The notes under the pieces are model-generated. The model had not been told where the DNA came from and ran no database searches. It saw only the letters and a program-made list of their open reading frames with translations. From Anaerocolumna chitinilytica (GTDB lineage Bacteria > Bacillota > Clostridia > Lachnospirales > Lachnospiraceae): a DNA stretch of 64,000 nt. Location of the stretch: positions 2,112,001-2,176,000 of the forward strand of contig NZ_AP023368.1 of NCBI RefSeq assembly GCF_014218355.1, given 5' to 3'. How positions within the stretch are numbered: position 1 is the first letter of the stretch; each line of letters opens with the position of its first letter. This document shows positions 1 to 64,000 of this stretch, one piece after another. A program made the translations under genes and the position numbers.

Positions 1-920
1 GGGTAGCTTTGGATGGCAAAAGCGAGTATGACACCTTTGGCGGAACACCAAGAGATATCATAGCTACCGCATATTATGCCTATTCCTCTGAGCTGGTTGG
101 AAAAGCTGCAGGAGTACTAGGAATGAAAGCGATGGAAGAGGAGTATTTGCAGCTATCAAAGGAAATAAAGGCAGCATTTACAGAAGAATTCGTATCACCA
201 AGAGGAAGGCTGGTGGCAGATACTCAGACATCTTATATTCTGCCGCTGTTTATGAACCTGATACCGAATGAGCTTAGAGGCAGGGTGCTGGAAGATCTTT
301 GCAGGAATCTGAAAGAAAATAATTATTTTCTAAAGACAGGTTTTGTTGGAACTCCTTATTTATGCAGAGTTTTATCGGAGAATGGGCATAATGATATTGC
401 GTATAAGCTGTTACTCAATGAAGAATATCCAAGCTGGATATATGAAATAAAGCTTGGTGCAACCACTATCTGGGAGAGGTGGAACTCCTTGCTTCCTGAC
501 GGAAAATTCGGTGAGCTGGGGATGAATTCCCTGAATCACTATGCTTACGGTTCTATCGTAGAGTGGATGTACCGCAATATGTGCGGGATAAATCCCACAG
601 AAGAGTATCCGGGCTTTCAAAAAATCAAGCTGAAACCCTATCCGGATAAACGAATCAGTCAGGTAAAGGCATCCCTTAAGACGGCAGCCGGAAGTTATGA
701 GAGCGGTTGGAGTTATGAAGAAGATGGTCTTCATTACAATATATTGATTCCTTTTAATGCACAAGCTGAGTTTCTGGTAGATGAGACGGAGGAAGATAAA
801 ATTATCGTGAATGGTATAGCTCTAAAGGATTCAGACTTATCTTATGATAAGAAAGAGTCAGGACTAAACATTCTCCTGGCTGCCGGCAGATATCAGATAA
901 TACGTTTGGATGCGAAGTAA
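1..920 (+). CDS. alpha-L-rhamnosidase (GH78), C-terminal part, 5' end outside window
   Basis: The reading frame is open to the first base, so this is the 3' part of a larger gene. The text begins in the conserved ALDG...GGTP stretch of the GH78 (alpha/alpha)6 barrel, followed by IATAYYAYS. The TTIWERW motif (about residues 153-159) is the region that carries the catalytic base in characterised GH78 enzymes. The tail from about residue 205 is the beta-sandwich domain C. GH78 enzymes remove terminal L-rhamnose from pectin side chains and plant glycosides. No export signal can be judged because the N-terminus is missing. A strong hairpin follows the stop codon. Family assignment is firm; substrate is inferred. 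Confidence 0.88.
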   Translation, partial: VALDGKSEYDTFGGTPRDIIATAYYAYSSELVGKAAGVLGMKAMEEEYLQLSKEIKAAFTEEFVSPRGRLVADTQTSYILPLFMNLIPNELRGRVLEDLCRNLKENNYFLKTGFVGTPYLCRVLSENGHNDIAYKLLLNEEYPSWIYEIKLGATTIWERWNSLLPDGKFGELGMNSLNHYAYGSIVEWMYRNMCGINPTEEYPGFQKIKLKPYPDKRISQVKASLKTAAGSYESGWSYEEDGLHYNILIPFNAQAEFLVDETEEDKIIVNGIALKDSDLSYDKKESGLNILLAAGRYQIIRLDAK

Positions 921-943
921 AGAGAAAGCAGGCAGCAGATAAA

Positions 944-991
944 AAAAGGACATAACCCTCAGAAAATATATTCTGTGGGTTATGTCCTTTT
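944..991. terminator. bidirectional terminator between rhamnosidase and uraA
   Basis: A 21-bp stem (arms 944-964 and 971-991, one mismatch) encloses a 6-nt loop. The right arm ends in TTTT and the left arm starts with a run of A, so it can stop transcription from either side. It sits between the rhamnosidase stop and the convergent permease gene. Confidence 0.85.
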
Positions 992-1086
992 CATTCTGTA
1001 TGCTTATATCATTTCGTAATTGTTTTCTATAACACTTTTTCTATATTCCTGCTATCCTTTTAGTCTTATAAAAAGGGAGCATATAC

Positions 1087-2364
1087 TTACTGCTGGTCGT
1101 TCATCATGTGTAACTTCTCAAATGCATAGAAGAGAAGAGATAATCCCATACCAACAATACTGGAAAGAACCATACCGGTTAAGGTAACTTTACCAAACTG
1201 TAATGTAACACCTGACAGACCGGTTATAAAAATAACAGAGGTCAGAACCAGGTTGCGGCTGCGGCTGTAATCCACCTGTCCGTCTACCATTACACGGATA
1301 CCGGAAGCTCCGATTGTACCATATAATAGGAAGGAGATTCCACCGATTACAGGGCCGGGAATTGTACGAATCAATTCTGCTACGGGACCGATAAATGCGG
1401 AAAGGATGGAAATTATAGCAGCTCCTGCAATAACCTGTACGGAATAAACCTTTGTCATAGCCATAACTCCGATATTCTCACCATATGTAGTAGTAGGAAC
1501 GGAGCCAACAAAACCGGAGAGCATTGTTGAAATACCATCAGCTAAAAGAGAACGGTGCAAACCGGGATTCTTTAACAAGTCCCTATCAACAATCTTACTG
1601 GTAACAATCTGATGTCCAATATGTTCAGATGCAAGTACTAAAATTACAGGCAGGATCATAATGATAGCTTCAATTTTAAATTGGGGTAATTGGAAGTTGG
1701 GCATATGAAAGAAAGGAACATGAACTGCCTTGCTAAGATCGGAGATGGTTATTACTTTTGCAAAAAGTGCTGTAATGTATCCGGCAACAATTGCAATTAA
1801 TATGGGGATTACAGCAAAGAATTTACGGAAGAGTACATTACCTAACACGGCAACAGCAAGAGTTACAAGAAATACAAGAACATTCTTAGGTTCAATCGGA
1901 ACATCAGGAGAAGTGGAGACAACACCGCCTGTTTCTGCGGCTGTTTTTGCTAATTCGAGACCAATGAGAGCAACGACAGGTCCCATGGCAGCGGCGGGAA
2001 GAACTACATCAATCCATTTGACACCGAACTTGTAAATAATGAGAGATAAGACACATAGTGCAAAACCAACTACAATAAAACCTCCCAGTGCAAATGGATA
2101 ACCCCATTGAGAAATAACAATACCAGCGGGCCCAAGAAAAGCAAAGCTAGAACCGAGATACGCGGGAGCTTTGCCTTTTGTAATAAGAATAAATAGTAGA
2201 GTACCAATACCATTCATCAACAGTACGACTGCGGGATTGATATTGAAAATAATAGGAACTAAAACAGATGCACCGAACATTGCAAACATGTGCTGCAGTG
2301 ATAGAGGTATCAGTAGCTTCGGCTCTACCTTTTCTTCAACTTGAATAATTCTTCGTTTTTCCAC
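1087..2364 (-). CDS. uraA: uracil permease (NCS2 / UraA family)
   Basis: This 425-residue polytopic membrane protein has the NCS2 organisation: an N-terminal LLIPLSLQHMFAMFGA segment, repeated hydrophobic spans, and the EHIGHQ stretch of helix 8 whose Glu contacts the base in UraA. TYGENIGVM and the GPVIGGISFLLYG segment are also typical. It imports uracil (or a related nucleobase) by proton symport for pyrimidine salvage. The ATG is preceded by AGGAGG at normal spacing. It appears monocistronic, with its own promoter about 35 bp upstream and terminators on both sides. Xanthine or uric acid specificity cannot be formally excluded, but the EHIGHQ and NIGVM motifs favour uracil. Confidence 0.9.
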   Translation of the reverse strand: MEKRRIIQVEEKVEPKLLIPLSLQHMFAMFGASVLVPIIFNINPAVVLLMNGIGTLLFILITKGKAPAYLGSSFAFLGPAGIVISQWGYPFALGGFIVVGFALCVLSLIIYKFGVKWIDVVLPAAAMGPVVALIGLELAKTAAETGGVVSTSPDVPIEPKNVLVFLVTLAVAVLGNVLFRKFFAVIPILIAIVAGYITALFAKVITISDLSKAVHVPFFHMPNFQLPQFKIEAIIMILPVILVLASEHIGHQIVTSKIVDRDLLKNPGLHRSLLADGISTMLSGFVGSVPTTTYGENIGVMAMTKVYSVQVIAGAAIISILSAFIGPVAELIRTIPGPVIGGISFLLYGTIGASGIRVMVDGQVDYSRSRNLVLTSVIFITGLSGVTLQFGKVTLTGMVLSSIVGMGLSLLFYAFEKLHMMNDQQ

Positions 2365-2396
2365 AAAAAAAAACCTCCTTCATAATTTTCTTGAGT

Positions 2397-2425
2397 AGTA
2401 TAACACGGACTAATGAAGATTTCTA
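2397..2425 (-). promoter_or_regulatory. uraA promoter (extended -10)
   Basis: Read on the minus strand there is TG-T-TATACT (hexamer 2397-2402) with a weak TAGAAA at 17 bp. The leader is only about 30 nt, so there is no room for a PyrR attenuator or riboswitch. Confidence 0.5.
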
Positions 2426-2576
2426 CAACAAATTTTATTTTTTTGATATTTTTTTTGAAGTTTACTTCTAAAAATTATAAAATATAAACATATTATTACT
2501 AATAAGTTAAAATCATCCTGTAAACATCTTCATAGAAAGAAGCAATAGATCGAAGTTTTCCTCTATATCTGTAAAA

Positions 2577-2633
2577 GGAATATTTGAAAAGAAATATTTG
2601 TAAAATGAATATCTGAAAAGAAATATCGGAAAA
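2577..2633. repeat. degenerate AT-rich tandem repeat
   Basis: Four imperfect units of 13-16 bp of the type GAAATATYTGAAAA run head to tail. They can also be read as two copies of a 29-bp unit starting at 2578 and 2607. It lies between the uraA promoter and the terminator of the ThuA-like gene. The rest of this 360-bp gap is AT-rich with no gene visible. Confidence 0.6.
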
Positions 2634-2635
2634 GA

Positions 2636-2694
2636 AAAAGCAGTTGAGTCTCCTTAGCATACTGTATTGTATGAAGGGAATTCAAACTGCTTTT
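2636..2694 (-). terminator. terminator of the ThuA-like gene
   Basis: Arms 2636-2648 and 2682-2694 (AAAAGCAGTT / AACTGCTTTT core) pair, with a nested CATAC/GTATG hairpin inside. On the minus strand the second arm is followed by a T-rich tract, placing it about 30 bp after the stop of the gene at 2725-3372. Confidence 0.7.
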
Positions 2695-2724
2695 GTCTCT
2701 ATTGCCTATATTAAATAAAGATAT

Positions 2725-3372
2725 CTAGATTATTCCGGCACACCAATTAATACTATTACACAGCAGTTGTAAAAAGTCTTCCTGCTGCCAGGCACTTAAG
2801 GTATGTCCGGGAGTAAGCACACATAAACGGCCTTCCCCAATGGTGCGGCTATAACCGCCAATCTGTTCCCCGCCGGTCTCAGAATAAGTCTTTAAAAAGA
2901 CCTCTGCATCAGGAGCGGTTACAGCAATATTATAATGCTCGTCTCTTATTGTAAAATCCTTGACATTTTCATTGATAGGGTGTTCCTTAACAGGTTTTAC
3001 TTCCACACTGCAGCGGGGAGGATGTCCTACAAAATAATTGCCTACAAACTCTGTATAGGCATCTCCTTGCCTGGAGGTATTACCGGAATGAAGGGAAAGA
3101 AAACCGCCTCCATTAGCAACATATTCTTTCAATTCCTTCGGGCAGACCTCGGTAACACCTTCTTCAAACCAGGGAGCTGTGTTGGCGGAGTTCACGACAT
3201 TACCTTTACAACAGATAATTACAGGGTATTTTGAAATCATTTCCGGGGTAAGGATATCCTTGGCAGACTTCACTAAGGTAATGTTATAATGCTTCTTAAG
3301 TGGTTCGATACCCAGTTCCACAACTTCGGCAGGATGCCAAAGGTCATCACACAACAATAATACATCAATCAT
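2725..3372 (-). CDS. ThuA-like domain protein (class I glutamine amidotransferase-like fold)
   Basis: The 215-residue protein has the ThuA signature: N-terminal VLLLCDDLWH, a GGGFLSLHSGN loop (about 87-97), and the central DEHYNI segment followed by a C-terminal GEGRLCVLTPGHT strand. ThuA proteins are linked to trehalose or other sugar utilisation, often through keto-sugar handling, but their reaction is not settled. The protein is cytosolic, without signal or membrane segment. It stands alone on the minus strand with a terminator behind it. An AGGAG-type ribosome binding site lies before the ATG. Proximity to a rhamnosidase suggests carbohydrate metabolism, which is inference. Confidence 0.8.
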   Translation of the reverse strand: MIDVLLLCDDLWHPAEVVELGIEPLKKHYNITLVKSAKDILTPEMISKYPVIICCKGNVVNSANTAPWFEEGVTEVCPKELKEYVANGGGFLSLHSGNTSRQGDAYTEFVGNYFVGHPPRCSVEVKPVKEHPINENVKDFTIRDEHYNIAVTAPDAEVFLKTYSETGGEQIGGYSRTIGEGRLCVLTPGHTLSAWQQEDFLQLLCNSINWCAGII

Positions 3373-3593
3373 ATGGTTACTCCTTTAAAGCAAATTTCAT
3401 GTTTTGGAAGAATTATTCTTACAGTATATCCGAAGTTGGAGGTATTGTCGATGCGCGAAATTATACTTGGATTCCCATGTGTGTACTATTGGGTTTTATC
3501 GCGTATCCTTTATTGATTTCACAATAAAGTGGTGATAGAATAGTGGCGGAAGTTGATTTGTAGGTGTGTTCCGGCACACAGATGGGAGCTGTT

Positions 3594-4307
3594 ATGAAAA
3601 AAACTGTAGTAATTACTGGCGCTGATAGAGGATTGGGACTGGCACTGGTTAGAGAATTTTTAATAAAAGATTATCTTGTTTTTGCAGGTCAGTATATGAG
3701 TGAATGGGGAGAGCTTGGAGAGCTAAAGAAGGAATATGAAGAAAGTCTTTGTCTATTGCCTCTGGATGTTTCCAAAGATTCCTCCGTACAAGCTGCTGTT
3801 TGTATGGTAAAAGAAAAGGCGGATTCGCTGGATATGCTTATAAATAATGCTGGAATTGCCGGCGGCGCCGGGGATATTTATGAACTGGGAGATTTAAACA
3901 AGGGTTTGGCTATGTTCAATACCAATTCTCTTGGTCCTTTACGTATGGTTCATGCCTTTTTACCCTTATTGGAGAGGGGAGAAGGAAAGAGATTGTGTTT
4001 TGTTTCTTCAGAAGCCGGAAGCATCAGCGTGTGCCACCGTACAGATGGTTTTGTATACCCAATGTCAAAGACAGCCTTAAATATGGCAGTACGCTTATTG
4101 TTTGAAGAGTTATATCCAAAGGGTTATTCCTTCCGCTTATTCCATCCCGGTTGGGTAAAATCCTATATGACCGGGACTAAAAGCACGGAAGGGAAATTCG
4201 AACCGGAGGAATCTGCTGCTTCTGCCAGTAAGTTCTTTACAGAAAACTTAATGCAGGAAGATGTGCTTCGGATGTATGATAATGAATTCACCGTTTGGCC
4301 ATTCTAA
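3594..4307 (+). CDS. short-chain dehydrogenase/reductase (SDR)
   Basis: This is a 237-residue classical SDR. It has the TGADRGLG cofactor loop near the N-terminus, LINNAG (about residues 80-85), a catalytic Ser in FVSSEAGS, and the YPMSK active site. It should catalyse NAD(P)-dependent oxidoreduction of a small alcohol or carbonyl substrate; the substrate is unknown. The longer frame begins at 3564, but ATG 3594 has GGGAG upstream and starts directly at the first Rossmann strand, so I use it. A degenerate paralogue follows 77 bp downstream on the same strand, suggesting tandem duplication. Confidence 0.85.
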   Translation: MKKTVVITGADRGLGLALVREFLIKDYLVFAGQYMSEWGELGELKKEYEESLCLLPLDVSKDSSVQAAVCMVKEKADSLDMLINNAGIAGGAGDIYELGDLNKGLAMFNTNSLGPLRMVHAFLPLLERGEGKRLCFVSSEAGSISVCHRTDGFVYPMSKTALNMAVRLLFEELYPKGYSFRLFHPGWVKSYMTGTKSTEGKFEPEESAASASKFFTENLMQEDVLRMYDNEFTVWPF

Positions 4308-4384
4308 CTTTCAAAGTCACACTTGGTATAAAAGGTTTAGGATGGGCTTTATAAAAAATAAGGAATAAGAGAAAAGAGGCTGTT

Positions 4385-4936
4385 ATGGGATACAAGGTAG
4401 CAATAGAAGGAGAAGCAGATTCTTTCAGGGAAGTACTTGTAAAAGAGTTTTTGAAAGCCGATGTGAATGAGGCAGAAAAAGATGAGGATGTGGATATTCT
4501 GGTGTATTGTATCAATCCGCCTTCCTGTGATGAGTTTGATTATGATGCTCTTTTAAAGGCATATGAAAATACAGCGCTGGAGCTATTAAGAAAGACTTCG
4601 AAATACCTGCCACGTTTAGACAGGGGAAGGAAAAAGAGGCTTTGTTTTATTACCTCCATAGAGTCCAGTATTAATAATACAAGAACCAGTGACCACTGGG
4701 AGAGAATTATTTCCGCTGCCTGTAATATGGCAGTTAAAACTCTGTTTAACAGGCTGAGCCCCTCAGGTTATACCTTTCGGGTATATGGAGTGATGGACTT
4801 TAAAGATTTGACAGAAGCATCTTATGCTGTAAGTTATATACTACAGGACAGAAGCCTGGAAGAGGAATCCTGGCAGCATTCCGATGAGAAAAGGATTGTT
4901 ATCAGGGATAAGGAGGAAAGAGAATACTCTTGGTAA
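4385..4936 (+). CDS. degenerate SDR-like protein (probable pseudoenzyme)
   Basis: The 183-residue product aligns by eye with the SDR just upstream: RLCFITSIESSI matches RLCFVSSEAGSI, and CNMAVKTLF, then GYTFRVYG match LNMAVRLLF and GYSFRLFH. The glycine-rich cofactor loop is replaced by EGEADSF. The positions of the catalytic Tyr and Lys hold Glu and Ser, and a central segment is shortened. It therefore cannot be a normal SDR enzyme. The frame is intact over 183 codons with GAGG before the ATG, so it may still be expressed. It could be a regulatory partner or a gene in decay. No named family beyond SDR-like can be given. Confidence 0.6.
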   Translation: MGYKVAIEGEADSFREVLVKEFLKADVNEAEKDEDVDILVYCINPPSCDEFDYDALLKAYENTALELLRKTSKYLPRLDRGRKKRLCFITSIESSINNTRTSDHWERIISAACNMAVKTLFNRLSPSGYTFRVYGVMDFKDLTEASYAVSYILQDRSLEEESWQHSDEKRIVIRDKEEREYSW

Positions 4937-4990
4937 TGATTCAGGAAAGAGAATATCCCTGATAAAGATTTTAGAAGGAAATAATAGTTT

Positions 4991-5068
4991 AAAAAGGCTA
5001 TTTCACAAGCATTTCTCTAATTCATTGTTATTCTGAATTCGGAGAGCTGTTTTATGAAATAGCCTTTT
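4991..5068. terminator. bidirectional terminator between SDR pair and MFS gene
   Basis: Arms 4991-5005 and 5055-5068 (AAAAGGCTATTTCA / TGAAATAGCCTTTT) form a long stem, and the interior can extend it with TCTC/GAGA pairing. A-rich and T-rich flanks allow termination from both converging sides. Confidence 0.8.
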
Positions 5069-5085
5069 ATTTTTCAACTTTTCTT

Positions 5086-6519
5086 TTACTGAAATTCCTC
5101 TGCCGGAGCATTCTTTGGCAGAAGCCATACCAGCAGGAGGCATAGGCACACAATAGAAGCGACAACGAAAACACTGATTACCATAGCTTTGGTATCGCCT
5201 GCCTTTAACTGTAGTCGGAAGAAGAGGGTTGTAACCAGTGCAGAACCGATAGCGGCGGCAAGCTGCTGTACGGCACTTAGGGAACCGCTGGCGCTTCCGG
5301 CTTCTTCGTGAGAAATATCTCCAAGAGCAACTTCATAGATACTGCTAAAGCAGGCACCCATACCGGCACCGACAATTAGAATGAATGGTATGGTTATCAA
5401 TGCGCTATTTCCATCTATCAGATATAAGATGCTAAAAGCCAATCCTACAGCTCCTGCAAGTGTCAGCATAAGTCCGATTACAACCAGCTTGCGACCCAGT
5501 TTATTTAACAAGGGGCGGCAAATAAGAGAAGAAATAACAATGCCCACGGCCATTGGTGTCATATAAAGTGCTGTCTGATAGGGGGATAATTTTAACCCAA
5601 GCTGAAAGAATAAGGAGATAAGGTAGGATAAACCATTAACCGCGGCAAAAAAGGCAAGCCCTAAAAGTAACCCCGATGTAAAACCTTTGTTACCAAAGAG
5701 AGAAGGCTTGATAAGCGGATTTTCTGCATGTCGAAGATGAAGTGCAAAAAGGGCCAAAAATATAACACCGGCTATCAGGATTATAATCTGTATGGATTGC
5801 CAGCCCTCTGCGGAGCCTTCTATAAGTCCGTATATCATACCAAACATAGCGATACCTAGTAGCAGGGAGCCAATCATATCAAGCTTTTCATTGGGATTCC
5901 CCTTATCTTTTGGCAGAAGCCATATACCGGTTATAAATCCAATGAGACCCAGTAAAATATTCATTAGGAACATGGGACGCCAGCCAAGACCAGCTATGTT
6001 GGCTTGGATAATTAGACCAGCCAGTATGGGGCCTAGTACGGAGGAAATACTCATTACCGGACCAAAAGCACTGACTGCACTGGGAAACTGTGCAGGTGAA
6101 AAGGTGGCCATCAGGATACTGATACCCTGAGGAATCAATAAAGCTCCGAAGCTTCCCTGTACCAAACGGCCTATAATTATCATGGCAGGGCTTACGGACA
6201 ATCCGCAGAAGGCAGATGCTGCTGTAAAGCCGGCAATACCTATTAAAAACAATTTGCGCTTTCCATATCTGTCACCGAGGCGTCCGCCAACAACCAGTAA
6301 AACACCGATAGCAAGGGCATAAGCGGCACCAAGCCACTTGATGAGGGACTCTCCGCCGCCGATACTGGTAACGATGGAAGGAGCAGCAATATTGGTGATG
6401 GTAGAATCCATCAAATCGAGCATATCTGCAATTAATACAACAGCCAGAATCGCACGGAGCCTGGGGGTAAGACGTGACGGGTCTGCTGTGTTGGAGTTAT
6501 GATTTTTTGTATGTGACAT
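5086..6519 (-). CDS. MFS multidrug efflux transporter, DHA2 (EmrB/QacA) family
   Basis: The 477-residue protein carries about 14 hydrophobic segments. It has the DHA2 motif D1 in its first helix (LDLMDSTITNIAAPSI), motif A GGRLGDRYGKRK in loop 2-3, and GPVMSISSVLGPILAGLI matching motif C of drug/H+ antiporters. It should export drugs or lipophilic compounds using the proton gradient. An AGGAGA site precedes the ATG. The marR-type gene lies 92 bp upstream on the same strand, the usual arrangement for a repressor-controlled pump. Substrate cannot be read from the sequence. Confidence 0.88.
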   Translation of the reverse strand: MSHTKNHNSNTADPSRLTPRLRAILAVVLIADMLDLMDSTITNIAAPSIVTSIGGGESLIKWLGAAYALAIGVLLVVGGRLGDRYGKRKLFLIGIAGFTAASAFCGLSVSPAMIIIGRLVQGSFGALLIPQGISILMATFSPAQFPSAVSAFGPVMSISSVLGPILAGLIIQANIAGLGWRPMFLMNILLGLIGFITGIWLLPKDKGNPNEKLDMIGSLLLGIAMFGMIYGLIEGSAEGWQSIQIIILIAGVIFLALFALHLRHAENPLIKPSLFGNKGFTSGLLLGLAFFAAVNGLSYLISLFFQLGLKLSPYQTALYMTPMAVGIVISSLICRPLLNKLGRKLVVIGLMLTLAGAVGLAFSILYLIDGNSALITIPFILIVGAGMGACFSSIYEVALGDISHEEAGSASGSLSAVQQLAAAIGSALVTTLFFRLQLKAGDTKAMVISVFVVASIVCLCLLLVWLLPKNAPAEEFQ

Positions 6520-6611
6520 AGTATTCTCCTATCTCTATGTGTAACGTGTAGTTCAAGAGCCTAAATCCTTACCAGTGTTATCCTGTACAAGATGACTTCG
6601 TAAGAAAAGCT

Positions 6612-7070
6612 CTAATCTTCCAGCTTCCTGTCAGGCTGGTGCAGGGAGGCAATCAACTTATCCAACAGTTTTTCCAGAGTTTGCTGTTCTTCCTCTGACA
6701 GACCCTGAAAAAGCGAACCAAGGGCATTTTTACGAATATCTGTCAGTTCTATGGCAATCTCTCTTCCCTTATCCGTTAAGAAAACACGAAATGTTCTGCG
6801 ATCACTTTCATGAGCCTGACGTGTGATATAGCCATTATTCTCTAATTTATCGACTAATTCACCCAGGGAAGCCGCACGGATATTCAATGTGTTAGATAAT
6901 TCCTTTGGTGTTAATCCGTCTTGTTCTAAGAGTATCCCCATTACATGTCCCTGTCCTCTGCCTATGTCCTTCATTAAAGCAGTTGGCATAAGCAAGGAGC
7001 GGCTCCGGTCAAAGAGATTGACGCAGTTATGAAATTGTTCAAATAATTTCTCTGGTATATTGGAATCCAT
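6612..7070 (-). CDS. MarR family transcriptional regulator
   Basis: This 152-residue winged-helix protein has the MarR core: GLTPKELSNTLNIRAASLGELVDKLENNGYI (recognition region, about residues 54-84), followed by the wing with the DRRTFRVFLTDKG motif. C-terminal helices would form the dimer. It probably represses itself and the efflux gene behind it until a ligand binds. AGGAGG stands before the ATG. Two matching palindromic boxes flank its promoter, which supports autoregulation. Confidence 0.88.
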   Translation of the reverse strand: MDSNIPEKLFEQFHNCVNLFDRSRSLLMPTALMKDIGRGQGHVMGILLEQDGLTPKELSNTLNIRAASLGELVDKLENNGYITRQAHESDRRTFRVFLTDKGREIAIELTDIRKNALGSLFQGLSEEEQQTLEKLLDKLIASLHQPDRKLED

Positions 7071-7091
7071 TTAATAACCTCCTAAATTTTA

Positions 7092-7107
7092 TAAGGCACC
7101 TTACGAA
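7092..7107. promoter_or_regulatory. operator-like box 1 (MarR type), downstream of the -10
   Basis: TAAGGCACCTTA followed by CGAA is a near-palindrome lying just 5' of the marR ribosome binding site. The same word recurs 58 bp away as box 2, with the same CGAA extension. Confidence 0.6.
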
Positions 7108-7112
7108 ATACT

Positions 7113-7140
7113 ATTTTACACGAAGTTATAAGATTGTCAA
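7113..7140 (-). promoter_or_regulatory. marR promoter
   Basis: On the minus strand TTGACA (7135-7140) and TAAAAT (7113-7118) are separated by 16 bp. It lies between the two operator-like boxes. Confidence 0.7.
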
Positions 7141-7148
7141 GAGATATT

Positions 7149-7165
7149 TTAAGGTACCTAACGAA
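7149..7165. promoter_or_regulatory. operator-like box 2 (MarR type), upstream of the -35
   Basis: TTAAGGTACCTAA plus CGAA is a palindrome around GGTACC. It repeats box 1 with two changes in the core, and its centre is 58 bp from that of box 1. Confidence 0.6.
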
Positions 7166-7322
7166 TAATCTTAAATAATACTTGTCTTTCAAAGCCATAG
7201 CTGATATTCTAGAAGCTATAAAGCTTGATAACACCACAGAAACTGCTGATTAATAAGTGTAGTGGATGAGAGTATTAAAATAGTACTAAGGCTTAATTGA
7301 AAAGAACAGTGAGGAATGTTTT

Positions 7323-7910
7323 ATGGATCAGAAAATTGATTTTAGTAATAAACCGATACTCGAGGGGGAGAAGGTCATTCTTAGGCCTTTTCAGGGAGAG
7401 GACTGGAAAGAGATGCTGGTGATTTTGGAGGAACCTGAATTAAGACGCTTGACAGGTTCTGTTATAGAGGATGAGGAAGCGGCAATGGCCACAAGCGAAG
7501 AGGAAGCAGAAAAAATCAAGGAATGGTATCAAAGCCGTAATGATAAAACAGACCGTCTGGACCTGGCAGTCATTGATAAGGAAAAAGATGAAATTATCGG
7601 AGAAGTAGTCTTTAATGAATACGACGAAACAACCGGAAACGTTAATTTCCGGGTTCTTATGAGACAGAGTGGCTGTAACAAGGGGTTTGGAACGGAAGCA
7701 ATTACAATCTTTATCAAATACGGAATGGAAGTTCTAAAATTTCACAAGATTGGGCTGGAGGTCTTTAGTTTTAATCCGAGAGCTGAGAGAGTTTATCAAA
7801 AAGCAGGTTTTGTGTTAGAAGGTATTAAACGTGAAGATTTCTGTTATAACGGTGAATATATTGATTCCAAGATATATGGTATGTTAAGAGAAGATTATGA
7901 GAGAAAGTAA
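7323..7910 (+). CDS. GNAT acetyltransferase, RimJ/RimL type
   Basis: The 195-residue product has the RimL-like fold: an N-terminal VILRPFQGEDW strand, IIGEVVFNEYD, and the acetyl-CoA loop region NKGFGTEAITIFIKYG (about residues 118-133). The late HKIGLEVFSFNPRAERVYQKAGF motif is very characteristic. It transfers an acetyl group from acetyl-CoA to an amine, possibly a protein N-terminus or a small molecule; the substrate is unknown. GAGG precedes the ATG. The yaaA gene follows after 11 bp, so the two are probably cotranscribed. Confidence 0.85.
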   Translation: MDQKIDFSNKPILEGEKVILRPFQGEDWKEMLVILEEPELRRLTGSVIEDEEAAMATSEEEAEKIKEWYQSRNDKTDRLDLAVIDKEKDEIIGEVVFNEYDETTGNVNFRVLMRQSGCNKGFGTEAITIFIKYGMEVLKFHKIGLEVFSFNPRAERVYQKAGFVLEGIKREDFCYNGEYIDSKIYGMLREDYERK

Positions 7911-7921
7911 GAAATGAAAAT

Positions 7922-8668
7922 ATGAGAATTATTATATCACCTGCAAAGAAAATGAAGGTTGACACAGATACCCTTGAATATCGTGGTTTACCGATATTTC
8001 TAGAGGAAGCCGCACTTCTTTTATCACATTTAAGACAACTAAGTTATGAGGAAGCTAAATCTCTGTGGAACTGCAATGATAAAATAGCAGGCTGTAATTA
8101 TGAAAGGATAAGCAGAGCAGATTTGTATCATAATCTGACCCCGGCTATTCTAAGCTATGAAGGCATCCAGTATCAATACATGGCTCCCGGGGTTTTTGAG
8201 ACAAAAGAGTATGAGTATATCAGAAGGCATCTTCGAATATTATCCGGATTCTATGGTTTATTAAAGCCTTTTGACGGAGTAATACCATATCGTTTGGAAA
8301 TGCAGGCGAGATTAAGAGGCCAAGACTTCAACTCATTGTATGAATTCTGGAACAGTAAGCTAAGTAATCAGCTTTTTTCTGAAAGCAGTTGTGTTGTTAA
8401 TCTGGCTTCTGTTGAATACAGTAAATGCATATCAGCCTATTTAACGGATAAAATAAAATATATTACCTGTATTTTTGGTGAAAGAATCGGTGGGAAAATA
8501 GTAGAAAAAGGAACTCTCGTTAAGATGGCAAGAGGCGAGATGGTTCGTTTTATGGCGCAAAATCAAATTGAACAGATAAAAGACATAAAAGAGTTTCGCA
8601 GCCTTGGATTTCAGTATGAGAAGAGTTTATCCGATGGTAATACATATGTATTCGTAAAAGGGATGTGA
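7922..8668 (+). CDS. yaaA: YaaA family peroxide-stress protein (UPF0246)
   Basis: The 248-residue protein begins with MRIIISPAKKM and contains LSGFYGLLKPFDGVIPYRLEM, the hallmark of the YaaA/DUF328 family, and a C-terminal MARGEMVRFMA segment. In Escherichia coli YaaA lowers intracellular free iron during hydrogen peroxide stress and binds DNA through a helix-hairpin-helix-like fold. The length is typical. It follows a GNAT gene closely and ends before a very strong hairpin terminator. Confidence 0.9.
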   Translation: MRIIISPAKKMKVDTDTLEYRGLPIFLEEAALLLSHLRQLSYEEAKSLWNCNDKIAGCNYERISRADLYHNLTPAILSYEGIQYQYMAPGVFETKEYEYIRRHLRILSGFYGLLKPFDGVIPYRLEMQARLRGQDFNSLYEFWNSKLSNQLFSESSCVVNLASVEYSKCISAYLTDKIKYITCIFGERIGGKIVEKGTLVKMARGEMVRFMAQNQIEQIKDIKEFRSLGFQYEKSLSDGNTYVFVKGM

Positions 8669-8718
8669 GTGACTTTCAGTATTCTTATCCGGTAAGATAA
8701 ATAACCCTATAGATACTT

Positions 8719-8767
8719 ATACAGCTGCCATAATTGGTTCCTTAAAAACCAATTATGGCAGCTGTAT
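8719..8767. terminator. strong terminator, perfect 21-bp stem
   Basis: The arms 8719-8739 and 8747-8767 pair without mismatch around a 7-nt loop, and TTTTAT follows. It separates yaaA from the convergent glycosyltransferase gene. Confidence 0.88.
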
Positions 8768-8781
8768 TTTATAAAATAAGT

Positions 8782-10092
8782 TTAGATTGATGTAGTACTA
8801 TCGGTTTTAAAGATAAGTTCCTTTAACTGATTTTCATAGATCCACTTGGGGCTGTATCTTTTCCGTACTTTCATTTTGGCGGAAATCACACTGTTGTGCT
8901 CCATTGCTATTAAGATTCTTTTGCTATTCACTTCATAGTAAGCTTCTTCGCTGGGGTGATAACTTTCTTTGGTTGAAAAGCCAAAATTTTTGGCATCCCA
9001 TCTTAAAAAATATGCACCTAAGTCTTTTCCAAGCTCCTCCAGTGCGGGAACAGCTTCATTTAATACCAGAAAATTCCCCCTGCTGGCAGCTTCAAGCACG
9101 GTCAGTCCGAATGCTTCAGAATAGGAGGGGCAGAGATAGAGATTGGAGAGAGTGAATAAATCCAGAACTGCATGCCTTGGCAAGCCATCCGGATAACCAT
9201 AATCACTGGTGAAAATAATATCTTCCTCCTGTAAGCCGGCGGCAATTCCCTTCTCCTTAATCAGGCTTTTATATTTCAAAGCCTGAATATCTGCCGATGG
9301 GTACTCACAGAAAATTATTTTAACTTCATAAGTGCTGACACTTTTTAAAGCTCCGGCAAGCATAACTGCTTTTTCAAATTTTTTACCGGTTGTAAGTCTG
9401 CCGGGATATACAATTAGGATATCTGCATCCAGAAGTCCGGTTTTACCGGCAAGAATTTTTACTTCGTCACATATATTCTCCAGGATATCCAATGAGTTAT
9501 TAAGTACATGGCATCTTTCCAGTGGGACCCGGCATTGTCTGGATAGAGGCTTAAGCCCACAAAGAGCAGGGTAGACATAATCTGTATTGGGAAGTGGTGA
9601 GTACCTGGCTGAGTGAGGCCAGGGTACAGGCTTTCCTACTAGACTTTCATCGGGAATTGAGTTGGAGAATGCAATAAAACGCAGCTCTGGCAAACGCTCT
9701 GCTGCATACCGGACAGCTATATTATGAAGCAGATACAAGCCCTGAAATAAGATATCATAAAGAATACATACATCGAGGTCTTGTAAATTCTGAAGTAAAT
9801 CTTCCCCGACGGCCCTTGCTTCCTCCATAAAAGTACTGTGGATAGGTATTTTTGTTGAGTTATAATCTCTCCAAGTCAGCTGTTTCCCTTTATAATGGTT
9901 GCATACCTGCACCCATTCAATTCTGGGGTCTAAGTATATACCCCAGCGTTCTTCCTCCTTTAAATCCTCACTGACTAACAATCTGACGTCAACACCTTCT
10001 GCCAGCAGCATTCTAATATGGTCTGCTGCAATGGTTACGGGAGAGTATATGGCGGATAGGCTGTTAAACATGGTTAATATTCCTACTTTCAT
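8782..10092 (-). CDS. GT4-type glycosyltransferase (group 1)
   Basis: The 436-residue protein starts with the MKVGILTMF strand and ends with the group 1 donor-binding motif EAFGLTVLEAAS (the E-x7-E signature), preceded by LYLCPSYS. ADILIVYPGRLTTGKKFEKAV is the usual loop leading into the C-terminal Rossmann half. It should transfer a sugar from a nucleotide donor to an unknown acceptor in the cytosol. The longer frame starts at 10152, but ATG 10092 has AAGGGGA at good spacing and starts at the first beta strand. It is not embedded in a polysaccharide cluster. Confidence 0.8.
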   Translation of the reverse strand: MKVGILTMFNSLSAIYSPVTIAADHIRMLLAEGVDVRLLVSEDLKEEERWGIYLDPRIEWVQVCNHYKGKQLTWRDYNSTKIPIHSTFMEEARAVGEDLLQNLQDLDVCILYDILFQGLYLLHNIAVRYAAERLPELRFIAFSNSIPDESLVGKPVPWPHSARYSPLPNTDYVYPALCGLKPLSRQCRVPLERCHVLNNSLDILENICDEVKILAGKTGLLDADILIVYPGRLTTGKKFEKAVMLAGALKSVSTYEVKIIFCEYPSADIQALKYKSLIKEKGIAAGLQEEDIIFTSDYGYPDGLPRHAVLDLFTLSNLYLCPSYSEAFGLTVLEAASRGNFLVLNEAVPALEELGKDLGAYFLRWDAKNFGFSTKESYHPSEEAYYEVNSKRILIAMEHNSVISAKMKVRKRYSPKWIYENQLKELIFKTDSTTSI

Positions 10093-10190
10093 ACGATTCC
10101 CCTTTACTTTACTCCCTATAGGATATGCCAGGACTAGCCTGTTAGAAACCAAAACCGTATGAGAATGTATAATCTTTCAGGTGCTAATAC

Positions 10191-10219
10191 TTGTAAAGTT
10201 ATTAAAAAAAGGGTATGCT
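10191..10219 (+). promoter_or_regulatory. promoter of the PPOX-like gene
   Basis: TTGTAA (10191-10196) and TATGCT (10214-10219) are 17 bp apart. The hexamers lie about 30 bp upstream of the start codon at 10250. Confidence 0.5.
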
Positions 10220-10249
10220 TTCACTATAAAACAAATAGGAGACAAATAA

Positions 10250-10642
10250 ATGGAAAAAACTTATGAATTTCTTAAAAAATGCGGAACTTATTATATTGCA
10301 ACAATGGATGGGGACAAGCCCCGTGTAAGACCTTTTGGAACTGTGAATATATTTGAAGGGAAATTATACATTCAGACCGGTAAGGTAAAAAATGTATCAA
10401 AGCAAATGCATGCCAACCCTAAAATCGAAATCAGTGCATTTACGGAAGGAAAGTGGATTCGCCTGGAAGCTACCGCTGTGGTAGATGATAGAATCGAAGC
10501 ACATCAGAGTATGTTCGAGGAATATCCTTCTCTTTTAAACATGTACAAACCTGGTGACGGAAATACAGAAACCTGGTATCTAAAGGATGCAACCTCTAAG
10601 ATTATTTCCATTGGCGGAGAAGTTATTGTAGAGAACTTTTAG
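10250..10642 (+). CDS. pyridoxamine 5'-phosphate oxidase-like flavin-binding protein
   Basis: The 130-residue protein has the split-barrel pattern of the PPOX superfamily: GTYYIATMDGDKPRVRPFGTVNIFEGKLYIQTGKVKNVSKQ spans the first 60 residues, with the RPFG and TGKxKNVSKQM motifs used for FMN phosphate contact. The length fits small FMN- or F420-type reductases, including NimA-like proteins, rather than true PdxH. Its substrate is unknown. AGGAGA stands before the ATG. A NUDIX gene follows 34 bp later. Confidence 0.8.
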   Translation: MEKTYEFLKKCGTYYIATMDGDKPRVRPFGTVNIFEGKLYIQTGKVKNVSKQMHANPKIEISAFTEGKWIRLEATAVVDDRIEAHQSMFEEYPSLLNMYKPGDGNTETWYLKDATSKIISIGGEVIVENF

Positions 10643-10676
10643 TAACAGGAGTTACAAGACTGGGGGATTAGACAGA

Positions 10677-11183
10677 ATGTATTTCAAGCATATTCTTGGA
10701 ATTCAAGATATTGCAGATAGAAAGCTTACGTTAAGAAATACAGTAAGAGCGGTAATTCTCATAGAGGGTAAACTCTTAATGATTCAAACCAAAAGAGGAG
10801 ATTATAAGTTCCCCGGCGGGGGAATGAAACCGGAGGAAACTTACTACCAGGCTATTCTGCGGGAAGTAAAAGAAGAAACCGGTTATAGGGTAACAAAGGT
10901 CATAGAAAAGATTGGCGAGATTATAGAGAATTATGATGATTCCTATGAAGAAGGGGCAGTATTTTCCATGACCTCTGTTTTTTATCGCTGCGAAGCAAGC
11001 CTTGATAACTTTCAGCAGGAACTCGATGAATATGAGAAGGATTTGGAATTTCAGCCGGTTTTTATTAAGGCAGAGGAAGCCATTCTTTGCAATGAGGAGT
11101 TATTATCAAAGGATTTGGAGCATAAGATATCATTTCTGCCTAGGGAGATATCTGCCTTGAAAGAAATAATAAAATATATTTGA
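10677..11183 (+). CDS. NUDIX hydrolase
   Basis: The 168-residue protein carries the complete Nudix box G-x5-E-x7-REVKEETGY (about residues 43-65), which binds divalent metal and cleaves nucleoside diphosphate linkages. The strand RAVILIEGKLLMIQTKRGDYKFPGGG precedes it. The substrate is not evident; house-cleaning of oxidised or modified nucleotides is the usual role. It lies between the PPOX-like and dus genes on the same strand. Confidence 0.85.
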   Translation: MYFKHILGIQDIADRKLTLRNTVRAVILIEGKLLMIQTKRGDYKFPGGGMKPEETYYQAILREVKEETGYRVTKVIEKIGEIIENYDDSYEEGAVFSMTSVFYRCEASLDNFQQELDEYEKDLEFQPVFIKAEEAILCNEELLSKDLEHKISFLPREISALKEIIKYI

Positions 11184-11245
11184 AACCTTCTTCTTAATAA
11201 GCTATACTCTTTTCTAGATGTATACTAAAGGAGAAAACAACGTCG

Positions 11246-12205
11246 ATGAGATTTTATTTTGCCCCCTTAGAAGGGATTACCGGGTATATCTACCGCAATG
11301 CACATCATACCTGTTTTGGTAAGGTGGATAAATACTTTTCCCCTTTTATTACTACAAATCAGTCTGCTGCCTTTAAGAGCAGAGATATTAATGACATTCT
11401 TCCGGAGAATAATAAAGGGCAGATATTGGTTCCCCAGCTGCTTACGAATAACGCAAATGATTTTAACCGTGCCGCAGAGCGAATTAAACAGTTAGGGTAT
11501 GAAGAAATTAATTTAAATCTGGGCTGTCCTTCCGGTACGGTGGTAGCAAAACATAAAGGCTCCGGTTTCCTGGCACTTACAAAAGAGCTGGAGGAGTTCC
11601 TGGATGAAATCTTCGCAAATCCGGTTATGAAGATATCCATTAAGACAAGAATTGGGAAAGACCAGCCGGAGGAATTTAATAAACTGATAGAGATATATAA
11701 TAAATATCCCCTGGAGGAACTTATTATCCATCCCAGAGTACAGAAGGATTTCTATAAAAATAAACCCAATAAGGAAGTGTTTAAGAAAGCCTTGGAAGCC
11801 AGCAAAAATCCTCTTTGCTATAATGGGGATATCTTTACGCTGAAAGACTATCAGGAACTTATACAGGAATTTCCCCAAGTGGATAGGGTAATGCTTGGAA
11901 GAGGATTGTTATCTAATCCTGGATTGATTGAACTGATAACGGAGAACAAACCTTCTGATAAGATTAGGGTAAGAAAGTTTCATGATATGATTTATAACGA
12001 TTATCAAGATTTTCTTTCAGGAGAAAGAAATGTTCTGTTTAAGATGAAAGAAGTTTGGATATATCTGGCTGCTCTATTCACAGAACATGAGAAATATCTA
12101 AAGAAAATAAAGAAGTCTGAGCGGCTTAAGGATTATGAAGAAGCAGTAGAAAGACTGTTTGCAGAACAGGAAATTATAGTGAATGTTATAAAGAAAAATC
12201 CATAG
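11246..12205 (+). CDS. tRNA-dihydrouridine synthase (Dus)
   Basis: The 319-residue FMN-dependent TIM barrel starts RFYFAPLEGITGYIYR and contains NLNLGCPSGTVVAKHKGSG, where the Cys is the conserved proton donor, followed by SIKTRIG and LIIHPRVQ. A small helical C-terminal domain binds tRNA. It reduces specific uridines of tRNA to dihydrouridine with NADPH. AAAGGAG precedes the ATG. The sequence belongs to the short clostridial subgroup, so the exact tRNA position cannot be named. Confidence 0.88.
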   Translation: MRFYFAPLEGITGYIYRNAHHTCFGKVDKYFSPFITTNQSAAFKSRDINDILPENNKGQILVPQLLTNNANDFNRAAERIKQLGYEEINLNLGCPSGTVVAKHKGSGFLALTKELEEFLDEIFANPVMKISIKTRIGKDQPEEFNKLIEIYNKYPLEELIIHPRVQKDFYKNKPNKEVFKKALEASKNPLCYNGDIFTLKDYQELIQEFPQVDRVMLGRGLLSNPGLIELITENKPSDKIRVRKFHDMIYNDYQDFLSGERNVLFKMKEVWIYLAALFTEHEKYLKKIKKSERLKDYEEAVERLFAEQEIIVNVIKKNP

Positions 12206-12299
12206 ATAAGTTGATGTTTAGACTCTGATCACAAGCTTTGGTGTGAAGAGACAGTAGAATAGTGTTAATGACTCAAATAGCAGAAAGGAATTAGTGTTT

Positions 12300-12611
12300 A
12301 TGGCAAAACCAATCAGACATATGGTAATATTTAATTTAATACATCAAAAAGATTCCCAGGAAGAGTTAAAATTCCTAAAGGACGGACAAGAGTTATTAAC
12401 CTCCATACCGGTAGTAAAAGACTTTCAGGTATTACGCCAGATTAGCAGTAAGAATGATTATAATTTCGGATTTTCTATGATCTTTGAAACTTCAGAAGAT
12501 TATGCAGCCTATAATAACCATCCGGTTCATAAAGCTTTTGTTGCAAGCAGATGGGAAAAGGAAGTTACAAAATTTTTAGAAATTGATTTTGAAGATTTTA
12601 CAGAGAAGTAA
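12300..12611 (+). CDS. Dabb (stress-responsive A/B barrel) domain protein
   Basis: This 103-residue single-domain protein has the ferredoxin-like Dabb pattern: IRHMVIFNL at the start, a central KDFQVLRQISSKNDYNFGFSMIFE, and YNNHPVHKAFV near the end. The two conserved His residues in HMVIF and HPVH are typical. The function of this family is mostly unknown; dimeric barrels of this type bind small hydrophobic molecules. A GTG at 12294 is possible, but AAGGAA upstream fits ATG 12300 better. Confidence 0.82.
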   Translation: MAKPIRHMVIFNLIHQKDSQEELKFLKDGQELLTSIPVVKDFQVLRQISSKNDYNFGFSMIFETSEDYAAYNNHPVHKAFVASRWEKEVTKFLEIDFEDFTEK

Positions 12612-12613
12612 TT

Positions 12614-12699
12614 AAAAGCACACCAGGCAGTATACCAGAGCAGATAATGATTTTTTTATTGACTGCTTTATGGGTAAAGTGTCTGACTGGTGTGCTTTT
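12614..12699 (+). terminator. terminator after the Dabb gene
   Basis: Arms 12614-12626 and 12687-12699 (AAAAGCACACCAG / CTGGTGTGCTTTT) close a long loop and end in a T run. Confidence 0.7.
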
Positions 12700-12745
12700 T
12701 AAGATAAATTGCATATTCATCCTTGTAATATAATGGGATAAAACA

Positions 12746-12777
12746 AAAGAGACAGATGTTTATTTATCTGTCTCTTT
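12746..12777. terminator. second hairpin, terminator-like
   Basis: AAAGAGACAGAT pairs perfectly with ATCTGTCTCTTT around an 8-nt loop. The T-rich tail is better on the minus strand, where no gene is seen to end, so its role is uncertain. Confidence 0.5.
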
Positions 12778-12876
12778 CTAATTATATCATACCATAAAAT
12801 CAAGATTTTTTCAAGACTTGTAATAGATTGTAAACTGACCTATAATGAGGTACTTACTTTGAAGGAGATAGTTATT

Positions 12877-13419
12877 ATGGAGGACAATCTTTTTGAATTA
12901 ATGCAACAAAAGAAACAGGAAGAAGAAGTTCATGCATTAATGGCAGTGAATGCACGGACAGAGAAGTTCGGTCTCACGCTCTCTTATGAAGAAGCAAGGG
13001 AGTTGGTTATTAACCGCAATGAAAGTCTCAAAAGTACGAAAAGAGTTGAATTCGGAGACGGTATCTTAAATAAGCTCATTTACCAGTTTTGTGACTCACA
13101 GTATATCAATCAGGAGAATTACCTTCAAACATTAACAGATCTTCAGGAAATCTTCTATCAGTTTAAAAATGAAGCAGAGGATAATCTGACAGATGACGAA
13201 CTGATTACCTTTATGAAAGAACAGTTTGAAGATGTCTGTATGGGAGATCTGGAGTATCTGTCAGGTACCTGTTTGGAGAAATTTGCTGAAGCAATCAGAG
13301 CCGGTTACAGAGACTATATGGAAACTGGGGGCCATGGAGAATACAGCCAGTTTGATGATGTTACACGCTGGGATAAGGATTTGTATATGCAGGTTTTAAA
13401 GGAAATCTTTTGGGATTAG
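12877..13419 (+). CDS. uncharacterised protein, first of a pair (DUF6323-like)
   Basis: The 180-residue acidic, soluble protein has no signal peptide or membrane span. From memory it resembles the DUF6323 family of clostridial proteins, usually encoded beside the gene type that follows here; this was not checked. Visible features are an N-terminal amphipathic segment LFELMQQKKQEEEVHALMAVNART and a C-terminal GYRDYMETGG followed by a Trp-rich end. The frame could start at TTG 12859, but AGGAG fits ATG 12877. No function is assigned. Confidence 0.6.
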   Translation: MEDNLFELMQQKKQEEEVHALMAVNARTEKFGLTLSYEEARELVINRNESLKSTKRVEFGDGILNKLIYQFCDSQYINQENYLQTLTDLQEIFYQFKNEAEDNLTDDELITFMKEQFEDVCMGDLEYLSGTCLEKFAEAIRAGYRDYMETGGHGEYSQFDDVTRWDKDLYMQVLKEIFWD

Positions 13420-13461
13420 AGAACACCTAAAAATGGTTTAATATGAAAGAAAGAGGATACG

Positions 13462-14313
13462 ATGGAATACGAAATGGAAGAATTGCTGCCTCTTGTAGAA
13501 AGGCTCACCTTTAAATACACTTCCGGGGACAGCAGCTCGGTCACTTATGAAACAGCCAGAATGCTGATGGAAGCCATTATTTACTGCATCAGGGAATATG
13601 AGGAACAAGGAGAGGAACTTCTGTTAAGGACGAAGGAAAAAACTACTGCAGCTATGGCTTATCAGTTGGGCTATGAAGCGGTAATTGCGAAGGTTCATAA
13701 GACGAAGGAGTTATATCATGCTGCTTTGGAGGATTTTTCTGATTATGGCTGCCAGAATTTAAAAGAGACTTTTTTAGATGGTATACCGGCTTTTTTTGTA
13801 CAATATGACCCTAAATTTAAGCCTCAGGATCATATTCTGACCCTTGATTACCCTGTGATATGGAGTGTGTATGATTCCTGCGGTATAGATGCTATCTATA
13901 GGTATGTTCAGCATATCAAAATCGAAAATGATTTTCTACAAGCCTTCAAGGAGGCACAGGTAGAGGAACTATTAGATAGGGTTATACCTGATTACAGGAA
14001 ACTGTACTATGGAAATATAGCTTATGAGGTACTCTTAACGGTGGTTGGTTGTATCATAGTTCATAAGCCGGTGGGAAGACTTCTGCTAACCGAGAGTGAT
14101 TTGTCCGGTATAAAGCAATATTTTATAGAGGATAATGAGACTGCTGCTGAAAATAAGATAAATAGTTTACTCTCTGATATGTTTCAGAATGTATTCTGTG
14201 ATAAGGGCGATATGGAGGAATATTTTAAGATTCTTGGAAAGGATTTTGCAGTCAGAATAGTAAATGGCATCAGAAATGACTCCTTGCCAGCAGTGTTTTC
14301 AGTGACTTCATAA
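13462..14313 (+). CDS. uncharacterised protein, second of a pair (DUF6179-like)
   Basis: The 283-residue soluble protein begins with ELLPLVERLTFKYTSGDSSSVTYETA, a phrase I associate with DUF6179 proteins that accompany the DUF6323 family. It has no catalytic motif that I can recognise, no signal peptide and no membrane span. It starts 42 bp after the preceding gene with its own GAGG site and ends just before a clear terminator, so the two genes form a closed two-gene operon. Function unknown. Confidence 0.6.
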   Translation: MEYEMEELLPLVERLTFKYTSGDSSSVTYETARMLMEAIIYCIREYEEQGEELLLRTKEKTTAAMAYQLGYEAVIAKVHKTKELYHAALEDFSDYGCQNLKETFLDGIPAFFVQYDPKFKPQDHILTLDYPVIWSVYDSCGIDAIYRYVQHIKIENDFLQAFKEAQVEELLDRVIPDYRKLYYGNIAYEVLLTVVGCIIVHKPVGRLLLTESDLSGIKQYFIEDNETAAENKINSLLSDMFQNVFCDKGDMEEYFKILGKDFAVRIVNGIRNDSLPAVFSVTS

Positions 14314-14336
14314 TCGAAAATTAAGGCTTACCATTC

Positions 14337-14372
14337 AGGGATATGACTTTCGTCATATCCCTTTCTTTCTTT
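14337..14372 (+). terminator. terminator of the two-gene unknown operon
   Basis: AGGGATATGAC (14337-14347) pairs with GTCATATCCCT (14352-14362) around a TTTC loop, followed by TTCTTTCTTTT. Confidence 0.88.
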
Positions 14373-14440
14373 TCTCACTACCATAGCCATCATTTACATG
14401 CTAAGATATCTGCAGAGAGTGGAAGACGGGAGGATGCAGA

Positions 14441-15211
14441 ATGAGCGATATCGTTTTAAGGACTGATGGAATTACGAAGAAATATAATAACAGAGCAGTG
14501 GTAGATTATCTTACTTTGGAACTGCGAAGAGGGGAGATATTTGGGCTCCTTGGCCCTAACGGAGCGGGTAAGTCTACGACTATGAACATGATCTGCGGGC
14601 TGGTGAAGCCAAATGCAGGCAGTATTCACCTTTTTGAAAGAGATCTGAAAACAGAGGGAAAAAAAGCACTGTCGAAGATAGGTTATATTCCACAGGAACT
14701 GGCTATTCATGAGAATCTAAAGGCTTGGGAGAATGTTGAACTCTTCACCTCTCTTTATGGCATAAAAGGAGCACAACTAAAAAATGCGGTAGAGGATGCT
14801 TTAGAATTTGTGGGTCTGTCTGATAAAAGAAATGTTTTTGCAAAGAACTTTTCAGGAGGCATGAAGAGAAGACTTAACATTGCATGTGCTTTGGGGCATA
14901 AGCCGGAATTGCTGATATTTGATGAACCAACGGTAGGGATTGATCCCCAGTCCAGAAATTTTATTCTGGAAAAAATCAAAGAGGCAAACAGAGCCGGAAC
15001 CACTGTTATCTATACCAGCCACTATATGGAAGAGGTGGAAGCAGTATGTAAAAAAATCGCTATAATGGATAGTGGAAAAATCATTGCTACAGGTACCAAA
15101 GAGGAGCTTAGGCAGCTCGTGACGGCAGATGCAAATAATGAGCTTACTTTGGAAGAAGTATTCCTGACATTAACCGGTAAGAAATTACGGGATTATACAG
15201 AGGGGGTATAA
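14441..15211 (+). CDS. ABC transporter ATP-binding protein (ABC-2 type exporter)
   Basis: The 256-residue ATPase has Walker A GPNGAGKST (about residues 38-46), Q-loop YIPQELAIHE, signature NFSGGMKRR and Walker B LLIFDEPTVGID, then the H-loop YTSHYMEEVE. This is the DRA/NatA-like exporter subfamily. It would energise export by the two membrane subunits encoded directly downstream. GGGAGG lies before the ATG. The gene order ATPase, permease, permease, kinase, regulator resembles LnrLMN with LnrJK of Bacillus subtilis, which confer linearmycin resistance; that comparison is by architecture only. Confidence 0.9.
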   Translation: MSDIVLRTDGITKKYNNRAVVDYLTLELRRGEIFGLLGPNGAGKSTTMNMICGLVKPNAGSIHLFERDLKTEGKKALSKIGYIPQELAIHENLKAWENVELFTSLYGIKGAQLKNAVEDALEFVGLSDKRNVFAKNFSGGMKRRLNIACALGHKPELLIFDEPTVGIDPQSRNFILEKIKEANRAGTTVIYTSHYMEEVEAVCKKIAIMDSGKIIATGTKEELRQLVTADANNELTLEEVFLTLTGKKLRDYTEGV

Positions 15212-15214
15212 GAG

Positions 15215-16312
15215 ATGCCTTGGGCTTTGATAAAAAATAATTTTAAGCTGATGCTTCGGAATAAATGGGTTATTGTACTTATGATTGTTGGACCTATTGT
15301 AGTAATTGCGGCCTTATCCAGTGCCTTTAAAGAAATGATGAAGGGGTATGCTCCGGTCAGAGATTTTGTGGCAGGCTACTGCACCGAACCTGGAAGCAAT
15401 TGGGGAGAGAGTGTTCTGGCTATCAAAGAGGCTGCGAAGAACAATGGGATTGAATTAAGGGAGTTCAATCCTGAAGATACATCTGTTACTACGATGGTTG
15501 AGAAGATTTTCAGACAAAAGGATGCGGCTGTATTTGTAGAATTTAAACAAGGTTCCTATCACATCTATAAACAAAAGGGAGAGGAGACAGAAGCGGGCGT
15601 GTTGGAATATTTCCTCTATCAGGCAATCCATTCCTTGGGTCAGACAGAAAATAACAATGGAATTACCAGGGAAGTACAGATAAGAGTGTTTGATTTTCCG
15701 GCAGCTCCCAGACCGGATTCCAAAGATTATTATGGCATAATAGAAATAGTGTATTTTAGCTGGTGCAGTGTAATTATTATGTCTCCTGTATTTAGCAGTG
15801 AAAAGAAGAACAAGATCACACCAAGGCTAAAAGCCTCTCCTTTATCAAATATTTCATTGTTTATCGGGAAAGCGCTTCCTTGCATAGTATTTACGATGCT
15901 CCTTACCCTTATAAGTGCTCTGGTTTCAACAATACTGTTTGACATAAAGTGGGGGAGTCTTCCGGTTACGTTGCTGGTTATGGCTTTAAGTATTATAGCC
16001 TCATCCTTGTTTAGTATTTTTATATATAACCTCCTTCAAAATATGGCGGTAACGGTGGGAGTGATTTTTACACTGGTGTGGATTGCAGGATTTCTTGGCG
16101 GAAGCTTTGAGACCTATATGTTTTCCACAACTCCGGGGCACATCAAGGACTTGTCTCCGCTCTATTATATTAACAGAACATTAGTAGAGTATTCGACGGC
16201 AGGAAGCAGTGCTTACCTGTTAAGGTGCCTTATATACTTAGCAGTGATTAGTATTGTATCATTTATCTTTGGTTTGTTATTAGCTGACGGAAGGGGGAAA
16301 AAGAATCAATGA
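15215..16312 (+). CDS. ABC-2 type permease subunit 1
   Basis: The 365-residue membrane protein has one N-terminal span (WVIVLMIVGPIVVIAAL), a large extracytoplasmic region of roughly 150 residues, and five or six C-terminal spans, which is the ABC-2 permease layout. It begins 3 bp after the ATPase stop codon and ends with a 4-bp overlap with the next permease gene, so translation is probably coupled. It likely pairs with its neighbour to form the translocation path. Confidence 0.85.
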   Translation: MPWALIKNNFKLMLRNKWVIVLMIVGPIVVIAALSSAFKEMMKGYAPVRDFVAGYCTEPGSNWGESVLAIKEAAKNNGIELREFNPEDTSVTTMVEKIFRQKDAAVFVEFKQGSYHIYKQKGEETEAGVLEYFLYQAIHSLGQTENNNGITREVQIRVFDFPAAPRPDSKDYYGIIEIVYFSWCSVIIMSPVFSSEKKNKITPRLKASPLSNISLFIGKALPCIVFTMLLTLISALVSTILFDIKWGSLPVTLLVMALSIIASSLFSIFIYNLLQNMAVTVGVIFTLVWIAGFLGGSFETYMFSTTPGHIKDLSPLYYINRTLVEYSTAGSSAYLLRCLIYLAVISIVSFIFGLLLADGRGKKNQ

Positions 16313-17562
16313 ATGCACTATATACTCTTTTAGCAATGAATATTAAGTTATTACTTCGTAACAAAGGGTTTCTTTTCTTTCTCCTTATTGTTCCAATCTT
16401 CTCCGTTGTACTGTTAAATGTCCGTATGACAAATATTGCGACATCGAAGGAAAAGCAGCAGCAAATAATTGAACTTAAAAGTATGAAAGAAAAAGCAGCC
16501 TATGAGAGGGATTATAACCTAATGCCGGTACTGGTCTATGATAAATCCATGACGGAATTGTCGGAGTTGTTCTTAAACCAGCTTACAGAGTCAGGACTTT
16601 ATCAGATTTACCGTTTGAATGCCACTAATATGTCCGATACAGAGTTGCAAAGTAATATGAAATATCATCTGGATAAGGATGCAGTTGTATGTTTTTTATC
16701 TGTAGATAAGGATTTTGAGGAGAAGATTATGTCCGGAAAAATAGATGAAGGTTTATCCTTCTATCAAACCGGGCTGGATAAAAGGGAAGAACTCTTTGGT
16801 AAAACCTTAGAGCAGGTTTCTGTTATTTTTCTGAAGGCAAATGAAGGGAAAGGGAAGGAAGAATTATTAAAGCAATTAAAAGCTTATCAAAGGTCTCTTC
16901 CAAAAAAGCAGGTAACTTTGCTTGATACCAGTAATTCCAAGGCAATCACCAGAGATCAGGAAATAGCATTGTATTCTGTCAAGATTTCGATTTCTATTGT
17001 GACAATCGCTTTTCTTTATGCAGGTATATTTATTGCACAGACTGCCGTGGAGGAAAAAAATAATCTGGTATATACAAGGCTTCAACTTACCGGCACCGGA
17101 GAGCTTACTTATATTTTGGCCAAAATTATTGTAACCTTAATGACAGGCTTTTTCCAAACTGTTATAATGGGGATAGGAATAGCAGTGTTTGTAAAAACAG
17201 ATTTGGGAATCAGCATTTGGAATTACTTATTCTTAATTAGTCTTCTGGGATTAATATTCTGTAATTTGAGTCTGGTGACCGGAATACTCTTGAACAATGT
17301 TATGAGTGCCAGTTATCTGGCCTTTATGGTCTGGAGTGTAAGTTCCATGTTAGCAGGTCTGTATTTTCCTCTAGAGGATGCCGGAAAGGTACTAAAGAGT
17401 ATCTCCAACCTAATGCCTCAAAAGTGGACGGTTGTGGCGGCAGAAGGTATTATGGCAGGAAATTCTTCAGTATACATTATGATTTTATCTATCACAATGG
17501 CATACCTGCTGATTATATTGAGTACGGGGGCTGTGGGATTAAGACGAAGCAGGAATGAATAG
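16309..17562 (+). CDS. ABC-2 type permease subunit 2
   Basis: The 417-residue product repeats the layout of subunit 1: an N-terminal span (FLFFLLIVPIFSVVLLNV), a soluble loop of about 180 residues with several Lys/Glu-rich helices, and C-terminal spans including MSASYLAFMVWSVSSMLAGLYFPLEDAG, which resembles the conserved region before the last helix in LnrM/N- and YhfE-like permeases. It overlaps the upstream gene by 4 bp, and the kinase gene starts 1 bp after its stop. Confidence 0.85.
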   Translation: MNALYTLLAMNIKLLLRNKGFLFFLLIVPIFSVVLLNVRMTNIATSKEKQQQIIELKSMKEKAAYERDYNLMPVLVYDKSMTELSELFLNQLTESGLYQIYRLNATNMSDTELQSNMKYHLDKDAVVCFLSVDKDFEEKIMSGKIDEGLSFYQTGLDKREELFGKTLEQVSVIFLKANEGKGKEELLKQLKAYQRSLPKKQVTLLDTSNSKAITRDQEIALYSVKISISIVTIAFLYAGIFIAQTAVEEKNNLVYTRLQLTGTGELTYILAKIIVTLMTGFFQTVIMGIGIAVFVKTDLGISIWNYLFLISLLGLIFCNLSLVTGILLNNVMSASYLAFMVWSVSSMLAGLYFPLEDAGKVLKSISNLMPQKWTVVAAEGIMAGNSSVYIMILSITMAYLLIILSTGAVGLRRSRNE

Positions 17563-17563
17563 A

Positions 17564-18754
17564 ATGGAAAGACAAAAGGAATTACGATATTTTGTATGGA
17601 TTAAACTTGGTATGATTATTACTGTCACCGTTTATGCAGCTTTGTATACCAGGAATGAGGCGGCGGGAATTACTTATCAGACCTTATGTTTGACAGCGTT
17701 GTTGTTTATGGCAGTCGTCTGGCTGGAATTAAAAGAAGAAAAACGGGAAAGAGAAGCCTTGGAGATTTCAGATGCCAAGGCTCCTTTGGCAGTATTAAAT
17801 TCTGTTCTTCCTCTTGCGGCGGAGTTGGTTTTTGCGGCTGTTCTTATTGGCGGGTTCGACAGGGATTATATTTATTTATTGCCAATGGTGATTCTGGATA
17901 TCTTCGTTATTTTCAGAAGAAAGGCATTTTCCTATATGTCAGTCTACTTAGGCCTTCTTCTGACGAACGAGAAGGTAGCTTATTTCGCGATTGCATCCTT
18001 TACAGTGATACTTTATTATCAGCATTATAACATAGTGAAAGAGGAGCAGATAAAAAGTGAATTAAGTGAAGGGAAGGAAGAGGAACTAAAAAGAAATTTG
18101 AGCAGAAGTGAAATTAGGTATCATAAGGAGCTTGACAGAAATCGCCTGTATTATGACAATAAGATATTGGAGGAAAGGACCAGACTGTCTCAGGCCCTTC
18201 ATGACAAGTTGGGACACAGTATCAATGGTTCCGTCTACCAGCTGGAAGCTGTTAAGGTATTGTTTGAGAAGAACAGTGAAGAGAGTAAAGTCATGCTGCA
18301 GGCAGTGATTGATAACTTGAGGTCCAGTATGGAAGAAATCAGATATCTGCTGCGCCAGGAGAGGCCGGATAAGAAACAGCTTGCTTTTATTCAGTTAAAT
18401 AGTCTTTGTGAAGATTGCAAAAGAAAATATGGTATAGAGGCGGAATTTTCTTTAACCGGAGCTGGGGAAGAAATAGGAGAGAGGTACTGGGAGATTATCC
18501 TGGATAACTGTTTTGAAGCAGTCTCCAATGCTTTAAAATATTCCTACTGTACCAGAATCAATATAGAAATATTAGTAATGAACCGCATAGTACGCTGTAC
18601 AATCTCAGATAATGGTAAAGGCTGTTTAGATGTCAAAACAGGTATGGGTCTGGAGGGAATGAGAAGGCGTGTCAGAGAAGTGAACGGCTTTATCAGCTTT
18701 TCCGGCGAAGACGGCTTTGTGATTAATATGCTTCTGCCTTTAGAAGGCAGCTAA
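17564..18754 (+). CDS. sensor histidine kinase, DesK/NarL type (HisKA_3)
   Basis: The 396-residue kinase has about five or six N-terminal membrane spans (to about residue 155), a coiled-coil linker, the H-box ALHDKLGHSINGS with phosphoacceptor His213, and an HATPase domain ending DNGKGCLDVKTGMGLEGMRRRV. Few residues face outside, as in intramembrane-sensing kinases. The start is set at ATG 17564 because AGGA lies 9 bp upstream; ATG 17555 would have no spacing. It presumably controls the exporter operon it sits in, sensing the compound or the transporter state. Confidence 0.87.
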   Translation: MERQKELRYFVWIKLGMIITVTVYAALYTRNEAAGITYQTLCLTALLFMAVVWLELKEEKREREALEISDAKAPLAVLNSVLPLAAELVFAAVLIGGFDRDYIYLLPMVILDIFVIFRRKAFSYMSVYLGLLLTNEKVAYFAIASFTVILYYQHYNIVKEEQIKSELSEGKEEELKRNLSRSEIRYHKELDRNRLYYDNKILEERTRLSQALHDKLGHSINGSVYQLEAVKVLFEKNSEESKVMLQAVIDNLRSSMEEIRYLLRQERPDKKQLAFIQLNSLCEDCKRKYGIEAEFSLTGAGEEIGERYWEIILDNCFEAVSNALKYSYCTRINIEILVMNRIVRCTISDNGKGCLDVKTGMGLEGMRRRVREVNGFISFSGEDGFVINMLLPLEGS

Positions 18755-18765
18755 AGGGAGGTATA

Positions 18766-19407
18766 ATGGCAGATAAAATTCGGGTTATAATAGCAGATGA
18801 CAGTGACTTCGTCCGGGATGGAATGAGAATTATTCTAGGCGTAGACGAAGAATTCGAAGTAACAGGTTGTGCGGCTAACGGAAGAGAAGCGGTGGAGGCA
18901 GCCAGGAGCAATTCCGCTGATATTGTGTTAATGGATATCCAAATGCCGGTGATGGATGGCATTGAGGCCACCGGGATAATAGTGGAGGAGAAGCTGGCTA
19001 AAGTACTTATTCTGACTACCTTTGATGACTATGATCTGGTAAAACAGGCAATTAGAAAAGGTGCTAAGGGCTATCTTATTAAAAATCATACACCGGACCA
19101 GTTAAAGCAGATGATAAAATCTATACATAATGGTGCCGGAGTCATGGAGGAAAGTATACTGGCAAAACTGACGGAGGATGATGCAGGTATACTAAGCGGA
19201 GCGAAAAATTTTCCAACCGAATTATATACAGAACGGGAAATGGATATCATTCGGGCTGTAGCCGAAGGTTTATCCAATAAAGAAATCGGTGAAAAACTCT
19301 TTTTGTCGGAAGGTACTGTAAAGAATTATATTAGCAATATTTTGGATAAAGAGGGAATCTCACACCGAACTCAATTGGCGGTGTACTACTTAACGGGTAA
19401 GCGATAA
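18766..19407 (+). CDS. response regulator, NarL/LuxR family
   Basis: This 213-residue regulator has a receiver domain with acidic pocket ADDSD (10-14), phosphoacceptor Asp57 in VLMDIQMP, a conserved Thr in LILTTFDD and Lys in KGYLIKN. A C-terminal LuxR-type HTH follows (LYTEREMDIIRAVAEGLSN onward). GGGAGG precedes the ATG, 11 bp after the kinase gene. It would bind DNA as a phosphorylated dimer and activate the ABC exporter genes. Confidence 0.9.
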   Translation: MADKIRVIIADDSDFVRDGMRIILGVDEEFEVTGCAANGREAVEAARSNSADIVLMDIQMPVMDGIEATGIIVEEKLAKVLILTTFDDYDLVKQAIRKGAKGYLIKNHTPDQLKQMIKSIHNGAGVMEESILAKLTEDDAGILSGAKNFPTELYTEREMDIIRAVAEGLSNKEIGEKLFLSEGTVKNYISNILDKEGISHRTQLAVYYLTGKR

Positions 19408-19457
19408 TTTGCATTACTGAAACAGGTATAAAATTGTAGATAGTTTTAAAACATTAA

Positions 19458-19515
19458 CAGAGCCCATGTGCCTACTGTCAGCTTTATCGATAGGCCATGA
19501 GGTTCTGGTTTTTTT
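19458..19515 (+). terminator. terminator of the ABC/two-component operon
   Basis: The arms around 19458-19475 and 19489-19507 pair in blocks (CAGA/TCTG, CATG/CATG, GCCTA/TAGGC), and seven T residues follow at 19509-19515. Confidence 0.7.
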
Positions 19516-19541
19516 GGGAGCAGAAAGGTCATAAAATTTAC

Positions 19542-19570
19542 TTGACAAAAGGTGGTGACAGTTGTAACAT
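19542..19570 (+). promoter_or_regulatory. promoter of the blaI-like/blaR1-like operon
   Basis: TTGACA (19542-19547) and TAACAT (19565-19570) are separated by 17 bp. The first operator-like copy overlaps the -10, a classic repression geometry. The predicted leader is about 210 nt long. Confidence 0.75.
19556..19568. promoter_or_regulatory. BlaI/MecI-type operator copy 1
   Basis: TGACAGTTGTAAC contains the dyad GACA-N2-TGTA, close to the TACA-N2-TGTA core recognised by BlaI/MecI repressors. It overlaps the -10 element. Confidence 0.65.
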
Positions 19571-19580
19571 GAATACACGG

Positions 19581-19593
19581 TGACAGATGTAAC
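19581..19593. promoter_or_regulatory. BlaI/MecI-type operator copy 2
   Basis: TGACAGATGTAAC repeats copy 1 with one base changed, 25 bp further on and near the expected transcription start. Paired operators are usual for this repressor family. Confidence 0.65.
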
Positions 19594-19595
19594 CA

Positions 19596-19703
19596 AGAGC
19601 AATCAGAGCAATCAGAGCAATCAGAGCAATCAGAGCAATCAGAGCAATCAGAGCAATCAGAGCAATCAGAGCAATCAAAGCAATCAAAGCAATCAAAGAA
19701 ATC
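19596..19703. repeat. 12-unit 9-bp minisatellite in the 5' leader
   Basis: Nine perfect copies of AGAGCAATC (19596-19676) are followed by two AAAGCAATC and one AAAGAAATC. The tract is 108 bp, starts 2 bp after operator copy 2 and ends 82 bp before the start codon at 19786. Decay at one end and perfect identity at the other suggest slippage-driven growth. The rest of this 378-bp gap is covered by the terminator, promoter and operators listed here. Confidence 0.95.
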
Positions 19704-19785
19704 AAAGTATTAAATTGCTGATAAAGTATCAAACATAGCAATGAAAGTAACTCGCTTACAGTAAAACCCAAGAAAGGAACAGAGG

Positions 19786-20172
19786 ATGAATCCAAATATT
19801 AGCCGCATTTCCCAGGCAGAATTCGAGGTAATGAAAATATTATGGAAAGCCTGCGGACCAGTTCCTACAGGATATATCTGCCAAGAACTTTTTACAGAAC
19901 TGGGATGGGACCGTTCAACTGTCCGTACACTGCTAAAGCGGCTGACTGAAAAAGGGGCGGTTATAACACAGAAGATACAGGTTCTTTGCTATCTGCCCGC
20001 AATCTCGGAGAAAGAGTATTGTGATGAACAGACCAAGAGCTTTGTACAGCGCTTATACGGAGGCAGTGCCACACGTTTAGTAAGTTCACTGGTAGAAAAT
20101 TATAATCTAACAGAGTCAGATATCGAGGAGCTTCGGAGCCTTTTAAAATTGGAAGGAGAGGACAATGAATAA
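19786..20172 (+). CDS. BlaI/MecI/CopY family transcriptional repressor
   Basis: The 128-residue winged-helix protein has the family core ISQAEFEVMKILWK (residues 8-21), then GWDRSTVRTLLKRLTEKGAV as the recognition region, and a C-terminal dimerisation helix set. In the BlaI/MecI system the repressor is cleaved after its sensor-protease partner is activated. AAAGGAA lies before the ATG. It overlaps the protease gene by 8 bp. The two operator-like copies upstream match its family. Its target here is probably its own operon, perhaps others elsewhere. Confidence 0.9.
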   Translation: MNPNISRISQAEFEVMKILWKACGPVPTGYICQELFTELGWDRSTVRTLLKRLTEKGAVITQKIQVLCYLPAISEKEYCDEQTKSFVQRLYGGSATRLVSSLVENYNLTESDIEELRSLLKLEGEDNE

Positions 20173-21967
20173 TTTGTTTAAAGAAGTCTTATCCATGTCG
20201 CTATCCGGCTCTCTGCTAATTCTTTTAATACTTTTGATAAGACCGATAGTAAAGAATCGGTTTTCCAAAGCCTGGCAGTATTACCTCTGGATTATTGTGC
20301 TGATCCGTCTTATATTGCCATTTTCGCCGGAATTTAGTATGGTAAATAATCTATTCCACCAGAAGCCGATACATAATTATACGCAAACGATGGTAAGCCC
20401 CCAGAATACCAACCCATCTGTCCAGGAAAATAACTCACAGAGTCAACCGGATAAACCGGCGGGTGAGGATTCTGTTGTAACCAGTCAGAAAGAAGAGAAA
20501 ATATCTATCGACCTGTGGAGGATAGGAATCTATTTGTGGCTGTCTGTTATGGTTCTTCTCTTTCTAATAAGGCAGATTAGATATTTCAGCTTTCTGCGTC
20601 TAATGAAGAACTCATCAGAACCTGTGGCAGATAAGAGAATAAAGTTGCTATTAGAGAGAGCCGCCAGGGAGGTCAGAATTACCAGGGTGCCTCAGTTGAA
20701 AGTTAATAGCCGGATTGCATCACCTATGCTGATAGGGCTTATCAAGCCTTCTGTTTATCTGACAGATTTAACACTGGGATGGGATGATGCCAGACTCTAT
20801 TATGTGCTGCGGCATGAGTTGATGCATTATAAAAGGCATGATCTATGGTACAAGTGGTTTAGCGGACTAATTCAATGCATTCACTGGTTCAATCCACTGG
20901 TCACTGTTATGAACAAACAGATAAATCTGCAATGCGAGATATCCTGTGATGAAGCGGTTGCAAGAGACTTAAGCAGAGAAGAAAAGATGGTATATGGAAA
21001 TGTATTATTGGATGCAGTTTCAGAGAATACCCCAAGATTTTCTTCTGTCTTATCCTCAACCTTGTATGAGGATAAGAAGAGCATGAAAGAAAGGATAAGT
21101 ACAATTATTATGGCAAATCAAAAATCAAAGAAGTCAAAAACTTTGTCAATCATTATAACCTTGGTTTTTTGCGCTGCAGCATTTTGGCTGGGGGCTTATA
21201 CCATGGGAGGCAGGAATACTCAAAAAAGTACAGCTAGTACTGTAAATAATCAGGGAACCAACTCCGGTAAAGATGATACCTCAAATAGTGGCGCAACAGG
21301 CAGTGATACTGACAATCAGAGCAGTAATAACACGGATTCACAAAACAGTGAGAATTCACAGAATGATAATACAGATAGTGTAAACAATGGTAATACACAA
21401 AATAATAATACAGATAATGTAAACAACGGTAATTCACAGAATGATAATAGTAATACACCAGCAGGCAGTGATAAGCCTTCAGCTAATACATCAGGTAAGG
21501 ATCCGGAGGCCACCGCAGCACCTGATAAGGACAATACATCTGCTTCAGAGAATGATTCAATTGTATACAGCAACACAGATTTCGGCTTTGATGTAAAATT
21601 ACCCGCTGATTGGAAAGGTTATACCATAGTGGAAGATACCTGGCAAGGGACAAATCTTTCAGGGAAAGACGCGGGAAAAGTAATTGAATCAGGAACAAAA
21701 CTGTTATTACGTAATCCTAACTGGACGAAGAAAAATCCCTATCAGGATATTCCTATTATGATATTTACAAAAGAACAGTGGAAAGCGATAGAAGCAGAGA
21801 AAGTTGCCGTAAGTGCCGCTCCTGTGCCTCCCAGCAAACTGGCAGAAAATTCCAAATACGTATTTGCTCTGCCGCCCCGATATAACTTTGCTTTCCCCAC
21901 CGGTTACGAAGAAGTTGAGAAAATCATGGATAGCAATCCCATAACCGGAACGGAGAACATGAAATAG
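20165..21967 (+). CDS. BlaR1/MecR1-type M56 metalloprotease with atypical sensor domain
   Basis: The 600-residue membrane protease has the M56 zinc motif HELMH (His217, Glu218, His221) in RHELMHYKRHD, flanked by the usual spans, and one further span near residue 330. The segment after it is not a penicillin-binding domain. It is a linker of about 110 residues rich in Asn, Ser, Asp and Thr, including a 13-residue repeat, followed by a compact domain of about 130 residues starting YSNTDFGFDVKLPADW and lacking SxxK, SxN or KTG motifs. The protease half should cleave the BlaI-like repressor on signal. The signal is unlikely to be a beta-lactam. It overlaps the repressor gene. Confidence 0.85.
   Translation: MNNLFKEVLSMSLSGSLLILLILLIRPIVKNRFSKAWQYYLWIIVLIRLILPFSPEFSMVNNLFHQKPIHNYTQTMVSPQNTNPSVQENNSQSQPDKPAGEDSVVTSQKEEKISIDLWRIGIYLWLSVMVLLFLIRQIRYFSFLRLMKNSSEPVADKRIKLLLERAAREVRITRVPQLKVNSRIASPMLIGLIKPSVYLTDLTLGWDDARLYYVLRHELMHYKRHDLWYKWFSGLIQCIHWFNPLVTVMNKQINLQCEISCDEAVARDLSREEKMVYGNVLLDAVSENTPRFSSVLSSTLYEDKKSMKERISTIIMANQKSKKSKTLSIIITLVFCAAAFWLGAYTMGGRNTQKSTASTVNNQGTNSGKDDTSNSGATGSDTDNQSSNNTDSQNSENSQNDNTDSVNNGNTQNNNTDNVNNGNSQNDNSNTPAGSDKPSANTSGKDPEATAAPDKDNTSASENDSIVYSNTDFGFDVKLPADWKGYTIVEDTWQGTNLSGKDAGKVIESGTKLLLRNPNWTKKNPYQDIPIMIFTKEQWKAIEAEKVAVSAAPVPPSKLAENSKYVFALPPRYNFAFPTGYEEVEKIMDSNPITGTENMK
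21357..21450 (+). repeat. 39-bp coding tandem repeat in the receptor linker
   Basis: Two full copies (21357-21395 and 21396-21434) and a partial third encode QNDNTDSVNNGNT-like units in the low-complexity linker of the M56 protein. Identity between full copies is high but not perfect. Confidence 0.75.
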
Positions 21968-21976
21968 GCTGTTAAT

Positions 21977-22696
21977 TTAGAAAAAAATAAAATAAACAAC
22001 TGGAATTAATATAGCGGGAAGAAGATTCCCAACACGGAGCTTCTTTCCAAAGATAAGATTAACCCCTACGCCAAAGATAAGTACGGAACCAATGCAGGAA
22101 AGATATGAAATTAAGGTATCATCCATATATTGTGAGATAAGTACGGCACTCATTGTTATTGTTCCCTGGTAGATTAATAAAGGAATGGCAGAGAGCATTA
22201 CACCGATACCCATGGAAGAAGCGAATACCATTACAATGATAAAATCCAGGATTGCTTTTGCAAATAGCATAGTGTAATCTCCGGTAAGCCCATCTCTGAT
22301 GGAACCTACAATGGCCATTGCACCAACACAGATTACAAGAGTAGCGGTGACAAAGCCGTCTACGAACTGGGAGTCATTGTTCGCTTTTAAAAGACTCTTA
22401 AGCTTCCCACCCAGATTTTCCATATGTGTTTCAAGTTGCAATAACTCACCTATGAGACCGCCTATTACCAATGAAAATACCAGCAGCATGGTATTGGTGG
22501 TCTCAAAGGTACCTTTCTCCGACAATTTCATAAGACCTGTCATAGCACCGCCAAGCCCGATAAATAAAGTTGCAAGGCCACAGGCTTGAATCAGGATTTC
22601 ATGAAACCTTTGCTTTAATCCGCTCTTAAAGAAAAGTCCTAAACCGCTTCCTGCAATAACTGCTAGAAAATTAACCAGTGTGCCTAATCCCCTCAT
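21977..22696 (-). CDS. DUF554 family membrane protein
   Basis: The 239-residue protein begins GLGTLVNFLAVIAGSGLGLFF and has about seven hydrophobic spans, with GLATLFIGLGGAMTGLM and VGAMAIVGSIRDGLTGDYTMLFAKAILDF, which are the hallmark segments of DUF554 (YdfK-like) proteins. They are thought to be inner membrane transport-type proteins of unknown substrate. An AGGAGA site precedes the ATG. It converges on the M56 gene with only 9 bp between stop codons, without a visible terminator hairpin in the gap. Confidence 0.88.
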   Translation of the reverse strand: MRGLGTLVNFLAVIAGSGLGLFFKSGLKQRFHEILIQACGLATLFIGLGGAMTGLMKLSEKGTFETTNTMLLVFSLVIGGLIGELLQLETHMENLGGKLKSLLKANNDSQFVDGFVTATLVICVGAMAIVGSIRDGLTGDYTMLFAKAILDFIIVMVFASSMGIGVMLSAIPLLIYQGTITMSAVLISQYMDDTLISYLSCIGSVLIFGVGVNLIFGKKLRVGNLLPAILIPVVYFIFF

Positions 22697-22801
22697 GATA
22701 TTCTCCTTTGTTTATCTGAAGTAAATTCTTCTGTTTTCATTAAAACCCATTGTAGCATAAAAGAATAAGAAAGCAAGAATGAAAGTATCTTATTTTTTTA
22801 C

Positions 22802-22830
22802 TTGACTGGCTAACGATTGTTAGCTATACT
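22802..22830 (+). promoter_or_regulatory. tetR promoter with operator in the spacer
   Basis: TTGACT (22802-22807) and TATACT (22825-22830) are exactly 17 bp apart. The spacer holds the perfect palindrome GCTAAC-GATT-GTTAGC (22809-22824), so a bound TetR-type dimer would block RNA polymerase directly. Confidence 0.8.
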
Positions 22831-22861
22831 GAATGCAGATAATGTAAGTTTTGGAGGAATC

Positions 22862-23476
22862 ATGACTACTAAGGAAAGAATCGAAGCAGAAGCGCTTAAG
22901 CTCTTTAGTATACACGGATATTCGGGGGTGTCTATCAGGGATATTGCCGGAGCTGTAGGTATAAAGGAAAGTTCAATTTATAAGCACTATAGCGGTAAGG
23001 AAGATATTTTTAAGACTATTGTAAGTCATTACAGAGAAAAAACAGAGGAAATCTTTCAGATATCACCAAAGACTCCAACAGATTATGCTCAAATGTCAAA
23101 AGAAATGCTGTTAGCTATGATGAAGATGACTTTTCAGACCTTTGCCGTGGATGAATTCATCTCGAGATGCAGAAAACTTTTTATGATTAGTTCACCGGGA
23201 AATGAGCAGATCGGAAACTTGTATGTTCAGAACTTTATTACGGAGCCTATACTCTTTAATAGCTTAGTTTTTGAGAAATTACTAGCTACACTCCAAGTGA
23301 AGAATGATAGCAATAAGGAAGATAATCCAGGCAGCGCAAAAGTGATGGCTTATCAATTCTATGCACCTGTCTTTCTTATCTTGCAGGAATATGATAATGG
23401 TACGATTAAGATGCAGGAAGCGTTACTTTTAATAGAAAAGATTACGTTGAAATTCATGGAGGTGTATGAAGTTTGA
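22862..23476 (+). CDS. TetR family transcriptional regulator
   Basis: The 204-residue regulator has a TetR N-terminal HTH, RIEAEALKLFSIHGYSGVSIRDIAGAVGIKESSIYKHYSGKEDIF (about residues 6-50), and a ligand-binding C-terminal region that I cannot assign to a subfamily. The frame extends upstream to 22817, but GGAGG fits ATG 22862, which begins MTTKERI. Its stop overlaps the TTG start of the flavoprotein gene, so the two are probably translated together. The palindrome in its promoter suggests autorepression. Confidence 0.9.
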   Translation: MTTKERIEAEALKLFSIHGYSGVSIRDIAGAVGIKESSIYKHYSGKEDIFKTIVSHYREKTEEIFQISPKTPTDYAQMSKEMLLAMMKMTFQTFAVDEFISRCRKLFMISSPGNEQIGNLYVQNFITEPILFNSLVFEKLLATLQVKNDSNKEDNPGSAKVMAYQFYAPVFLILQEYDNGTIKMQEALLLIEKITLKFMEVYEV

Positions 23477-24144
23477 AGATTTGTGTGGTACATGGACAGA
23501 ACCATAGAGGCAATACCTACAGACTTACACAGCTGCTGCTGGAACAACTAAGCTGTGAGAAAGAAAATATTAAGGAATTTTATGTGGGAGGTATCGGGCA
23601 ATGTACTGGGTGTACACAATGCATCTTAAAGGATGAGAATCTCTGCCCTCATAGATTGAGTATGAAGCCTATTGTAGAAGCCTTGGAGAAAGCGGATGTT
23701 ATTATATTAGCATCTCCTAATTACTGTATGGGCATGACCGGTCAATTAAAGAATTTCTGCGATCATCTGGGTTACCGTTGGATGAGCCACCGCCCCTTTG
23801 ATATGAGAAAGAAAATTGGTGTCGGTATATCCACAACGGCAGGGATGGGAGCCGGAAAAACGGCAAAAGAGCTATGCAAGCAGCTGTTTTGGTGGTCTAT
23901 AGGCAGAACCTATAGCCTCTCATTTACAGTAAATGCAATCAGATGGGAAGAAATTCCCGAAAAGCGAATTCTGAAGCTGAACAGGAAAGTTCAGAGGCTG
24001 GCACACAGAATCAACAGCCGTTATGGAAAAGTTCATCAAAGTCTAAAATCCAGAATAATGTTCAAGATTATGACATTAATGCATCGGAACATGGAATGGA
24101 ACGAGATTGAAACTGCCTATTGGAGAGCTAATGGTTGGATATAG
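23473..24144 (+). CDS. flavodoxin-like NAD(P)H-dependent FMN oxidoreductase with Cys cluster motif
   Basis: The 223-residue protein has the flavodoxin-like start KICVVHGQNHRGNTYRL, a phosphate-binding loop, and SPNYCMGMTGQLKNFCDHLGY. GGIGQCTGCTQCILKDENLCP contains C-x2-C-x2-C-x7-C, similar to the compact cluster motif of iron-sulfur flavoproteins, although such Cys also occur in cluster-free relatives. The start is TTG 23473, with GGAGGTG upstream and a 4-bp overlap with tetR. It probably reduces quinones, nitro compounds or metals; the TetR neighbour implies induction by its substrate. Confidence 0.8.
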   Translation: MKICVVHGQNHRGNTYRLTQLLLEQLSCEKENIKEFYVGGIGQCTGCTQCILKDENLCPHRLSMKPIVEALEKADVIILASPNYCMGMTGQLKNFCDHLGYRWMSHRPFDMRKKIGVGISTTAGMGAGKTAKELCKQLFWWSIGRTYSLSFTVNAIRWEEIPEKRILKLNRKVQRLAHRINSRYGKVHQSLKSRIMFKIMTLMHRNMEWNEIETAYWRANGWI

Positions 24145-24175
24145 TGAAAAATACCATTTTTTCTTAAGGAAAGGC

Positions 24176-24203
24176 TTGACAAAATTATGATTAGAAGTAT
24201 AAT
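24176..24203 (+). promoter_or_regulatory. promoter of the LTA synthase-like gene
   Basis: TTGACA (24176-24181) and a consensus TATAAT (24198-24203) are 16 bp apart. Confidence 0.75.
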
Positions 24204-24205
24204 TT

Positions 24206-24225
24206 GCTAGTCAGTTTTGATTAGC
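24206..24225. promoter_or_regulatory. inverted repeat at the transcription start of the LTA synthase-like gene
   Basis: GCTAGTCA and TGATTAGC form a 20-bp inverted repeat with one mismatch and a 4-nt centre, 2 bp after the -10. Its outer GCTA/TAGC half-sites match those of the tetR operator 1.4 kb upstream, so the same repressor might act here. Confidence 0.45.
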
Positions 24226-24284
24226 TGGTGTGTTTCATACGGCTTGATAACTGCAGAAAGAAAAAGACAGGAACAGGCAGCAGG

Positions 24285-26297
24285 ATGAACGTAGAACAAA
24301 ATAAAAAAAAGATGAATCAAACAATTATATATCCGATATTTGGCACTATAGTAACGGCTTTCTTGCTTACATTTATCATAGAAAGTTTGAGCCGTGTATC
24401 GCTCTATCAGGCATTTTTATTTTTAGGGCAGGAGCCTTTATTATTCTTTCTCAATTTCTCTGTTATCCTGATAACCTTATCCATATCGTTATTCACAGTA
24501 AGAAGAAAGTTCTTCTTTTTATTAATAGCCGTTGTATGGATAATATTAGGTATCGTTAACAGAGTGGTCCAATGCTTTCGGTTGACGCCTATTTCAGCGA
24601 TGGACTTCTATCAGGTAAAAGAAGCAATAATCTCCCTGCCAAATTATATGAACACCATTGGACTTGTTTTTATCGCACTTGTACTAGTTGGAGTACTTGT
24701 TCTTATTGGAGTTCTTTGGAAAAAAATTAAAAAATCAAAAAGAATAATGATTGCTCCTTTTACAGTGCTTTTAACCTCAATACTGCTATTTGGTATTCTG
24801 TTCTTTACTGCCACCAGGGATAATATTCTGCAGAAAGGATTTGACAATCTGCGGGATGCTTATTTGGAATACGGCTTTGCGTATTGCTTTTCCAACAGTA
24901 TCTTTGAGAGAGGAATTGAAAAACCGAAGGATTATTCCTCAAAAAGAATGGCGGAAGTTTTAAAGCAGATAGAAGAAGGAAAAGATAAATTATATACCGG
25001 AGCGCCTGCTAAGGTTCAAAACCCAAATATCATAATGGTTCAGCTGGAATCATTTTTTGATGTAAGTTATCTGAAGAATTATACTTTTTCTGAAAATCCT
25101 GTCCCGAACTTCAGTAAACTGAAAGAAGATTACCCGTCTGGATTTTTAAAGGTTCCTGTATACGGAGCCGGAACTGTTAATACGGAATTTGAAGTAATTA
25201 CCGGTATGAGCATGAAATACTTTGGTACGGGAGAATACCCCTATAGAACCGTGCTTCGTTCAAAAACTTGCGACAGTGTTCCTTATAATTTGGATAAGAT
25301 CGGGTATCACAGTATGGTGGTACACAATAACGCTGCAACCTTTTATAATAGAAATGATGTGTTTCCAAGACTTGGTTTTGATAATTTTGATTCTGCCGAA
25401 TATATGAATTCGTTGGAATATAATAAAATCGGCTGGGCAAAGGATAGTGTACTGACCGGTGAGATTCTGAAAGCTTTGACTTCAGATACCAACAGGGATT
25501 TTATCTATACTATTACAGTGCAGTCTCATGGAATTTATCCAAGTGACAAGGATGTAAATTCAAGAATCAAAGTAATCCCTGACTCTAAAAACCTTGCTTA
25601 TCCGGATAACCTGTATAAATCACTGTCAGATTATACAAACAGCATTGAGTACTATGTCAATCAGCTCAAGGAGACGGACCAGTTTATCGGTGCTTTAACA
25701 GAGAAACTGTCAGAGTTTAAAGAACCAACGGTTGTGGTTTTCTACGGGGATCACCTCCCGCCCCTCTCATTGGAGCAAAAGGATATTTCTCTTGACAGGC
25801 ATTCTACCGAATATGCAATATGGAGTAATTTTCAGATGGAGAAAACAAGATATGACTTACCGGCCTACCAATTAAGCGCTTATGTTCTTAATAGACTTGG
25901 AATGGAGGATGGTCTGCTTACGAAATTCCATCAAAGATGCTTTTCGGATACAGATTATGAGAAAGAACTAAAACTGCTGCAGTATGATATGCTGTATGGG
26001 AAAAAATATGTGTTTGATAAAAAGAATCCGGATAAGAAAAAAGATATGACCATGGGAGTTATCCCCCCGGAAATCAAGGATATTACCAAAGAAGGAGATA
26101 GCCTTCTTATCAGCGGAAATGGATTTACAGAATGCAGTATGGTCGTTGCAGACGGAAAGCGCTGCAAAACGGAATTCGTCAGTGATTCTCTTCTTAAGAT
26201 ACCTTACAGACAATTGGACGGTAAACAGATTTATGTTGAACAGCTTGCAAATAAAAGGTCGGTGCTTGGGAAAAGCCGTGCTTTCCTGTATCAATAA
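24285..26297 (+). CDS. LTA synthase family protein (sulfatase-fold phosphoglycerol transferase) with IPT-like tail
   Basis: The 670-residue protein has about five N-terminal spans (to about residue 180) and an extracellular sulfatase-fold domain. That domain has NIIMVQLESFFD, GAGTVNTEFEVITGMS carrying the nucleophilic Thr, and VVFYGDHLPP with metal-binding residues. Such enzymes polymerise glycerol phosphate onto glycolipids or modify glycans. The last 80 residues (PPEIKDITKEGDSLLISGNGF onward) look like an IPT/TIG-type beta sandwich, which is unusual for LtaS. Starts at 24228, 24285 and 24313 are all possible; I chose the middle one, but its ribosome site is weak. A terminator follows the gene. 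Confidence 0.82.
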   Translation: MNVEQNKKKMNQTIIYPIFGTIVTAFLLTFIIESLSRVSLYQAFLFLGQEPLLFFLNFSVILITLSISLFTVRRKFFFLLIAVVWIILGIVNRVVQCFRLTPISAMDFYQVKEAIISLPNYMNTIGLVFIALVLVGVLVLIGVLWKKIKKSKRIMIAPFTVLLTSILLFGILFFTATRDNILQKGFDNLRDAYLEYGFAYCFSNSIFERGIEKPKDYSSKRMAEVLKQIEEGKDKLYTGAPAKVQNPNIIMVQLESFFDVSYLKNYTFSENPVPNFSKLKEDYPSGFLKVPVYGAGTVNTEFEVITGMSMKYFGTGEYPYRTVLRSKTCDSVPYNLDKIGYHSMVVHNNAATFYNRNDVFPRLGFDNFDSAEYMNSLEYNKIGWAKDSVLTGEILKALTSDTNRDFIYTITVQSHGIYPSDKDVNSRIKVIPDSKNLAYPDNLYKSLSDYTNSIEYYVNQLKETDQFIGALTEKLSEFKEPTVVVFYGDHLPPLSLEQKDISLDRHSTEYAIWSNFQMEKTRYDLPAYQLSAYVLNRLGMEDGLLTKFHQRCFSDTDYEKELKLLQYDMLYGKKYVFDKKNPDKKKDMTMGVIPPEIKDITKEGDSLLISGNGFTECSMVVADGKRCKTEFVSDSLLKIPYRQLDGKQIYVEQLANKRSVLGKSRAFLYQ

Positions 26298-26317
26298 AAA
26301 ATATATATAAGCGAAGG

Positions 26318-26359
26318 AGCTTGGACTTTATAGATATTTCTATAAGGTTTAAGCTTTTT
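26318..26359 (+). terminator. terminator of the LTA synthase-like gene
   Basis: AGCTT/AAGCT and TTATAG/CTATAA blocks pair across 26318-26355, with a T run behind. Confidence 0.65.
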
Positions 26360-26463
26360 GTTATGTTTCATATACTTGGTTTGCAGATTGGTATTAATAA
26401 AGAGAAAAAATCAATTTGAATATTGTTTAACCAAGCAATTAATTACAGAATAATAAAAAAGTA

Positions 26464-26492
26464 TTGTAACTTTTTTAGAGAATACTTATAAT
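26464..26492 (+). promoter_or_regulatory. promoter of the TPR-GGDEF gene
   Basis: TTGTAA (26464-26469) and TATAAT (26487-26492) are 17 bp apart. The predicted start of transcription is only about 9 nt before ATG 26508, which supports the later ATG 26568 as the real start codon. Confidence 0.7.
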
Positions 26493-26567
26493 TGTTTAAT
26501 AGTGTAAATGGATAAAGAAAAAGCTTTGGGGGCAAATTTTCGGTGCATTGGCAGTATGGAGGTTGGT

Positions 26568-28040
26568 ATGAAGGGTACAAGGGAAGACGTTGATAGAATG
26601 TTTTATAAGAGTCTGGAAGAGCTGGAGTCCCACCATTTGGACGAAGCGATTAAATACTGTATGGAAGCTATCAAGGGCTATGAGGAATTAGGAGAATATT
26701 TCAAATGCGCCAGATGCCAGAACCTTCAAGGAGTCATATATGGTGCCATGGATAATGAGACGATGGCCGTAGATTGTTATCTTACAGGCTTAGAGTATTG
26801 CCAAAAGCACCAGATTAAGGGGTTGAATCATCTTTTCTATTCCAATATCGGTACAAGATATATGGAACTGGGAGAGAACAGTAAAGCACTTGAATTATTT
26901 ATAAGCAGTCTGAAAGATTTAGAGGAGAACTGTAATGAACTTTCAGGACTATATGAAAGATGGCTGATTGTTGTACGATTAAATCTCGGCGTTGTTTATT
27001 CACGACTTGGGAAGCTGGAGGCGGCGGAAGAGAATCTGCTGTTAGCCATGAAAATCTCGGAAGATACCGCCGATAATACCTACAGCTTTACGATTCTGTG
27101 CGGGCTTTCAAAAGTCTATCTTGCAAGAGGAAAAGAGGAATATGCAAGAGAAAATTTACAGGAAATGATGGAATATGCCAGATTAAAGCTGTCCCCTTTA
27201 AATGACTATATGCAGGATATCATTAATTTTATAGATATACTGAAAGCATTGAGAGAATATGATTTATGGAGACAATGCATAGAAGAATTTGACCAGATAT
27301 CCAGGGAGGTGAAATCTCCTACCGTAATGCTTCAGGCAGTTGAATTCTGGCTGGATTATTACTCAAGCAGAGGCATGTCAGAAGAGCATAAAAGAATGTG
27401 TATCCGCCATACCCAGCTTTATATGGCATTAAAGAAGTTTATCAACCAGGACAAGATAATGGCTCTAAATGCTAAGCTGGAGCTGCAGCAGGCTGAAGAT
27501 AACGTAAAGGCTGCCAAACTCAGACTGGAAAAGGATGATGTAACCGGACTTAAAAATCGTTATGCCATGCAAAAGCACGGAGCGAAAAAGGTCAGACTTG
27601 CTCATGAAACCGGAACAATGCTTGCAGTAGGTATCCTAGATGTAGACCATTTCAAAGAATTGAATGATACCTATGGACATTTACGAGGAGATACCGCTCT
27701 AAAGCAGGTTGGAAATATTCTGGATAACTGCCTGGACGGTTATGGTGATATCTATCGGTATGGCGGGGACGAGTTTGTGCTGATAATACCCAATGCCACC
27801 TATGAAGTGACTGAAAAAGTCGCAAAGAAAATTATGGAACACATTGCAAAGAGTAAAATTTCCAATAAAGCGGCTCCGATTAATGGCTATCTAACCGTAT
27901 CCTTAGGAATCTGCTGCCGTACTCCAAAAGCTTCGGATAGGCTGGAAAATCTCTTTGATATAGCAGACAGTATCCTATACCAGGTAAAGAACAATGGTAA
28001 GAATAGTTATGGTATTGGAATTATTGAAGATAACGAGTAA
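26568..28040 (+). CDS. TPR-repeat diguanylate cyclase (GGDEF)
   Basis: The 490-residue protein has tandem TPR-like helical repeats over about residues 10-290, a coiled-coil stretch (LNAKLELQQAEDNVKAAKLRL) and a C-terminal GGDEF domain with an intact GGDEF motif at residues 399-403. It should make cyclic di-GMP. The RxxD inhibitory site is absent just before the motif. There is no membrane segment, so the TPR part probably senses or binds a cytosolic partner. ATG 26568 has GGAGG at 5 bp; the upstream ATG 26508 has none. Confidence 0.87.
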   Translation: MKGTREDVDRMFYKSLEELESHHLDEAIKYCMEAIKGYEELGEYFKCARCQNLQGVIYGAMDNETMAVDCYLTGLEYCQKHQIKGLNHLFYSNIGTRYMELGENSKALELFISSLKDLEENCNELSGLYERWLIVVRLNLGVVYSRLGKLEAAEENLLLAMKISEDTADNTYSFTILCGLSKVYLARGKEEYARENLQEMMEYARLKLSPLNDYMQDIINFIDILKALREYDLWRQCIEEFDQISREVKSPTVMLQAVEFWLDYYSSRGMSEEHKRMCIRHTQLYMALKKFINQDKIMALNAKLELQQAEDNVKAAKLRLEKDDVTGLKNRYAMQKHGAKKVRLAHETGTMLAVGILDVDHFKELNDTYGHLRGDTALKQVGNILDNCLDGYGDIYRYGGDEFVLIIPNATYEVTEKVAKKIMEHIAKSKISNKAAPINGYLTVSLGICCRTPKASDRLENLFDIADSILYQVKNNGKNSYGIGIIEDNE

Positions 28041-28076
28041 AAAAAGATTTTTAAAAATATACAAATAAAAAAACAA

Positions 28077-28103
28077 TCCGTAACATATGTTACGGACTTT
28101 TTT
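28077..28103. terminator. palindrome: terminator, possibly also an FNR/CRP-type operator
   Basis: TCCGTAACATATGTTACGGA (28077-28096) is a perfect 20-bp palindrome followed by CTTTTTT. As RNA it makes an 8-bp stem and ends the GGDEF transcript. As DNA the GTAAC-N4-GTTAC form resembles CRP/FNR-family sites. It lies 35 bp upstream of a TATACA -10 candidate for hcp (28121-28126) that lacks a good -35. Confidence 0.7.
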
Positions 28104-28189
28104 ATGCTATTCTGTTAAGCTATACACATCAAGGCGCACCACACAATAGAGCAAGCGCTGATAATTAATCTTTACAGGAGGATATTTAG

Positions 28190-30049
28190 ATGGAGAATAA
28201 GATGTTTTGTTATCAATGTCAGGAAACAGCAGGCTGCAGCGGATGTACACAGGCAGGTGTCTGTGGTAAGAGTCCTGAAGTAGCAGCAATGCAGGATTTG
28301 TTAGTTTACGTTACCAAGGGGCTTTCCGAAGTGACTACTAGACTTCGTGAAGAAGGTAAGAAAGTAAGTTCTGAAATCAATCACCTGGTATCTTTGAATC
28401 TGTTTACTACTATAACAAATGCAAATTTCGACGAGGAAGCGATTGTTTCCAAAGTTGTTACAACAATAGATGTTAAAAAGGAACTGTTAGGACAGTTAAG
28501 CAATAAAGAGAATCTTAGTGAAGCAGCCCTATGGGAAGCTGGAACAGAAGAATTCGCAGCGAAGGCAGCAAAAGTAGGCGTTCTTTCTACTGAAAATGAA
28601 GACATCAGATCCTTAAGAGAGCTTATCACATACGGATTAAAAGGTCTTTCCGCTTACAGCAAGCATGCAAATGCACTTCTGAATGATGACGAAGAAGTAG
28701 ATGCTTTCATGCAGAAGGCTCTTGCCAAGACATTAGATGATACTCTTGGAGCAGAAGAATTAATCGCCCTTACTCTGGAAACCGGTAAATACGGTGTAAA
28801 TGGTATGGCACTCTTAGATACAGCGAATACAACAGCATATGGTAATCCTGAAATTACAAAAGTAAATATCGGTGTTGGAAACCGTCCCGGAATTCTTATC
28901 TCAGGACATGATTTACGTGATATGGAAATGCTCTTAAAGCAGACAGAAGGTACCGGAGTTGATGTTTATACCCATTCCGAAATGCTTCCTGCACACTATT
29001 ACCCTGCCTTTAAGAAGTACTCTCACTTTGTAGGCAACTATGGCAATGCATGGTGGAAGCAGAAGGAAGAGTTCGATAGCTTTAACGGACCAATCTTAAT
29101 GACTACTAACTGTATCGTACCTCCAAAGGACAGCTACAAAGACAGACTTTTTACAACAGGAGCATCGGGTTTCCCAGGCTGCAAGCACATTCCCGGTGAA
29201 ATCGGTGAAGAGAAGGATTTCTCAGAAATTATCGAACTTGCTAAAAAGTGCGCAGCTCCTACTGAGATTGAAACCGGTGAAATCATCGGAGGTTTTGCTC
29301 ATAATCAGGTACTTGCTCTTGCAGATGCAGTAGTTGGTGCTGTAAAATCCGGAGCAATTAAGAAATTCGTAGTAATGGCAGGATGTGACGGCAGAGTAAA
29401 ATCCAGAAATTACTATACAGATTTTGCAAAAGCACTTCCGAAGGATGCGGTTATTTTAACAGCAGGTTGCGCAAAATATAAATACAACAAGCTTGAGCTT
29501 GGTGATATCGGTGGAATACCGAGAGTATTGGATGCCGGACAGTGTAACGATTCCTATTCCCTTGCAGTTATTGCTTTAAAATTAAAGGAAGTATTCGGAT
29601 TAGAAGACATCAATGATCTTCCTATTATCTACAACATTGCCTGGTATGAGCAGAAGGCAGTAATCGTATTATTAGCATTATTATACCTGGGTGTAAAGAA
29701 CATCCACTTAGGACCCACACTTCCTGCTTTCCTTTCTCCTAATGTAGCTAAGGTTTTAGTTGAAAACTTTGGTATTGCCGGAATCGGTACAGTAGAAGAT
29801 GATATGGAACTGTTCTTTGGTGAAGAGGAAGCAGCTGCTGCTTCAGAAGAAGGTGTTATCACCAAAGATATGTTAATCGGAGACATTCTTCGCATTGATT
29901 CAAACCTTGCGCCTGCTTTATTAGAGATCGGTATGCACTGCTTAGGCTGCCCTTCCTCACAGATGGAATCCTTAGAGGATGCCTGCGCAGTACACGGTAT
30001 TGATGTAAATGAAGTAGTTGCCAGATTAAACAATCAGTTAGCAAAATAA
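28190..30049 (+). CDS. hcp: hybrid-cluster protein (hydroxylamine/NO reductase) fused to DUF1858
   Basis: The N-terminus [14 protein letters not shown] has Cys7, Cys10, Cys19 and Cys25 in the C-x2-C-x8-C-x5-C spacing of class I Hcp from strict anaerobes. Downstream motifs for the hybrid cluster include [33 protein letters not shown] and GQCNDSYS. Hcp reduces nitric oxide or hydroxylamine and limits nitrosative stress in the cytosol. At 619 residues it is about 65 longer than usual: the tail (about 556-619) is a DUF1858 domain with CLGCPSS. An AGGAGG site precedes the ATG. A CRP/FNR-like palindrome lies about 100 bp upstream. Confidence 0.93.
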
Positions 30050-30070
30050 TGCATAAAGTGTAATTTTATC

Positions 30071-30223
30071 GGTACATGTAGCAAAAACAGTACCAGCTCT
30101 CTTCCTTTATTTCGATAGAGTTATCCACTTTTAGCAACATGGAATTTCCGAACGTGCCAATTGCCAGGCAGTTGGTGCCAAAGGGCTGCTGCAACTCCCC
30201 CTCATCCAAAGTTTGCAGCAGCC
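30071..30223 (+). other. candidate structured leader between hcp and the next gene
   Basis: Three hairpins can be drawn in this 200-bp gap. They are GGTAC/GTACC (30071-30094), CCAATT/AGTTGG with loop GCCAGGC (30157-30175), and GGCTGCTGCAA/TTGCAGCAGCC (30184-30223). The last ends 16 bp before the ribosome binding site. The segment is richer in G+C than its surroundings. I could not match it to a known riboswitch class; it may be a processing or stability element. Confidence 0.4.
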
Positions 30224-30251
30224 AGGAAAGTCCATTCATAAGGAGAAACAT

Positions 30252-30860
30252 ATGAGCGCATTTTTAGGACCAATCCATTACTGGGTATATAATAAAATAA
30301 CGTTGCAGGAAGAATTTATAAAAGATATTATAAAAGCTTCCAATGATAATAATTGGGACACTGAATTAGAAGATAAGCTTTCAAATGCCTGTGGAGTAAT
30401 TGATAACAGACCTTTGGAAGAAATAATAGATGGAAGTAACATACATGGATGGCTTCAGAGCAGAATCTCTGTTACTGAAGGAAGATTAAGTTTTGCCGTG
30501 ACCACTTTACTAAAGGAAGATGGAAATCGTAAGAACAGCCTACTTCAGTTAGCATTTGACTTTGGTAAGAAACATGCGATAGCAGAAGATGCTTCGGCAA
30601 GTGATGCCTTTCAGGCTATCAACGACAGTCTAATAGACGGTATGCCCTGTGATCGGGTGAACGAAGTGTTGGAACAAGGTGATAACTATATTCTTTGGCA
30701 GCAGACTACCTGTGTTCATGCCAGGTATTGGGAAAGCCTGGGAGAAACAGCAGATATCTATTACGAACTTCGCAAGAAGATTACGGAAGGCATGTTGAGT
30801 GGAACAAAACTATCTTTCGAAGAACAAGAAGAGAGTGTCTATAGAATTTCAGAAGAATAA
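30252..30860 (+). CDS. uncharacterised protein between hcp and hemerythrin genes
   Basis: The 202-residue soluble protein starts SAFLGPIHYWVYNKITLQEEFI. It is rich in His, Trp and Cys for its size (HGWLQSRI, HARYWE, ILWQQTTCVHARYW), which could suit metal or heme binding, but I recognise no domain. AAGGAG precedes ATG 30252. The hemerythrin gene follows 16 bp later, so they form an operon, probably with hcp. A role in oxygen or nitrosative stress is inferred from position only. Confidence 0.65.
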   Translation: MSAFLGPIHYWVYNKITLQEEFIKDIIKASNDNNWDTELEDKLSNACGVIDNRPLEEIIDGSNIHGWLQSRISVTEGRLSFAVTTLLKEDGNRKNSLLQLAFDFGKKHAIAEDASASDAFQAINDSLIDGMPCDRVNEVLEQGDNYILWQQTTCVHARYWESLGETADIYYELRKKITEGMLSGTKLSFEEQEESVYRISEE

Positions 30861-30876
30861 ATCAGGAGGTAATGCA

Positions 30877-31437
30877 ATGTACAGCGTAGAATTAATGGTA
30901 ATGGAACATGATAATATATTAAAACTTCTTGGTGCAGTGGAAAATGCCTGCTGCCGTATCATTGAAGGTGGTGAGGTAAATACAGAGGATTTCGAGAAAA
31001 TGATATACTTTGCCAGAAACTATGCTGACAAGCATCACCATGGAAAAGAAGAGCAGGTATTATTTGCAGAAATGACAAACCATCTCGGTAAAATCGGAAC
31101 CAATTTAATTCAGCACGGTATGCTGGTAGAACATGACCTTGGTCGTCTTCATATAGCAGACCTGGAGGAATCTATAAAACTTTATAAGGAATCACCAATA
31201 ACTCTCCACAAGCTTGGAATAATTGAAGGAGCTTCCGGTTATGCCAAATTATTAAAAAGACACATCGGAAAAGAAAACGAAGTAATCTATCCCTATGCTG
31301 AAAAGACTCTGACGGAAGACATTCTTATCTCGGTAGATGAAAGAGTAAGGGCTTTTGAAGACGAAGCAAATGCTCAGGGAGTACAAAAGCATTGTCTGGA
31401 TATACTGGAGGAGCTTACAAGCAAGTATAGTGATTAA
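30877..31437 (+). CDS. hemerythrin domain protein (HHE cation-binding)
   Basis: The 186-residue four-helix bundle has the metal ligands in order: MEHDNI, KHHHGKEEQVLF, QHGMLVEHD and KRHIGKENEVIYP. This fits a di-iron carboxylate hemerythrin-like protein that binds oxygen or NO, or repairs iron centres. The longer frame starts at 30799, but AGGAGGT directly upstream of ATG 30877 and overlap with the preceding gene make that later start the clear choice. With Hcp it suggests protection of an anaerobe from NO and oxygen. Confidence 0.88.
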   Translation: MYSVELMVMEHDNILKLLGAVENACCRIIEGGEVNTEDFEKMIYFARNYADKHHHGKEEQVLFAEMTNHLGKIGTNLIQHGMLVEHDLGRLHIADLEESIKLYKESPITLHKLGIIEGASGYAKLLKRHIGKENEVIYPYAEKTLTEDILISVDERVRAFEDEANAQGVQKHCLDILEELTSKYSD

Positions 31438-31502
31438 TTTCCGGTAAGGAAAGAAGGGGTGTTTGTAAAATTTTATTATGATTCGGTTTTTATAACGATA
31501 AT

Positions 31503-31531
31503 GCAGAAGGAATATTCTTTCTGCTTTTTTT
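31503..31531 (+). terminator. terminator of the hcp/hemerythrin operon
   Basis: GCAGAA (31503-31508) pairs with TTCTGC (31519-31524) with further A/T pairs inside, and a run of T follows. Confidence 0.75.
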
Positions 31532-31662
31532 ATGTTTCTATCCAGGAAATATTTATTTCTGTTATATATTTAGTTTCGGTAACACTTCGTAATAATAATC
31601 GGTTAAACGTCTATATATTACATATTATACCTGTAACATTTAAAAATCGACACCATAAAATA

Positions 31663-31695
31663 TTAATATGAGTTAGTATACACTACTCATATTAA
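31663..31695. promoter_or_regulatory. 33-bp palindrome upstream of the multicopper oxidase
   Basis: TTAATATGAGT and ACTCATATTAA are perfect inverted 11-mers, and TAGT/ACTA extends the symmetry inward with one bulged T. It ends 20 bp before the start codon and overlaps a weak -10 candidate, so it may be an operator or a 5' UTR hairpin. Confidence 0.55.
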
Positions 31696-31715
31696 ATCAA
31701 AGAATGGTGATGAAT

Positions 31716-33242
31716 ATGGCAATACGGCATTATGTCTTATTGGCTACCGATGGTTTTATCGATTTACCGACTACAAAGGAGTTATGCCCTCTTCCGGATA
31801 CTTTGCAAAAGCTTTATGTTTTTGGATTCGTCGGCGGGCTTTATAAGGTTATTGAAGATGATAAAGTCACATATGAAAATCAATCCTTAAACTGGAAAGA
31901 CCCGAATAACTGGAGCAGTCTATGGGCAATGCAGACTACTGCATCTATCCCTTCCCCCATTATGTGGGCAGATCAAGGCGATAGATTATATGTTACACTG
32001 ATTAATCTGGGAATGCCCGTATCACATTTAGAAGATCCTCATACTATCCATTTACACGGAGCTCATGTTGCTACTCAGATAGATGGTTTCCCGGAAACTT
32101 CATTTTCTGTTCCTATGTGGATGGGACCTAATGAAACTCCTCCGACCGCAACCTACTATTTTATGCCGGAGCATCCGGGGACGTATATGTATCACTGTCA
32201 TGTTGAAGCGAGTGAACATGTGCAGATGGGGATGTATGGCGCACTTGTGATTTATCCATCAGAAATTAGCCTTGAAGAGGCTTCTATTAAGATGGATGCA
32301 TGCGGTTATTGGAGATATAAAGGAGAGATACAAGAACAGATACCCCGCTATGCCAGCCACCGGCAGTTTGCATACAACGACATCCAGACGTATTATGATA
32401 AAGAGTATGTCATGCTATTATCTGACATAGATTTAAAATGGCATCAAACTGTGCAAACTACAGTAGAAACCGGTATTTCATTTAATGCTTCGGATTTTAA
32501 ACCTGATTTCTGGCTGGTGAATGGCCGTGCATTTCCGGATACCCTGCTGCCACATCCGCAAACTCCTCCGGAAGGTAGTAACCCCAACCTTACACAGATT
32601 AATTATGAGTCCTATGTCCATGTAAAGACAGATCAAAAGTTTTTGCTGCGAATGATCAATATGGGGTATGCGGTGGTACCTTGGCATATTCATGGCTGGC
32701 ATTTTAATGTGATAGGGAAAGATGCGCATCCAAGTCCGTTTTTAAGCATCTCCCAAAAATTAGATGAGATATCAAAATATATGTACTGCTGTTATAATTC
32801 CATGAATATGAATCATGGCATGATGAATCATGAGATGATGAACATGGGATTCACAGAAACAATCGGCTCTGGTGAAACCCATGATTTACTGCTGATGGCT
32901 GACAATAAGGAACCAGTTTATGGCCGTTATATTTTTGAGGGTCAGGATATGATTCCCTCCTTATGTGAACAAATGTCTGAAATTCAAGCAATTGATCCTG
33001 CTTTAATTGCTGATATTCCTACGCAGCCAGTTTCGTGTAACAATACCAATACTGTAAATTATGTAAATCTCTGTGCTCAGACTAAGTTCTTTCCACAGTT
33101 CTATCCGATGCACAATCATGATGATTATAAGGTTACCAATACAAACACCTTGGAAACTCCGGCATTTAGTAATTATCCCGGCGGACAATTAACCATGATA
33201 CAGGCTGATGCCCCTTCTGGTTATATGGAAAGTGAACAGTAA
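31716..33242 (+). CDS. multicopper oxidase with type 1 copper motif in the N-terminal half
   Basis: The 508-residue cupredoxin-type protein has HLHG (112-115), YHCHVEASEHVQMGM with Cys161, His168 and Met173, PWHIHGWH (His324, His326, His329) and HNHDD (466-470). The HCH...MGM type 1 motif sits in the first third rather than at the C-terminus as in CotA or CueO. A Met/His-rich insert (about 363-377, NMNHGMMNHEMMNMG) recalls Cu(I)-binding segments. No signal peptide is visible, as in the spore coat laccase CotA. ATGs at 31704 and 31710 are alternatives; GGTGA fits ATG 31716. Substrate may be Cu(I), Mn(II) or phenols. A small unknown gene follows. Confidence 0.85.
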   Translation: MAIRHYVLLATDGFIDLPTTKELCPLPDTLQKLYVFGFVGGLYKVIEDDKVTYENQSLNWKDPNNWSSLWAMQTTASIPSPIMWADQGDRLYVTLINLGMPVSHLEDPHTIHLHGAHVATQIDGFPETSFSVPMWMGPNETPPTATYYFMPEHPGTYMYHCHVEASEHVQMGMYGALVIYPSEISLEEASIKMDACGYWRYKGEIQEQIPRYASHRQFAYNDIQTYYDKEYVMLLSDIDLKWHQTVQTTVETGISFNASDFKPDFWLVNGRAFPDTLLPHPQTPPEGSNPNLTQINYESYVHVKTDQKFLLRMINMGYAVVPWHIHGWHFNVIGKDAHPSPFLSISQKLDEISKYMYCCYNSMNMNHGMMNHEMMNMGFTETIGSGETHDLLLMADNKEPVYGRYIFEGQDMIPSLCEQMSEIQAIDPALIADIPTQPVSCNNTNTVNYVNLCAQTKFFPQFYPMHNHDDYKVTNTNTLETPAFSNYPGGQLTMIQADAPSGYMESEQ

Positions 33243-33276
33243 TAAAAGTGCAGTATCGGCAACTGAGGGAATGTAT

Positions 33277-33630
33277 ATGAAAAAATATCTTCAAAAACTA
33301 TACTTTAGAATGACCTATCGCTTTGTACGGCCTAAAATGATTGTGCTTCAGGCAACTTTTAGCGGTGATGAAAGCTTTATTGATATACGTTATTGGCTAT
33401 CGCGTCCGGATAAAATCAATCCAAAAACTTCTCCTTATTTACTGACCCGAGAGAATAAAAAGTTAGGTTTATTGCATATCTCCAAATTCGGTGCAGTAAA
33501 AACCAATATACGAAAGCATACCAATAGCGGGATTGTTTTATTTTATAACAGAGATCATGCAGTAAACAAAGGAGATAAAATTACTCTTTACTGGGATGGT
33601 TTTAAAATTGAAAATATTGAAGTTCAATAA
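33277..33630 (+). CDS. uncharacterised small protein downstream of the oxidase
   Basis: The 117-residue basic protein (KKYLQKLYFRMTYRFVRPKMIVLQ at the start) has alternating strands and no signal peptide or Cys. I recognise no family. Its start is ATG 33277 with GAGGGA at 6 bp; the longer frame overlaps the oxidase gene. The 34-bp gap to the oxidase stop suggests cotranscription, so it might be a partner, for example another coat protein if the oxidase is spore-associated. That is speculation. Confidence 0.6.
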   Translation: MKKYLQKLYFRMTYRFVRPKMIVLQATFSGDESFIDIRYWLSRPDKINPKTSPYLLTRENKKLGLLHISKFGAVKTNIRKHTNSGIVLFYNRDHAVNKGDKITLYWDGFKIENIEVQ

Positions 33631-33640
33631 AAGAGCATAA

Positions 33641-33828
33641 GAGGCTGTTGCAAAATAGCTAATTTACTCATTTGAAAGGATTGGGTGTATAATAATACAT
33701 TAGCTGCTTTTCCCTCGCTCGTTCAAAACGCTCCGCTTCACAAGAAGAGCTCGGCCAGTCGACGCGAAATGTATTATTATACACCCAGTCCTGTTTTAGA
33801 GTTTATTATGGCTATTTTGCAACAGCCT
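33641..33828. repeat. long inverted-repeat element, about 190 bp (MITE-like)
   Basis: Arms of about 60 bp (33641-33701 and 33767-33828) match at the ends (AGGCTGTTGCAAAATAGC) and again further in (GGGTGTATAATAATACATT), separated by an imperfect stretch. The loop of about 65 bp is GC-rich and unlike the surroundings. It may be a non-autonomous mobile element or a large terminator. It occupies most of the space between the small gene and the ABC-F leader. Confidence 0.7.
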
Positions 33829-33896
33829 TTAATAATAAAAGAAGCCATACTTAATTTCCAGTTTTGTGTCAAGAATTATTAAAAAAATTCTTGAGG

Positions 33897-33925
33897 TTTT
33901 CATAAATTATAGATTCTGGTATGAT
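33897..33925 (+). promoter_or_regulatory. promoter of the ABC-F leader transcript (extended -10)
   Basis: TG-G-TATGAT (hexamer 33920-33925) is an extended -10 with TTTTCA at 17 bp. It lies about 35 bp upstream of the leader ORF. Confidence 0.6.
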
Positions 33926-33960
33926 ACAGTTATAGATGAAAGCGGAAGGAGCGGTAAGGT

Positions 33961-33996
33961 ATGACACCTCATAAAATGCAGTTTAGAATAAATTAA
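33961..33996 (+). CDS. 11-codon leader peptide upstream of the ABC-F gene
   Basis: ATG with AAGGAG at 9 bp opens an 11-residue frame, MTPHKMQFRIN, ending in TAA. It is far too short for the usual gene finders. Its place between a promoter and a terminator-type hairpin in front of an ABC-F gene is the arrangement of ribosome-mediated attenuation, in which a drug-stalled ribosome on the leader frees the downstream gene. The peptide itself need not have a function. Confidence 0.6.
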   Translation: MTPHKMQFRIN

Positions 33997-34108
33997 ATAG
34001 GGAATCTTTTGTGGATTCGTTATGAAGAAAGCGCTTTTATGGACATACTTTGCTGATATCCCAAGCAGACCTGCGATAGGAAGGGATAATTAAAAAAAGT
34101 AGTACAGC

Positions 34109-34142
34109 ACTGTAGAAGGAGTATTCTTTCTATAGTTTTTTT
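34109..34142 (+). terminator. attenuator terminator before the ABC-F gene
   Basis: ACTGTAGAA (34109-34117) pairs with TTCTATAGT (34128-34136, one G-U), extended inward by GGA/TTC, and seven T residues follow. It ends 11 bp before the ABC-F start, so most transcripts would stop unless it is disrupted. Confidence 0.7.
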
Positions 34143-34153
34143 ATGCCCATTTT

Positions 34154-36274
34154 ATGCCTGAAAATGAACGAAAGATTCCGATTACAGTAAAACCGGAAGG
34201 AATGGTAAAAAAAGTGAAAGACATATTTGTAAACGGCGTAAAAAAATATATGAATACAACCCTGGTGTTAAATAATATCACCTTTATGGTAAATGAAGGA
34301 GAGCGGGCAGGTATTGTAGGAGAAAATGGCAGCGGAAAGACAACGATTCTTAAGTTAATAGCAGGTATCTTAAAACTAAATCATTGTGCCGGCTACCCTT
34401 ATGCACCGGTGCCGCCGGGCTTCGATGAGGGATGGGTAGTGATGCCAAAGGATACCAGTTGTGCCTATCTAAATCAGATACCGGAATATGAAGCAGGAGT
34501 AAAAGTAATTGATGTACTCAACCTGGCTTTTGAAGAAGTGTATAAACTGGAAGCTGAGCTTAGGGATTTGGAGATTAAGATGCAGCAGGAGGAAGGGGCA
34601 GAACTTGAGCGAATTCTAAAGAAATATGATAACTGTCTCAGGTTGTACGAGAGTAAGGGTGGATATGAAGTCAATGAAAAGTTGAACAGAATCTGCAAAG
34701 GACTTCACTTTGGTAATGAGTTCCTGAATAAGGACTTTAATATACTAAGCGGCGGTGAGAAAACAACAGTCTCTCTTGGAAAGCTTTTAATGGATAGCCC
34801 GGATATCCTGCTTCTTGACGAACCTACCAATCATTTGGATATGGAATCGGTAGAATGGTTAGAGGAATATGTAAGAAATTATAAAGGAACCGTTATTATA
34901 GTATCCCATGACAGATATTTCCTGGACCATACAGTAACCAAGATCATTGAGATTGAAGATAAGGAAAGTGAAACTTATATCGGAAATTATACGGAATATG
35001 TAAAGAAAAAAGAAGAGAACTTGTTGATATGGCAGGAAAATTATAAAGAACAGCAAAAGAAAATCGGTGCTATGGAGAGTTCAATCAAGCAGTTGAAAGA
35101 ATGGGCGGGTAAAAGCGGAAATGAGAAATTCTATAAAAGAGCTGCCAGTATCCAGAATAAGATTGATAAAATGGAGCGGATTGAGAAGCCAAACAACAGG
35201 AAAAAAGGTATGCTGGTAAACTTTTCAGAAGCTGACAGGTCAGGGAAAATCGTTATAAAAGCGGAAGGCCTTAAAAAATCATATGGTGAAAAAGTACTCT
35301 TTGACGACGCTGAGATTCAACTTTATTACGGTGAGAGAGCTGCGCTTATCGGGCAAAACGGCAGCGGTAAGACCACCTTTTTGCGGATGCTTCTGGGGGA
35401 AGAATTACCGGATGCAGGAATAGTGGAACTAGGTAGCAGTGTTAAGGTGGCTTATCTTCCTCAGCAGCTTACCTTTCGTAATGAGGAACTGACGGTGGTG
35501 GAGTGCTTCAGAGAGAATATCTCTATTCTGGAAGGGGCGGCCAGAGAATATCTGGCAAGATTCCTTTTCTTTGGCGGCAGTGCGTATAAAAGGGTGAAAT
35601 ACCTTTCAGGAGGAGAGCGTGTACGCTTAATGCTTGCCAAGCTGATATTTCATGAGGCAAATCTGCTGATCTTAGATGAGCCTACCAATCATCTGGATAC
35701 CGTTTCTATTGAGAATATCGAAAATACTCTGGAAGCCTTTAAGGGGACAGTGTTTTATATTTCCCATGACCGATATTTCATTAATAAAACCGCTGATAGA
35801 ATACTCTCCCTGGAGAATGGGAAATTGAGTAGTTTTGCTGGAAATTATGAGGATTATAAGGAAGCCAAGGAAAAAGAACTCGTGAACGAACTGGCGAAAT
35901 CAGCCGCAGAAGATTTGAAAAAGGATTCTAAGGGAAAACAGCAGCTGAAAGGGCCTATGAAAGAAAACAATGGTAAGAATAGTAATAATGGAGACAGACA
36001 CCGGGATGATACACCCAGTAATAAACAGAATTCAATTAAAAAAGATAATATAAAGGATAATTTGAAAGCAGGAGATAATAAATCCAAAGGAAATTCGATT
36101 AGAAAAGAAAAGCTGGAGGTACTCATCGGGGAGATGGAAAAGGAAATAGCCGTCATAAGAGAACGTATGGATTCATGTGATATTCCCCTAGAGGAACTGA
36201 ACAACTTATACCAAAGGCAGGAAGAGTTGTCTGTGAAGCTGGATATTCATATGGAAGAATGGATGAGCTTATAA
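34154..36274 (+). CDS. ABC-F family ATPase (ribosome protection / translation factor type)
   Basis: The 706-residue soluble protein has two ABC domains without membrane spans. Domain 1 has Walker A GENGSGKTT (56-64), signature LSGGEKTTV and LLLDEPTNHLD. Domain 2 has GQNGSGKTT, LSGGERVR and LILDEPTNHLD. The Lys-rich interdomain linker is the element that reaches the ribosomal P site. A tail of about 115 residues holds a low-complexity Lys/Asn stretch and a coiled coil, as in Uup-like members. It likely rescues drug-bound or stalled ribosomes. No clear ribosome binding site precedes ATG 34154. The leader peptide and attenuator support an antibiotic-inducible resistance role. Confidence 0.88.
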   Translation: MPENERKIPITVKPEGMVKKVKDIFVNGVKKYMNTTLVLNNITFMVNEGERAGIVGENGSGKTTILKLIAGILKLNHCAGYPYAPVPPGFDEGWVVMPKDTSCAYLNQIPEYEAGVKVIDVLNLAFEEVYKLEAELRDLEIKMQQEEGAELERILKKYDNCLRLYESKGGYEVNEKLNRICKGLHFGNEFLNKDFNILSGGEKTTVSLGKLLMDSPDILLLDEPTNHLDMESVEWLEEYVRNYKGTVIIVSHDRYFLDHTVTKIIEIEDKESETYIGNYTEYVKKKEENLLIWQENYKEQQKKIGAMESSIKQLKEWAGKSGNEKFYKRAASIQNKIDKMERIEKPNNRKKGMLVNFSEADRSGKIVIKAEGLKKSYGEKVLFDDAEIQLYYGERAALIGQNGSGKTTFLRMLLGEELPDAGIVELGSSVKVAYLPQQLTFRNEELTVVECFRENISILEGAAREYLARFLFFGGSAYKRVKYLSGGERVRLMLAKLIFHEANLLILDEPTNHLDTVSIENIENTLEAFKGTVFYISHDRYFINKTADRILSLENGKLSSFAGNYEDYKEAKEKELVNELAKSAAEDLKKDSKGKQQLKGPMKENNGKNSNNGDRHRDDTPSNKQNSIKKDNIKDNLKAGDNKSKGNSIRKEKLEVLIGEMEKEIAVIRERMDSCDIPLEELNNLYQRQEELSVKLDIHMEEWMSL

Positions 36275-36285
36275 AATAATATTTC

Positions 36286-37086
36286 TCAGCAAAAAGTGTG
36301 AAGTATATCTCGAATAAGAAGAAAATTCTTATTATTACTGCAATATATATGGGTTGTCAGAGGTTCCGGGGGGAAATCCCTGAATTCTGTCAATCCATTT
36401 TCTTTGTCTGTCATTATTTTCGGTAAAAGTGCGATACTGTTAATTGAATGAAGTAAAGAGAGCATCAGATCCAGGGTATCTACTTCGATGACATTCATAT
36501 CCGGTGCATAGGACTCTATTGTTTGCAGGGATGCTTTTCTTAGCGGGCAATCCTTGTCTCTGTTAATAATCAGGCTGGGTTTTTCTGGGCTGTTTATTCT
36601 ATTTTCAAACTGCACCCAAACTAATTCCTCAGTCCTACTAAGTTGGAGGAATTCTTTTGCAGCATTGATTTTGGTGTGAGTAATAATGATATCGAATAGC
36701 TGATTATCAAAGCCGGTAATCAATTCTTTAACGGAGGAAGTATGAAGGCGGAATACGTTAGTATTCTGGTATAAAAATGGAAAATACAATCTGGATAACA
36801 ATTGTGTGGAGGCAATATCTATTTCATAATTATCGATATTGAATTCCTCTTGCAGGTCTTTTATTTGATTATCAATTTGTATCGCATATTTCATAAATCG
36901 TTCGGCAGAAGGCAGGGGCTGAAGACCTGTTTTGGTGCGTACAAAGAACACGGAATGAAATTCCTTTTCCAGCTTCATTAATCGGGCTGATACATTGGAT
37001 TGCGTATAATTTAGGTTTTGGGCTGTCCTTGACACAGATTTACTTTGAAAAAGTTCAATAAATATTCGGATATCATTCAGTTCCAT
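36286..37086 (-). CDS. LysR family transcriptional regulator
   Basis: The 266-residue protein has the LysR HTH MELNDIRIFIELFQSKSVSRTAQNLNYTQSNVSARLMKLEKE and a somewhat short effector domain. The frame continues upstream to 37122, but AAGGGG fits ATG 37086, which is the canonical LysR start. It is divergent from a DUF4865 gene 196 bp away, the usual arrangement for a LysR regulator and its target. It converges on the ABC-F gene with an 11-bp gap. Confidence 0.88.
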   Translation of the reverse strand: MELNDIRIFIELFQSKSVSRTAQNLNYTQSNVSARLMKLEKEFHSVFFVRTKTGLQPLPSAERFMKYAIQIDNQIKDLQEEFNIDNYEIDIASTQLLSRLYFPFLYQNTNVFRLHTSSVKELITGFDNQLFDIIITHTKINAAKEFLQLSRTEELVWVQFENRINSPEKPSLIINRDKDCPLRKASLQTIESYAPDMNVIEVDTLDLMLSLLHSINSIALLPKIMTDKENGLTEFRDFPPEPLTTHIYCSNNKNFLLIRDILHTFC

Positions 37087-37177
37087 AATAACCCCTTTCG
37101 TGATAATCAATGGTTGCTTCATATTATTTGGGAAGTGATTTATCCACTCTCTAATATTATCCGTAACGATATTATAT

Positions 37178-37195
37178 ATAATTATCAGAAATTAT
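37178..37195. promoter_or_regulatory. possible LysR-type box
   Basis: ATAATT-N6-AATTAT contains the T-N11-A core common to LysR sites and lies between the divergent genes. The region is very AT-rich, so chance symmetry is possible. Confidence 0.35.
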
Positions 37196-37282
37196 ACAAT
37201 GTTTCATAATTGGCTTATAATTAATCCGTAAACCAAAACAATGAAAATATGCTATTAATAACGAAGAAAAGTGAGGAAAATT

Positions 37283-37813
37283 ATGATTGGTATGCAATAC
37301 AAAATTACATTACCGGAAGTTTATGATATGGAGCTTATAAAACAAAGAGTCCGTAATAATGGGCATAAAACGGATGGCTTTGAAAAGTTGTTGTTCAAAT
37401 GCTATTTGATAAAAGAAAAAGGTCCCCAGAGTATGGAGAATATGTATGCTCCCCTATATGTATGGAAGACCAGCGAAGGAATGAATAAATTCCTTTTTGA
37501 AGGTTTTTATGATAATATTATTCATTCCTTTGGCTGGCAGCAGGTCAATATTGGGATTCCCTTATTTATGGAATTAAGCAATAATTTCTCTGCTTCAAAA
37601 TATATGGTGGAAGAAACCGGCGATATCCTTCCAGATTCCAGTCTTACAGGTTTTCAGGAAGAAATAAAAAGCAGAAAAGCGTTTGATAACAGTTTTACGT
37701 CTAGGTTATGTGTCTATAACCCTGACAAATGGAAATTTAGTATGTTTTATTTTTACGAAAAGTGTCCGGCAGTTGAAAAGGAACTCTATCAGATTTTGCA
37801 TATCTCCCAATAA
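37283..37813 (+). CDS. DUF4865 family protein
   Basis: The 176-residue protein starts MIGMQYKITLPEVYDMELIKQRVRNNGHKTDGF, the signature opening of DUF4865, and contains YAPLYVWKTSEGMNKFLFEGFYDNI. The family is usually encoded divergently from a LysR regulator, as here, and has no established reaction; ferredoxin-like dimeric folds of this kind often act on small metabolites. GAGG fits ATG 37283 better than the upstream GTG at 37271. Confidence 0.85.
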   Translation: MIGMQYKITLPEVYDMELIKQRVRNNGHKTDGFEKLLFKCYLIKEKGPQSMENMYAPLYVWKTSEGMNKFLFEGFYDNIIHSFGWQQVNIGIPLFMELSNNFSASKYMVEETGDILPDSSLTGFQEEIKSRKAFDNSFTSRLCVYNPDKWKFSMFYFYEKCPAVEKELYQILHISQ

Positions 37814-37819
37814 CAGAAA

Positions 37820-39022
37820 TTATTTAAAGCAGCAGAAGATTCCGGCATCCTTTGTGATAGTAAGCCCATTCTTACCGATTTTTTTTGTAAGAAATTTCTC
37901 AAAATCAATTTGCCTATCCTTTAAGATACTGTTTTGATTGCCATGGCAGGAATAGATATAATCAGCCAGAGGCCTCACATCTGTTACCAGAAGATTGTCA
38001 TGATAAATATATTTTTTAACGGTGGGGAAGAAAGCTTTTAATTCTTCTTCCCCTTCATCCAAGCCGAAGATATCATAAAGTTTAACTTCGGAAAGAGCAA
38101 TTTGCTCATCGTATTCCTTCGCAGCCTCTTCTATTTCTTTCATATGCTTTCTTCCATAGGTACTAAGGCAAAGGCAGCCTCCCGGTTGTAATACACGTTT
38201 AAGTTCATCAAGAGCTTTTTTTCTATCCTTGGCGTAGAACAGTACATGATTCGCTATAACCAGATCAAAGGAATTCTCTTCATAGGGTATATCCTGCATA
38301 TCCATCTGACTGGAGGTGAAGGTGATATTTCTGAAAGAAAAGTCAGCCGCTGAGTTCTTTAATCTTGAAGCTGCATTTCTTACCATTCCGGAGGAGATGT
38401 CTGTTAACAGGACAGAAATGCCATTAGGAAGAGAGTGCCTCATCTGATACCAGAGTTCACCGCTGCCGCAGCCGACTTCCAGAACCTTCTTATGGTCACG
38501 AATAGGGATAGTGTTTGATATCCAGGGGTACCAGCCTGTGGGGTTCTGAGAGTATTTTTTGTGCAAATCGATGCGGACCTTAAGATTCTTAGAGGATTTA
38601 TACTGATTTAAAAGGGTATCCTCCATATTTAAAAGGTGTATCAGATCCACCATATGATCCCAGTCAGGCTCCTGCTTCTCCGATAAGACAGCAGAGGTTT
38701 CATTAAGGATTTGCCCAATATGCTTTAGTTCTGCGATTTTTTCCTGTACAAGCTTTTGCTGCAGCTGCAAGGATTCTTTTAGATAGGAAACATCTGTGGA
38801 ATTCAGGGTGATTTCTCGGATTTCTTCCAGGCCAAACCCCAGTTTTCTTAATACCAGGATTCTCTGGAGGCTGGCAAAATCCCTGTCGGTATAATAGCGA
38901 TAACCGGACTCTGCCATTAAGGAAGGCTTTAATAGGCCTTTCTCATCATAATACCGTATTGTTCTAACGGATATGTTAGCTCTTTTTGAGAATTCTCCGG
39001 TTGTATAAAGGTTTGGTTCCAT
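37820..39022 (-). CDS. MerR HTH fused to a SAM-dependent methyltransferase
   Basis: The 400-residue protein joins two modules. Residues 1-120 are a MerR domain (YTTGEFSKRANISVRTIRYYDEKGLLKPS, then GYRYYTDRDFASLQRILVLRKLGF and the antiparallel dimer helix). Residues from about 165 are a class I methyltransferase with motif I VLEVGCGSGELW and FDLVIANHVLFYAKD. In MerR proteins the C-terminal part senses the signal, so the enzyme domain may bind SAM or a substrate, or methylate a drug. It lies 18 bp behind rfbB on the same strand. The promoter upstream of rfbB has MerR-type geometry. Confidence 0.87.
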   Translation of the reverse strand: MEPNLYTTGEFSKRANISVRTIRYYDEKGLLKPSLMAESGYRYYTDRDFASLQRILVLRKLGFGLEEIREITLNSTDVSYLKESLQLQQKLVQEKIAELKHIGQILNETSAVLSEKQEPDWDHMVDLIHLLNMEDTLLNQYKSSKNLKVRIDLHKKYSQNPTGWYPWISNTIPIRDHKKVLEVGCGSGELWYQMRHSLPNGISVLLTDISSGMVRNAASRLKNSAADFSFRNITFTSSQMDMQDIPYEENSFDLVIANHVLFYAKDRKKALDELKRVLQPGGCLCLSTYGRKHMKEIEEAAKEYDEQIALSEVKLYDIFGLDEGEEELKAFFPTVKKYIYHDNLLVTDVRPLADYIYSCHGNQNSILKDRQIDFEKFLTKKIGKNGLTITKDAGIFCCFK

Positions 39023-39040
39023 GATCTGAGTTCCTTTCTA

Positions 39041-40033
39041 TTACATAAGCATGAAGCTTTTATTCTTCATATACCAATGAAGAGTTTTTCTGATTCCTTC
39101 CTCGAAGGAAACTTTCTGTTTCCAGCCAAGTTCCCTTTGAAGCTTGGAGGAATCCATAGAGTATCTTCTGTCATGACCTTTTCGGTCTTCTACAAAGATA
39201 AGGGGAGGTACTACAAGGTGGTAATCCTGGCTGAGAATATCCATAATACGCTTAACCACCTCCAGATTCGTATAGTCCTCGGCAGCTCCGATATTATAGA
39301 CCTCACCGGGTTTTCCTCCTTGGAGCACAGTGTCTATAGCACTGAGATGATCCGTAACATAAAGCCAATTTCGTACATTAAGTCCGTCTCCATAGATGGG
39401 AACAGGCTTCGTCAGCTGACAGTTTAAGATACAATTAGGGATGAATTTTTCCTTGTATTGATAAGGCCCGTAGTTGTTGGAGCATCTTGTAACCAGTACG
39501 GGAAGACCATAAGTCTCATAATAAGCTCTAGCCATATGGTCGCCGCCTGCTTTGCTGGCTGAATAGGGATTTCTGGGGGAGAGAGGTGTGGTTTCCGTAA
39601 ACTTACCGGTGGCTGGAAGTTCGCCGTACACTTCATCTGTAGAAATATAGAGAAAGCGTTTCTGCTTATAATCATCTTCCCAGGCTTTTCTTGCGGCATC
39701 CAAAAGGTTTAGCGTACCGCAGACATTTACCAGGGCGAATTCCCTGGGGGAGCCAATGCTTCTGTCCACATGGGAATGTGCTGCAAAATGCACTACATAG
39801 TCGATGGTATTCTCTCTGAATATCCTTTCTAACAGAACCTCCTCGCAGATATCACCCTTTATGAATTCATAAGCACCGCTGTCTTCATAACAGCTGACAT
39901 TTTCCCTGCGCCCGCAGTAGGTGAGGGCATCCAGATTGATGATACGGATATCTCCCTTATATTTTTCCATCAGGTAGTGGATATAGTTGGAGCCAATAAA
40001 ACCTGCTCCTCCAGTAATTAGATATGTTTTCAT
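39041..40033 (-). CDS. rfbB: dTDP-glucose 4,6-dehydratase
   Basis: The 330-residue extended SDR has the NAD loop TGGAGFIGSNY at the N-terminus, a catalytic Thr-Asp-Glu in YISTDEVYGEL and the YSASKAGGDH active site. It converts dTDP-glucose to the 4-keto-6-deoxy sugar used for dTDP-rhamnose and other deoxysugars. No rfbA, rfbC or rfbD lies in the window, so it is an orphan copy. GAAAGAGG fits the start at 40033; the frame extends to 40099 through a hairpin repeat. It is probably cotranscribed with the MerR-methyltransferase gene. Confidence 0.9.
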   Translation of the reverse strand: MKTYLITGGAGFIGSNYIHYLMEKYKGDIRIINLDALTYCGRRENVSCYEDSGAYEFIKGDICEEVLLERIFRENTIDYVVHFAAHSHVDRSIGSPREFALVNVCGTLNLLDAARKAWEDDYKQKRFLYISTDEVYGELPATGKFTETTPLSPRNPYSASKAGGDHMARAYYETYGLPVLVTRCSNNYGPYQYKEKFIPNCILNCQLTKPVPIYGDGLNVRNWLYVTDHLSAIDTVLQGGKPGEVYNIGAAEDYTNLEVVKRIMDILSQDYHLVVPPLIFVEDRKGHDRRYSMDSSKLQRELGWKQKVSFEEGIRKTLHWYMKNKSFMLM

Positions 40034-40048
40034 AATAACCTCTTTCCT

Positions 40049-40116
40049 GAATATCCAATCTTTGATTGGATATTCGTTAATCTGTAGTTGAAAAAACATC
40101 TCTTTGTTTTTTCAAC
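40049..40116. repeat. two-hairpin repeat element, copy 1
   Basis: Hairpin A (40049-40075) is GAATATCCAATC-TTT-GATTGGATATTC, a perfect 12-bp stem. Hairpin B (40087-40116) pairs GTTGAAAAAACA with a matching TTTTTTCAAC arm. The element lies directly 5' of the rfbB ribosome binding site. Confidence 0.85.
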
Positions 40117-40130
40117 CTAACCTCTTTCCT

Positions 40131-40179
40131 GAATATCCAATCTTTGATTGGATATTCCAAAATCAATAGTTGAAAAAAC
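40131..40179. repeat. two-hairpin repeat element, copy 2 (partly decayed)
   Basis: Hairpin A is repeated exactly at 40131-40157, 82 bp from copy 1, together with the preceding CCTCTTTCCT. The left arm of hairpin B recurs at 40169-40179 but its right arm is lost. The arrangement is a tandem duplication of the whole element. Confidence 0.85.
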
Positions 40180-40190
40180 TTGATAACACT

Positions 40191-40221
40191 ATTGTAGAAG
40201 GTTACGCGGCGTAAGAGTCAA
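40191..40221 (-). promoter_or_regulatory. MerR-type promoter with dyad in a 19-bp spacer
   Basis: On the minus strand TTGACT (40216-40221) and TACAAT (40191-40196) are 19 bp apart, too far for normal sigma-A use but right for MerR-family control. Inside the spacer lies the perfect dyad TTACGC-N-GCGTAA (40202-40214). It faces rfbB and the MerR-methyltransferase gene. Confidence 0.7.
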
Positions 40222-40259
40222 GGGTTATTTTCAGTAATTTTTCACACAGGGCTTTGGCC

Positions 40260-41498
40260 TTATAACAGCAGGGTTTCTATTATTTTATCTAATCTTTTTT
40301 CATCACCTTTTATACCTGAAAAGAGATTATCCGGTGAAGCGAAGTATGTAAAGGAAACCGGATAGTATTCTGCCAATTGGGTAATATAAGCTTCGCTAAA
40401 ATATTCCCGGCTTTTTTGCACTCCCATTAGTATAAGCTGATAGCAATTCGTCAGGACAAAATCCAGAAATACTTTGTTACCAGCCGGGAAAGCAGAACAT
40501 AAAGCCGTAATAAAGAAGAACAGTTTATTCACAAGCGTTTCTTCCGCTTTTGCAGAGAGATTAAGGGTAAAAAGTGTCTGATGCCCATTATTTGAATCTT
40601 CTTTTATATCCTGCAGATCATCAGCAAGCTGCAGAAAGAATCCAAAACCCAGGTAGAAAATCATATCCTCCTTGGTGAGTTCCTTTTTGACATAAAAACG
40701 ATCAATAAGGACGGAGAGTCCGCCTTTAAACAAAGAAATACCAAGTCTTCGTTCATAATCTAAAATAGTATCCATACTTTGCTGTTGAAGACTCTCCTCC
40801 TGTGCTTCTAACATCATAAGCAGGAGTTCTGAAGCTGGGCAGGAGCTTTCCACACTTTTGGACTTACCGGCTAATGAAAGAAAATACATTGTTTTTTCAT
40901 CATAGGCTGAGGCCGGAACAGGAGCATTGCCTTTTAGATAATCTCTTATAAAAGAGTTATAGCGGCATTTTTCCTCCTTAGAACAGGAGATATTGTCTAT
41001 GTAATTATCGGTAAAGGGGTAAAGCATACTATAACCGTAACATGCTTCTGAAAAATCTGCAGTGTCATGATGGATTTCTTTAAACATCAGATAAACGACA
41101 TAATTTCTAGCTGCCTGCCCCATATCTTCCTGTGACAATTCCGGCGCATCCATTCGTACTTTTTTCATAAAAGACTTCATTTCTGTTACCAGACATTCAA
41201 GTCTTTCCTGTGGCAGGTAATGTTGGATATGAAGTATGGGCTCTTCGTTTAATACCTGATATATGAGTCTGTAGGTATCTTTGCTCCATTTATTTTTACC
41301 GATTGGTAACCGAGGATATCTGCCGAATTGCTGCCGAAATACAGCTGACATATCTTTTATATAAGCCTCATTTCGCTCTTTCTCCTCCGGTGATACTTTT
41401 ACCATACAGACAGGAAGTGTTTCTTCTGCCTTTCTCCATTGTTCTCGTAATAGGGGAAGGAAATAGTTTTTAATTGTATTCTGGTGCAAATTGTCCAT
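40260..41498 (-). CDS. class I isoprenoid/terpene synthase-like protein
   Basis: The 412-residue, mostly helical protein has two Asp-rich motifs spaced as in the all-alpha isoprenoid synthase fold: FTDNYIDN in the middle and LQLADDLQDIKED about 150 residues later. These bind Mg2+ and the diphosphate of a prenyl substrate. The rest does not read as a standard polyprenyl or squalene synthase, and the N-terminal 130 residues are unfamiliar. AAAGGAG fits the start at 41498. It is divergent from a TetR gene across a 180-bp region with nested inverted repeats. Product unknown. Confidence 0.7.
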   Translation of the reverse strand: MDNLHQNTIKNYFLPLLREQWRKAEETLPVCMVKVSPEEKERNEAYIKDMSAVFRQQFGRYPRLPIGKNKWSKDTYRLIYQVLNEEPILHIQHYLPQERLECLVTEMKSFMKKVRMDAPELSQEDMGQAARNYVVYLMFKEIHHDTADFSEACYGYSMLYPFTDNYIDNISCSKEEKCRYNSFIRDYLKGNAPVPASAYDEKTMYFLSLAGKSKSVESSCPASELLLMMLEAQEESLQQQSMDTILDYERRLGISLFKGGLSVLIDRFYVKKELTKEDMIFYLGFGFFLQLADDLQDIKEDSNNGHQTLFTLNLSAKAEETLVNKLFFFITALCSAFPAGNKVFLDFVLTNCYQLILMGVQKSREYFSEAYITQLAEYYPVSFTYFASPDNLFSGIKGDEKRLDKIIETLLL

Positions 41499-41599
41499 AC
41501 TTTGCTCCTTTATAAATGTAAGTTCTAAACATTTATTACCTGCAAATCTGTTATCTGTATTATAAAGAACATACATCTGAAAATCAATAATTCTGTAAG

Positions 41600-41649
41600 A
41601 AACTCCAAAACTATTGATTGTAGGAGGTAGTTTCTGTATAATAGTTTTG
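41600..41649 (+). promoter_or_regulatory. tetR promoter with nested inverted repeats
   Basis: TTGATT (41614-41619) and TATAAT (41637-41642) are 17 bp apart. AGAAACT-C-C pairs with GG-T-AGTTTCT, and CAAAACTAT (41606-41614) pairs exactly with ATAGTTTTG (41641-41649). Four AAACT/AGTTT half-sites thus bracket the promoter. Confidence 0.6.
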
Positions 41650-41678
41650 TGAATGATACAATAATCGGAGGATTTCCC

Positions 41679-42275
41679 ATGTCACAAACGACAAAAAAGG
41701 CCTTAGCTTATTCTCTGAAGAAGCTGTTAAAGCAAAAGCCCTTAGATAAAATAACAGTAACAGATATTACCGAGGACTGTGAAGTTAACAGACAGACCTT
41801 TTACTATCATTTTAGAGATATTTATGATTTAGTGGAGTGGATCTATACCATTGAAGCTACAAAAGCGTTGGATGGGAATAAGACTGCTACGACCTGGCAG
41901 CAGGGGTTCCTTCAGATATTTGAATATATTCTGGAGAACAAAGCTTTTGTAAAGAGTACCTATCATTCTGTTAACAGAGAGCATTTGGAATCCTATCTCT
42001 ATAATGAAACCTTCAATTTGCTGATTGGCGTATTGAATGAATTCGCAGAAGGTATGTCTGTAAGAGATGAAGATAAAGCTTTTATTGCAAACTTTTATAA
42101 ATTTGCTTTCGTAGGTCTGGTGCTTGACTGGATTGGCAAAGGTATGAAAGAGGAGCCAAAAGACTTAATGGAAAGGCTAAGTATATTACTTCAAGGTGAT
42201 TTTAAGAACGCATTAGATAAATTTAAAACAAAACCTTCTATCTTTGCAAAAACAAATTCTGAAAAGCAAGGATAG
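41679..42275 (+). CDS. TetR family regulator (DhaS-like)
   Basis: The 198-residue protein has the TetR HTH KKLLKQKPLDKITVTDITEDCEVNRQTFYYHFRDIYDLVEWIY, of the subgroup with NRQTFYYHF that includes DhaS-like regulators. The C-terminal region is hydrophobic and could hold a lipid ligand. GGAGG fits ATG 41679. It stands before the oleate hydratase gene on the same strand and opposite the isoprenoid enzyme gene, so it may control either by sensing a fatty acid or prenyl compound; this is inference. Confidence 0.87.
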   Translation: MSQTTKKALAYSLKKLLKQKPLDKITVTDITEDCEVNRQTFYYHFRDIYDLVEWIYTIEATKALDGNKTATTWQQGFLQIFEYILENKAFVKSTYHSVNREHLESYLYNETFNLLIGVLNEFAEGMSVRDEDKAFIANFYKFAFVGLVLDWIGKGMKEEPKDLMERLSILLQGDFKNALDKFKTKPSIFAKTNSEKQG

Positions 42276-42342
42276 TAGCACCTTTGAATTTGAATTTAAA
42301 ATAGAAAGTATTTATACAAAAATCCTTAAATGTATAAATTTT

Positions 42343-42393
42343 ATACAATACCAGCCCACTGACTAAAGTTCCAGCAGTGGGCTGGTATTGTAT
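42343..42393. terminator. perfect 19-bp stem hairpin between tetR and ohyA
   Basis: ATACAATACCAGCCCACTG (42343-42361) pairs fully with 42375-42393 around a 13-nt loop. There is no T run behind it on either strand, so it may be a protein-binding or RNA-stability structure rather than an intrinsic terminator. Confidence 0.6.
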
Positions 42394-42449
42394 ATTGCGG
42401 CTGTCAAAGGAAAGAGATATAGTAAAGAAAAAAGACGGAGGTAACTTGT

Positions 42450-44219
42450 ATGTATTACAGTAATGGAAATTATGAAGCATTTGCTCGTCCAAGAAAGCCG
42501 GAGGGCGTAGATAAAAAATCTGCTTACCTGGTAGGTTCAGGTCTTGCCTCTTTAGCAGCTGCTTGCTTTCTTGTAAGAGATGGACAGATGAAAGGTGAAC
42601 GTATTCACATATTAGAAGAGATGAGCCTTCCCGGCGGAGCCTGTGATGGTATTAAAGACAGCGAGAGAGGATTTGTTATCCGCGGCGGAAGAGAGATGGA
42701 GAATCATTTCGAATGTCTGTGGGATTTATTCCGCTCTATTCCTTCCCTGGAAACAGAAGGAGCTTCTGTACTGGATGAATTCTATTGGTTAAATAAAAAG
42801 GATCCTAATTATTCTTTAATGAGAGCAACGGTAAAGCGTGGAGAGGATGCTCATACGGATGGTAAATTCGGACTCAGCGAAAAAGCTTCCACTGAGATAA
42901 TCAAACTCTTTTTTACCAAAGATGAAGACTTATATGATAAAAAGATCAGCGATGTTTTCACCCAGGAATTCTTTGATTCAAACTTCTGGCTCTATTGGAG
43001 AACCATGTTTGCCTTCGAAGATTGGCACAGTGCCCTTGAGATGAAGCTTTACATTCAGAGATTTATCCATCATATCGGCGGCCTTCCTGATTTTAAAGCC
43101 TTAAAATTTACAAAGTACAATCAGTATGAATCTTTAATACTTCCAATGGTGAAATACCTGGAGGCACATAATGTTTCCTTCCAATACGACACAAGGGTAA
43201 CCAATGTTGTATTTGAAAAGAAAGGCGGCAAGAAAGTTGCTGTCAGAATTGAATGTATCAGAGAAGGCAAAAAAGAGAATATTGATCTGATAGAAGATGA
43301 TCTGGTATTTGTAACAAACGGCAGCTGTACGGAAAACTCCTCTTTAGGAGACAATGATCATCCGGCTGTATTAAAGGACGGCCCGGGAGGATGTTGGGAG
43401 CTTTGGAGAAACATCGCAAAACAGGACCCTTCCTTTGGACATCCGGATAAGTTCTGTACCGATATTAAAGCAACTAATTGGGAATCTGCAACAGTTACAA
43501 CGCTGGATGACAGGATTCCACCTTATATTGAGAAGATCTGCAAGAGAGATCCTTTCAGCGGTAAAGTCGTTACCGGCGGAATTATTACAGTCAAAGATTC
43601 CAAATGGTTAATGAGCTACACCTTAAACCGCCAGCCTCATTTTAAAGAACAGCCAAGAAATCAGCTGGTTGTATGGGTTTATGGATTATTTACAGATGTA
43701 CCCGGGGACTATGTCAAGAAACCTATGAAGGACTGCACCGGAATAGAGATTACAGAAGAGTGGTTGTACCATTTAGGAGTACCGGAAACCCAGATTCATG
43801 ATATGGCTGTAAATTCCGCAAGGTGTGTTCCTGTAATGATGCCCTATATCACAGCTTTCTTCATGCCCAGAACAGCAGGCGACAGACCCAAGGTAGTGCC
43901 GGAGGCCTGTGTAAACTTTGCATTTATCGGACAGTTTGCAGATACCGTTAGAGATACTGTATTCACAACAGAATATTCCGTTCGTACTGCCATGGAAGCG
44001 GTATACACATTGCTGGATGTGGACAGAGGCGTACCGGAAGTATTTAATTCCTGCTATGATATCCGGGTACTCTTAGATTCCACCTCCAAAATGATGGACG
44101 GAGAGAAGATAGGAGACAAGAAACTTCCCTTCCCTTTAAACATTGTCAAGAAAAAAGCATTAAAGAAAGTATCAGGAACCGTAATAGAAGATTTATTAAA
44201 GCGCTATAATGTAATATAA
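42450..44219 (+). CDS. ohyA: oleate hydratase (myosin-cross-reactive antigen family)
   Basis: The 589-residue flavoenzyme has the FAD loop [13 protein letters not shown], the [17 protein letters not shown] active-site stretch, [15 protein letters not shown], and C-terminal [30 protein letters not shown], all diagnostic for the OhyA family. It adds water to the cis-9 double bond of oleic or linoleic acid to give 10-hydroxy fatty acids, detoxifying host- or plant-derived free fatty acids at the membrane. GGAGGT precedes the ATG. The upstream TetR gene is a plausible regulator. Confidence 0.95.
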
Positions 44220-44237
44220 AAATACCATAAAGGAAAT

Positions 44238-44297
44238 AGCCTGATTCGGGGAAATGACACATTTAAAGTGGACTATTTCCCTAAAGTCAGGCTGTTT
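44238..44297 (+). terminator. terminator of ohyA
   Basis: AGCCTGA (44238-44244) and TCAGGCT (44287-44293) form the outer stem, GGGAAAT/ATTTCCC the inner one, and GTTTTCTTTC follows. Confidence 0.75.
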
Positions 44298-44347
44298 TCT
44301 TTCTATTTATATTCATCTGCAATACCAAGTCAATATGGAAACAAACA

Positions 44348-44581
44348 GATGGCCAGGGGATTTGGTTTGGAATTTTGTCTCGAGGGGTTCCTTATGACAC
44401 TTAAGGAGCAGGAAATATAGCTAGGTAAGCCAGTGCCAATGTTTGAGCGCAGGAAACTTAAGCAGCCAAAACAAACACAGCGAGTTTGGCACGGGCTTAC
44501 CTGTCAAGCTATAGTTTCTGGTCCTCTAGTGGAATAAGGGTTCCCGAGCAACAAAATACCACACCAAATCCCCTGGTCATC
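44348..44581. repeat. long imperfect inverted repeat, about 234 bp (MITE-like or structured RNA)
   Basis: Arms of about 90 bp (44348-44438 and 44486-44581) pair at roughly 80% or better. Shared blocks include CCAGGGGATTTGG, ATTTTGT, ATATAGCT/CTATAGCT, GGTAAGCC and GTGCCAA. The 47-bp centre can fold further (TGTTTG/CAAACA). No frame of useful length runs through it. Together with the ohyA terminator it fills most of the 507-bp gap before the DegV gene; the remainder shows nothing beyond a ribosome binding site. Confidence 0.75.
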
Positions 44582-44726
44582 GTCCGTCCGCCACATCCTT
44601 TTAATTTTATTCACTTTACAAGGCTTAAATCTAGAGCTATAATAGTTTTGATTACTACATAAGATGGTAACAGTAAATACTTGTGTGAAAATAAATTTGA
44701 TTCATAAAGAGCCAGGAGGTAAAAGA

Positions 44727-45614
44727 ATGTCTGATTACATTATAACTTGCTGTTCCACAGCAGATATGTCAGTTGATTTTTTTCAGGAGAATCATATACC
44801 CATAGTTCATTTTCATTATACGATGGAAGGGAAAGAGTATGAAGACGACTTTGGAAAATCAATGCCCTTAGACTTATTCTATAATAAGATTAAAGAAGGG
44901 GCGGCTTCTACTACTTCCCAGCCGAATGCAGAGCAATATATGGAAGTTTGGGAGCCTATTCTCTTAGCTGGAAAGGATGTGCTTCACATCAGCCTCTCCA
45001 GCGGGATCTCCGGAGCATATAATTCTGCTTGCATTGCAAGAGAGATGTTAAATGAAAAATACCTGAATAATAAAGTAACAGTAGTTGATTCGCTGGCTGC
45101 TTCTTCCGGTTACGGGTTATTGGTAACTCTCGCTGCTGAAAAGAAGAAGAGCGGAAGTACCTTGGAGGAATGTGAGAAGTGGCTGCAGGATAATAAATTA
45201 ACTATACATCATTGGTTTTTCTCTACCGATCTGACAAGCTATTACAGAGGGGGAAGAATATCAGCTACTTCCGCAGCATTCGGCACTATATTAAAGATAT
45301 GTCCGCTACTCAATGTAAATCATGAAGGTAAATTAATTCCCAGAGATAAATATAGGGGAAAGAAAAAGGTAAGTGAAGAGATGGTTAAGCGAATGGAGCA
45401 GTTTGCAAAAGACCGCTATGACTACTCAGGTAAATGTTATCTTTCCCATTCTGCCTGCTATGAAGATGCGAGATTAGTTGCTGATATGATAGAAGAAAAA
45501 TTCCCGAAGCTGGATGGTAAGGTAATGATTAATAACATAGGTACGGTTATCGGATCCCATACTGGCCCCGGGACGGTTGCACTTTATTTTGTCGGAGATG
45601 AACGTAAGGAGTAA
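44727..45614 (+). CDS. DegV family fatty-acid-binding protein
   Basis: The 295-residue protein starts YIITCCSTADMSVDFF, with TTSQPNAEQYMEVWEPIL, HISLSSGISGAYNSA and VVDSLAASSGYGLLV, the standard DegV/FakB sequence landmarks. These proteins bind a fatty acid, and in the FakAB system present it to the fatty acid kinase. AGGAGGT fits ATG 44727; the longer frame starts at 44664. Its neighbour oleate hydratase also acts on free fatty acids, but the two are separated by a terminator and a long hairpin element. Confidence 0.88.
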   Translation: MSDYIITCCSTADMSVDFFQENHIPIVHFHYTMEGKEYEDDFGKSMPLDLFYNKIKEGAASTTSQPNAEQYMEVWEPILLAGKDVLHISLSSGISGAYNSACIAREMLNEKYLNNKVTVVDSLAASSGYGLLVTLAAEKKKSGSTLEECEKWLQDNKLTIHHWFFSTDLTSYYRGGRISATSAAFGTILKICPLLNVNHEGKLIPRDKYRGKKKVSEEMVKRMEQFAKDRYDYSGKCYLSHSACYEDARLVADMIEEKFPKLDGKVMINNIGTVIGSHTGPGTVALYFVGDERKE

Positions 45615-45616
45615 TA

Positions 45617-45952
45617 CTACTTTTTATCTTCCAAAAAACTCTTAAGGATACTGATTAAGAAGGCAGCAAGGAGGGAATTTAGAAAACCTCCCATATTTAC
45701 TCCGGTAACAAAGTGATCTGCAATCATAATGGTCCATGCATTAACCACAAAGTTGAATAATCCCAAGGTTATGATGTTAAAAGGAAGTGTTATCAGTAAT
45801 AACAGCGGTTTTATTAGCAGGTTCACAAACAGTAATACCAGGCCGACGATTAATAATGAGGCACTGCTATAAACGGATACAGACGGTATAGCCAGGGAGA
45901 GCAGATAGATAACCGCTATGTAAGAAATATAGTGAAAAAATACCTTTTTCAT
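45617..45952 (-). CDS. YvlD-type membrane protein (phage holin family PF04020)
   Basis: The 111-residue protein has four hydrophobic spans and the ASLLIVGLVLLFVNLLIKPLLLLITLPFNIITLGLFNFVVNA stretch typical of YvlD. Despite the holin family name it is a chromosomal membrane protein, in Bacillus subtilis part of the SigW-controlled yvlABCD operon. It is last in a minus-strand operon with SHOCT/YvlB-like and DUF2089 genes. GAAAGGAG precedes the ATG, with a hairpin repeat just upstream. Confidence 0.88.
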   Translation of the reverse strand: MKKVFFHYISYIAVIYLLSLAIPSVSVYSSASLLIVGLVLLFVNLLIKPLLLLITLPFNIITLGLFNFVVNAWTIMIADHFVTGVNMGGFLNSLLAAFLISILKSFLEDKK

Positions 45953-45968
45953 AGTAACTCCTTTCGGT

Positions 45969-46034
45969 GAATATCAAATCTTCGATTGAATATTCCTGAA
46001 GATGATGTTGAAAAATACCTTTTGTTTTATTAAC
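45969..46034. repeat. two-hairpin repeat element, copy 3
   Basis: Hairpin A (45969-45995, GAATATCAAATC-TTC-GATTGAATATTC) and hairpin B (46007-46034, GTTGAAAAATACC... with a matching arm) repeat the element found 5.9 kb away at rfbB. Order and position are the same: both lie directly upstream of a minus-strand ribosome binding site. Confidence 0.8.
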
Positions 46035-46049
46035 ATAAGTCCCTCTGAA

Positions 46050-46373
46050 TTATAAGATTTTAATAACAATCCGTACTTCTTCTGTTTCGACCGCTACTAA
46101 TTCGTAGGAACCGTAGCCTTTGATGGAATGAAGCAGAGTATATGTGCTTTCAAGAAGGATTTTAATTGCCTCCGGCGAAAAATAATAATGTTTTTCACCG
46201 GAGGTTATTTTAGGAACACTTGTTTTGCGGAAAAAGATCTGGATTACAGCTAACAGATCTGCAGTACTTACGATAAGTTCGTCAATAAAGTTTAGTGGCA
46301 CCGGAAAGGCAAAACCTCTTTTTTCTTTTATTTTAACAGAAACCCATAGGATAGTACATACTCTATTCCACAT
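46050..46373 (-). CDS. uncharacterised small protein in the yvl-like operon
   Basis: The 107-residue protein has an N-terminal half that may lie along the membrane (FAFPVPLNFIDELIVSTADLLAVIQIFF) and a C-terminal YELVAVETEEVRIVIKIL. It overlaps the SHOCT-like gene by 11 bp and has only a weak ribosome site, so it depends on translational coupling. The pattern VKIKEKRGFAFPVPL...YELVEVET..VKVKI recalls the C-terminal part of YvlB-like operon proteins, but I assign no function. Confidence 0.6.
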   Translation of the reverse strand: MWNRVCTILWVSVKIKEKRGFAFPVPLNFIDELIVSTADLLAVIQIFFRKTSVPKITSGEKHYYFSPEAIKILLESTYTLLHSIKGYGSYELVAVETEEVRIVIKIL

Positions 46374-46818
46374 ATATTTTAACCTTAATCATGCTCTGGC
46401 TGTCATCATCCCATGCTTCCACATCAACAATATTAGGATCCTCCAGAGTTCCGTTTAATAATTCACGGATAATGCTCTGAAAGTCAATGTCTGATATATA
46501 AACGCCTTTTGCCTCCATCTTAATTCTTGCATCAGGTGGGATATGTGTTAACACCTTGCCGGCTACCTCACCTAAGGCGGTAATTAGGCCGATGGGAACA
46601 TTGACGCTGACATTCAGTGTCTTATTATCGGAGGAAACTTTAATCTTTAAAAATTTATAATTGGTTTTTCTGATAACCGGATTTTGAACAGCAGTAGTTT
46701 GAGCTGCTGATTCGGCAGTTTCTTTGGTGTTCCTTAAGGCTTCCAGGAGTTCTAAGCCTTCGGCAGATGTAATCTGACCTTTTTCAATCATTTCCAAAAT
46801 CCTTAATTGTTCATCCAT
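46363..46818 (-). CDS. SHOCT-like / YvlB N-terminal domain protein
   Basis: The 151-residue protein begins MDEQLRILEMIEKGQITSAEGLELLEAL, the short SHOCT-like helix pair found at the start of YvlB. A basic middle part and the YKFLKIKVSS...VNVPIGL segment follow. GGAGG is 11 bp before ATG 46818; ATG 46836 would have none. It is encoded between DUF2089 and a small overlapping gene. Such proteins are linked to membrane-stress responses, perhaps as adaptors. Evidence for the family is good, for the role indirect. Confidence 0.78.
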   Translation of the reverse strand: MDEQLRILEMIEKGQITSAEGLELLEALRNTKETAESAAQTTAVQNPVIRKTNYKFLKIKVSSDNKTLNVSVNVPIGLITALGEVAGKVLTHIPPDARIKMEAKGVYISDIDFQSIIRELLNGTLEDPNIVDVEAWDDDSQSMIKVKIYVE

Positions 46819-46859
46819 ACTTTCATTATCCTCCATATATCATATTATTTATTTCTTGA

Positions 46860-47255
46860 TTATATCGATAATTTTTTAATCTTTTCCGTAGCTTCCTTTG
46901 GTGTTATCTCTCCACGGGAGAGTTGTTCTAGTATTTCATTTTTTGCTTCTTTCAGTAAATCTACGTCTCTGGCTGCTTCCTTTACAGATACTTCAAAGCC
47001 GAGGTTTCGGATTACTGAGTCCAATTTACCCCTGACGGTAGGATATGAAATACCTAGTTCTTTCTCTACATCCTTTATATTACCCCTGCATTTTATGAAT
47101 ACTTTTGCAAATTCCAGGTCCTCGGCCGGTAAACGGCAGAACTCACAGGGTTCAAAGTCCCCCTCCAGGGAGGTATGACACTTCGGACATCCGAGCTTTG
47201 TAATAGAAAGTTTTTCACCGCATACCGGGCAATTGCCGGGAGCTTTGTACTTCAT
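46860..47255 (-). CDS. DUF2089 zinc-ribbon HTH protein
   Basis: The 131-residue protein has a double zinc-ribbon, CPVCGEKLSITKLGCPKC and CEFCRLP, then an HTH-like region ELGISYPTVRGKLDSVIRNLGF, the exact layout of DUF2089. A final helix pair (ILEQLSRGEITPKEATEKIKKL) resembles the SHOCT-like segment of the next gene. It is probably the transcriptional regulator of the operon. GGAGGT precedes the ATG; the gap to the next gene is 41 bp. Confidence 0.88.
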   Translation of the reverse strand: MKYKAPGNCPVCGEKLSITKLGCPKCHTSLEGDFEPCEFCRLPAEDLEFAKVFIKCRGNIKDVEKELGISYPTVRGKLDSVIRNLGFEVSVKEAARDVDLLKEAKNEILEQLSRGEITPKEATEKIKKLSI

Positions 47256-47355
47256 GGATTATACCTCCTAATTGATTTACTAAAATATACTACTATAAAT
47301 TGATAATGTCAATAATGAAATTAAAAATATTTATATGATAATTAATATTATTAAT

Positions 47356-47385
47356 TTGAATATTAAAATATTTAATGTTTATAAT
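47356..47385 (+). promoter_or_regulatory. candidate promoter of the purine phosphorylase gene
   Basis: TTGAAT (47356-47361) and TATAAT (47380-47385) are 18 bp apart in a very AT-rich 349-bp gap. The implied leader of about 210 nt holds a hairpin (AGAAAATGCA/TGCAATTTTCT, 47484-47515) but no purine-riboswitch pattern that I can see. Confidence 0.5.
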
Positions 47386-47604
47386 TAAACATATTAGACC
47401 CATATATTGGATTATATTATAAACTTTGAAGATGAATTGTTATTTGCGAAGGGGCAGAAAATAACATATAATAATATATGATAGAAAATGCAGTAATCTA
47501 AAATGCAATTTTCTAAAGTAAAATATGCGTTGAGAGTGAATTATCGAGTAAATAACTCAAAAGTTCTGTTTATTGATAAAATCCACGCAGATATGAGGTG
47601 AAAT

Positions 47605-48417
47605 ATGTATAAGAAAGTATTAGAATCCGCAGAGTATATTAAAAGCAAAATAAAACTGGCACCGAAGCTTTCGGTAGTTCTTGGCTCAGGACTTGGAGAT
47701 ATTGTTGAGTCCCTTACAGAGAAAGAAATAGTAGAATATAAGGATATACCGAATTTTCCGACTTCTACCGTAAAAGGACATGCTGGAAGAATAGTAGTGG
47801 GCAAGCTTTCCGGAACACCGGTGTTGATTATGCAGGGAAGATTTCATTTTTTTGAAGGGTATTCCATGAAAGAGGTAGCCTACCCGGTATTTGTAATGAA
47901 GCTACTAGGAATTACGAAATTGATACTAACCAATGCCTGCGGAGGAATTAATGAACGTTTTGTTCCCGGTACAATTATGCTGATATCCGATTTTATCAAT
48001 CTGATGCCTTCAAATCCACTGATTGGTATCAACGATGATAGATTCGGCCCCAGATTTCCGGATATGACAGAACCTTATAGTCTGGATCTGCTGGAGCAGG
48101 CTAGAAAGGCTGCTAAACAGAACTGTCTGCCATTTGGGGAAGGAGTATATGCAGGTTTTCCCGGACCTTACTATGAAACGGCCGCAGAGATCAGAATGAT
48201 TCGGACTCTTGGTGCGGATGCAGTGGGAATGTCCACAGTACCGGAAACAATTGCTGCGAATTATCTTGGAATAAAGGTACTTGGCTTAGCTGTCATCACG
48301 AATATGGCAACAGGGATTCAGAAGGTAAAACATTCTCATGAAAGAGTTATTGAAACTGCCAACAAAGCATCGAAAGACCTGAGCATATTGTTGGAAGAAG
48401 TAATAAAAGGCTTGTAA
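47605..48417 (+). CDS. punA: purine-nucleoside phosphorylase (trimeric PNP)
   Basis: The 270-residue enzyme has the phosphate loop LGSGLGDIVESL, RFHFFEGYS, the NACGGIN motif, AGFPGPYYETAAEIRMIRTLGADAVGMSTVPE and VITNMATGI, all diagnostic for trimeric PNP. It phosphorolyses inosine and guanosine (and deoxy forms) to base plus ribose-1-phosphate for salvage. GAGGTG precedes the ATG. The deacetylase gene follows 85 bp later without a visible terminator, but shared function is not apparent. Confidence 0.95.
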   Translation: MYKKVLESAEYIKSKIKLAPKLSVVLGSGLGDIVESLTEKEIVEYKDIPNFPTSTVKGHAGRIVVGKLSGTPVLIMQGRFHFFEGYSMKEVAYPVFVMKLLGITKLILTNACGGINERFVPGTIMLISDFINLMPSNPLIGINDDRFGPRFPDMTEPYSLDLLEQARKAAKQNCLPFGEGVYAGFPGPYYETAAEIRMIRTLGADAVGMSTVPETIAANYLGIKVLGLAVITNMATGIQKVKHSHERVIETANKASKDLSILLEEVIKGL

Positions 48418-48502
48418 AGGTCGGAGGGTTCAGATTAAATTAACAGGGATAAAGCAGAGTCAAAGACATATATTGTAATAATCGGTTTATAGGTGCTTGT
48501 AT

Positions 48503-49396
48503 ATGTCTAATAAAAAACATTTGTTAGTAAGTCTTATCCTGGCAGTGACCTTATTCTTTCTAACACTGCCGTTAATTAATCAAACAAAGGATTCCTGGAA
48601 GGCCGCCTTGTCTTCACAATCCGACGCTGTCGGAGAAAATACGGAGAATGTATATCTGCCGATTATCATGTATCATGATATTAAAAAGAATAGTGCTGGC
48701 AAGGATATCATTAATCCAGGCGAATTTGAAAGTGATCTGAAATATCTGAAAGAAAATAATTACACAACTATCACCATGAAGGATGTTATTGATTATGTTT
48801 ATGATGGTAAGCCTCTTCCGGAGAATCCAATCATGATAACATTTGATGACGGCTATCTTACGACTTACCGGTATGGTTATCCTCTGCTGCAGAAATATCA
48901 AATGAAGATTGTCTTATCCATCATTGGTAAAAGCACTGATGACTTTACCAGGGTGGGAGATGATCACCTGGAATATGCACATCTTACCTGGCCCCTGTTA
49001 GATGAGATGCTTCAATCAGGATTGATTGAAATACAAAACCACACCTACAATCTACATTCAACACGGGCCGGCAGAGTGGGCTGTAAACAAAAAAGGAACG
49101 AATCAGCAGAGGAATATGAAGCGGTTCTTTCCGAAGATATCATGAAACTTCAACAGGAAATTGTTGAGATGACCGGGAATGCCCCCACTACCTTTACTAT
49201 TCCTTACGGTGAATACAATGATAACACAATTGATATTATTAAAAAACTCGGATTTAAAGCAGCGTTGACCTGTGATTACGGGATTAATAAACTAACAAAT
49301 GATAAAGAAGCACTTTTTCGATTAAAAAGAATATGCCGTTCACACAACTACCCCATTGATGAACTACTAAAGGATGTAAAAAAAACTATCCGGTAG
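48503..49396 (+). CDS. membrane-anchored polysaccharide deacetylase (NodB domain)
   Basis: The 297-residue protein has an N-terminal hydrophobic anchor or signal (LLVSLILAVTLFFLTLPL, about 6-23) and a NodB homology domain. Motif 1 is ITFDDGYLTTY and the metal-binding His pair is NHTYNLHS. VYLPIIMYHDI and TFTIPYGEYND are typical of the clostridial YheN/PdaB-like branch. It should remove N-acetyl groups from peptidoglycan or another cell-surface glycan outside the cell. AGGTG fits ATG 48503. Confidence 0.88.
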   Translation: MSNKKHLLVSLILAVTLFFLTLPLINQTKDSWKAALSSQSDAVGENTENVYLPIIMYHDIKKNSAGKDIINPGEFESDLKYLKENNYTTITMKDVIDYVYDGKPLPENPIMITFDDGYLTTYRYGYPLLQKYQMKIVLSIIGKSTDDFTRVGDDHLEYAHLTWPLLDEMLQSGLIEIQNHTYNLHSTRAGRVGCKQKRNESAEEYEAVLSEDIMKLQQEIVEMTGNAPTTFTIPYGEYNDNTIDIIKKLGFKAALTCDYGINKLTNDKEALFRLKRICRSHNYPIDELLKDVKKTIR

Positions 49397-49466
49397 CAGG
49401 GAGTAAAAACATGGAAATATTTACATATATACCAGGGTTTTAGGTTTTATTACGAAAGGAGAAATT

Positions 49467-49970
49467 ATGAAATTACAAATAGCGAAAGTAGTATCGGCGG
49501 AAGATATTAAACAGTTGGCACAGGCTGCTCTTAAAATATGGAATGAATATTATATTCAGATAATTACAAAAGAGCAAATCGATTATATGGTGAATAAGTT
49601 CCAGTCAGCGGAGGCGATTGCCGACCAGATTGAGAATCAGGGCTATGAATACTATTTACTAAAACCGGAGGATGCCATTGCCGGATATATAGGAGTAAAG
49701 GAAACACCACAGGATTTTCTTTTTCTAAGCAAGTTCTACATATTGAAAGAAAACAGGGGAAAGGGTTATGCCAGAGAAGCAATGGACTTTATGACTGAAC
49801 TTTGTAAGCAAAGAGGCATTAAGAAAATCTGGCTTACTGTTAACCGGAATAATGAAAACAGTATCAAGGTATATGAAAAATTTGGTTTTCATGTCATTAA
49901 GACTCAGGTAAGTGATATCGGAAACGGTTATGTAATGGATGATTTTATTATGGAGAAAGATATTTTATAA
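49467..49970 (+). CDS. GNAT family N-acetyltransferase
   Basis: The 167-residue GNAT protein has motif A LSKFYILKENRGKGYAREAMDFM (the R/Q-x2-G-x-G/A loop is RGKGYA) and motif B IWLTVNRNNENSIKVYEKFGFHV. It uses acetyl-CoA to acetylate an unknown amine. AAAGGAG lies before the ATG, and a good terminator follows. It may be part of the same transcript as the deacetylase, 70 bp upstream. Confidence 0.88.
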   Translation: MKLQIAKVVSAEDIKQLAQAALKIWNEYYIQIITKEQIDYMVNKFQSAEAIADQIENQGYEYYLLKPEDAIAGYIGVKETPQDFLFLSKFYILKENRGKGYAREAMDFMTELCKQRGIKKIWLTVNRNNENSIKVYEKFGFHVIKTQVSDIGNGYVMDDFIMEKDIL

Positions 49971-50002
49971 TTAGATAAAAAAGTACAATTGATATTTATG
50001 AG

Positions 50003-50045
50003 AGCCGGTCAGCGTAGGATAGATAATACGTAAGCCGGCTTTTTC
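50003..50045 (+). terminator. terminator after the GNAT gene
   Basis: AGCCGG (50003-50008) pairs with CCGGCT (50035-50040), with CGTA/TACG inside, and TTTTTC follows. Confidence 0.8.
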
Positions 50046-50242
50046 TTATTGTTTTTACAATAAAGTTATGAAATTACAATACTGTAAAAACAAATAATTA
50101 CAGGAATATGATGTATTTAAAATATACAAGCTGGTTGAAATTTCTTACCATTAAAAATGCAAGTATTTGCGGTGTGTTGGAGGATGAACTTTCACACTAC
50201 CTAATTTGTACGCGTGCAGGAGTACGCAGATGGGAGAGATTT

Positions 50243-53200
50243 ATGAAGAAAGGAATATTTAGCAGGAATAGTTGGAAAAAATGGGTTGCAGCCGCACTTA
50301 CGTTAACCCTTATTTTCAACGCAGGTCTTCCCGGACAGGGAGCAGACAATAAGGTTTCTGCTGCGGGAAGCGATAAGGTAATATTTACGGATTTTGAGTC
50401 AACGGACTATACGGCTGGTGCTTATGGAAACAGTATCACCAGAGATAGTGTCAATGTTTATGAAGGAAAGCAAGCCCTCCAGTATGTACAGAGCGAAGGA
50501 AAGAAGTGGGATAACGACATTAAGGTAAGAAGCGTATCTGGCAGTGCAATTGATGCTTCTGGGATGACAAAGATAGTTATTCATGTAAAAGACACAGTCG
50601 GTGCCAACAATTTTGAAGTGAAACTGATTGATGAAAATAATAATACCTCGGCTAAATATACTGCTGAAAAAGCTGTAAAGGATCAGTGGACTACACTGGA
50701 AGTTCCGCTGGATCAGTATAGCGGAATAAATAAGGCAGCGATTAAGCAAATAGCTGTTTGGGAATGGAATGACGGTGCATATTACTTTGACAGTATTTAT
50801 TTTGAAGACGCAAATAACAACAAAGTAATGTTTCAGGATTTTGAACAGAGTCTTTATTATAATACGAATAACGGAACGAATAAGCTCACCCAGGCTGATA
50901 AGAACAATGGAAGTACTTCCCTCATTTATAATCAGGGTAACGATAGCGGGGGAGGAGAAGCAATTATCAACCCTGGCAAAGTAATAGATGCCACTGGTAA
51001 AGACTATATTGTATTCTGGCTCAAGGACACGAACGGCAGCAATAATTTAAAGCTTGCGCTTACAGATGCTGATGGAAATTCCTATGATGACTGGACCGAT
51101 GGGAATGATGCTTTACAAAAATCCTTGAAAGACCAATGGAAGGAAATTGCAGTACCGCTTAGCAAATACAGCAGTCATGGCGTTGATTTAAGTAAAATTA
51201 CACAGATAAAGATATATGAGTGGAATACCGGTAATTATTATATAGATGATATTTACTTTACCAGTATCCTGCCCCCAGCCCCACCGGTATCTGATGTTTC
51301 AGAGGGAACTTATACTGAAAGTTTTCAGGTGAGTCTGACAGCTCCGGAGAGTGGCGGTGCTATCTACTACACAACGGATGAAACGAAACCTACGGAGAGT
51401 TCATCCCTTTATACAGCACCAATTACGATAAATACTTCCACCCTTTTAAAGGCAGTTTTTATCAAGAATGGAGAGAGCAGCAGAGTACTTACCCTTAATT
51501 ATTCTGTTGTAGCAAGCAATATCCCTAAAAAAGTGATGTTCGAAGACTTTGAAGGAACACCTGTAATTACAAACGGAACGGTAACAGATGCAGAAAAATA
51601 CAGTGGTACAAAGAGTGCTTCCTATATCCTCACAGCATCCGCGGACCCGACAGAAAGCAGCAGCTTCTATGCTGAAGGTGCTAATACAGACACCTCTTTA
51701 TATAATTATCTGGTATTTTGGTTAAAGGACACCCAAGGTGCTAATACCGTAAAACTTGGGCTTAAAGATAAAAATGGAAACAAGACCGGACTTGCCTGGA
51801 CTAATACACTAACCACAGAGAAAGGCAGTTCAATTAAGAATACCTGGACGGAATATGCTGTAAAACTAAGCAGCATTTCCGGTATTGATAAGATTGACCG
51901 CTCTGCCATAAAAGGAATCTACATTGGCGAATGGAATTCCGGAACATATTACATAGATGATATCTATTTTACCAATAACCTTCTGCCTGCTAGTCCGAAG
52001 TCAAACTATGCTTCCGGTACTTATGAGAAGTTAGAAGGAGTAACCTTAGCCACGACCACTGCAGGCTGCGATATCTACTACACAACAGACGGCAGCACAC
52101 CTACAAAAGCTTCAATAAAGTATCAGACACCCCTGACCTTTACTGAGAATACTATCGTAAAGGCAGCTGCTATACGACAGTCAGATGATGAAAGCAGTGC
52201 GGTAGTAACCTATACCTACCATGTTAAAGCACTCCCTGCCGGTGCTGTTGTTCCTTTCAATGATTTTGATGATGGAACCGGAAAAGTAATTGCAAGAACT
52301 GGCGCGAAAGTAACCGCTAACAGCACAGACAGTTACCAAGGAAAGAGTATTACCTATGAGATGAGTACCTTAAGCGGCTCCCCTACACAAACTGTCAGAA
52401 GTATTACCGTAACACCAAAAAACGGTGCAACAGCAGATGTAAGGCTTTCCAAATACCTGGTTTTTTATGTGAAAGATAAACAGGCTTATAACAATACCAG
52501 AATGTTTATCAAAGATGACTTTGGTAATGAAGCGTCTGCTTGGACTACCTGCAGCACGAAGTACAACGAATGGAATATGTACTATGTGGATTTAAGCAGT
52601 ATGGATGGATACGCTAATCTGGACTTGGCTTTTATCAAAGAAGTAACCTTTGGTTTTTATAATACCGGAACCTATCTTATTGATGAAATGTACTTTACCG
52701 ACAAGCTCTATACCGGACTTCCGGGAGCAGAAACACCGGCTCTTAATCCGGCAGCAGGTGAAATACAGACAAGCAAAGCACCCGGCACCTATGATGTTTT
52801 CGTTCCTGTTGAACTTGCGGCAGAAACAGGAGCTGACATATACTATACAACTGACGGAACTACCCCTACAACAGCTTCAAAGAAGTATACCAGAGCTATC
52901 TATTTGAAAGCACCTGCGGTTATAAAAGCAATTTCTGTTAAGAACAGTATAAGCGGAAATGTTTTCAGCTTTGAATATAATATTAAACCCGGTAAACCTG
53001 TTACAATCTTTGGAGAGCCGGGAACCTATACAGGTTCAGTTATAGTGGCACTTCGTTCCTCAGAAGATAACACACCGGTTTATTATACGTTAGATGGCAG
53101 TGAACCTACTGTTTCCTCCATCCGTTATAACTCACCCTTTAGAATTGAAGAAACTACAACTCTAAAAGCAATTGGATATGACAATGGAGCAGCAAGTGAT

Positions 53201-56014
53201 ACTAAGACCTTTGAATATATTATTCAAGGCACAGAAGCAGGCGTAAAAGCTGTGAAGTCTTCTCTGCCTGCCGGTACCTATGGCGCAGCAAGAACCATGA
53301 CACTTACTTCAGGAACTGTCGGTGCCCAGATTTATTATACGACCAACGGTTCAAATCCAACTACCTCCTCACAGTTATATACAGGAGCTGTTACAGTAAG
53401 TACAGATACCACAATAAAGGCAATCGCTGTACTGGGCAGTAAAGTAAGCGGTATATCAGAGTATCAGTATACCATCAAGAGCGGCCCCTCCAACTTCTTG
53501 AAGGCAGATGGAAAGAAGATTAGGAACAATTACGGCACAGGTGAGGAAGTAATTCTTCGCGGTACAAATGCCGGGGGCTGGCTTGTAACGGAGAATTGGC
53601 AATGTCCTCTTGACGCCAAGGATATGCTTACGATGATGAATGTATTTACCGAGCGTTTTGGCAAGGAGAAAGCCGCCGAACTGATCAAACAGTATCAGGA
53701 TCACTGGTGGACTTCAAAGGATTTTGATTATGTAAAGGCAGAAGGAATTAATATTCTAAGACTTCCTATTACGTATTTTGAAATGTTAAACAGTGACGGA
53801 AGCTTAAAGACAACAGCTTTTGAGAGACTTGACTGGTTTATAAACGAAGCTAAGAAGCGTGATATCTATGTTATGATTGATATGCATGGTGCTGTAGGTT
53901 CTCAGAACGGAAAAGACCATTCAGGAGACACAACAATAGCGGATATCGGAGATTTCTATGGTAATGAAGAGAATATCAGTAAGACAGTGACTCTTTGGAA
54001 AGAGATTGCAAAACGTTATAAGAATGAACCCATGGTATGCGGCTATGATTTATTAAATGAGCCCAGTGCAACAAAATTGGTTCAGTATGATGTTTATGAC
54101 AGGATTTACAAAGCAATCAGAGAAGTGGATAAAGATCATATGATTTTCCTTCAGGGAATCTGGAATCCTACGGATTTGCCGGACCCGTCTCTTTATGGAT
54201 GGGAAAATGTGGTATACCAATACCACTTCTATCAGTGGAGCGGTCTGACAGATGCTAAGGTACAGTCAGATTTCATCAAAGAAAAGATTAAGATGATCAA
54301 AGAAACAACGAATTATAATGTTCCTTCCTTTATCGGAGAGTTTACTTTCTTTAGCAATCCTGACAGCTGGAAACAGTGTATGGATCTGATTGAAGCAGAG
54401 GGGTATGGTTATACCACCTGGACCTTTAAGGTAGCCGATGGCGGAGAAGGCAGCAGTTGGGGGCTATACACCGGTAAATCCAATCCTGTATTGGTTAATA
54501 CCGATTCTTTTGATACTATAATGAACAAGTGGAGTACGATTGATACAACAACAGGCTTTACAAGAAACACAACATTCGCAGATGTTTTAAAGCCTTATTT
54601 TTCGAAGAACATACCACTTGCGGTTCCTTACTCCGAAGGTTCAGGCGGTAACCCCGGAGGTGGTGATAATAGCGGAAACGGTGGCAATGGCAATGGCGGC
54701 AGTAACAACGGAAGTAATCAAAATAACAATAATTCCTCAGTTGCTGTTGCAGTACCGACGGTAAGTGATATACAAGTTAAGGATGGAAAGGCAGTTATTA
54801 GTTTGTCTCTATCCAAAGCTGAATTACAAAAAGCAGCAGAGGGCAAAGAGAAACTTACTTTATCAGCAGCTCTTCCGGAAAACGAGATAGCAGCACAGAT
54901 AAAGGGCGGCAATGACATTTCTATACGTTTGGATTTAACACCTGCACTGAGTATATCTAATGTTGTAGTAGATAAAGTTGTATTGTCCAGCAATCTATTA
55001 ACACAGATAGCAGCTGCACAAAAATCCGTAGATGCCACGATTGTTCTAAAGGATGCTGCTCTCAACTGGCATTTTGACGGAGAGCTTTTAAAAGCTTCTA
55101 AGCGCCCGGTTACAGACATCAACCTGATGGGACAGATTAGTGTTGCTGCTATTACAGGAAGCGCTATAACCCAGAGGGGACTTGTAGTTTCCTTCAATCA
55201 TTCCGGGTTACTTCCTTCCACTGCTGTTATTACATTATCACCAAGTGGGTCATTAGCAGATTCATTCTTTAAAGATGCTGGCTTAACAGTTGGAAGCAAC
55301 GCTTATGTTTACTACCATGATCAGGCAAGCGGAAAGCTCCTTGCGATACCCAATAATAAGATAATGGTAGCAAGTGACGGTATCAGAGTTCCTATTACTC
55401 ATTGCTCCGATTATGTCATTCTGGCAAAAGAACCGGATAAGTCTATTCTTGTTTCTTTACTCGACCAGATTAATGTCTCTGCTGATAAAGTACCTGTATA
55501 TGTAAACGGTACAATGGGCAATACCAAACTTATTAAGGTTACGCTGCCTCAGACCTTAGTAAAGACAGGAAGCAGTAAGGTAAAGGATTCCGGTGTTGAT
55601 ACGGTGGCTATTACTTATGCTTCTTCCAATAAGAGTGTTGCAATAGTTGATAAAAACGGTAAAGTGACCGGAAAGAAAGCAGGAAAGGCTACTATTACAG
55701 TAACCGCAAAATTATCTGATGGCACCTCCAGAATAGTGAAGGTTCCGGTAACTGTTAAAAACGCCTGGGTTGAAGTCTTGGAAGCTCCTACTACCATAAA
55801 GAGCGGAAAAACAAGCAGCTTTCGTATAGCTTTACATGGCTACAAAAATAGTGATATTACCTGGCTGACTGGCAAACGGGGCATTGCATCGGTAGGTATT
55901 AACAGCGGTAAGACTACTGTGAAAGTAACCGGAACCTCTGCAGGTAAGGATACGCTAATCATTCTGTCCAAGGGAAAGAAGATAAAGAGTATTTCAGTAA
56001 CTGTAGCAAAATAA
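50243..56014 (+). CDS. giant secreted GH5 beta-glucanase with CBM-like and chitobiase-C repeats
   Basis: The 1,923-residue protein has a signal peptide (about 1-38, SAAG end). It has four jelly-roll CBM-like repeats ending in IDDIYFT or a variant (about 43-190, 192-340, 429-577, 669-821). Five CHB_HEX_C-type repeats with YYTTDGTTPT-like cores lie at about 346-422, 582-660, 842-916, 917-995 and 1001-1080. The GH5 barrel spans about 1082-1452, with acid/base Glu1273 (LLNEP) and nucleophile Glu1366 (IGEF). A Gly/Asn linker, an unassigned region (1498-1733) and two Ig-like (Big_2-type) modules follow. The LRGTNAGGWL opening suits exo-beta-1,3-glucanase relatives. GGGAGAG fits ATG 50243. It likely acts on cell-surface or extracellular beta-glucan. 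Confidence 0.88.
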   Translation: MKKGIFSRNSWKKWVAAALTLTLIFNAGLPGQGADNKVSAAGSDKVIFTDFESTDYTAGAYGNSITRDSVNVYEGKQALQYVQSEGKKWDNDIKVRSVSGSAIDASGMTKIVIHVKDTVGANNFEVKLIDENNNTSAKYTAEKAVKDQWTTLEVPLDQYSGINKAAIKQIAVWEWNDGAYYFDSIYFEDANNNKVMFQDFEQSLYYNTNNGTNKLTQADKNNGSTSLIYNQGNDSGGGEAIINPGKVIDATGKDYIVFWLKDTNGSNNLKLALTDADGNSYDDWTDGNDALQKSLKDQWKEIAVPLSKYSSHGVDLSKITQIKIYEWNTGNYYIDDIYFTSILPPAPPVSDVSEGTYTESFQVSLTAPESGGAIYYTTDETKPTESSSLYTAPITINTSTLLKAVFIKNGESSRVLTLNYSVVASNIPKKVMFEDFEGTPVITNGTVTDAEKYSGTKSASYILTASADPTESSSFYAEGANTDTSLYNYLVFWLKDTQGANTVKLGLKDKNGNKTGLAWTNTLTTEKGSSIKNTWTEYAVKLSSISGIDKIDRSAIKGIYIGEWNSGTYYIDDIYFTNNLLPASPKSNYASGTYEKLEGVTLATTTAGCDIYYTTDGSTPTKASIKYQTPLTFTENTIVKAAAIRQSDDESSAVVTYTYHVKALPAGAVVPFNDFDDGTGKVIARTGAKVTANSTDSYQGKSITYEMSTLSGSPTQTVRSITVTPKNGATADVRLSKYLVFYVKDKQAYNNTRMFIKDDFGNEASAWTTCSTKYNEWNMYYVDLSSMDGYANLDLAFIKEVTFGFYNTGTYLIDEMYFTDKLYTGLPGAETPALNPAAGEIQTSKAPGTYDVFVPVELAAETGADIYYTTDGTTPTTASKKYTRAIYLKAPAVIKAISVKNSISGNVFSFEYNIKPGKPVTIFGEPGTYTGSVIVALRSSEDNTPVYYTLDGSEPTVSSIRYNSPFRIEETTTLKAIGYDNGAASDTKTFEYIIQGTEAGVKAVKSSLPAGTYGAARTMTLTSGTVGAQIYYTTNGSNPTTSSQLYTGAVTVSTDTTIKAIAVLGSKVSGISEYQYTIKSGPSNFLKADGKKIRNNYGTGEEVILRGTNAGGWLVTENWQCPLDAKDMLTMMNVFTERFGKEKAAELIKQYQDHWWTSKDFDYVKAEGINILRLPITYFEMLNSDGSLKTTAFERLDWFINEAKKRDIYVMIDMHGAVGSQNGKDHSGDTTIADIGDFYGNEENISKTVTLWKEIAKRYKNEPMVCGYDLLNEPSATKLVQYDVYDRIYKAIREVDKDHMIFLQGIWNPTDLPDPSLYGWENVVYQYHFYQWSGLTDAKVQSDFIKEKIKMIKETTNYNVPSFIGEFTFFSNPDSWKQCMDLIEAEGYGYTTWTFKVADGGEGSSWGLYTGKSNPVLVNTDSFDTIMNKWSTIDTTTGFTRNTTFADVLKPYFSKNIPLAVPYSEGSGGNPGGGDNSGNGGNGNGGSNNGSNQNNNNSSVAVAVPTVSDIQVKDGKAVISLSLSKAELQKAAEGKEKLTLSAALPENEIAAQIKGGNDISIRLDLTPALSISNVVVDKVVLSSNLLTQIAAAQKSVDATIVLKDAALNWHFDGELLKASKRPVTDINLMGQISVAAITGSAITQRGLVVSFNHSGLLPSTAVITLSPSGSLADSFFKDAGLTVGSNAYVYYHDQASGKLLAIPNNKIMVASDGIRVPITHCSDYVILAKEPDKSILVSLLDQINVSADKVPVYVNGTMGNTKLIKVTLPQTLVKTGSSKVKDSGVDTVAITYASSNKSVAIVDKNGKVTGKKAGKATITVTAKLSDGTSRIVKVPVTVKNAWVEVLEAPTTIKSGKTSSFRIALHGYKNSDITWLTGKRGIASVGINSGKTTVKVTGTSAGKDTLIILSKGKKIKSISVTVAK

Positions 56015-56138
56015 ACGCAAAATATATACTTTCATTCGAAAAAGTATAAAATGTAGAAGCAAAGTATGATTCTATTTATTGCACCTATTGCAAAAATATC
56101 ATAAAATTAAACTTGTATTTAATCTAAAATTCACAGCA

Positions 56139-56184
56139 ATCATAAGGAGTTATCAGGAAGCTTTATCGATAATCTCCTTATGAT
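56139..56184 (+). terminator. terminator after the giant GH5 gene
   Basis: Arms 56139-56154 and 56168-56184 (ATCATAAGGAG / CTCCTTATGAT) pair strongly around 13 nt; the tail is TTTGTGG, so termination may be leaky. Confidence 0.65.
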
Positions 56185-56251
56185 TTTGTGGTATACGTAA
56201 ATTTTTGCCTGTAGATTAAAATTCAGATACATGAGAAGGTATGAGTATTTT

Positions 56252-57871
56252 ATGAGAAAACAAGTGAAAGTTTCTATTTATGTGCTTCTGCTATTCTGTT
56301 ATGCGTTAACATCATTTACAGCCTGTTCAAAAAATAACGGGAAGGCAGGTGATACAGCTCAAAAAGGAACACAGGAAAAGAAGGGTAAGACCAAAGCCGA
56401 TGTTAATAAGGAAGATACAAAGGGGAACCCGGATACATCAGACAGAGTCGACTTGGTATTCTACCTGATGGGGGACCCGCCTAATGACATGCCTTTGGTA
56501 CAGGACCGGATAAATGAATTACTGCTTCAAAAAATCAACACTACAGTAACCTTTAAATACACCAGTTGGACGGACTGGCAGACAAAATATAACATGATAC
56601 TCTCCTCCGGTGAAGAATGTGATTTGATTTATACTGCCAATTGGATGAATTATGCGGAACTGGCGAACAGCAATGCTTTTACACCACTGGACGAGCTGCT
56701 TCCGGTATATGCACCTGATATTTATAAGGATATTACTCAGGATGTCTGGAAACAGATGAAAGTGAAGGGGAAGATCTACTCCGTACCAAGCTCGAAGAAG
56801 GAATATACGAACGCTGGTATAATGTACCGGGAAGATTTAAGAGAGAAGTATAATCTGCCGGTGCCGGATAGCTTTTCAAATCTGGAAGCGTATCTGATGG
56901 GAGTAAAGAAAAACAATCCCACACAAAGTATTATGAAACCTTCCGTAAATACCGCATCATTTTCCTATTCCTTTAGCGCAACCATGGCCTTTCAGGCAAA
57001 ATATGCCTGGGTGCAATCAGGTGCTCCCTATGGATTGGCAGCTGAATATAATACACCGTCGAAACTCTTTAATTATTGGGCTTCGGATGATTTTAGGGAT
57101 GATATGATGACTATGAAGAAATGGGCGGATGCCGGCTTTTGGTCCAGAAGTGTATTATCCGATGCCAATAATTCCGATGCCTTTATCAACGGACAGGATA
57201 TCTGTATTATTGATGGACAGAACCCTGCTAAATTTGTTGGTACATACTATAATTCCAGGCTGGCTAAAGACTGGAAGGTTGGCTATGTGCCTTATGCCAG
57301 TATCAACAGAATTGCCTATGCCAATCATCCCAGCGGAAACGGAACAGCTATTCCGACCAATTCTAAGTATCCGGAAAGAGCTGCCATGGCTCTTAACCTA
57401 TTATATATGGACAAGGATATCTACAGATTAATGCAATATGGTATAAAAGGCACTCATTATACCCTGGATGCAGAGGGATACTATAAAGACGGACAAAAGC
57501 ACACAGACTTCAGTGCGGAATCTGCCAATGCCTGGGGACTGCGTAATCCCTTATTTACGTTGCCGTCAAGAGGGGATGATAAGTTGAATAAGATTTTTTC
57601 AGAACTGCACAGGATAGCACTTAAAACAAAGTATCCGGATGTAGATATTGCTTCCGGTTTCGTGGAAGTATATGATGACTATGCTTCTGAGCGAGCCGCA
57701 CTTGCTAATGTTATGATTGAGTATCTTGCACCATTACAGGCCGGATTAGTTGATGATGTAGATGGTGCAGTCGATGAGTTTCTCCAAAAAGCTGCAGAAG
57801 CAGGTTTAACCAAAATACAGGAAGCTTATACAAAGCAGTGGGAGGCATATTGTGAAAACTATGGGTATTAA
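56252..57871 (+). CDS. extracellular solute-binding lipoprotein (LplA/DUF3502 type)
   Basis: The 539-residue protein has a lipoprotein signal with lipobox LTSFTAC near residue 25. A Lys/Asp-rich tether follows, then a substrate-binding fold starting VDLVFYLMGDPPNDMPLVQDRINELL. This is the LplA-like family, in which a DUF3502 region forms the C-terminal part. It would capture an oligosaccharide for an ABC importer, but no permease or ATPase is encoded nearby, so partners must lie elsewhere. ATG 56252 is preferred over 56231 and 56241; its ribosome site is modest (GAAGG at 10 bp). Confidence 0.85.
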   Translation: MRKQVKVSIYVLLLFCYALTSFTACSKNNGKAGDTAQKGTQEKKGKTKADVNKEDTKGNPDTSDRVDLVFYLMGDPPNDMPLVQDRINELLLQKINTTVTFKYTSWTDWQTKYNMILSSGEECDLIYTANWMNYAELANSNAFTPLDELLPVYAPDIYKDITQDVWKQMKVKGKIYSVPSSKKEYTNAGIMYREDLREKYNLPVPDSFSNLEAYLMGVKKNNPTQSIMKPSVNTASFSYSFSATMAFQAKYAWVQSGAPYGLAAEYNTPSKLFNYWASDDFRDDMMTMKKWADAGFWSRSVLSDANNSDAFINGQDICIIDGQNPAKFVGTYYNSRLAKDWKVGYVPYASINRIAYANHPSGNGTAIPTNSKYPERAAMALNLLYMDKDIYRLMQYGIKGTHYTLDAEGYYKDGQKHTDFSAESANAWGLRNPLFTLPSRGDDKLNKIFSELHRIALKTKYPDVDIASGFVEVYDDYASERAALANVMIEYLAPLQAGLVDDVDGAVDEFLQKAAEAGLTKIQEAYTKQWEAYCENYGY

Positions 57872-57889
57872 TAAAAAGTAAGATATGAG

Positions 57890-57917
57890 AGGGTGTTGCT
57901 TTTGGCACCCTGTTTTT
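57890..57917 (+). terminator. terminator between receptor and AraC genes
   Basis: AGGGTG (57890-57895) pairs with CACCCT (57906-57911), loop of 10, followed by GTTTTTG. The short stem suggests partial termination. Confidence 0.6.
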
Positions 57918-57945
57918 GCATTTTACGGTTTTGGGGGGAGTTTTG

Positions 57946-60168
57946 ATGCGTTTATTTAAGAAAGGTATCTTTCTAAAATTATTTCTGAATATTACGCTAT
58001 GTGTAGTGGCAGCAATTGTACTTACATCAGCTGTGCTTTATTCCAATTTTGAGTCTATCTTGATGCGCTATGAGTATCAGGCCAGAGCAGAACAGCTTAG
58101 CAGCCAGCAGGGACAGGTGTCCAAGTTGTCAGATGTAGCTGTTAAAATCGGCAATCAAATATACCACGATATGAACATAACAAAATTACTTTATACAAAA
58201 GATCCAAATGTCAATGATATGAGTGCAGCCTTTGGACAGCTTCGTATATACAGAGCCTCTATTCCTTATATAGAGTCCATCTATATTTACAACAAGTATA
58301 ATAACTATGTCTATGTGGAAGGCGGCAGTGAATATTCGGAACTTACGGAACATGGTTATGAAAAATTAAACGATGGATTTCTGGATGTGTCTGCGAAAAA
58401 TATTATCGCAAACTTCAAAGATTATAAGCCTTTTAAGCCCATACCTAGATCCTATTATTCCACGACGAAGAAGAAGACCAAGTATTTTTACAGCTTCTTT
58501 ATGTATGATTCTTATACAAACAAATCGGATACAAGCTGCGTGATGATAAATTTTAATACGGATTATCTGCTGGATTCCTTTAAAGATAATCAGAAAAATG
58601 ATTCAGAGTACTTTATTGTCGATGAGAAAGGGGATATTGTCTCCACTGGTTCAAAATTTGATATGCTAAAGAATTATCATCCAGCAAGTTATATTCGAAC
58701 AATTCTGGATAATGGAGACAAAGAGGGGTATTTTACAGATACAGTAAGTAAGGAAAAGCTTTTCTTTGTATATAGTCAGAGAGATAAATACGGCTGGCAA
58801 TATGTCAGTCTGACCAAATATAAAACAATGGAAGAGAGTATTCAAAATATTCAGATACTCACAATGTCTGTCAGTGTAGTATTTGTAATTCTCAGTATTC
58901 TTTTAGCTTTCTGGATAACAAGAAGATTATACCATCCTATTTATGAGATGGAGACGGATATAAAGGAATTGGAACATGAGAAGAGAAGTGCAAAGAATAT
59001 CTTAAAGCGAGTATATATCAGTGATTTGTTGGCCTTAAAGGAAACCCCGGAGAAAGAGTATCTGCGTAATTACTTTCAGAAGATAAACATGGAGCTGGAC
59101 TTCGAGAAAGAGCTGCAGCTTCTGCTCATCCGGATAGACCGGTATAGAAATAAAGCAGAGCAGGAGGAACAGGAGGTTGAACATGCTATAAAGTTTGCTG
59201 TCATTAATGTGTTTACAGAAATGTTAGGAGAGGATTATAAAGTTCAGGGAACTGATTTGGATGAAAGGGATATTATCTTATTTATCAATACCACAGCAGA
59301 AAAAAGCCGTGAGCAGTTTATAGAAAAGCTGCAGCAGGCAGGGAATCTGGTGGCCAGTTATTTTAACATTACCTTATCCTTGATACTTAGCAGTGACGGA
59401 AAAAAACCAGAGCAGCTTATGAGCTTATATAGACAGGTGATGGAGGCGGTACTGCATAGAGTATTTTATCCGAAAGGAAGCTTCATAGATGCGAAATACA
59501 TAAATATCAAGGAAGCAAATGAATATGAATATCCTCTATCGAAGGAGAAACAGTTGGTAGAAGCATTAATGGCAGGAAAGATAGCAGAGGCGAAGGAAGC
59601 TTTTCTCTCTGTTACGGAGGAACTTAAGGATTACCCCATCTCCATATTTAACATGGCAACTGCCCGATTGGTAGTAACCCTCAATAATATGGTAAGCATG
59701 TTAAGAAAGAACAGCAGCAATTGCTTTGAAAATGTAGATATGATTCTTTCCTTGCATCAGCTGGATTCAAAAGAAGAATTCCTTGAGAGCTTTTACAGCT
59801 TCTTTGAAAATGTCGGGAAGGAACTGGATAAGAAAAAAGCCGCTAAACAAGAGACTTTTTACGAGCAGATGAAAACATATATCTATGCACATTATTCGGA
59901 CCCGGATTTCTCAGTGGAAAGTCTGGCTGATGCATTAAATAAATCAGTACCCTATATCAGCAGGGTATATTCACAGACCAATGGAACCACAATTAAGGAT
60001 ACCATTAGTGAATTACGAATGAACCTGGCAAAGGAGTTATTAAAGAATAAAGTACTCTCAATTAATGAGATAGCAGCAAGAGTAGGATTCTCCAGTACCT
60101 CGTATTTTCATAAAGCCTTTAAGAAAGTAAATGGAGTCACTCCAAAGGAATTCCAGGAAAAAGAATAA
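57946..60168 (+). CDS. membrane-anchored AraC family regulator with extracytoplasmic sensor
   Basis: The 740-residue protein has one N-terminal span, an extracytoplasmic sensor of about 270 residues, a second span (MSVSVVFVILSILLAFWI), a cytosolic linker region and a C-terminal AraC HTH pair (FSVESLADALNKSVPYISRVY, then INEIAARVGFSSTSYFHKAFKK). This YtdP/YesN-like one-component type is common next to sugar receptors in Firmicutes. It would sense an oligosaccharide or its binding protein outside and activate the adjacent genes. GGGGGAG fits ATG 57946. Confidence 0.87.
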   Translation: MRLFKKGIFLKLFLNITLCVVAAIVLTSAVLYSNFESILMRYEYQARAEQLSSQQGQVSKLSDVAVKIGNQIYHDMNITKLLYTKDPNVNDMSAAFGQLRIYRASIPYIESIYIYNKYNNYVYVEGGSEYSELTEHGYEKLNDGFLDVSAKNIIANFKDYKPFKPIPRSYYSTTKKKTKYFYSFFMYDSYTNKSDTSCVMINFNTDYLLDSFKDNQKNDSEYFIVDEKGDIVSTGSKFDMLKNYHPASYIRTILDNGDKEGYFTDTVSKEKLFFVYSQRDKYGWQYVSLTKYKTMEESIQNIQILTMSVSVVFVILSILLAFWITRRLYHPIYEMETDIKELEHEKRSAKNILKRVYISDLLALKETPEKEYLRNYFQKINMELDFEKELQLLLIRIDRYRNKAEQEEQEVEHAIKFAVINVFTEMLGEDYKVQGTDLDERDIILFINTTAEKSREQFIEKLQQAGNLVASYFNITLSLILSSDGKKPEQLMSLYRQVMEAVLHRVFYPKGSFIDAKYINIKEANEYEYPLSKEKQLVEALMAGKIAEAKEAFLSVTEELKDYPISIFNMATARLVVTLNNMVSMLRKNSSNCFENVDMILSLHQLDSKEEFLESFYSFFENVGKELDKKKAAKQETFYEQMKTYIYAHYSDPDFSVESLADALNKSVPYISRVYSQTNGTTIKDTISELRMNLAKELLKNKVLSINEIAARVGFSSTSYFHKAFKKVNGVTPKEFQEKE

Positions 60169-60289
60169 CGTCAAAATAAAAGAGGTACTAAGGGTAAAGA
60201 AAATGAAATGTGAAAGGATACCGCAGAGGGCTAGTATTGCAGTCTTTTGAAGTAACTGCAGAAGTGTTGCGGTAATAAATGGTGAAGAG

Positions 60290-61459
60290 ATGAAAGTTGT
60301 TAACGGAAGATTATTAGAAGAAGACGGAAGAGAAATAGTACTTCGAGGTGTAAATCTGGGAGGCTGGCTGATTCAAGAGAGCTGGATGTGTCCGGTAAGC
60401 GGTGAAGACCGTAAATGGGCTAACCTGGATACTCTGAACATACTGGAAGAACGATTCGGAAAAGAGCAGACACAGATTCTATTTGAAACCTATCAGGATA
60501 ACTGGATAACAGAATGGGATATTAAGAATATAGCAGAGAAAGGGTTAAATGCTCTACGTGTACCCTTTTGGTACCGAAACTTTATGACTGATGAAACCGG
60601 AACCTGGATAGAAGAGGATTTCTCTAAGAACCCCGGTTTCAAACGTCTTGACTGGATAATAAAAATGGCTGAAAAATATGGCTTGTACGTAATTCTGGAT
60701 ATGCATGGCTGCCCGGGAGGTCAGAGTATGGACCACTGCTGTGGTACTTTATGCAGAAATGACCTTTATACCAAGGAAGAGTATTTAAAAGTAATGGAGA
60801 ATTTATGGGCTGCAATTGCGGAACGTTATAAAGAGAATAAAACAGTGGCAGCTTATGATATTATGAACGAGCCTCAGAATAACGGCGGTTATGAAGGAGA
60901 ACACAGCTACGACCCTTTTCTGGAAGAAAGCTGGCAGATGAGTAATGCAGTCTATGATCGCATGATAAAGGTCATCAGGAATATCGATAAAGACCATATC
61001 ATAACGGTGGAAGGAATCTGGAGGGTATCTAATCTGCCGGACCCGAAAGAACTTGGTTGGGAGAATATGATGTATCAGACACATCTGTACGATGATGACG
61101 AGAATTTCTATAAGTGGACACTAGCCATGGCTGAGACCAGAGACCGATATGGGGTTGCAGGGTTTGTGGGAGAATTTCAGAATTTACATGGTCTTTCAAT
61201 GTGTAATGAACAGGGGCTTAGCTGGACCACCTGGTCTTACAAAGGTGTAAAAGATGTGGGTACTTTCTTCTGGTATGTAGCAGAGCTTCCGAAAGCAGAT
61301 GTAAAAAATGATACCTATGAAGAGATTCTAACTAAGTGGGGGGAGTCCTTAAGGACAGAGAACTTTAGTGAAAAGGAAGCTGTTACAGAGGCCATAAGAA
61401 TCTACAGTGACGGACGTTTTGAAGAATATAGTGCTGGAGTAAACCATTCGGAAGAATGA
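60290..61459 (+). CDS. intracellular GH5 glycoside hydrolase
   Basis: The 389-residue single-domain enzyme has no signal peptide. It starts at the LRGVNLGGWLIQESWMCP region and has acid/base Glu in DIMNEPQ and nucleophile Glu in VGEFQN. Over the catalytic barrel it is clearly related to the giant secreted GH5 4.5 kb upstream (LGGWL, FGKEQ, LDMHG, DKDH, NLPDP and GWEN stretches shared). It probably finishes digestion of imported beta-gluco-oligosaccharides in the cytosol. GGTGAAGAG precedes the ATG. Exact linkage is unknown. Confidence 0.87.
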   Translation: MKVVNGRLLEEDGREIVLRGVNLGGWLIQESWMCPVSGEDRKWANLDTLNILEERFGKEQTQILFETYQDNWITEWDIKNIAEKGLNALRVPFWYRNFMTDETGTWIEEDFSKNPGFKRLDWIIKMAEKYGLYVILDMHGCPGGQSMDHCCGTLCRNDLYTKEEYLKVMENLWAAIAERYKENKTVAAYDIMNEPQNNGGYEGEHSYDPFLEESWQMSNAVYDRMIKVIRNIDKDHIITVEGIWRVSNLPDPKELGWENMMYQTHLYDDDENFYKWTLAMAETRDRYGVAGFVGEFQNLHGLSMCNEQGLSWTTWSYKGVKDVGTFFWYVAELPKADVKNDTYEEILTKWGESLRTENFSEKEAVTEAIRIYSDGRFEEYSAGVNHSEE

Positions 61460-61536
61460 TTTTATACTTTCTTCTTTGGGGTATTTGCGGTATCATAGAG
61501 ATAAAAGAATAATCAGCAGCATGGAATGGAGGACAT

Positions 61537-62286
61537 ATGAAAATCTTAGCAATTGGTAACAGCTTTTCGGAAGATGCTACCGCATACCTGTATCAAATAG
61601 CTCAGAATGGCGGAAGAGATATGAAGGTGGTAAATCTCTATATTGGAGGCTGTTCTCTGCAACGGCATTGGAACAACGTGGAGGGAGATATCCCAGATTA
61701 TGATTACCAGTTAAACGGCAGCTATACAGGCCGTAAGGTAGCCGTGAAAGAAGCACTTCAGGAAGAAAAATGGGATATTATTACCCTGCAGCAGTGCAGC
61801 GGACAGAGTGGTTTACCTGAGAGCTATAATCCATATATTGAAAAATTATCTGCTTATGTAAAGAGTTTAGTACCGGATGCAACCCAGTGGATACATAAGA
61901 CCTGGGCTTATGAGAAAGATTCAACTCATTCGGAATATCAATATTATGACAATAATCAAAACAAGATGTATGAGGAATTAACAAAAGCCTATAATCTTGC
62001 AGCAAAGAAACTCTCCTTAAAGCAGATACCCTGCGGAGACGTTATTCAGTATTTAAGAAGTCTTCCGGAATTTGACTATGGAAATGGTGGAATTAGCCTT
62101 TGCCGGGATGGTTTTCATATGAATATACCTTACGGCCGTTATGCCCTGGCACTTACATGGTACAAAACTCTTCTGCAGGGGGACATCCTTTCTAATACGT
62201 TTATACCGGAGTCAGAAGAACTACAGACTGATAGGAAGCTGTTACAGACTGTAAAAGAAGCCGTAAATACTTATCTGGAAGATTAA
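61537..62286 (+). CDS. DUF4886 SGNH-hydrolase-like protein
   Basis: The 249-residue protein begins KILAIGNSFSEDATAYL, where GNSFS is the block I Ser region of SGNH-like esterases. It continues with IGGCSLQRHW, DIITLQQCSGQSG and the C-terminal RDGFHMN block that supplies Asp/His. DUF4886 proteins are frequent in polysaccharide utilisation loci and may deacetylate oligosaccharides. No signal peptide is present, which fits the cytosolic GH5 upstream. GGAGG precedes the ATG. The next gene starts after 42 bp. Confidence 0.85.
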   Translation: MKILAIGNSFSEDATAYLYQIAQNGGRDMKVVNLYIGGCSLQRHWNNVEGDIPDYDYQLNGSYTGRKVAVKEALQEEKWDIITLQQCSGQSGLPESYNPYIEKLSAYVKSLVPDATQWIHKTWAYEKDSTHSEYQYYDNNQNKMYEELTKAYNLAAKKLSLKQIPCGDVIQYLRSLPEFDYGNGGISLCRDGFHMNIPYGRYALALTWYKTLLQGDILSNTFIPESEELQTDRKLLQTVKEAVNTYLED

Positions 62287-62328
62287 TTGTCGGATGACAA
62301 TAAGGTAAGATATTATGGAGGCGAAGAG

Positions 62329-62712
62329 ATGATTCGATTGTTATTGGTATGCCTTGGAGGTTTTTTGGGCAGTGGATTGCGATACTTAGTATCTACGGGT
62401 ACCTCAAAATGGTTTGAAGGCAAATTTCCCGCGGGAACTCTAATCGTTAATGTTGTGGGATGTTTCTTTATTGGTTTTATTATGGAATTAAGCGCTCATA
62501 ATAAAAATGTAACACCGGAGATTCGATTGTTCCTAACCACAGGAATTTTAGGCGGGTTTACTACCTTTTCAACCTTCGGACTGGAAACGGTGAATTTTAT
62601 GTCCGACAGCAGGTATGTTATAGGAATCCTGTATGCCACCCTGAATTTAGGACTTGGGCTTATCGCTGTAATCCTTGGGAAATGGACGTCAAGACTGGTA
62701 TGGCCGGTATAA
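62329..62712 (+). CDS. crcB: fluoride exporter CrcB (Fluc channel subunit)
   Basis: The 127-residue protein has four spans with the Fluc landmarks GGFLGSGLRYLVS, GTLIVNVVGCFFIGF and GFTTFSTFGLETV, including the Asn and Phe residues of the pore. Fluc channels export fluoride as antiparallel dimers. The frame could start at 62287, but GGAGG fits ATG 62329, which starts at the first span. Many clostridia use two crcB genes; only one is present here. No fluoride riboswitch is seen in the short upstream gap. A strong terminator follows. Confidence 0.92.
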   Translation: MIRLLLVCLGGFLGSGLRYLVSTGTSKWFEGKFPAGTLIVNVVGCFFIGFIMELSAHNKNVTPEIRLFLTTGILGGFTTFSTFGLETVNFMSDSRYVIGILYATLNLGLGLIAVILGKWTSRLVWPV

Positions 62713-62726
62713 GTAATATTTAGTCT

Positions 62727-62766
62727 AAAAAAGCTTTCTGTGATGAGAATTACAGAAAGCTTTTTT
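62727..62766. terminator. bidirectional terminator after crcB
   Basis: AAAAAAGCTTTCTGT (62727-62741) pairs perfectly with 62752-62766 around a 10-nt loop. A and T runs on the outer sides allow use from both strands. Confidence 0.88.
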
Positions 62767-62824
62767 AAATCCATGTGAAATTCCCCTTTACATCTAATTC
62801 ATTTTGATGTTTTGTAAGCATTTG

Positions 62825-63757
62825 TTATCTGATGGAGTTCCCATAAACCTCCGGCTGGAGGAGAATTCTTGTATGACCATTGGCATCGTATTCCAGAGTT
62901 ATAAGTTTTTTTAGTACTTCTACCGCTGCCTTTGCCTTTTGACTGTTACTTATGATAATTCGTCTGGTATCAGCCATTAAGATATCTGTGTCCTGATTCG
63001 AGGATATTACTGTAATTTCAGAATTATCTACATATCTTTCTACCTTAGAACCTAAGAGATCACCAATGATGATACCCTTACGATTCTTTTTGGCATAAAG
63101 AAAATCCTTCAATTCAGCATCCTTGTGATGGATATAGATATCCTCCTTGGCAAAACAGTCAGTTATTGCTTCTTTTAGCGTTTTATTGGTGACATTTTCC
63201 ATGACCAGGTAGGGGGATTCCTCTTGAAGGAGTACCTTAGCCTGGTTAATTGCTGTTTTATAATCCGGTAATATCTTATAGAATAAACCCTCGTCAAAAT
63301 CACATTCCAGGAAAATCACCGGAACATAATATTTTCCCGTTACTTTTCTTAAGGATTTCTCGTTAATGTCTATCATAAATACTGCTTCCAGGGAATGCTT
63401 GTATTTCATCTCGATGTTCTCTAAGTCATACGCAACGGAAAGAATAGAATCATATCCGCTTAGATAGAGTTCCTGTTCAAGTTCCGCAGCTAGATCCAAA
63501 TACTGGTACTTTAGATTGGAGGAAGCCTGGTTGTTTAAGTTTACAATAATTCCGACCAGATTACTTCTCCGGCTGGCTAAGGACTTCGCTGTCTGATTTG
63601 GTACATACCCCATGCTTTTGGCAGTCTCTAATACTTTAATTCTGGTATCATGGCTGATTTTCTCTTTTTCGGAATGATTCATAACATAGGATACCGTAGC
63701 AAGGGAGAGCCCTAGTTTATCTGCGATATCCTTCATTGTAACCTTTTCTCTTTTCAT
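62825..63757 (-). CDS. LacI family transcriptional regulator
   Basis: The 310-residue protein has the LacI HTH and hinge, TMKDIADKLGLSLATVSYVMNHSEKEKISHDTRIKVLETAKSMGYVPNQTAKSLASRRS, and a periplasmic-binding-type sensor domain that is slightly short. It is convergent with the beta-glucan locus and may repress sugar genes there or further downstream. ATG 63757 and an ATG seven codons later are both possible; the later one has AAAAGG upstream. Confidence 0.88.
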   Translation of the reverse strand: MKREKVTMKDIADKLGLSLATVSYVMNHSEKEKISHDTRIKVLETAKSMGYVPNQTAKSLASRRSNLVGIIVNLNNQASSNLKYQYLDLAAELEQELYLSGYDSILSVAYDLENIEMKYKHSLEAVFMIDINEKSLRKVTGKYYVPVIFLECDFDEGLFYKILPDYKTAINQAKVLLQEESPYLVMENVTNKTLKEAITDCFAKEDIYIHHKDAELKDFLYAKKNRKGIIIGDLLGSKVERYVDNSEITVISSNQDTDILMADTRRIIISNSQKAKAAVEVLKKLITLEYDANGHTRILLQPEVYGNSIR

Positions 63758-63791
63758 ATATAACCCCAGCCTTTCCCTTCTGTTAAAACAA

Positions 63792-63810
63792 TTATAACAT
63801 TATGTTACAA
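63792..63810. promoter_or_regulatory. palindrome in the lacI-type gene promoter region
   Basis: TTATAACAT-T-ATGTTACAA is a 19-bp inverted repeat with one mismatch, 35 bp upstream of the LacI start codon. It may be an autoregulatory operator. The remaining 190 bp to the window end are AT-rich and show no gene. Confidence 0.45.
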
Positions 63811-64000
63811 GCCTTTCAATAAGTGGAAAAGAGAGGTCGGCATCAGGAAAACTATTTCTTTGGTTCAATGAAAAGTACAATTAGATAAAAATTAATCAAC
63901 TTAATTTTTTTGGAAAAAAGAGCAAAAAGCCTTTATTTATAAGGATTAGAATTGATTAAAAACTACTTAACAAAATAATGTTTAAGTTGAAAATATGTAT

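Follow-up and report, generated by a model that had tools for sequence, protein, structure and literature searches.

Results

A BlaI/BlaR1-type operon follows the repeat

We analyzed a 64,000-nucleotide stretch of the genome of Anaerocolumna chitinilytica (contig NZ_AP023368.1, positions 2,112,001 to 2,176,000), referred to here as the window; coordinates in it are counted from its first nucleotide. Positions 19542 to 19785 carry a predicted promoter, two operators and a nine-base-pair tandem repeat, and on direct reading of the sequence an earlier note had placed and described this region correctly. It is followed on the plus strand by blaI (19786..20172), which encodes a 128-residue repressor of the BlaI/MecI/CopY family. 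The protein matches the Penicillinase_R profile PF03965 at 95.1 bits (E = 4.7e-27; cut-off, 22.6) and scores below the cut-off in all seven NCBIfam models that it matches. The next gene on the same strand (20165..21967) overlaps blaI by 8 bp and encodes a BlaR1-like M56 receptor of 600 residues, in which residues 7 to 314 match PF05569 (E = 4.2e-63; 213.7 bits) and the motif HELMH is present. With both PF03965 and PF05569 represented, "BlaI/BlaR1-type", as the operon had been called, is correct for its architecture.

Beta-lactam sensing by this receptor is not supported, because no penicillin-binding domain match was obtained and no beta-lactamase family match lies in the window. Pfam returned M56 only, with no penicillin-binding sensor domain at the receptor C terminus; the genome contains 10 matches to PF00144 and 4 to PF13354, none of which falls in the window. 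The NCBIfam model blaR1_generic aligned over profile positions 8 to 320 of 585 only (163.7 bits, against a cut-off of 400), and BlaR1 chains from the PDB aligned over receptor residues 9 to 350 only. The C-terminal ~140 residues (residues ~451 to 600), which have no Pfam match, form a domain that recurs in the order: 12 of 392 genomes have it, eight of these at E < 1e-40 and the other four as weak or fragmentary matches; 41 columns are invariant across 7 sequences. A seven-row structural model of this sensor domain (mean pLDDT, 70.1) gave no Foldseek match at E ≤ 0.001. The domain was also seen in genome G040, in an open frame of only 210 residues.

Predicted promoter and paired operators

A consensus scan of positions 19350 to 19850 returned a single promoter-like site on the plus strand, with the -35 hexamer TTGACA (19542..19547) and the -10 hexamer TAACAT (19565..19570) separated by a 17-bp spacer. 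Shuffled sequences averaged 1.5 such sites, and the scan by itself is weak evidence. Stronger support for this predicted promoter comes from its conservation in the two nearest relatives that we found, namely, locus L010 of the congener G012 (BlaI 79% identical) and locus L039 on a contig of MAG CTSoil_066 (BlaI 65% identical), which have TTGACA-17-TAACAT and TTGACT-17-TAACAT, respectively, at the same place.

Two putative operators accompany this promoter on the plus strand. Operator 1, GTGACAGTTGTAAC (19555..19568), lies between the hexamers and overlaps the -10 hexamer, and operator 2, GTGACAGATGTAAC (19580..19593), lies just downstream of the predicted transcription start (near 19577); a single base distinguishes the two, their starts are 25 bp apart and both match GTGACANNTGTAAC exactly. 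Both relatives have counterparts of the two operators, again 25 bp apart, with one core mismatch in the operator 1 counterpart of L010. The TACANNTGTA-type dyads predicted at the operon's own promoter, that is, the two GTGACANNTGTAAC dyads, are thus largely kept in sequence and spacing. A promoter with two near-identical operators 25 bp apart, as described earlier, is therefore borne out by the sequence itself and by conservation in L010 and L039. One operator between the hexamers and another after the predicted start would be a natural site for a blocking repressor.

The 16-mer at operator 2 (19579-19594) fits all 16 positions of RNYKACANNTGTMRNY, given in PMC7253601 as the consensus of CopY/BlaI/MecI-type operators, whereas operator 1 departs from it at the last position. 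This consensus is a loose one, occurring at 15 places in the genome (operator 2 and 14 others), compared with 25 for the reversed control. Exact GTGACANNTGTAAC is confined in the 5.62-Mb genome to the two operators. With up to one mismatch there are 24 matches, the two exact ones included (13 and 11, versus 12 and 15 for the reversed pattern); since this is not above the reversed-pattern control, there is no sign of a regulon outside the operon.

Among 397 genomes of the family (three of the genus, including the source genome; G012 absent), the paired-operator pattern was found at the operon's own locus only. By a loose criterion, 17 of the 87 regions examined upstream of BlaI-family genes in the genus (the window among them) have paired dyads 22 to 30 bp apart, and paired sites have been described for BlaI proteins of Clostridium thermocellum (PMC8457756); as far as predicted sites can tell, paired operators are therefore ordinary. 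The C. thermocellum proteins concerned, BlaI_0696 and BlaI_1845, resemble the present repressor in autoregulation, paired inverted-repeat sites and very small regulons, whereas their motif is GTCTAT/GACTAT rather than GTGACANNTGTAAC, and no array is mentioned in the available part of that report.

Upstream of the promoter, a long hairpin followed by a T run (19458-19516; folding z, -2.50) lies 3' of a response-regulator gene and is a probable terminator between that gene and the BlaI operon. The consensus scan had missed this hairpin.

The leader array and its standing in the genome

The nine-base-pair minisatellite (19596..19703, plus strand) lies directly behind operator 2 and consists of nine perfect AGAGCAATC units (19596-19676), two AAAGCAATC units and a last unit, AAAGAAATC (19695-19703). 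TRF placed it at 19596-19704 with a period of 9, 12.1 copies, 98% matches and a score of 190, the highest among the 11 rows for the window, and in the direct-repeat listing the unit-to-unit spacing is 9 throughout; both readings agree with the 12 units, nine of them perfect, that had been counted before the start codon. The array is more than a chance match, and with near-identical head-to-tail units it falls within the definition of a bacterial minisatellite (units of about 6 to 60 bp). Its perfect units lie on the operator side and its decayed units (the two AAAGCAATC and the AAAGAAATC) on the gene side, an order that would be expected from slippage with decay at the edge.

To place the array in its genome, we surveyed tracts with units of 2 to 30 bp and at least three perfect copies in 80 sampled 20-kb stretches plus the window, 1.664 Mb in all (2,500 of the 1,600,000 bases in the sampled stretches are N). 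Seven such tracts were found, among which the array is the longest perfect one (82 bp) and the only one with at least four perfect copies. TRF scores above 190 were reached in the genome by L146, an imperfect array of 16.6 copies of a 24-bp unit inside an open reading frame (ORF) (score, 516), and by several arrays of longer period. A two-unit 18-mer has no second place in the 5.62-Mb genome at up to two mismatches and no reverse-strand match at the same tolerance; the search thus gave neither a genome-wide repeat family nor a long antisense partner for this 18-mer. Membership of the array in a TAACTGA-like repeat family was also rejected, given the different unit and the single genomic place.

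The array is absent from the nearest relatives

No tandem array is present in the leaders of L010 and L039, and the congener G012 is entirely without the array. From operator 2 to the ATG there are 192 nt in the window, compared with 83 nt in L010 and 17 nt in L039; the L010 figure would be 35 nt if an upstream in-frame ATG is the true start (144-residue frame). The distance is 12 to 21 nt in four more distant paired-operator loci (L014, L020, L030 and L037). The non-array part of the gap in the window amounts to 84 nt, which is close to the entire gap in L010. Because operators and promoter are kept in both nearest relatives and the array is missing there, the window's lineage has probably gained about 110 bp immediately behind operator 2; the perfect units, and the lack of the array in both near relatives, would suit a recent tract that is prone to slippage. 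Length alone does not make a leader unusual, since long gaps without an array exist in the genus, where an operator-like dyad can start as far as 154 bp ahead of the BlaI match (L194).

A global alignment of the window with L010 gave no convincing homology for a conserved leader hairpin. In G012 we also observed a 470-residue ORF (L070, 10049-11461, minus strand) just upstream of the BlaI promoter, which by eye resembles a group II intron reverse transcriptase.

Predicted folding of the leader

On direct reading, neither the promoter nor the operator pair nor the interval between the Shine-Dalgarno sequence and the start codon includes the array, and a change in the number of nine-base-pair units cannot shift the reading frame. 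The 82 nt of leader between the array and the start codon include a Shine-Dalgarno-like AAAGGA (19773..19778, plus strand) 7 nt before the blaI start. When the leader was folded as a series of 5' truncations, from 12 units to none, the Shine-Dalgarno region (19772-19785) was unpaired at 0.69 to 0.71 and the start codon at 0.71 to 0.72 at every truncation; no effect of unit number on the computed accessibility of the ribosome site was found between 12 units and 0.

The whole leader folded slightly worse than shuffled sequences (z = 0.79; 157 of 200 shuffles at least as good), the array alone gave z = -0.37, and the leader behind the array folded no better than shuffles (z = 0.78). A graded effect of unit number exists on paper at a weak predicted hairpin (19714..19742, plus strand) formed by ATTGCT (19714-19719) and AGCAAT (19737-19742). 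Its pairing probability falls from 0.61 without the array to 0.26 with all units, because the 5' arm is predicted to pair with array units instead (rising from 0 to 0.53 as units are added); such an effect would speak against a purely neutral array. The earlier suggestion that the array might tune leader structure or spacing, and through them expression, is not supported: no promoter, operator or start-codon spacing and no computed accessibility of the ribosome site changes with unit number, and the weak hairpin is the one graded structural effect. A search of positions 19300 to 19900 matched no known RNA family in Rfam apart from one chance match (E = 0.39).

Arrays upstream of BlaI-family and control genes

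The earlier note had called a contingency-locus design of this kind not usual for BlaI/BlaR1 systems. The genus set comprised 89 BlaI-family matches in 15 genomes, 87 of which were examined (two partial matches, in G006 and G007, were left out). The upstream regions, 390 bp long (380 bp for 30 of them), were positioned from the protein alignment, with no filter for ORF-free DNA, and an array was defined by a period of 6 to 30 bp, at least 4 copies and a TRF score of at least 50. So defined, arrays are present in 7 of the 87 regions, the window included, and the claim fails within the genus. Some of these arrays do not lie behind operators, and their units are unrelated across loci except for those of L198 and L204.

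For comparison, control genes were taken from 40 stretches of 20 kb in six congeners, with mechanical ORF starts serving as gene starts. In these six genomes, arrays were found at 5 of 54 BlaI-family genes and at 11 of 263 control genes having at least 150 bp of ORF-free upstream DNA, among which divergent genes can share one array (one-sided Fisher P = 0.12). Setting the ORF-free filter on the control genes to 100 or 200 bp gave P values of 0.08 and 0.16, and arrays with a TRF score of at least 100 gave 6 of 54 versus 16 of 263 (P = 0.15). Against the unfiltered control (13 of 565 genes), the 5 of 54 BlaI-family genes were in excess at P = 0.015, and counting shared control arrays once (10 distinct arrays) lowered this to P = 0.006. 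The outcome hinges on the choice of control, and we consider the filtered one fairer because BlaI genes usually head operons and many unfiltered control genes lie inside operons. A BlaI-specific enrichment, promising at 7 of 87 and at P = 0.015 without filtering, was given up at the 0.08 to 0.16 obtained with the filtered control. Arrays beside BlaI-family genes are not clearly special in the genus, and related bacteria often have such arrays ahead of their genes. In the source genome, arrays lie upstream of 4 of 464 filtered control genes and of 1 of 5 BlaI-family genes, namely, the locus that prompted the question.

Several other BlaI loci of the genus carry repeats of their own. L198 (G012) and L204 (G014) have purine-rich repeats with units of 8 to 18 bp, reaching to within about 35 bp of the aligned gene start; judged from their first codons alone, the two are apparently orthologous BlaI leaders. 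In this second, apparently orthologous BlaI group, the repeat-rich leaders of L198 and L204 stand beside a G011 counterpart, L184, that has no leader array, a difference that, if the orthology holds, shows array turnover. L184 has a 34-bp array of 2.6 copies 189 to 275 bp upstream of the BlaI match, and its unit holds a BlaI-type operator and the -35-like stretch TTGACTTTT, making up a repeated operator-promoter module. Upstream of their BlaI-gene promoters, L191 and L211 (both G010) and L171 (G004) have arrays with 26-, 24- and 17-bp units, respectively; the TTGACA hexamer follows the end of the array within about 2 bp in L191 and L211. A further leader array of the genus is that at L261 (G012), where 12.9 copies of a 17-bp unit reach the start of an unrelated ORF at 12811.

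Discussion

We take the locus, with a probability of roughly 70%, to be an ordinary BlaI/M56 operon under autorepression, whose 5' leader has acquired a nine-base-pair minisatellite that expanded through replication slippage. Transcription would be blocked by BlaI dimers bound to operator 1, in the -35/-10 interval, and to operator 2, just past the start. Upon a signal, the membrane receptor would remove BlaI, and RNA polymerase would then transcribe through the array into blaI-blaR1. With transcription presumably starting near the predicted point, the array would lie inside the transcript, where its roughly 108 nt would stay mostly unpaired and act as a passive spacer that only lengthens the leader; its origin by slippage and its lack of effect are both what we infer. 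We see it as a passive spacer because promoter, operators, Shine-Dalgarno spacing and reading frame are unaltered, and the array is most likely tolerated in an unstructured leader. Counting against a passive array are its rank as the longest perfect tract in 1.664 Mb, its place directly behind an operator, the small number of upstream arrays in the source genome (4 of 464) and the excess over the unfiltered control (P = 0.015). As it stands, the locus is a clear instance of a young minisatellite set in a conserved regulatory region whose array-free state can be seen in two relatives, and it warns that, in genomes with many such arrays, not every leader repeat should be read as a contingency locus.

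The contingency-locus reading of the array, which is not supported, would have slippage vary the number of units, and the number of units set leader stability or blaI translation, so that the set-point of BlaI and its receptor shifts between clones. We regard it as unlikely: the ribosome site is not predicted to change with unit number, the array is placed outside promoter and operators, and the filtered control is not clearly exceeded (P = 0.12). What speaks in its favor are the nine identical units, unmatched in perfect length in the 1.664 Mb surveyed, the absence of the array from both relatives, the P value of 0.015 against the unfiltered control and the precedents for leader repeats at uspA2 (PMC7302503) and hmw1A (PMC8262952) and also at nadA (PMC2791445). 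Its more specific form, in which unit number acts through leader folding and stability on the BlaI set-point of a BlaI-M56 operon that senses no penicillin and yields heritable variation in threshold, is slightly less probable still. If true, it would be an unusual case in which signaling, rather than a surface structure, is phase variable.

Among these known cases, the array is most similar in position to that of uspA2. The number of (AGAT)n units at uspA2 of Moraxella catarrhalis differs between strains, and mRNA changed by as much as 3.37-fold in one strain but modestly in another (PMC7302503). There, as in the window, tandem units sit in the 5' untranslated region (PMC4679880), well upstream of the start codon, but uspA2 is a surface protein gene, whereas the present array belongs to a repressor-receptor operon. 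Since the uspA2 leader array affects mRNA, position alone cannot exclude an effect here. At hmw1A of Haemophilus influenzae, more units of (ATCTTTC)n in the 5' untranslated region lower expression (PMC8262952). The P2 transcript of hmw1A carries the repeats in its leader, as the blaI transcript would; there, however, the repeats overlap the -10 box of P2 and the -35 box of P1, whereas the array here begins about 20 nt after the predicted start. By analogy with uspA2 or hmw1A, the number of units might tune the operon. The third precedent, nadA of Neisseria meningitidis, is like the window in having a tandem tract beside the operators of a ligand-responsive repressor, NadR, but its operators flank the tract and unit number alters their spacing (PMC2791445). 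Here both operators lie on one side of the array, so the nadA mechanism cannot apply, and a nadA-like change in operator spacing was rejected. Judged by titles and the openings of abstracts, papers pairing BlaI, BlaR1 and tandem repeats (on staphylococcal typing, resistance genomics and other genomes) describe no leader array, and none for BlaI/BlaR1 appeared among the matches listed from the broader literature.

Considerably less probable is an action of the array at the RNA level, its units forming a series of single-stranded binding sites, all alike, through which a small RNA or an RNA-binding protein would govern translation or the stability of the leader. The transcript would indeed contain an unstructured row of identical sites, and a similar idea has been put forward for TAACTGA repeats near start codons in Beggiatoaceae (PMC4679880). 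However, the two-unit stretch is confined to one genomic place and, with two mismatches allowed, matches nothing on the reverse strand, and there is thus no sign of a regulon or of a long antisense partner; moreover, the array is absent from two orthologous leaders (L010 and L039), and Rfam yielded a chance match only (E = 0.39 in 19300-19900). A coding array is very improbable and was rejected. The candidate products were a short peptide VTDVTK(SNQ)n... encoded in the leader, with a GTG at 19580 as its start, and that of an 85-residue frame on the minus strand. Both frames are open, but the unit lacks a stop in any plus frame, so that an open frame is to be expected anyway; the GTG falls within operator 2 and has no Shine-Dalgarno sequence, the minus-strand frame has no Pfam match, and L010 and L039 lack the array to which these frames are due.

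Some further matches and repeats were recorded. A 35-bp match in G004 (L068) to the decayed end of the array was set aside as AAATCAAAG-type low complexity at the start of a 424-residue ORF unrelated to BlaI. The two-unit 18-mer has matches in viral contigs, in 11 stretches. Within the receptor gene, the linker contains an 11-bp match to the leader array, CAATCAGAGCA at 21313-21323, which is the only other copy of that array 11-mer in the window and perhaps due to chance; the linker also has a 39-bp tandem repeat of its own, in 2.5 copies (21353-21449).
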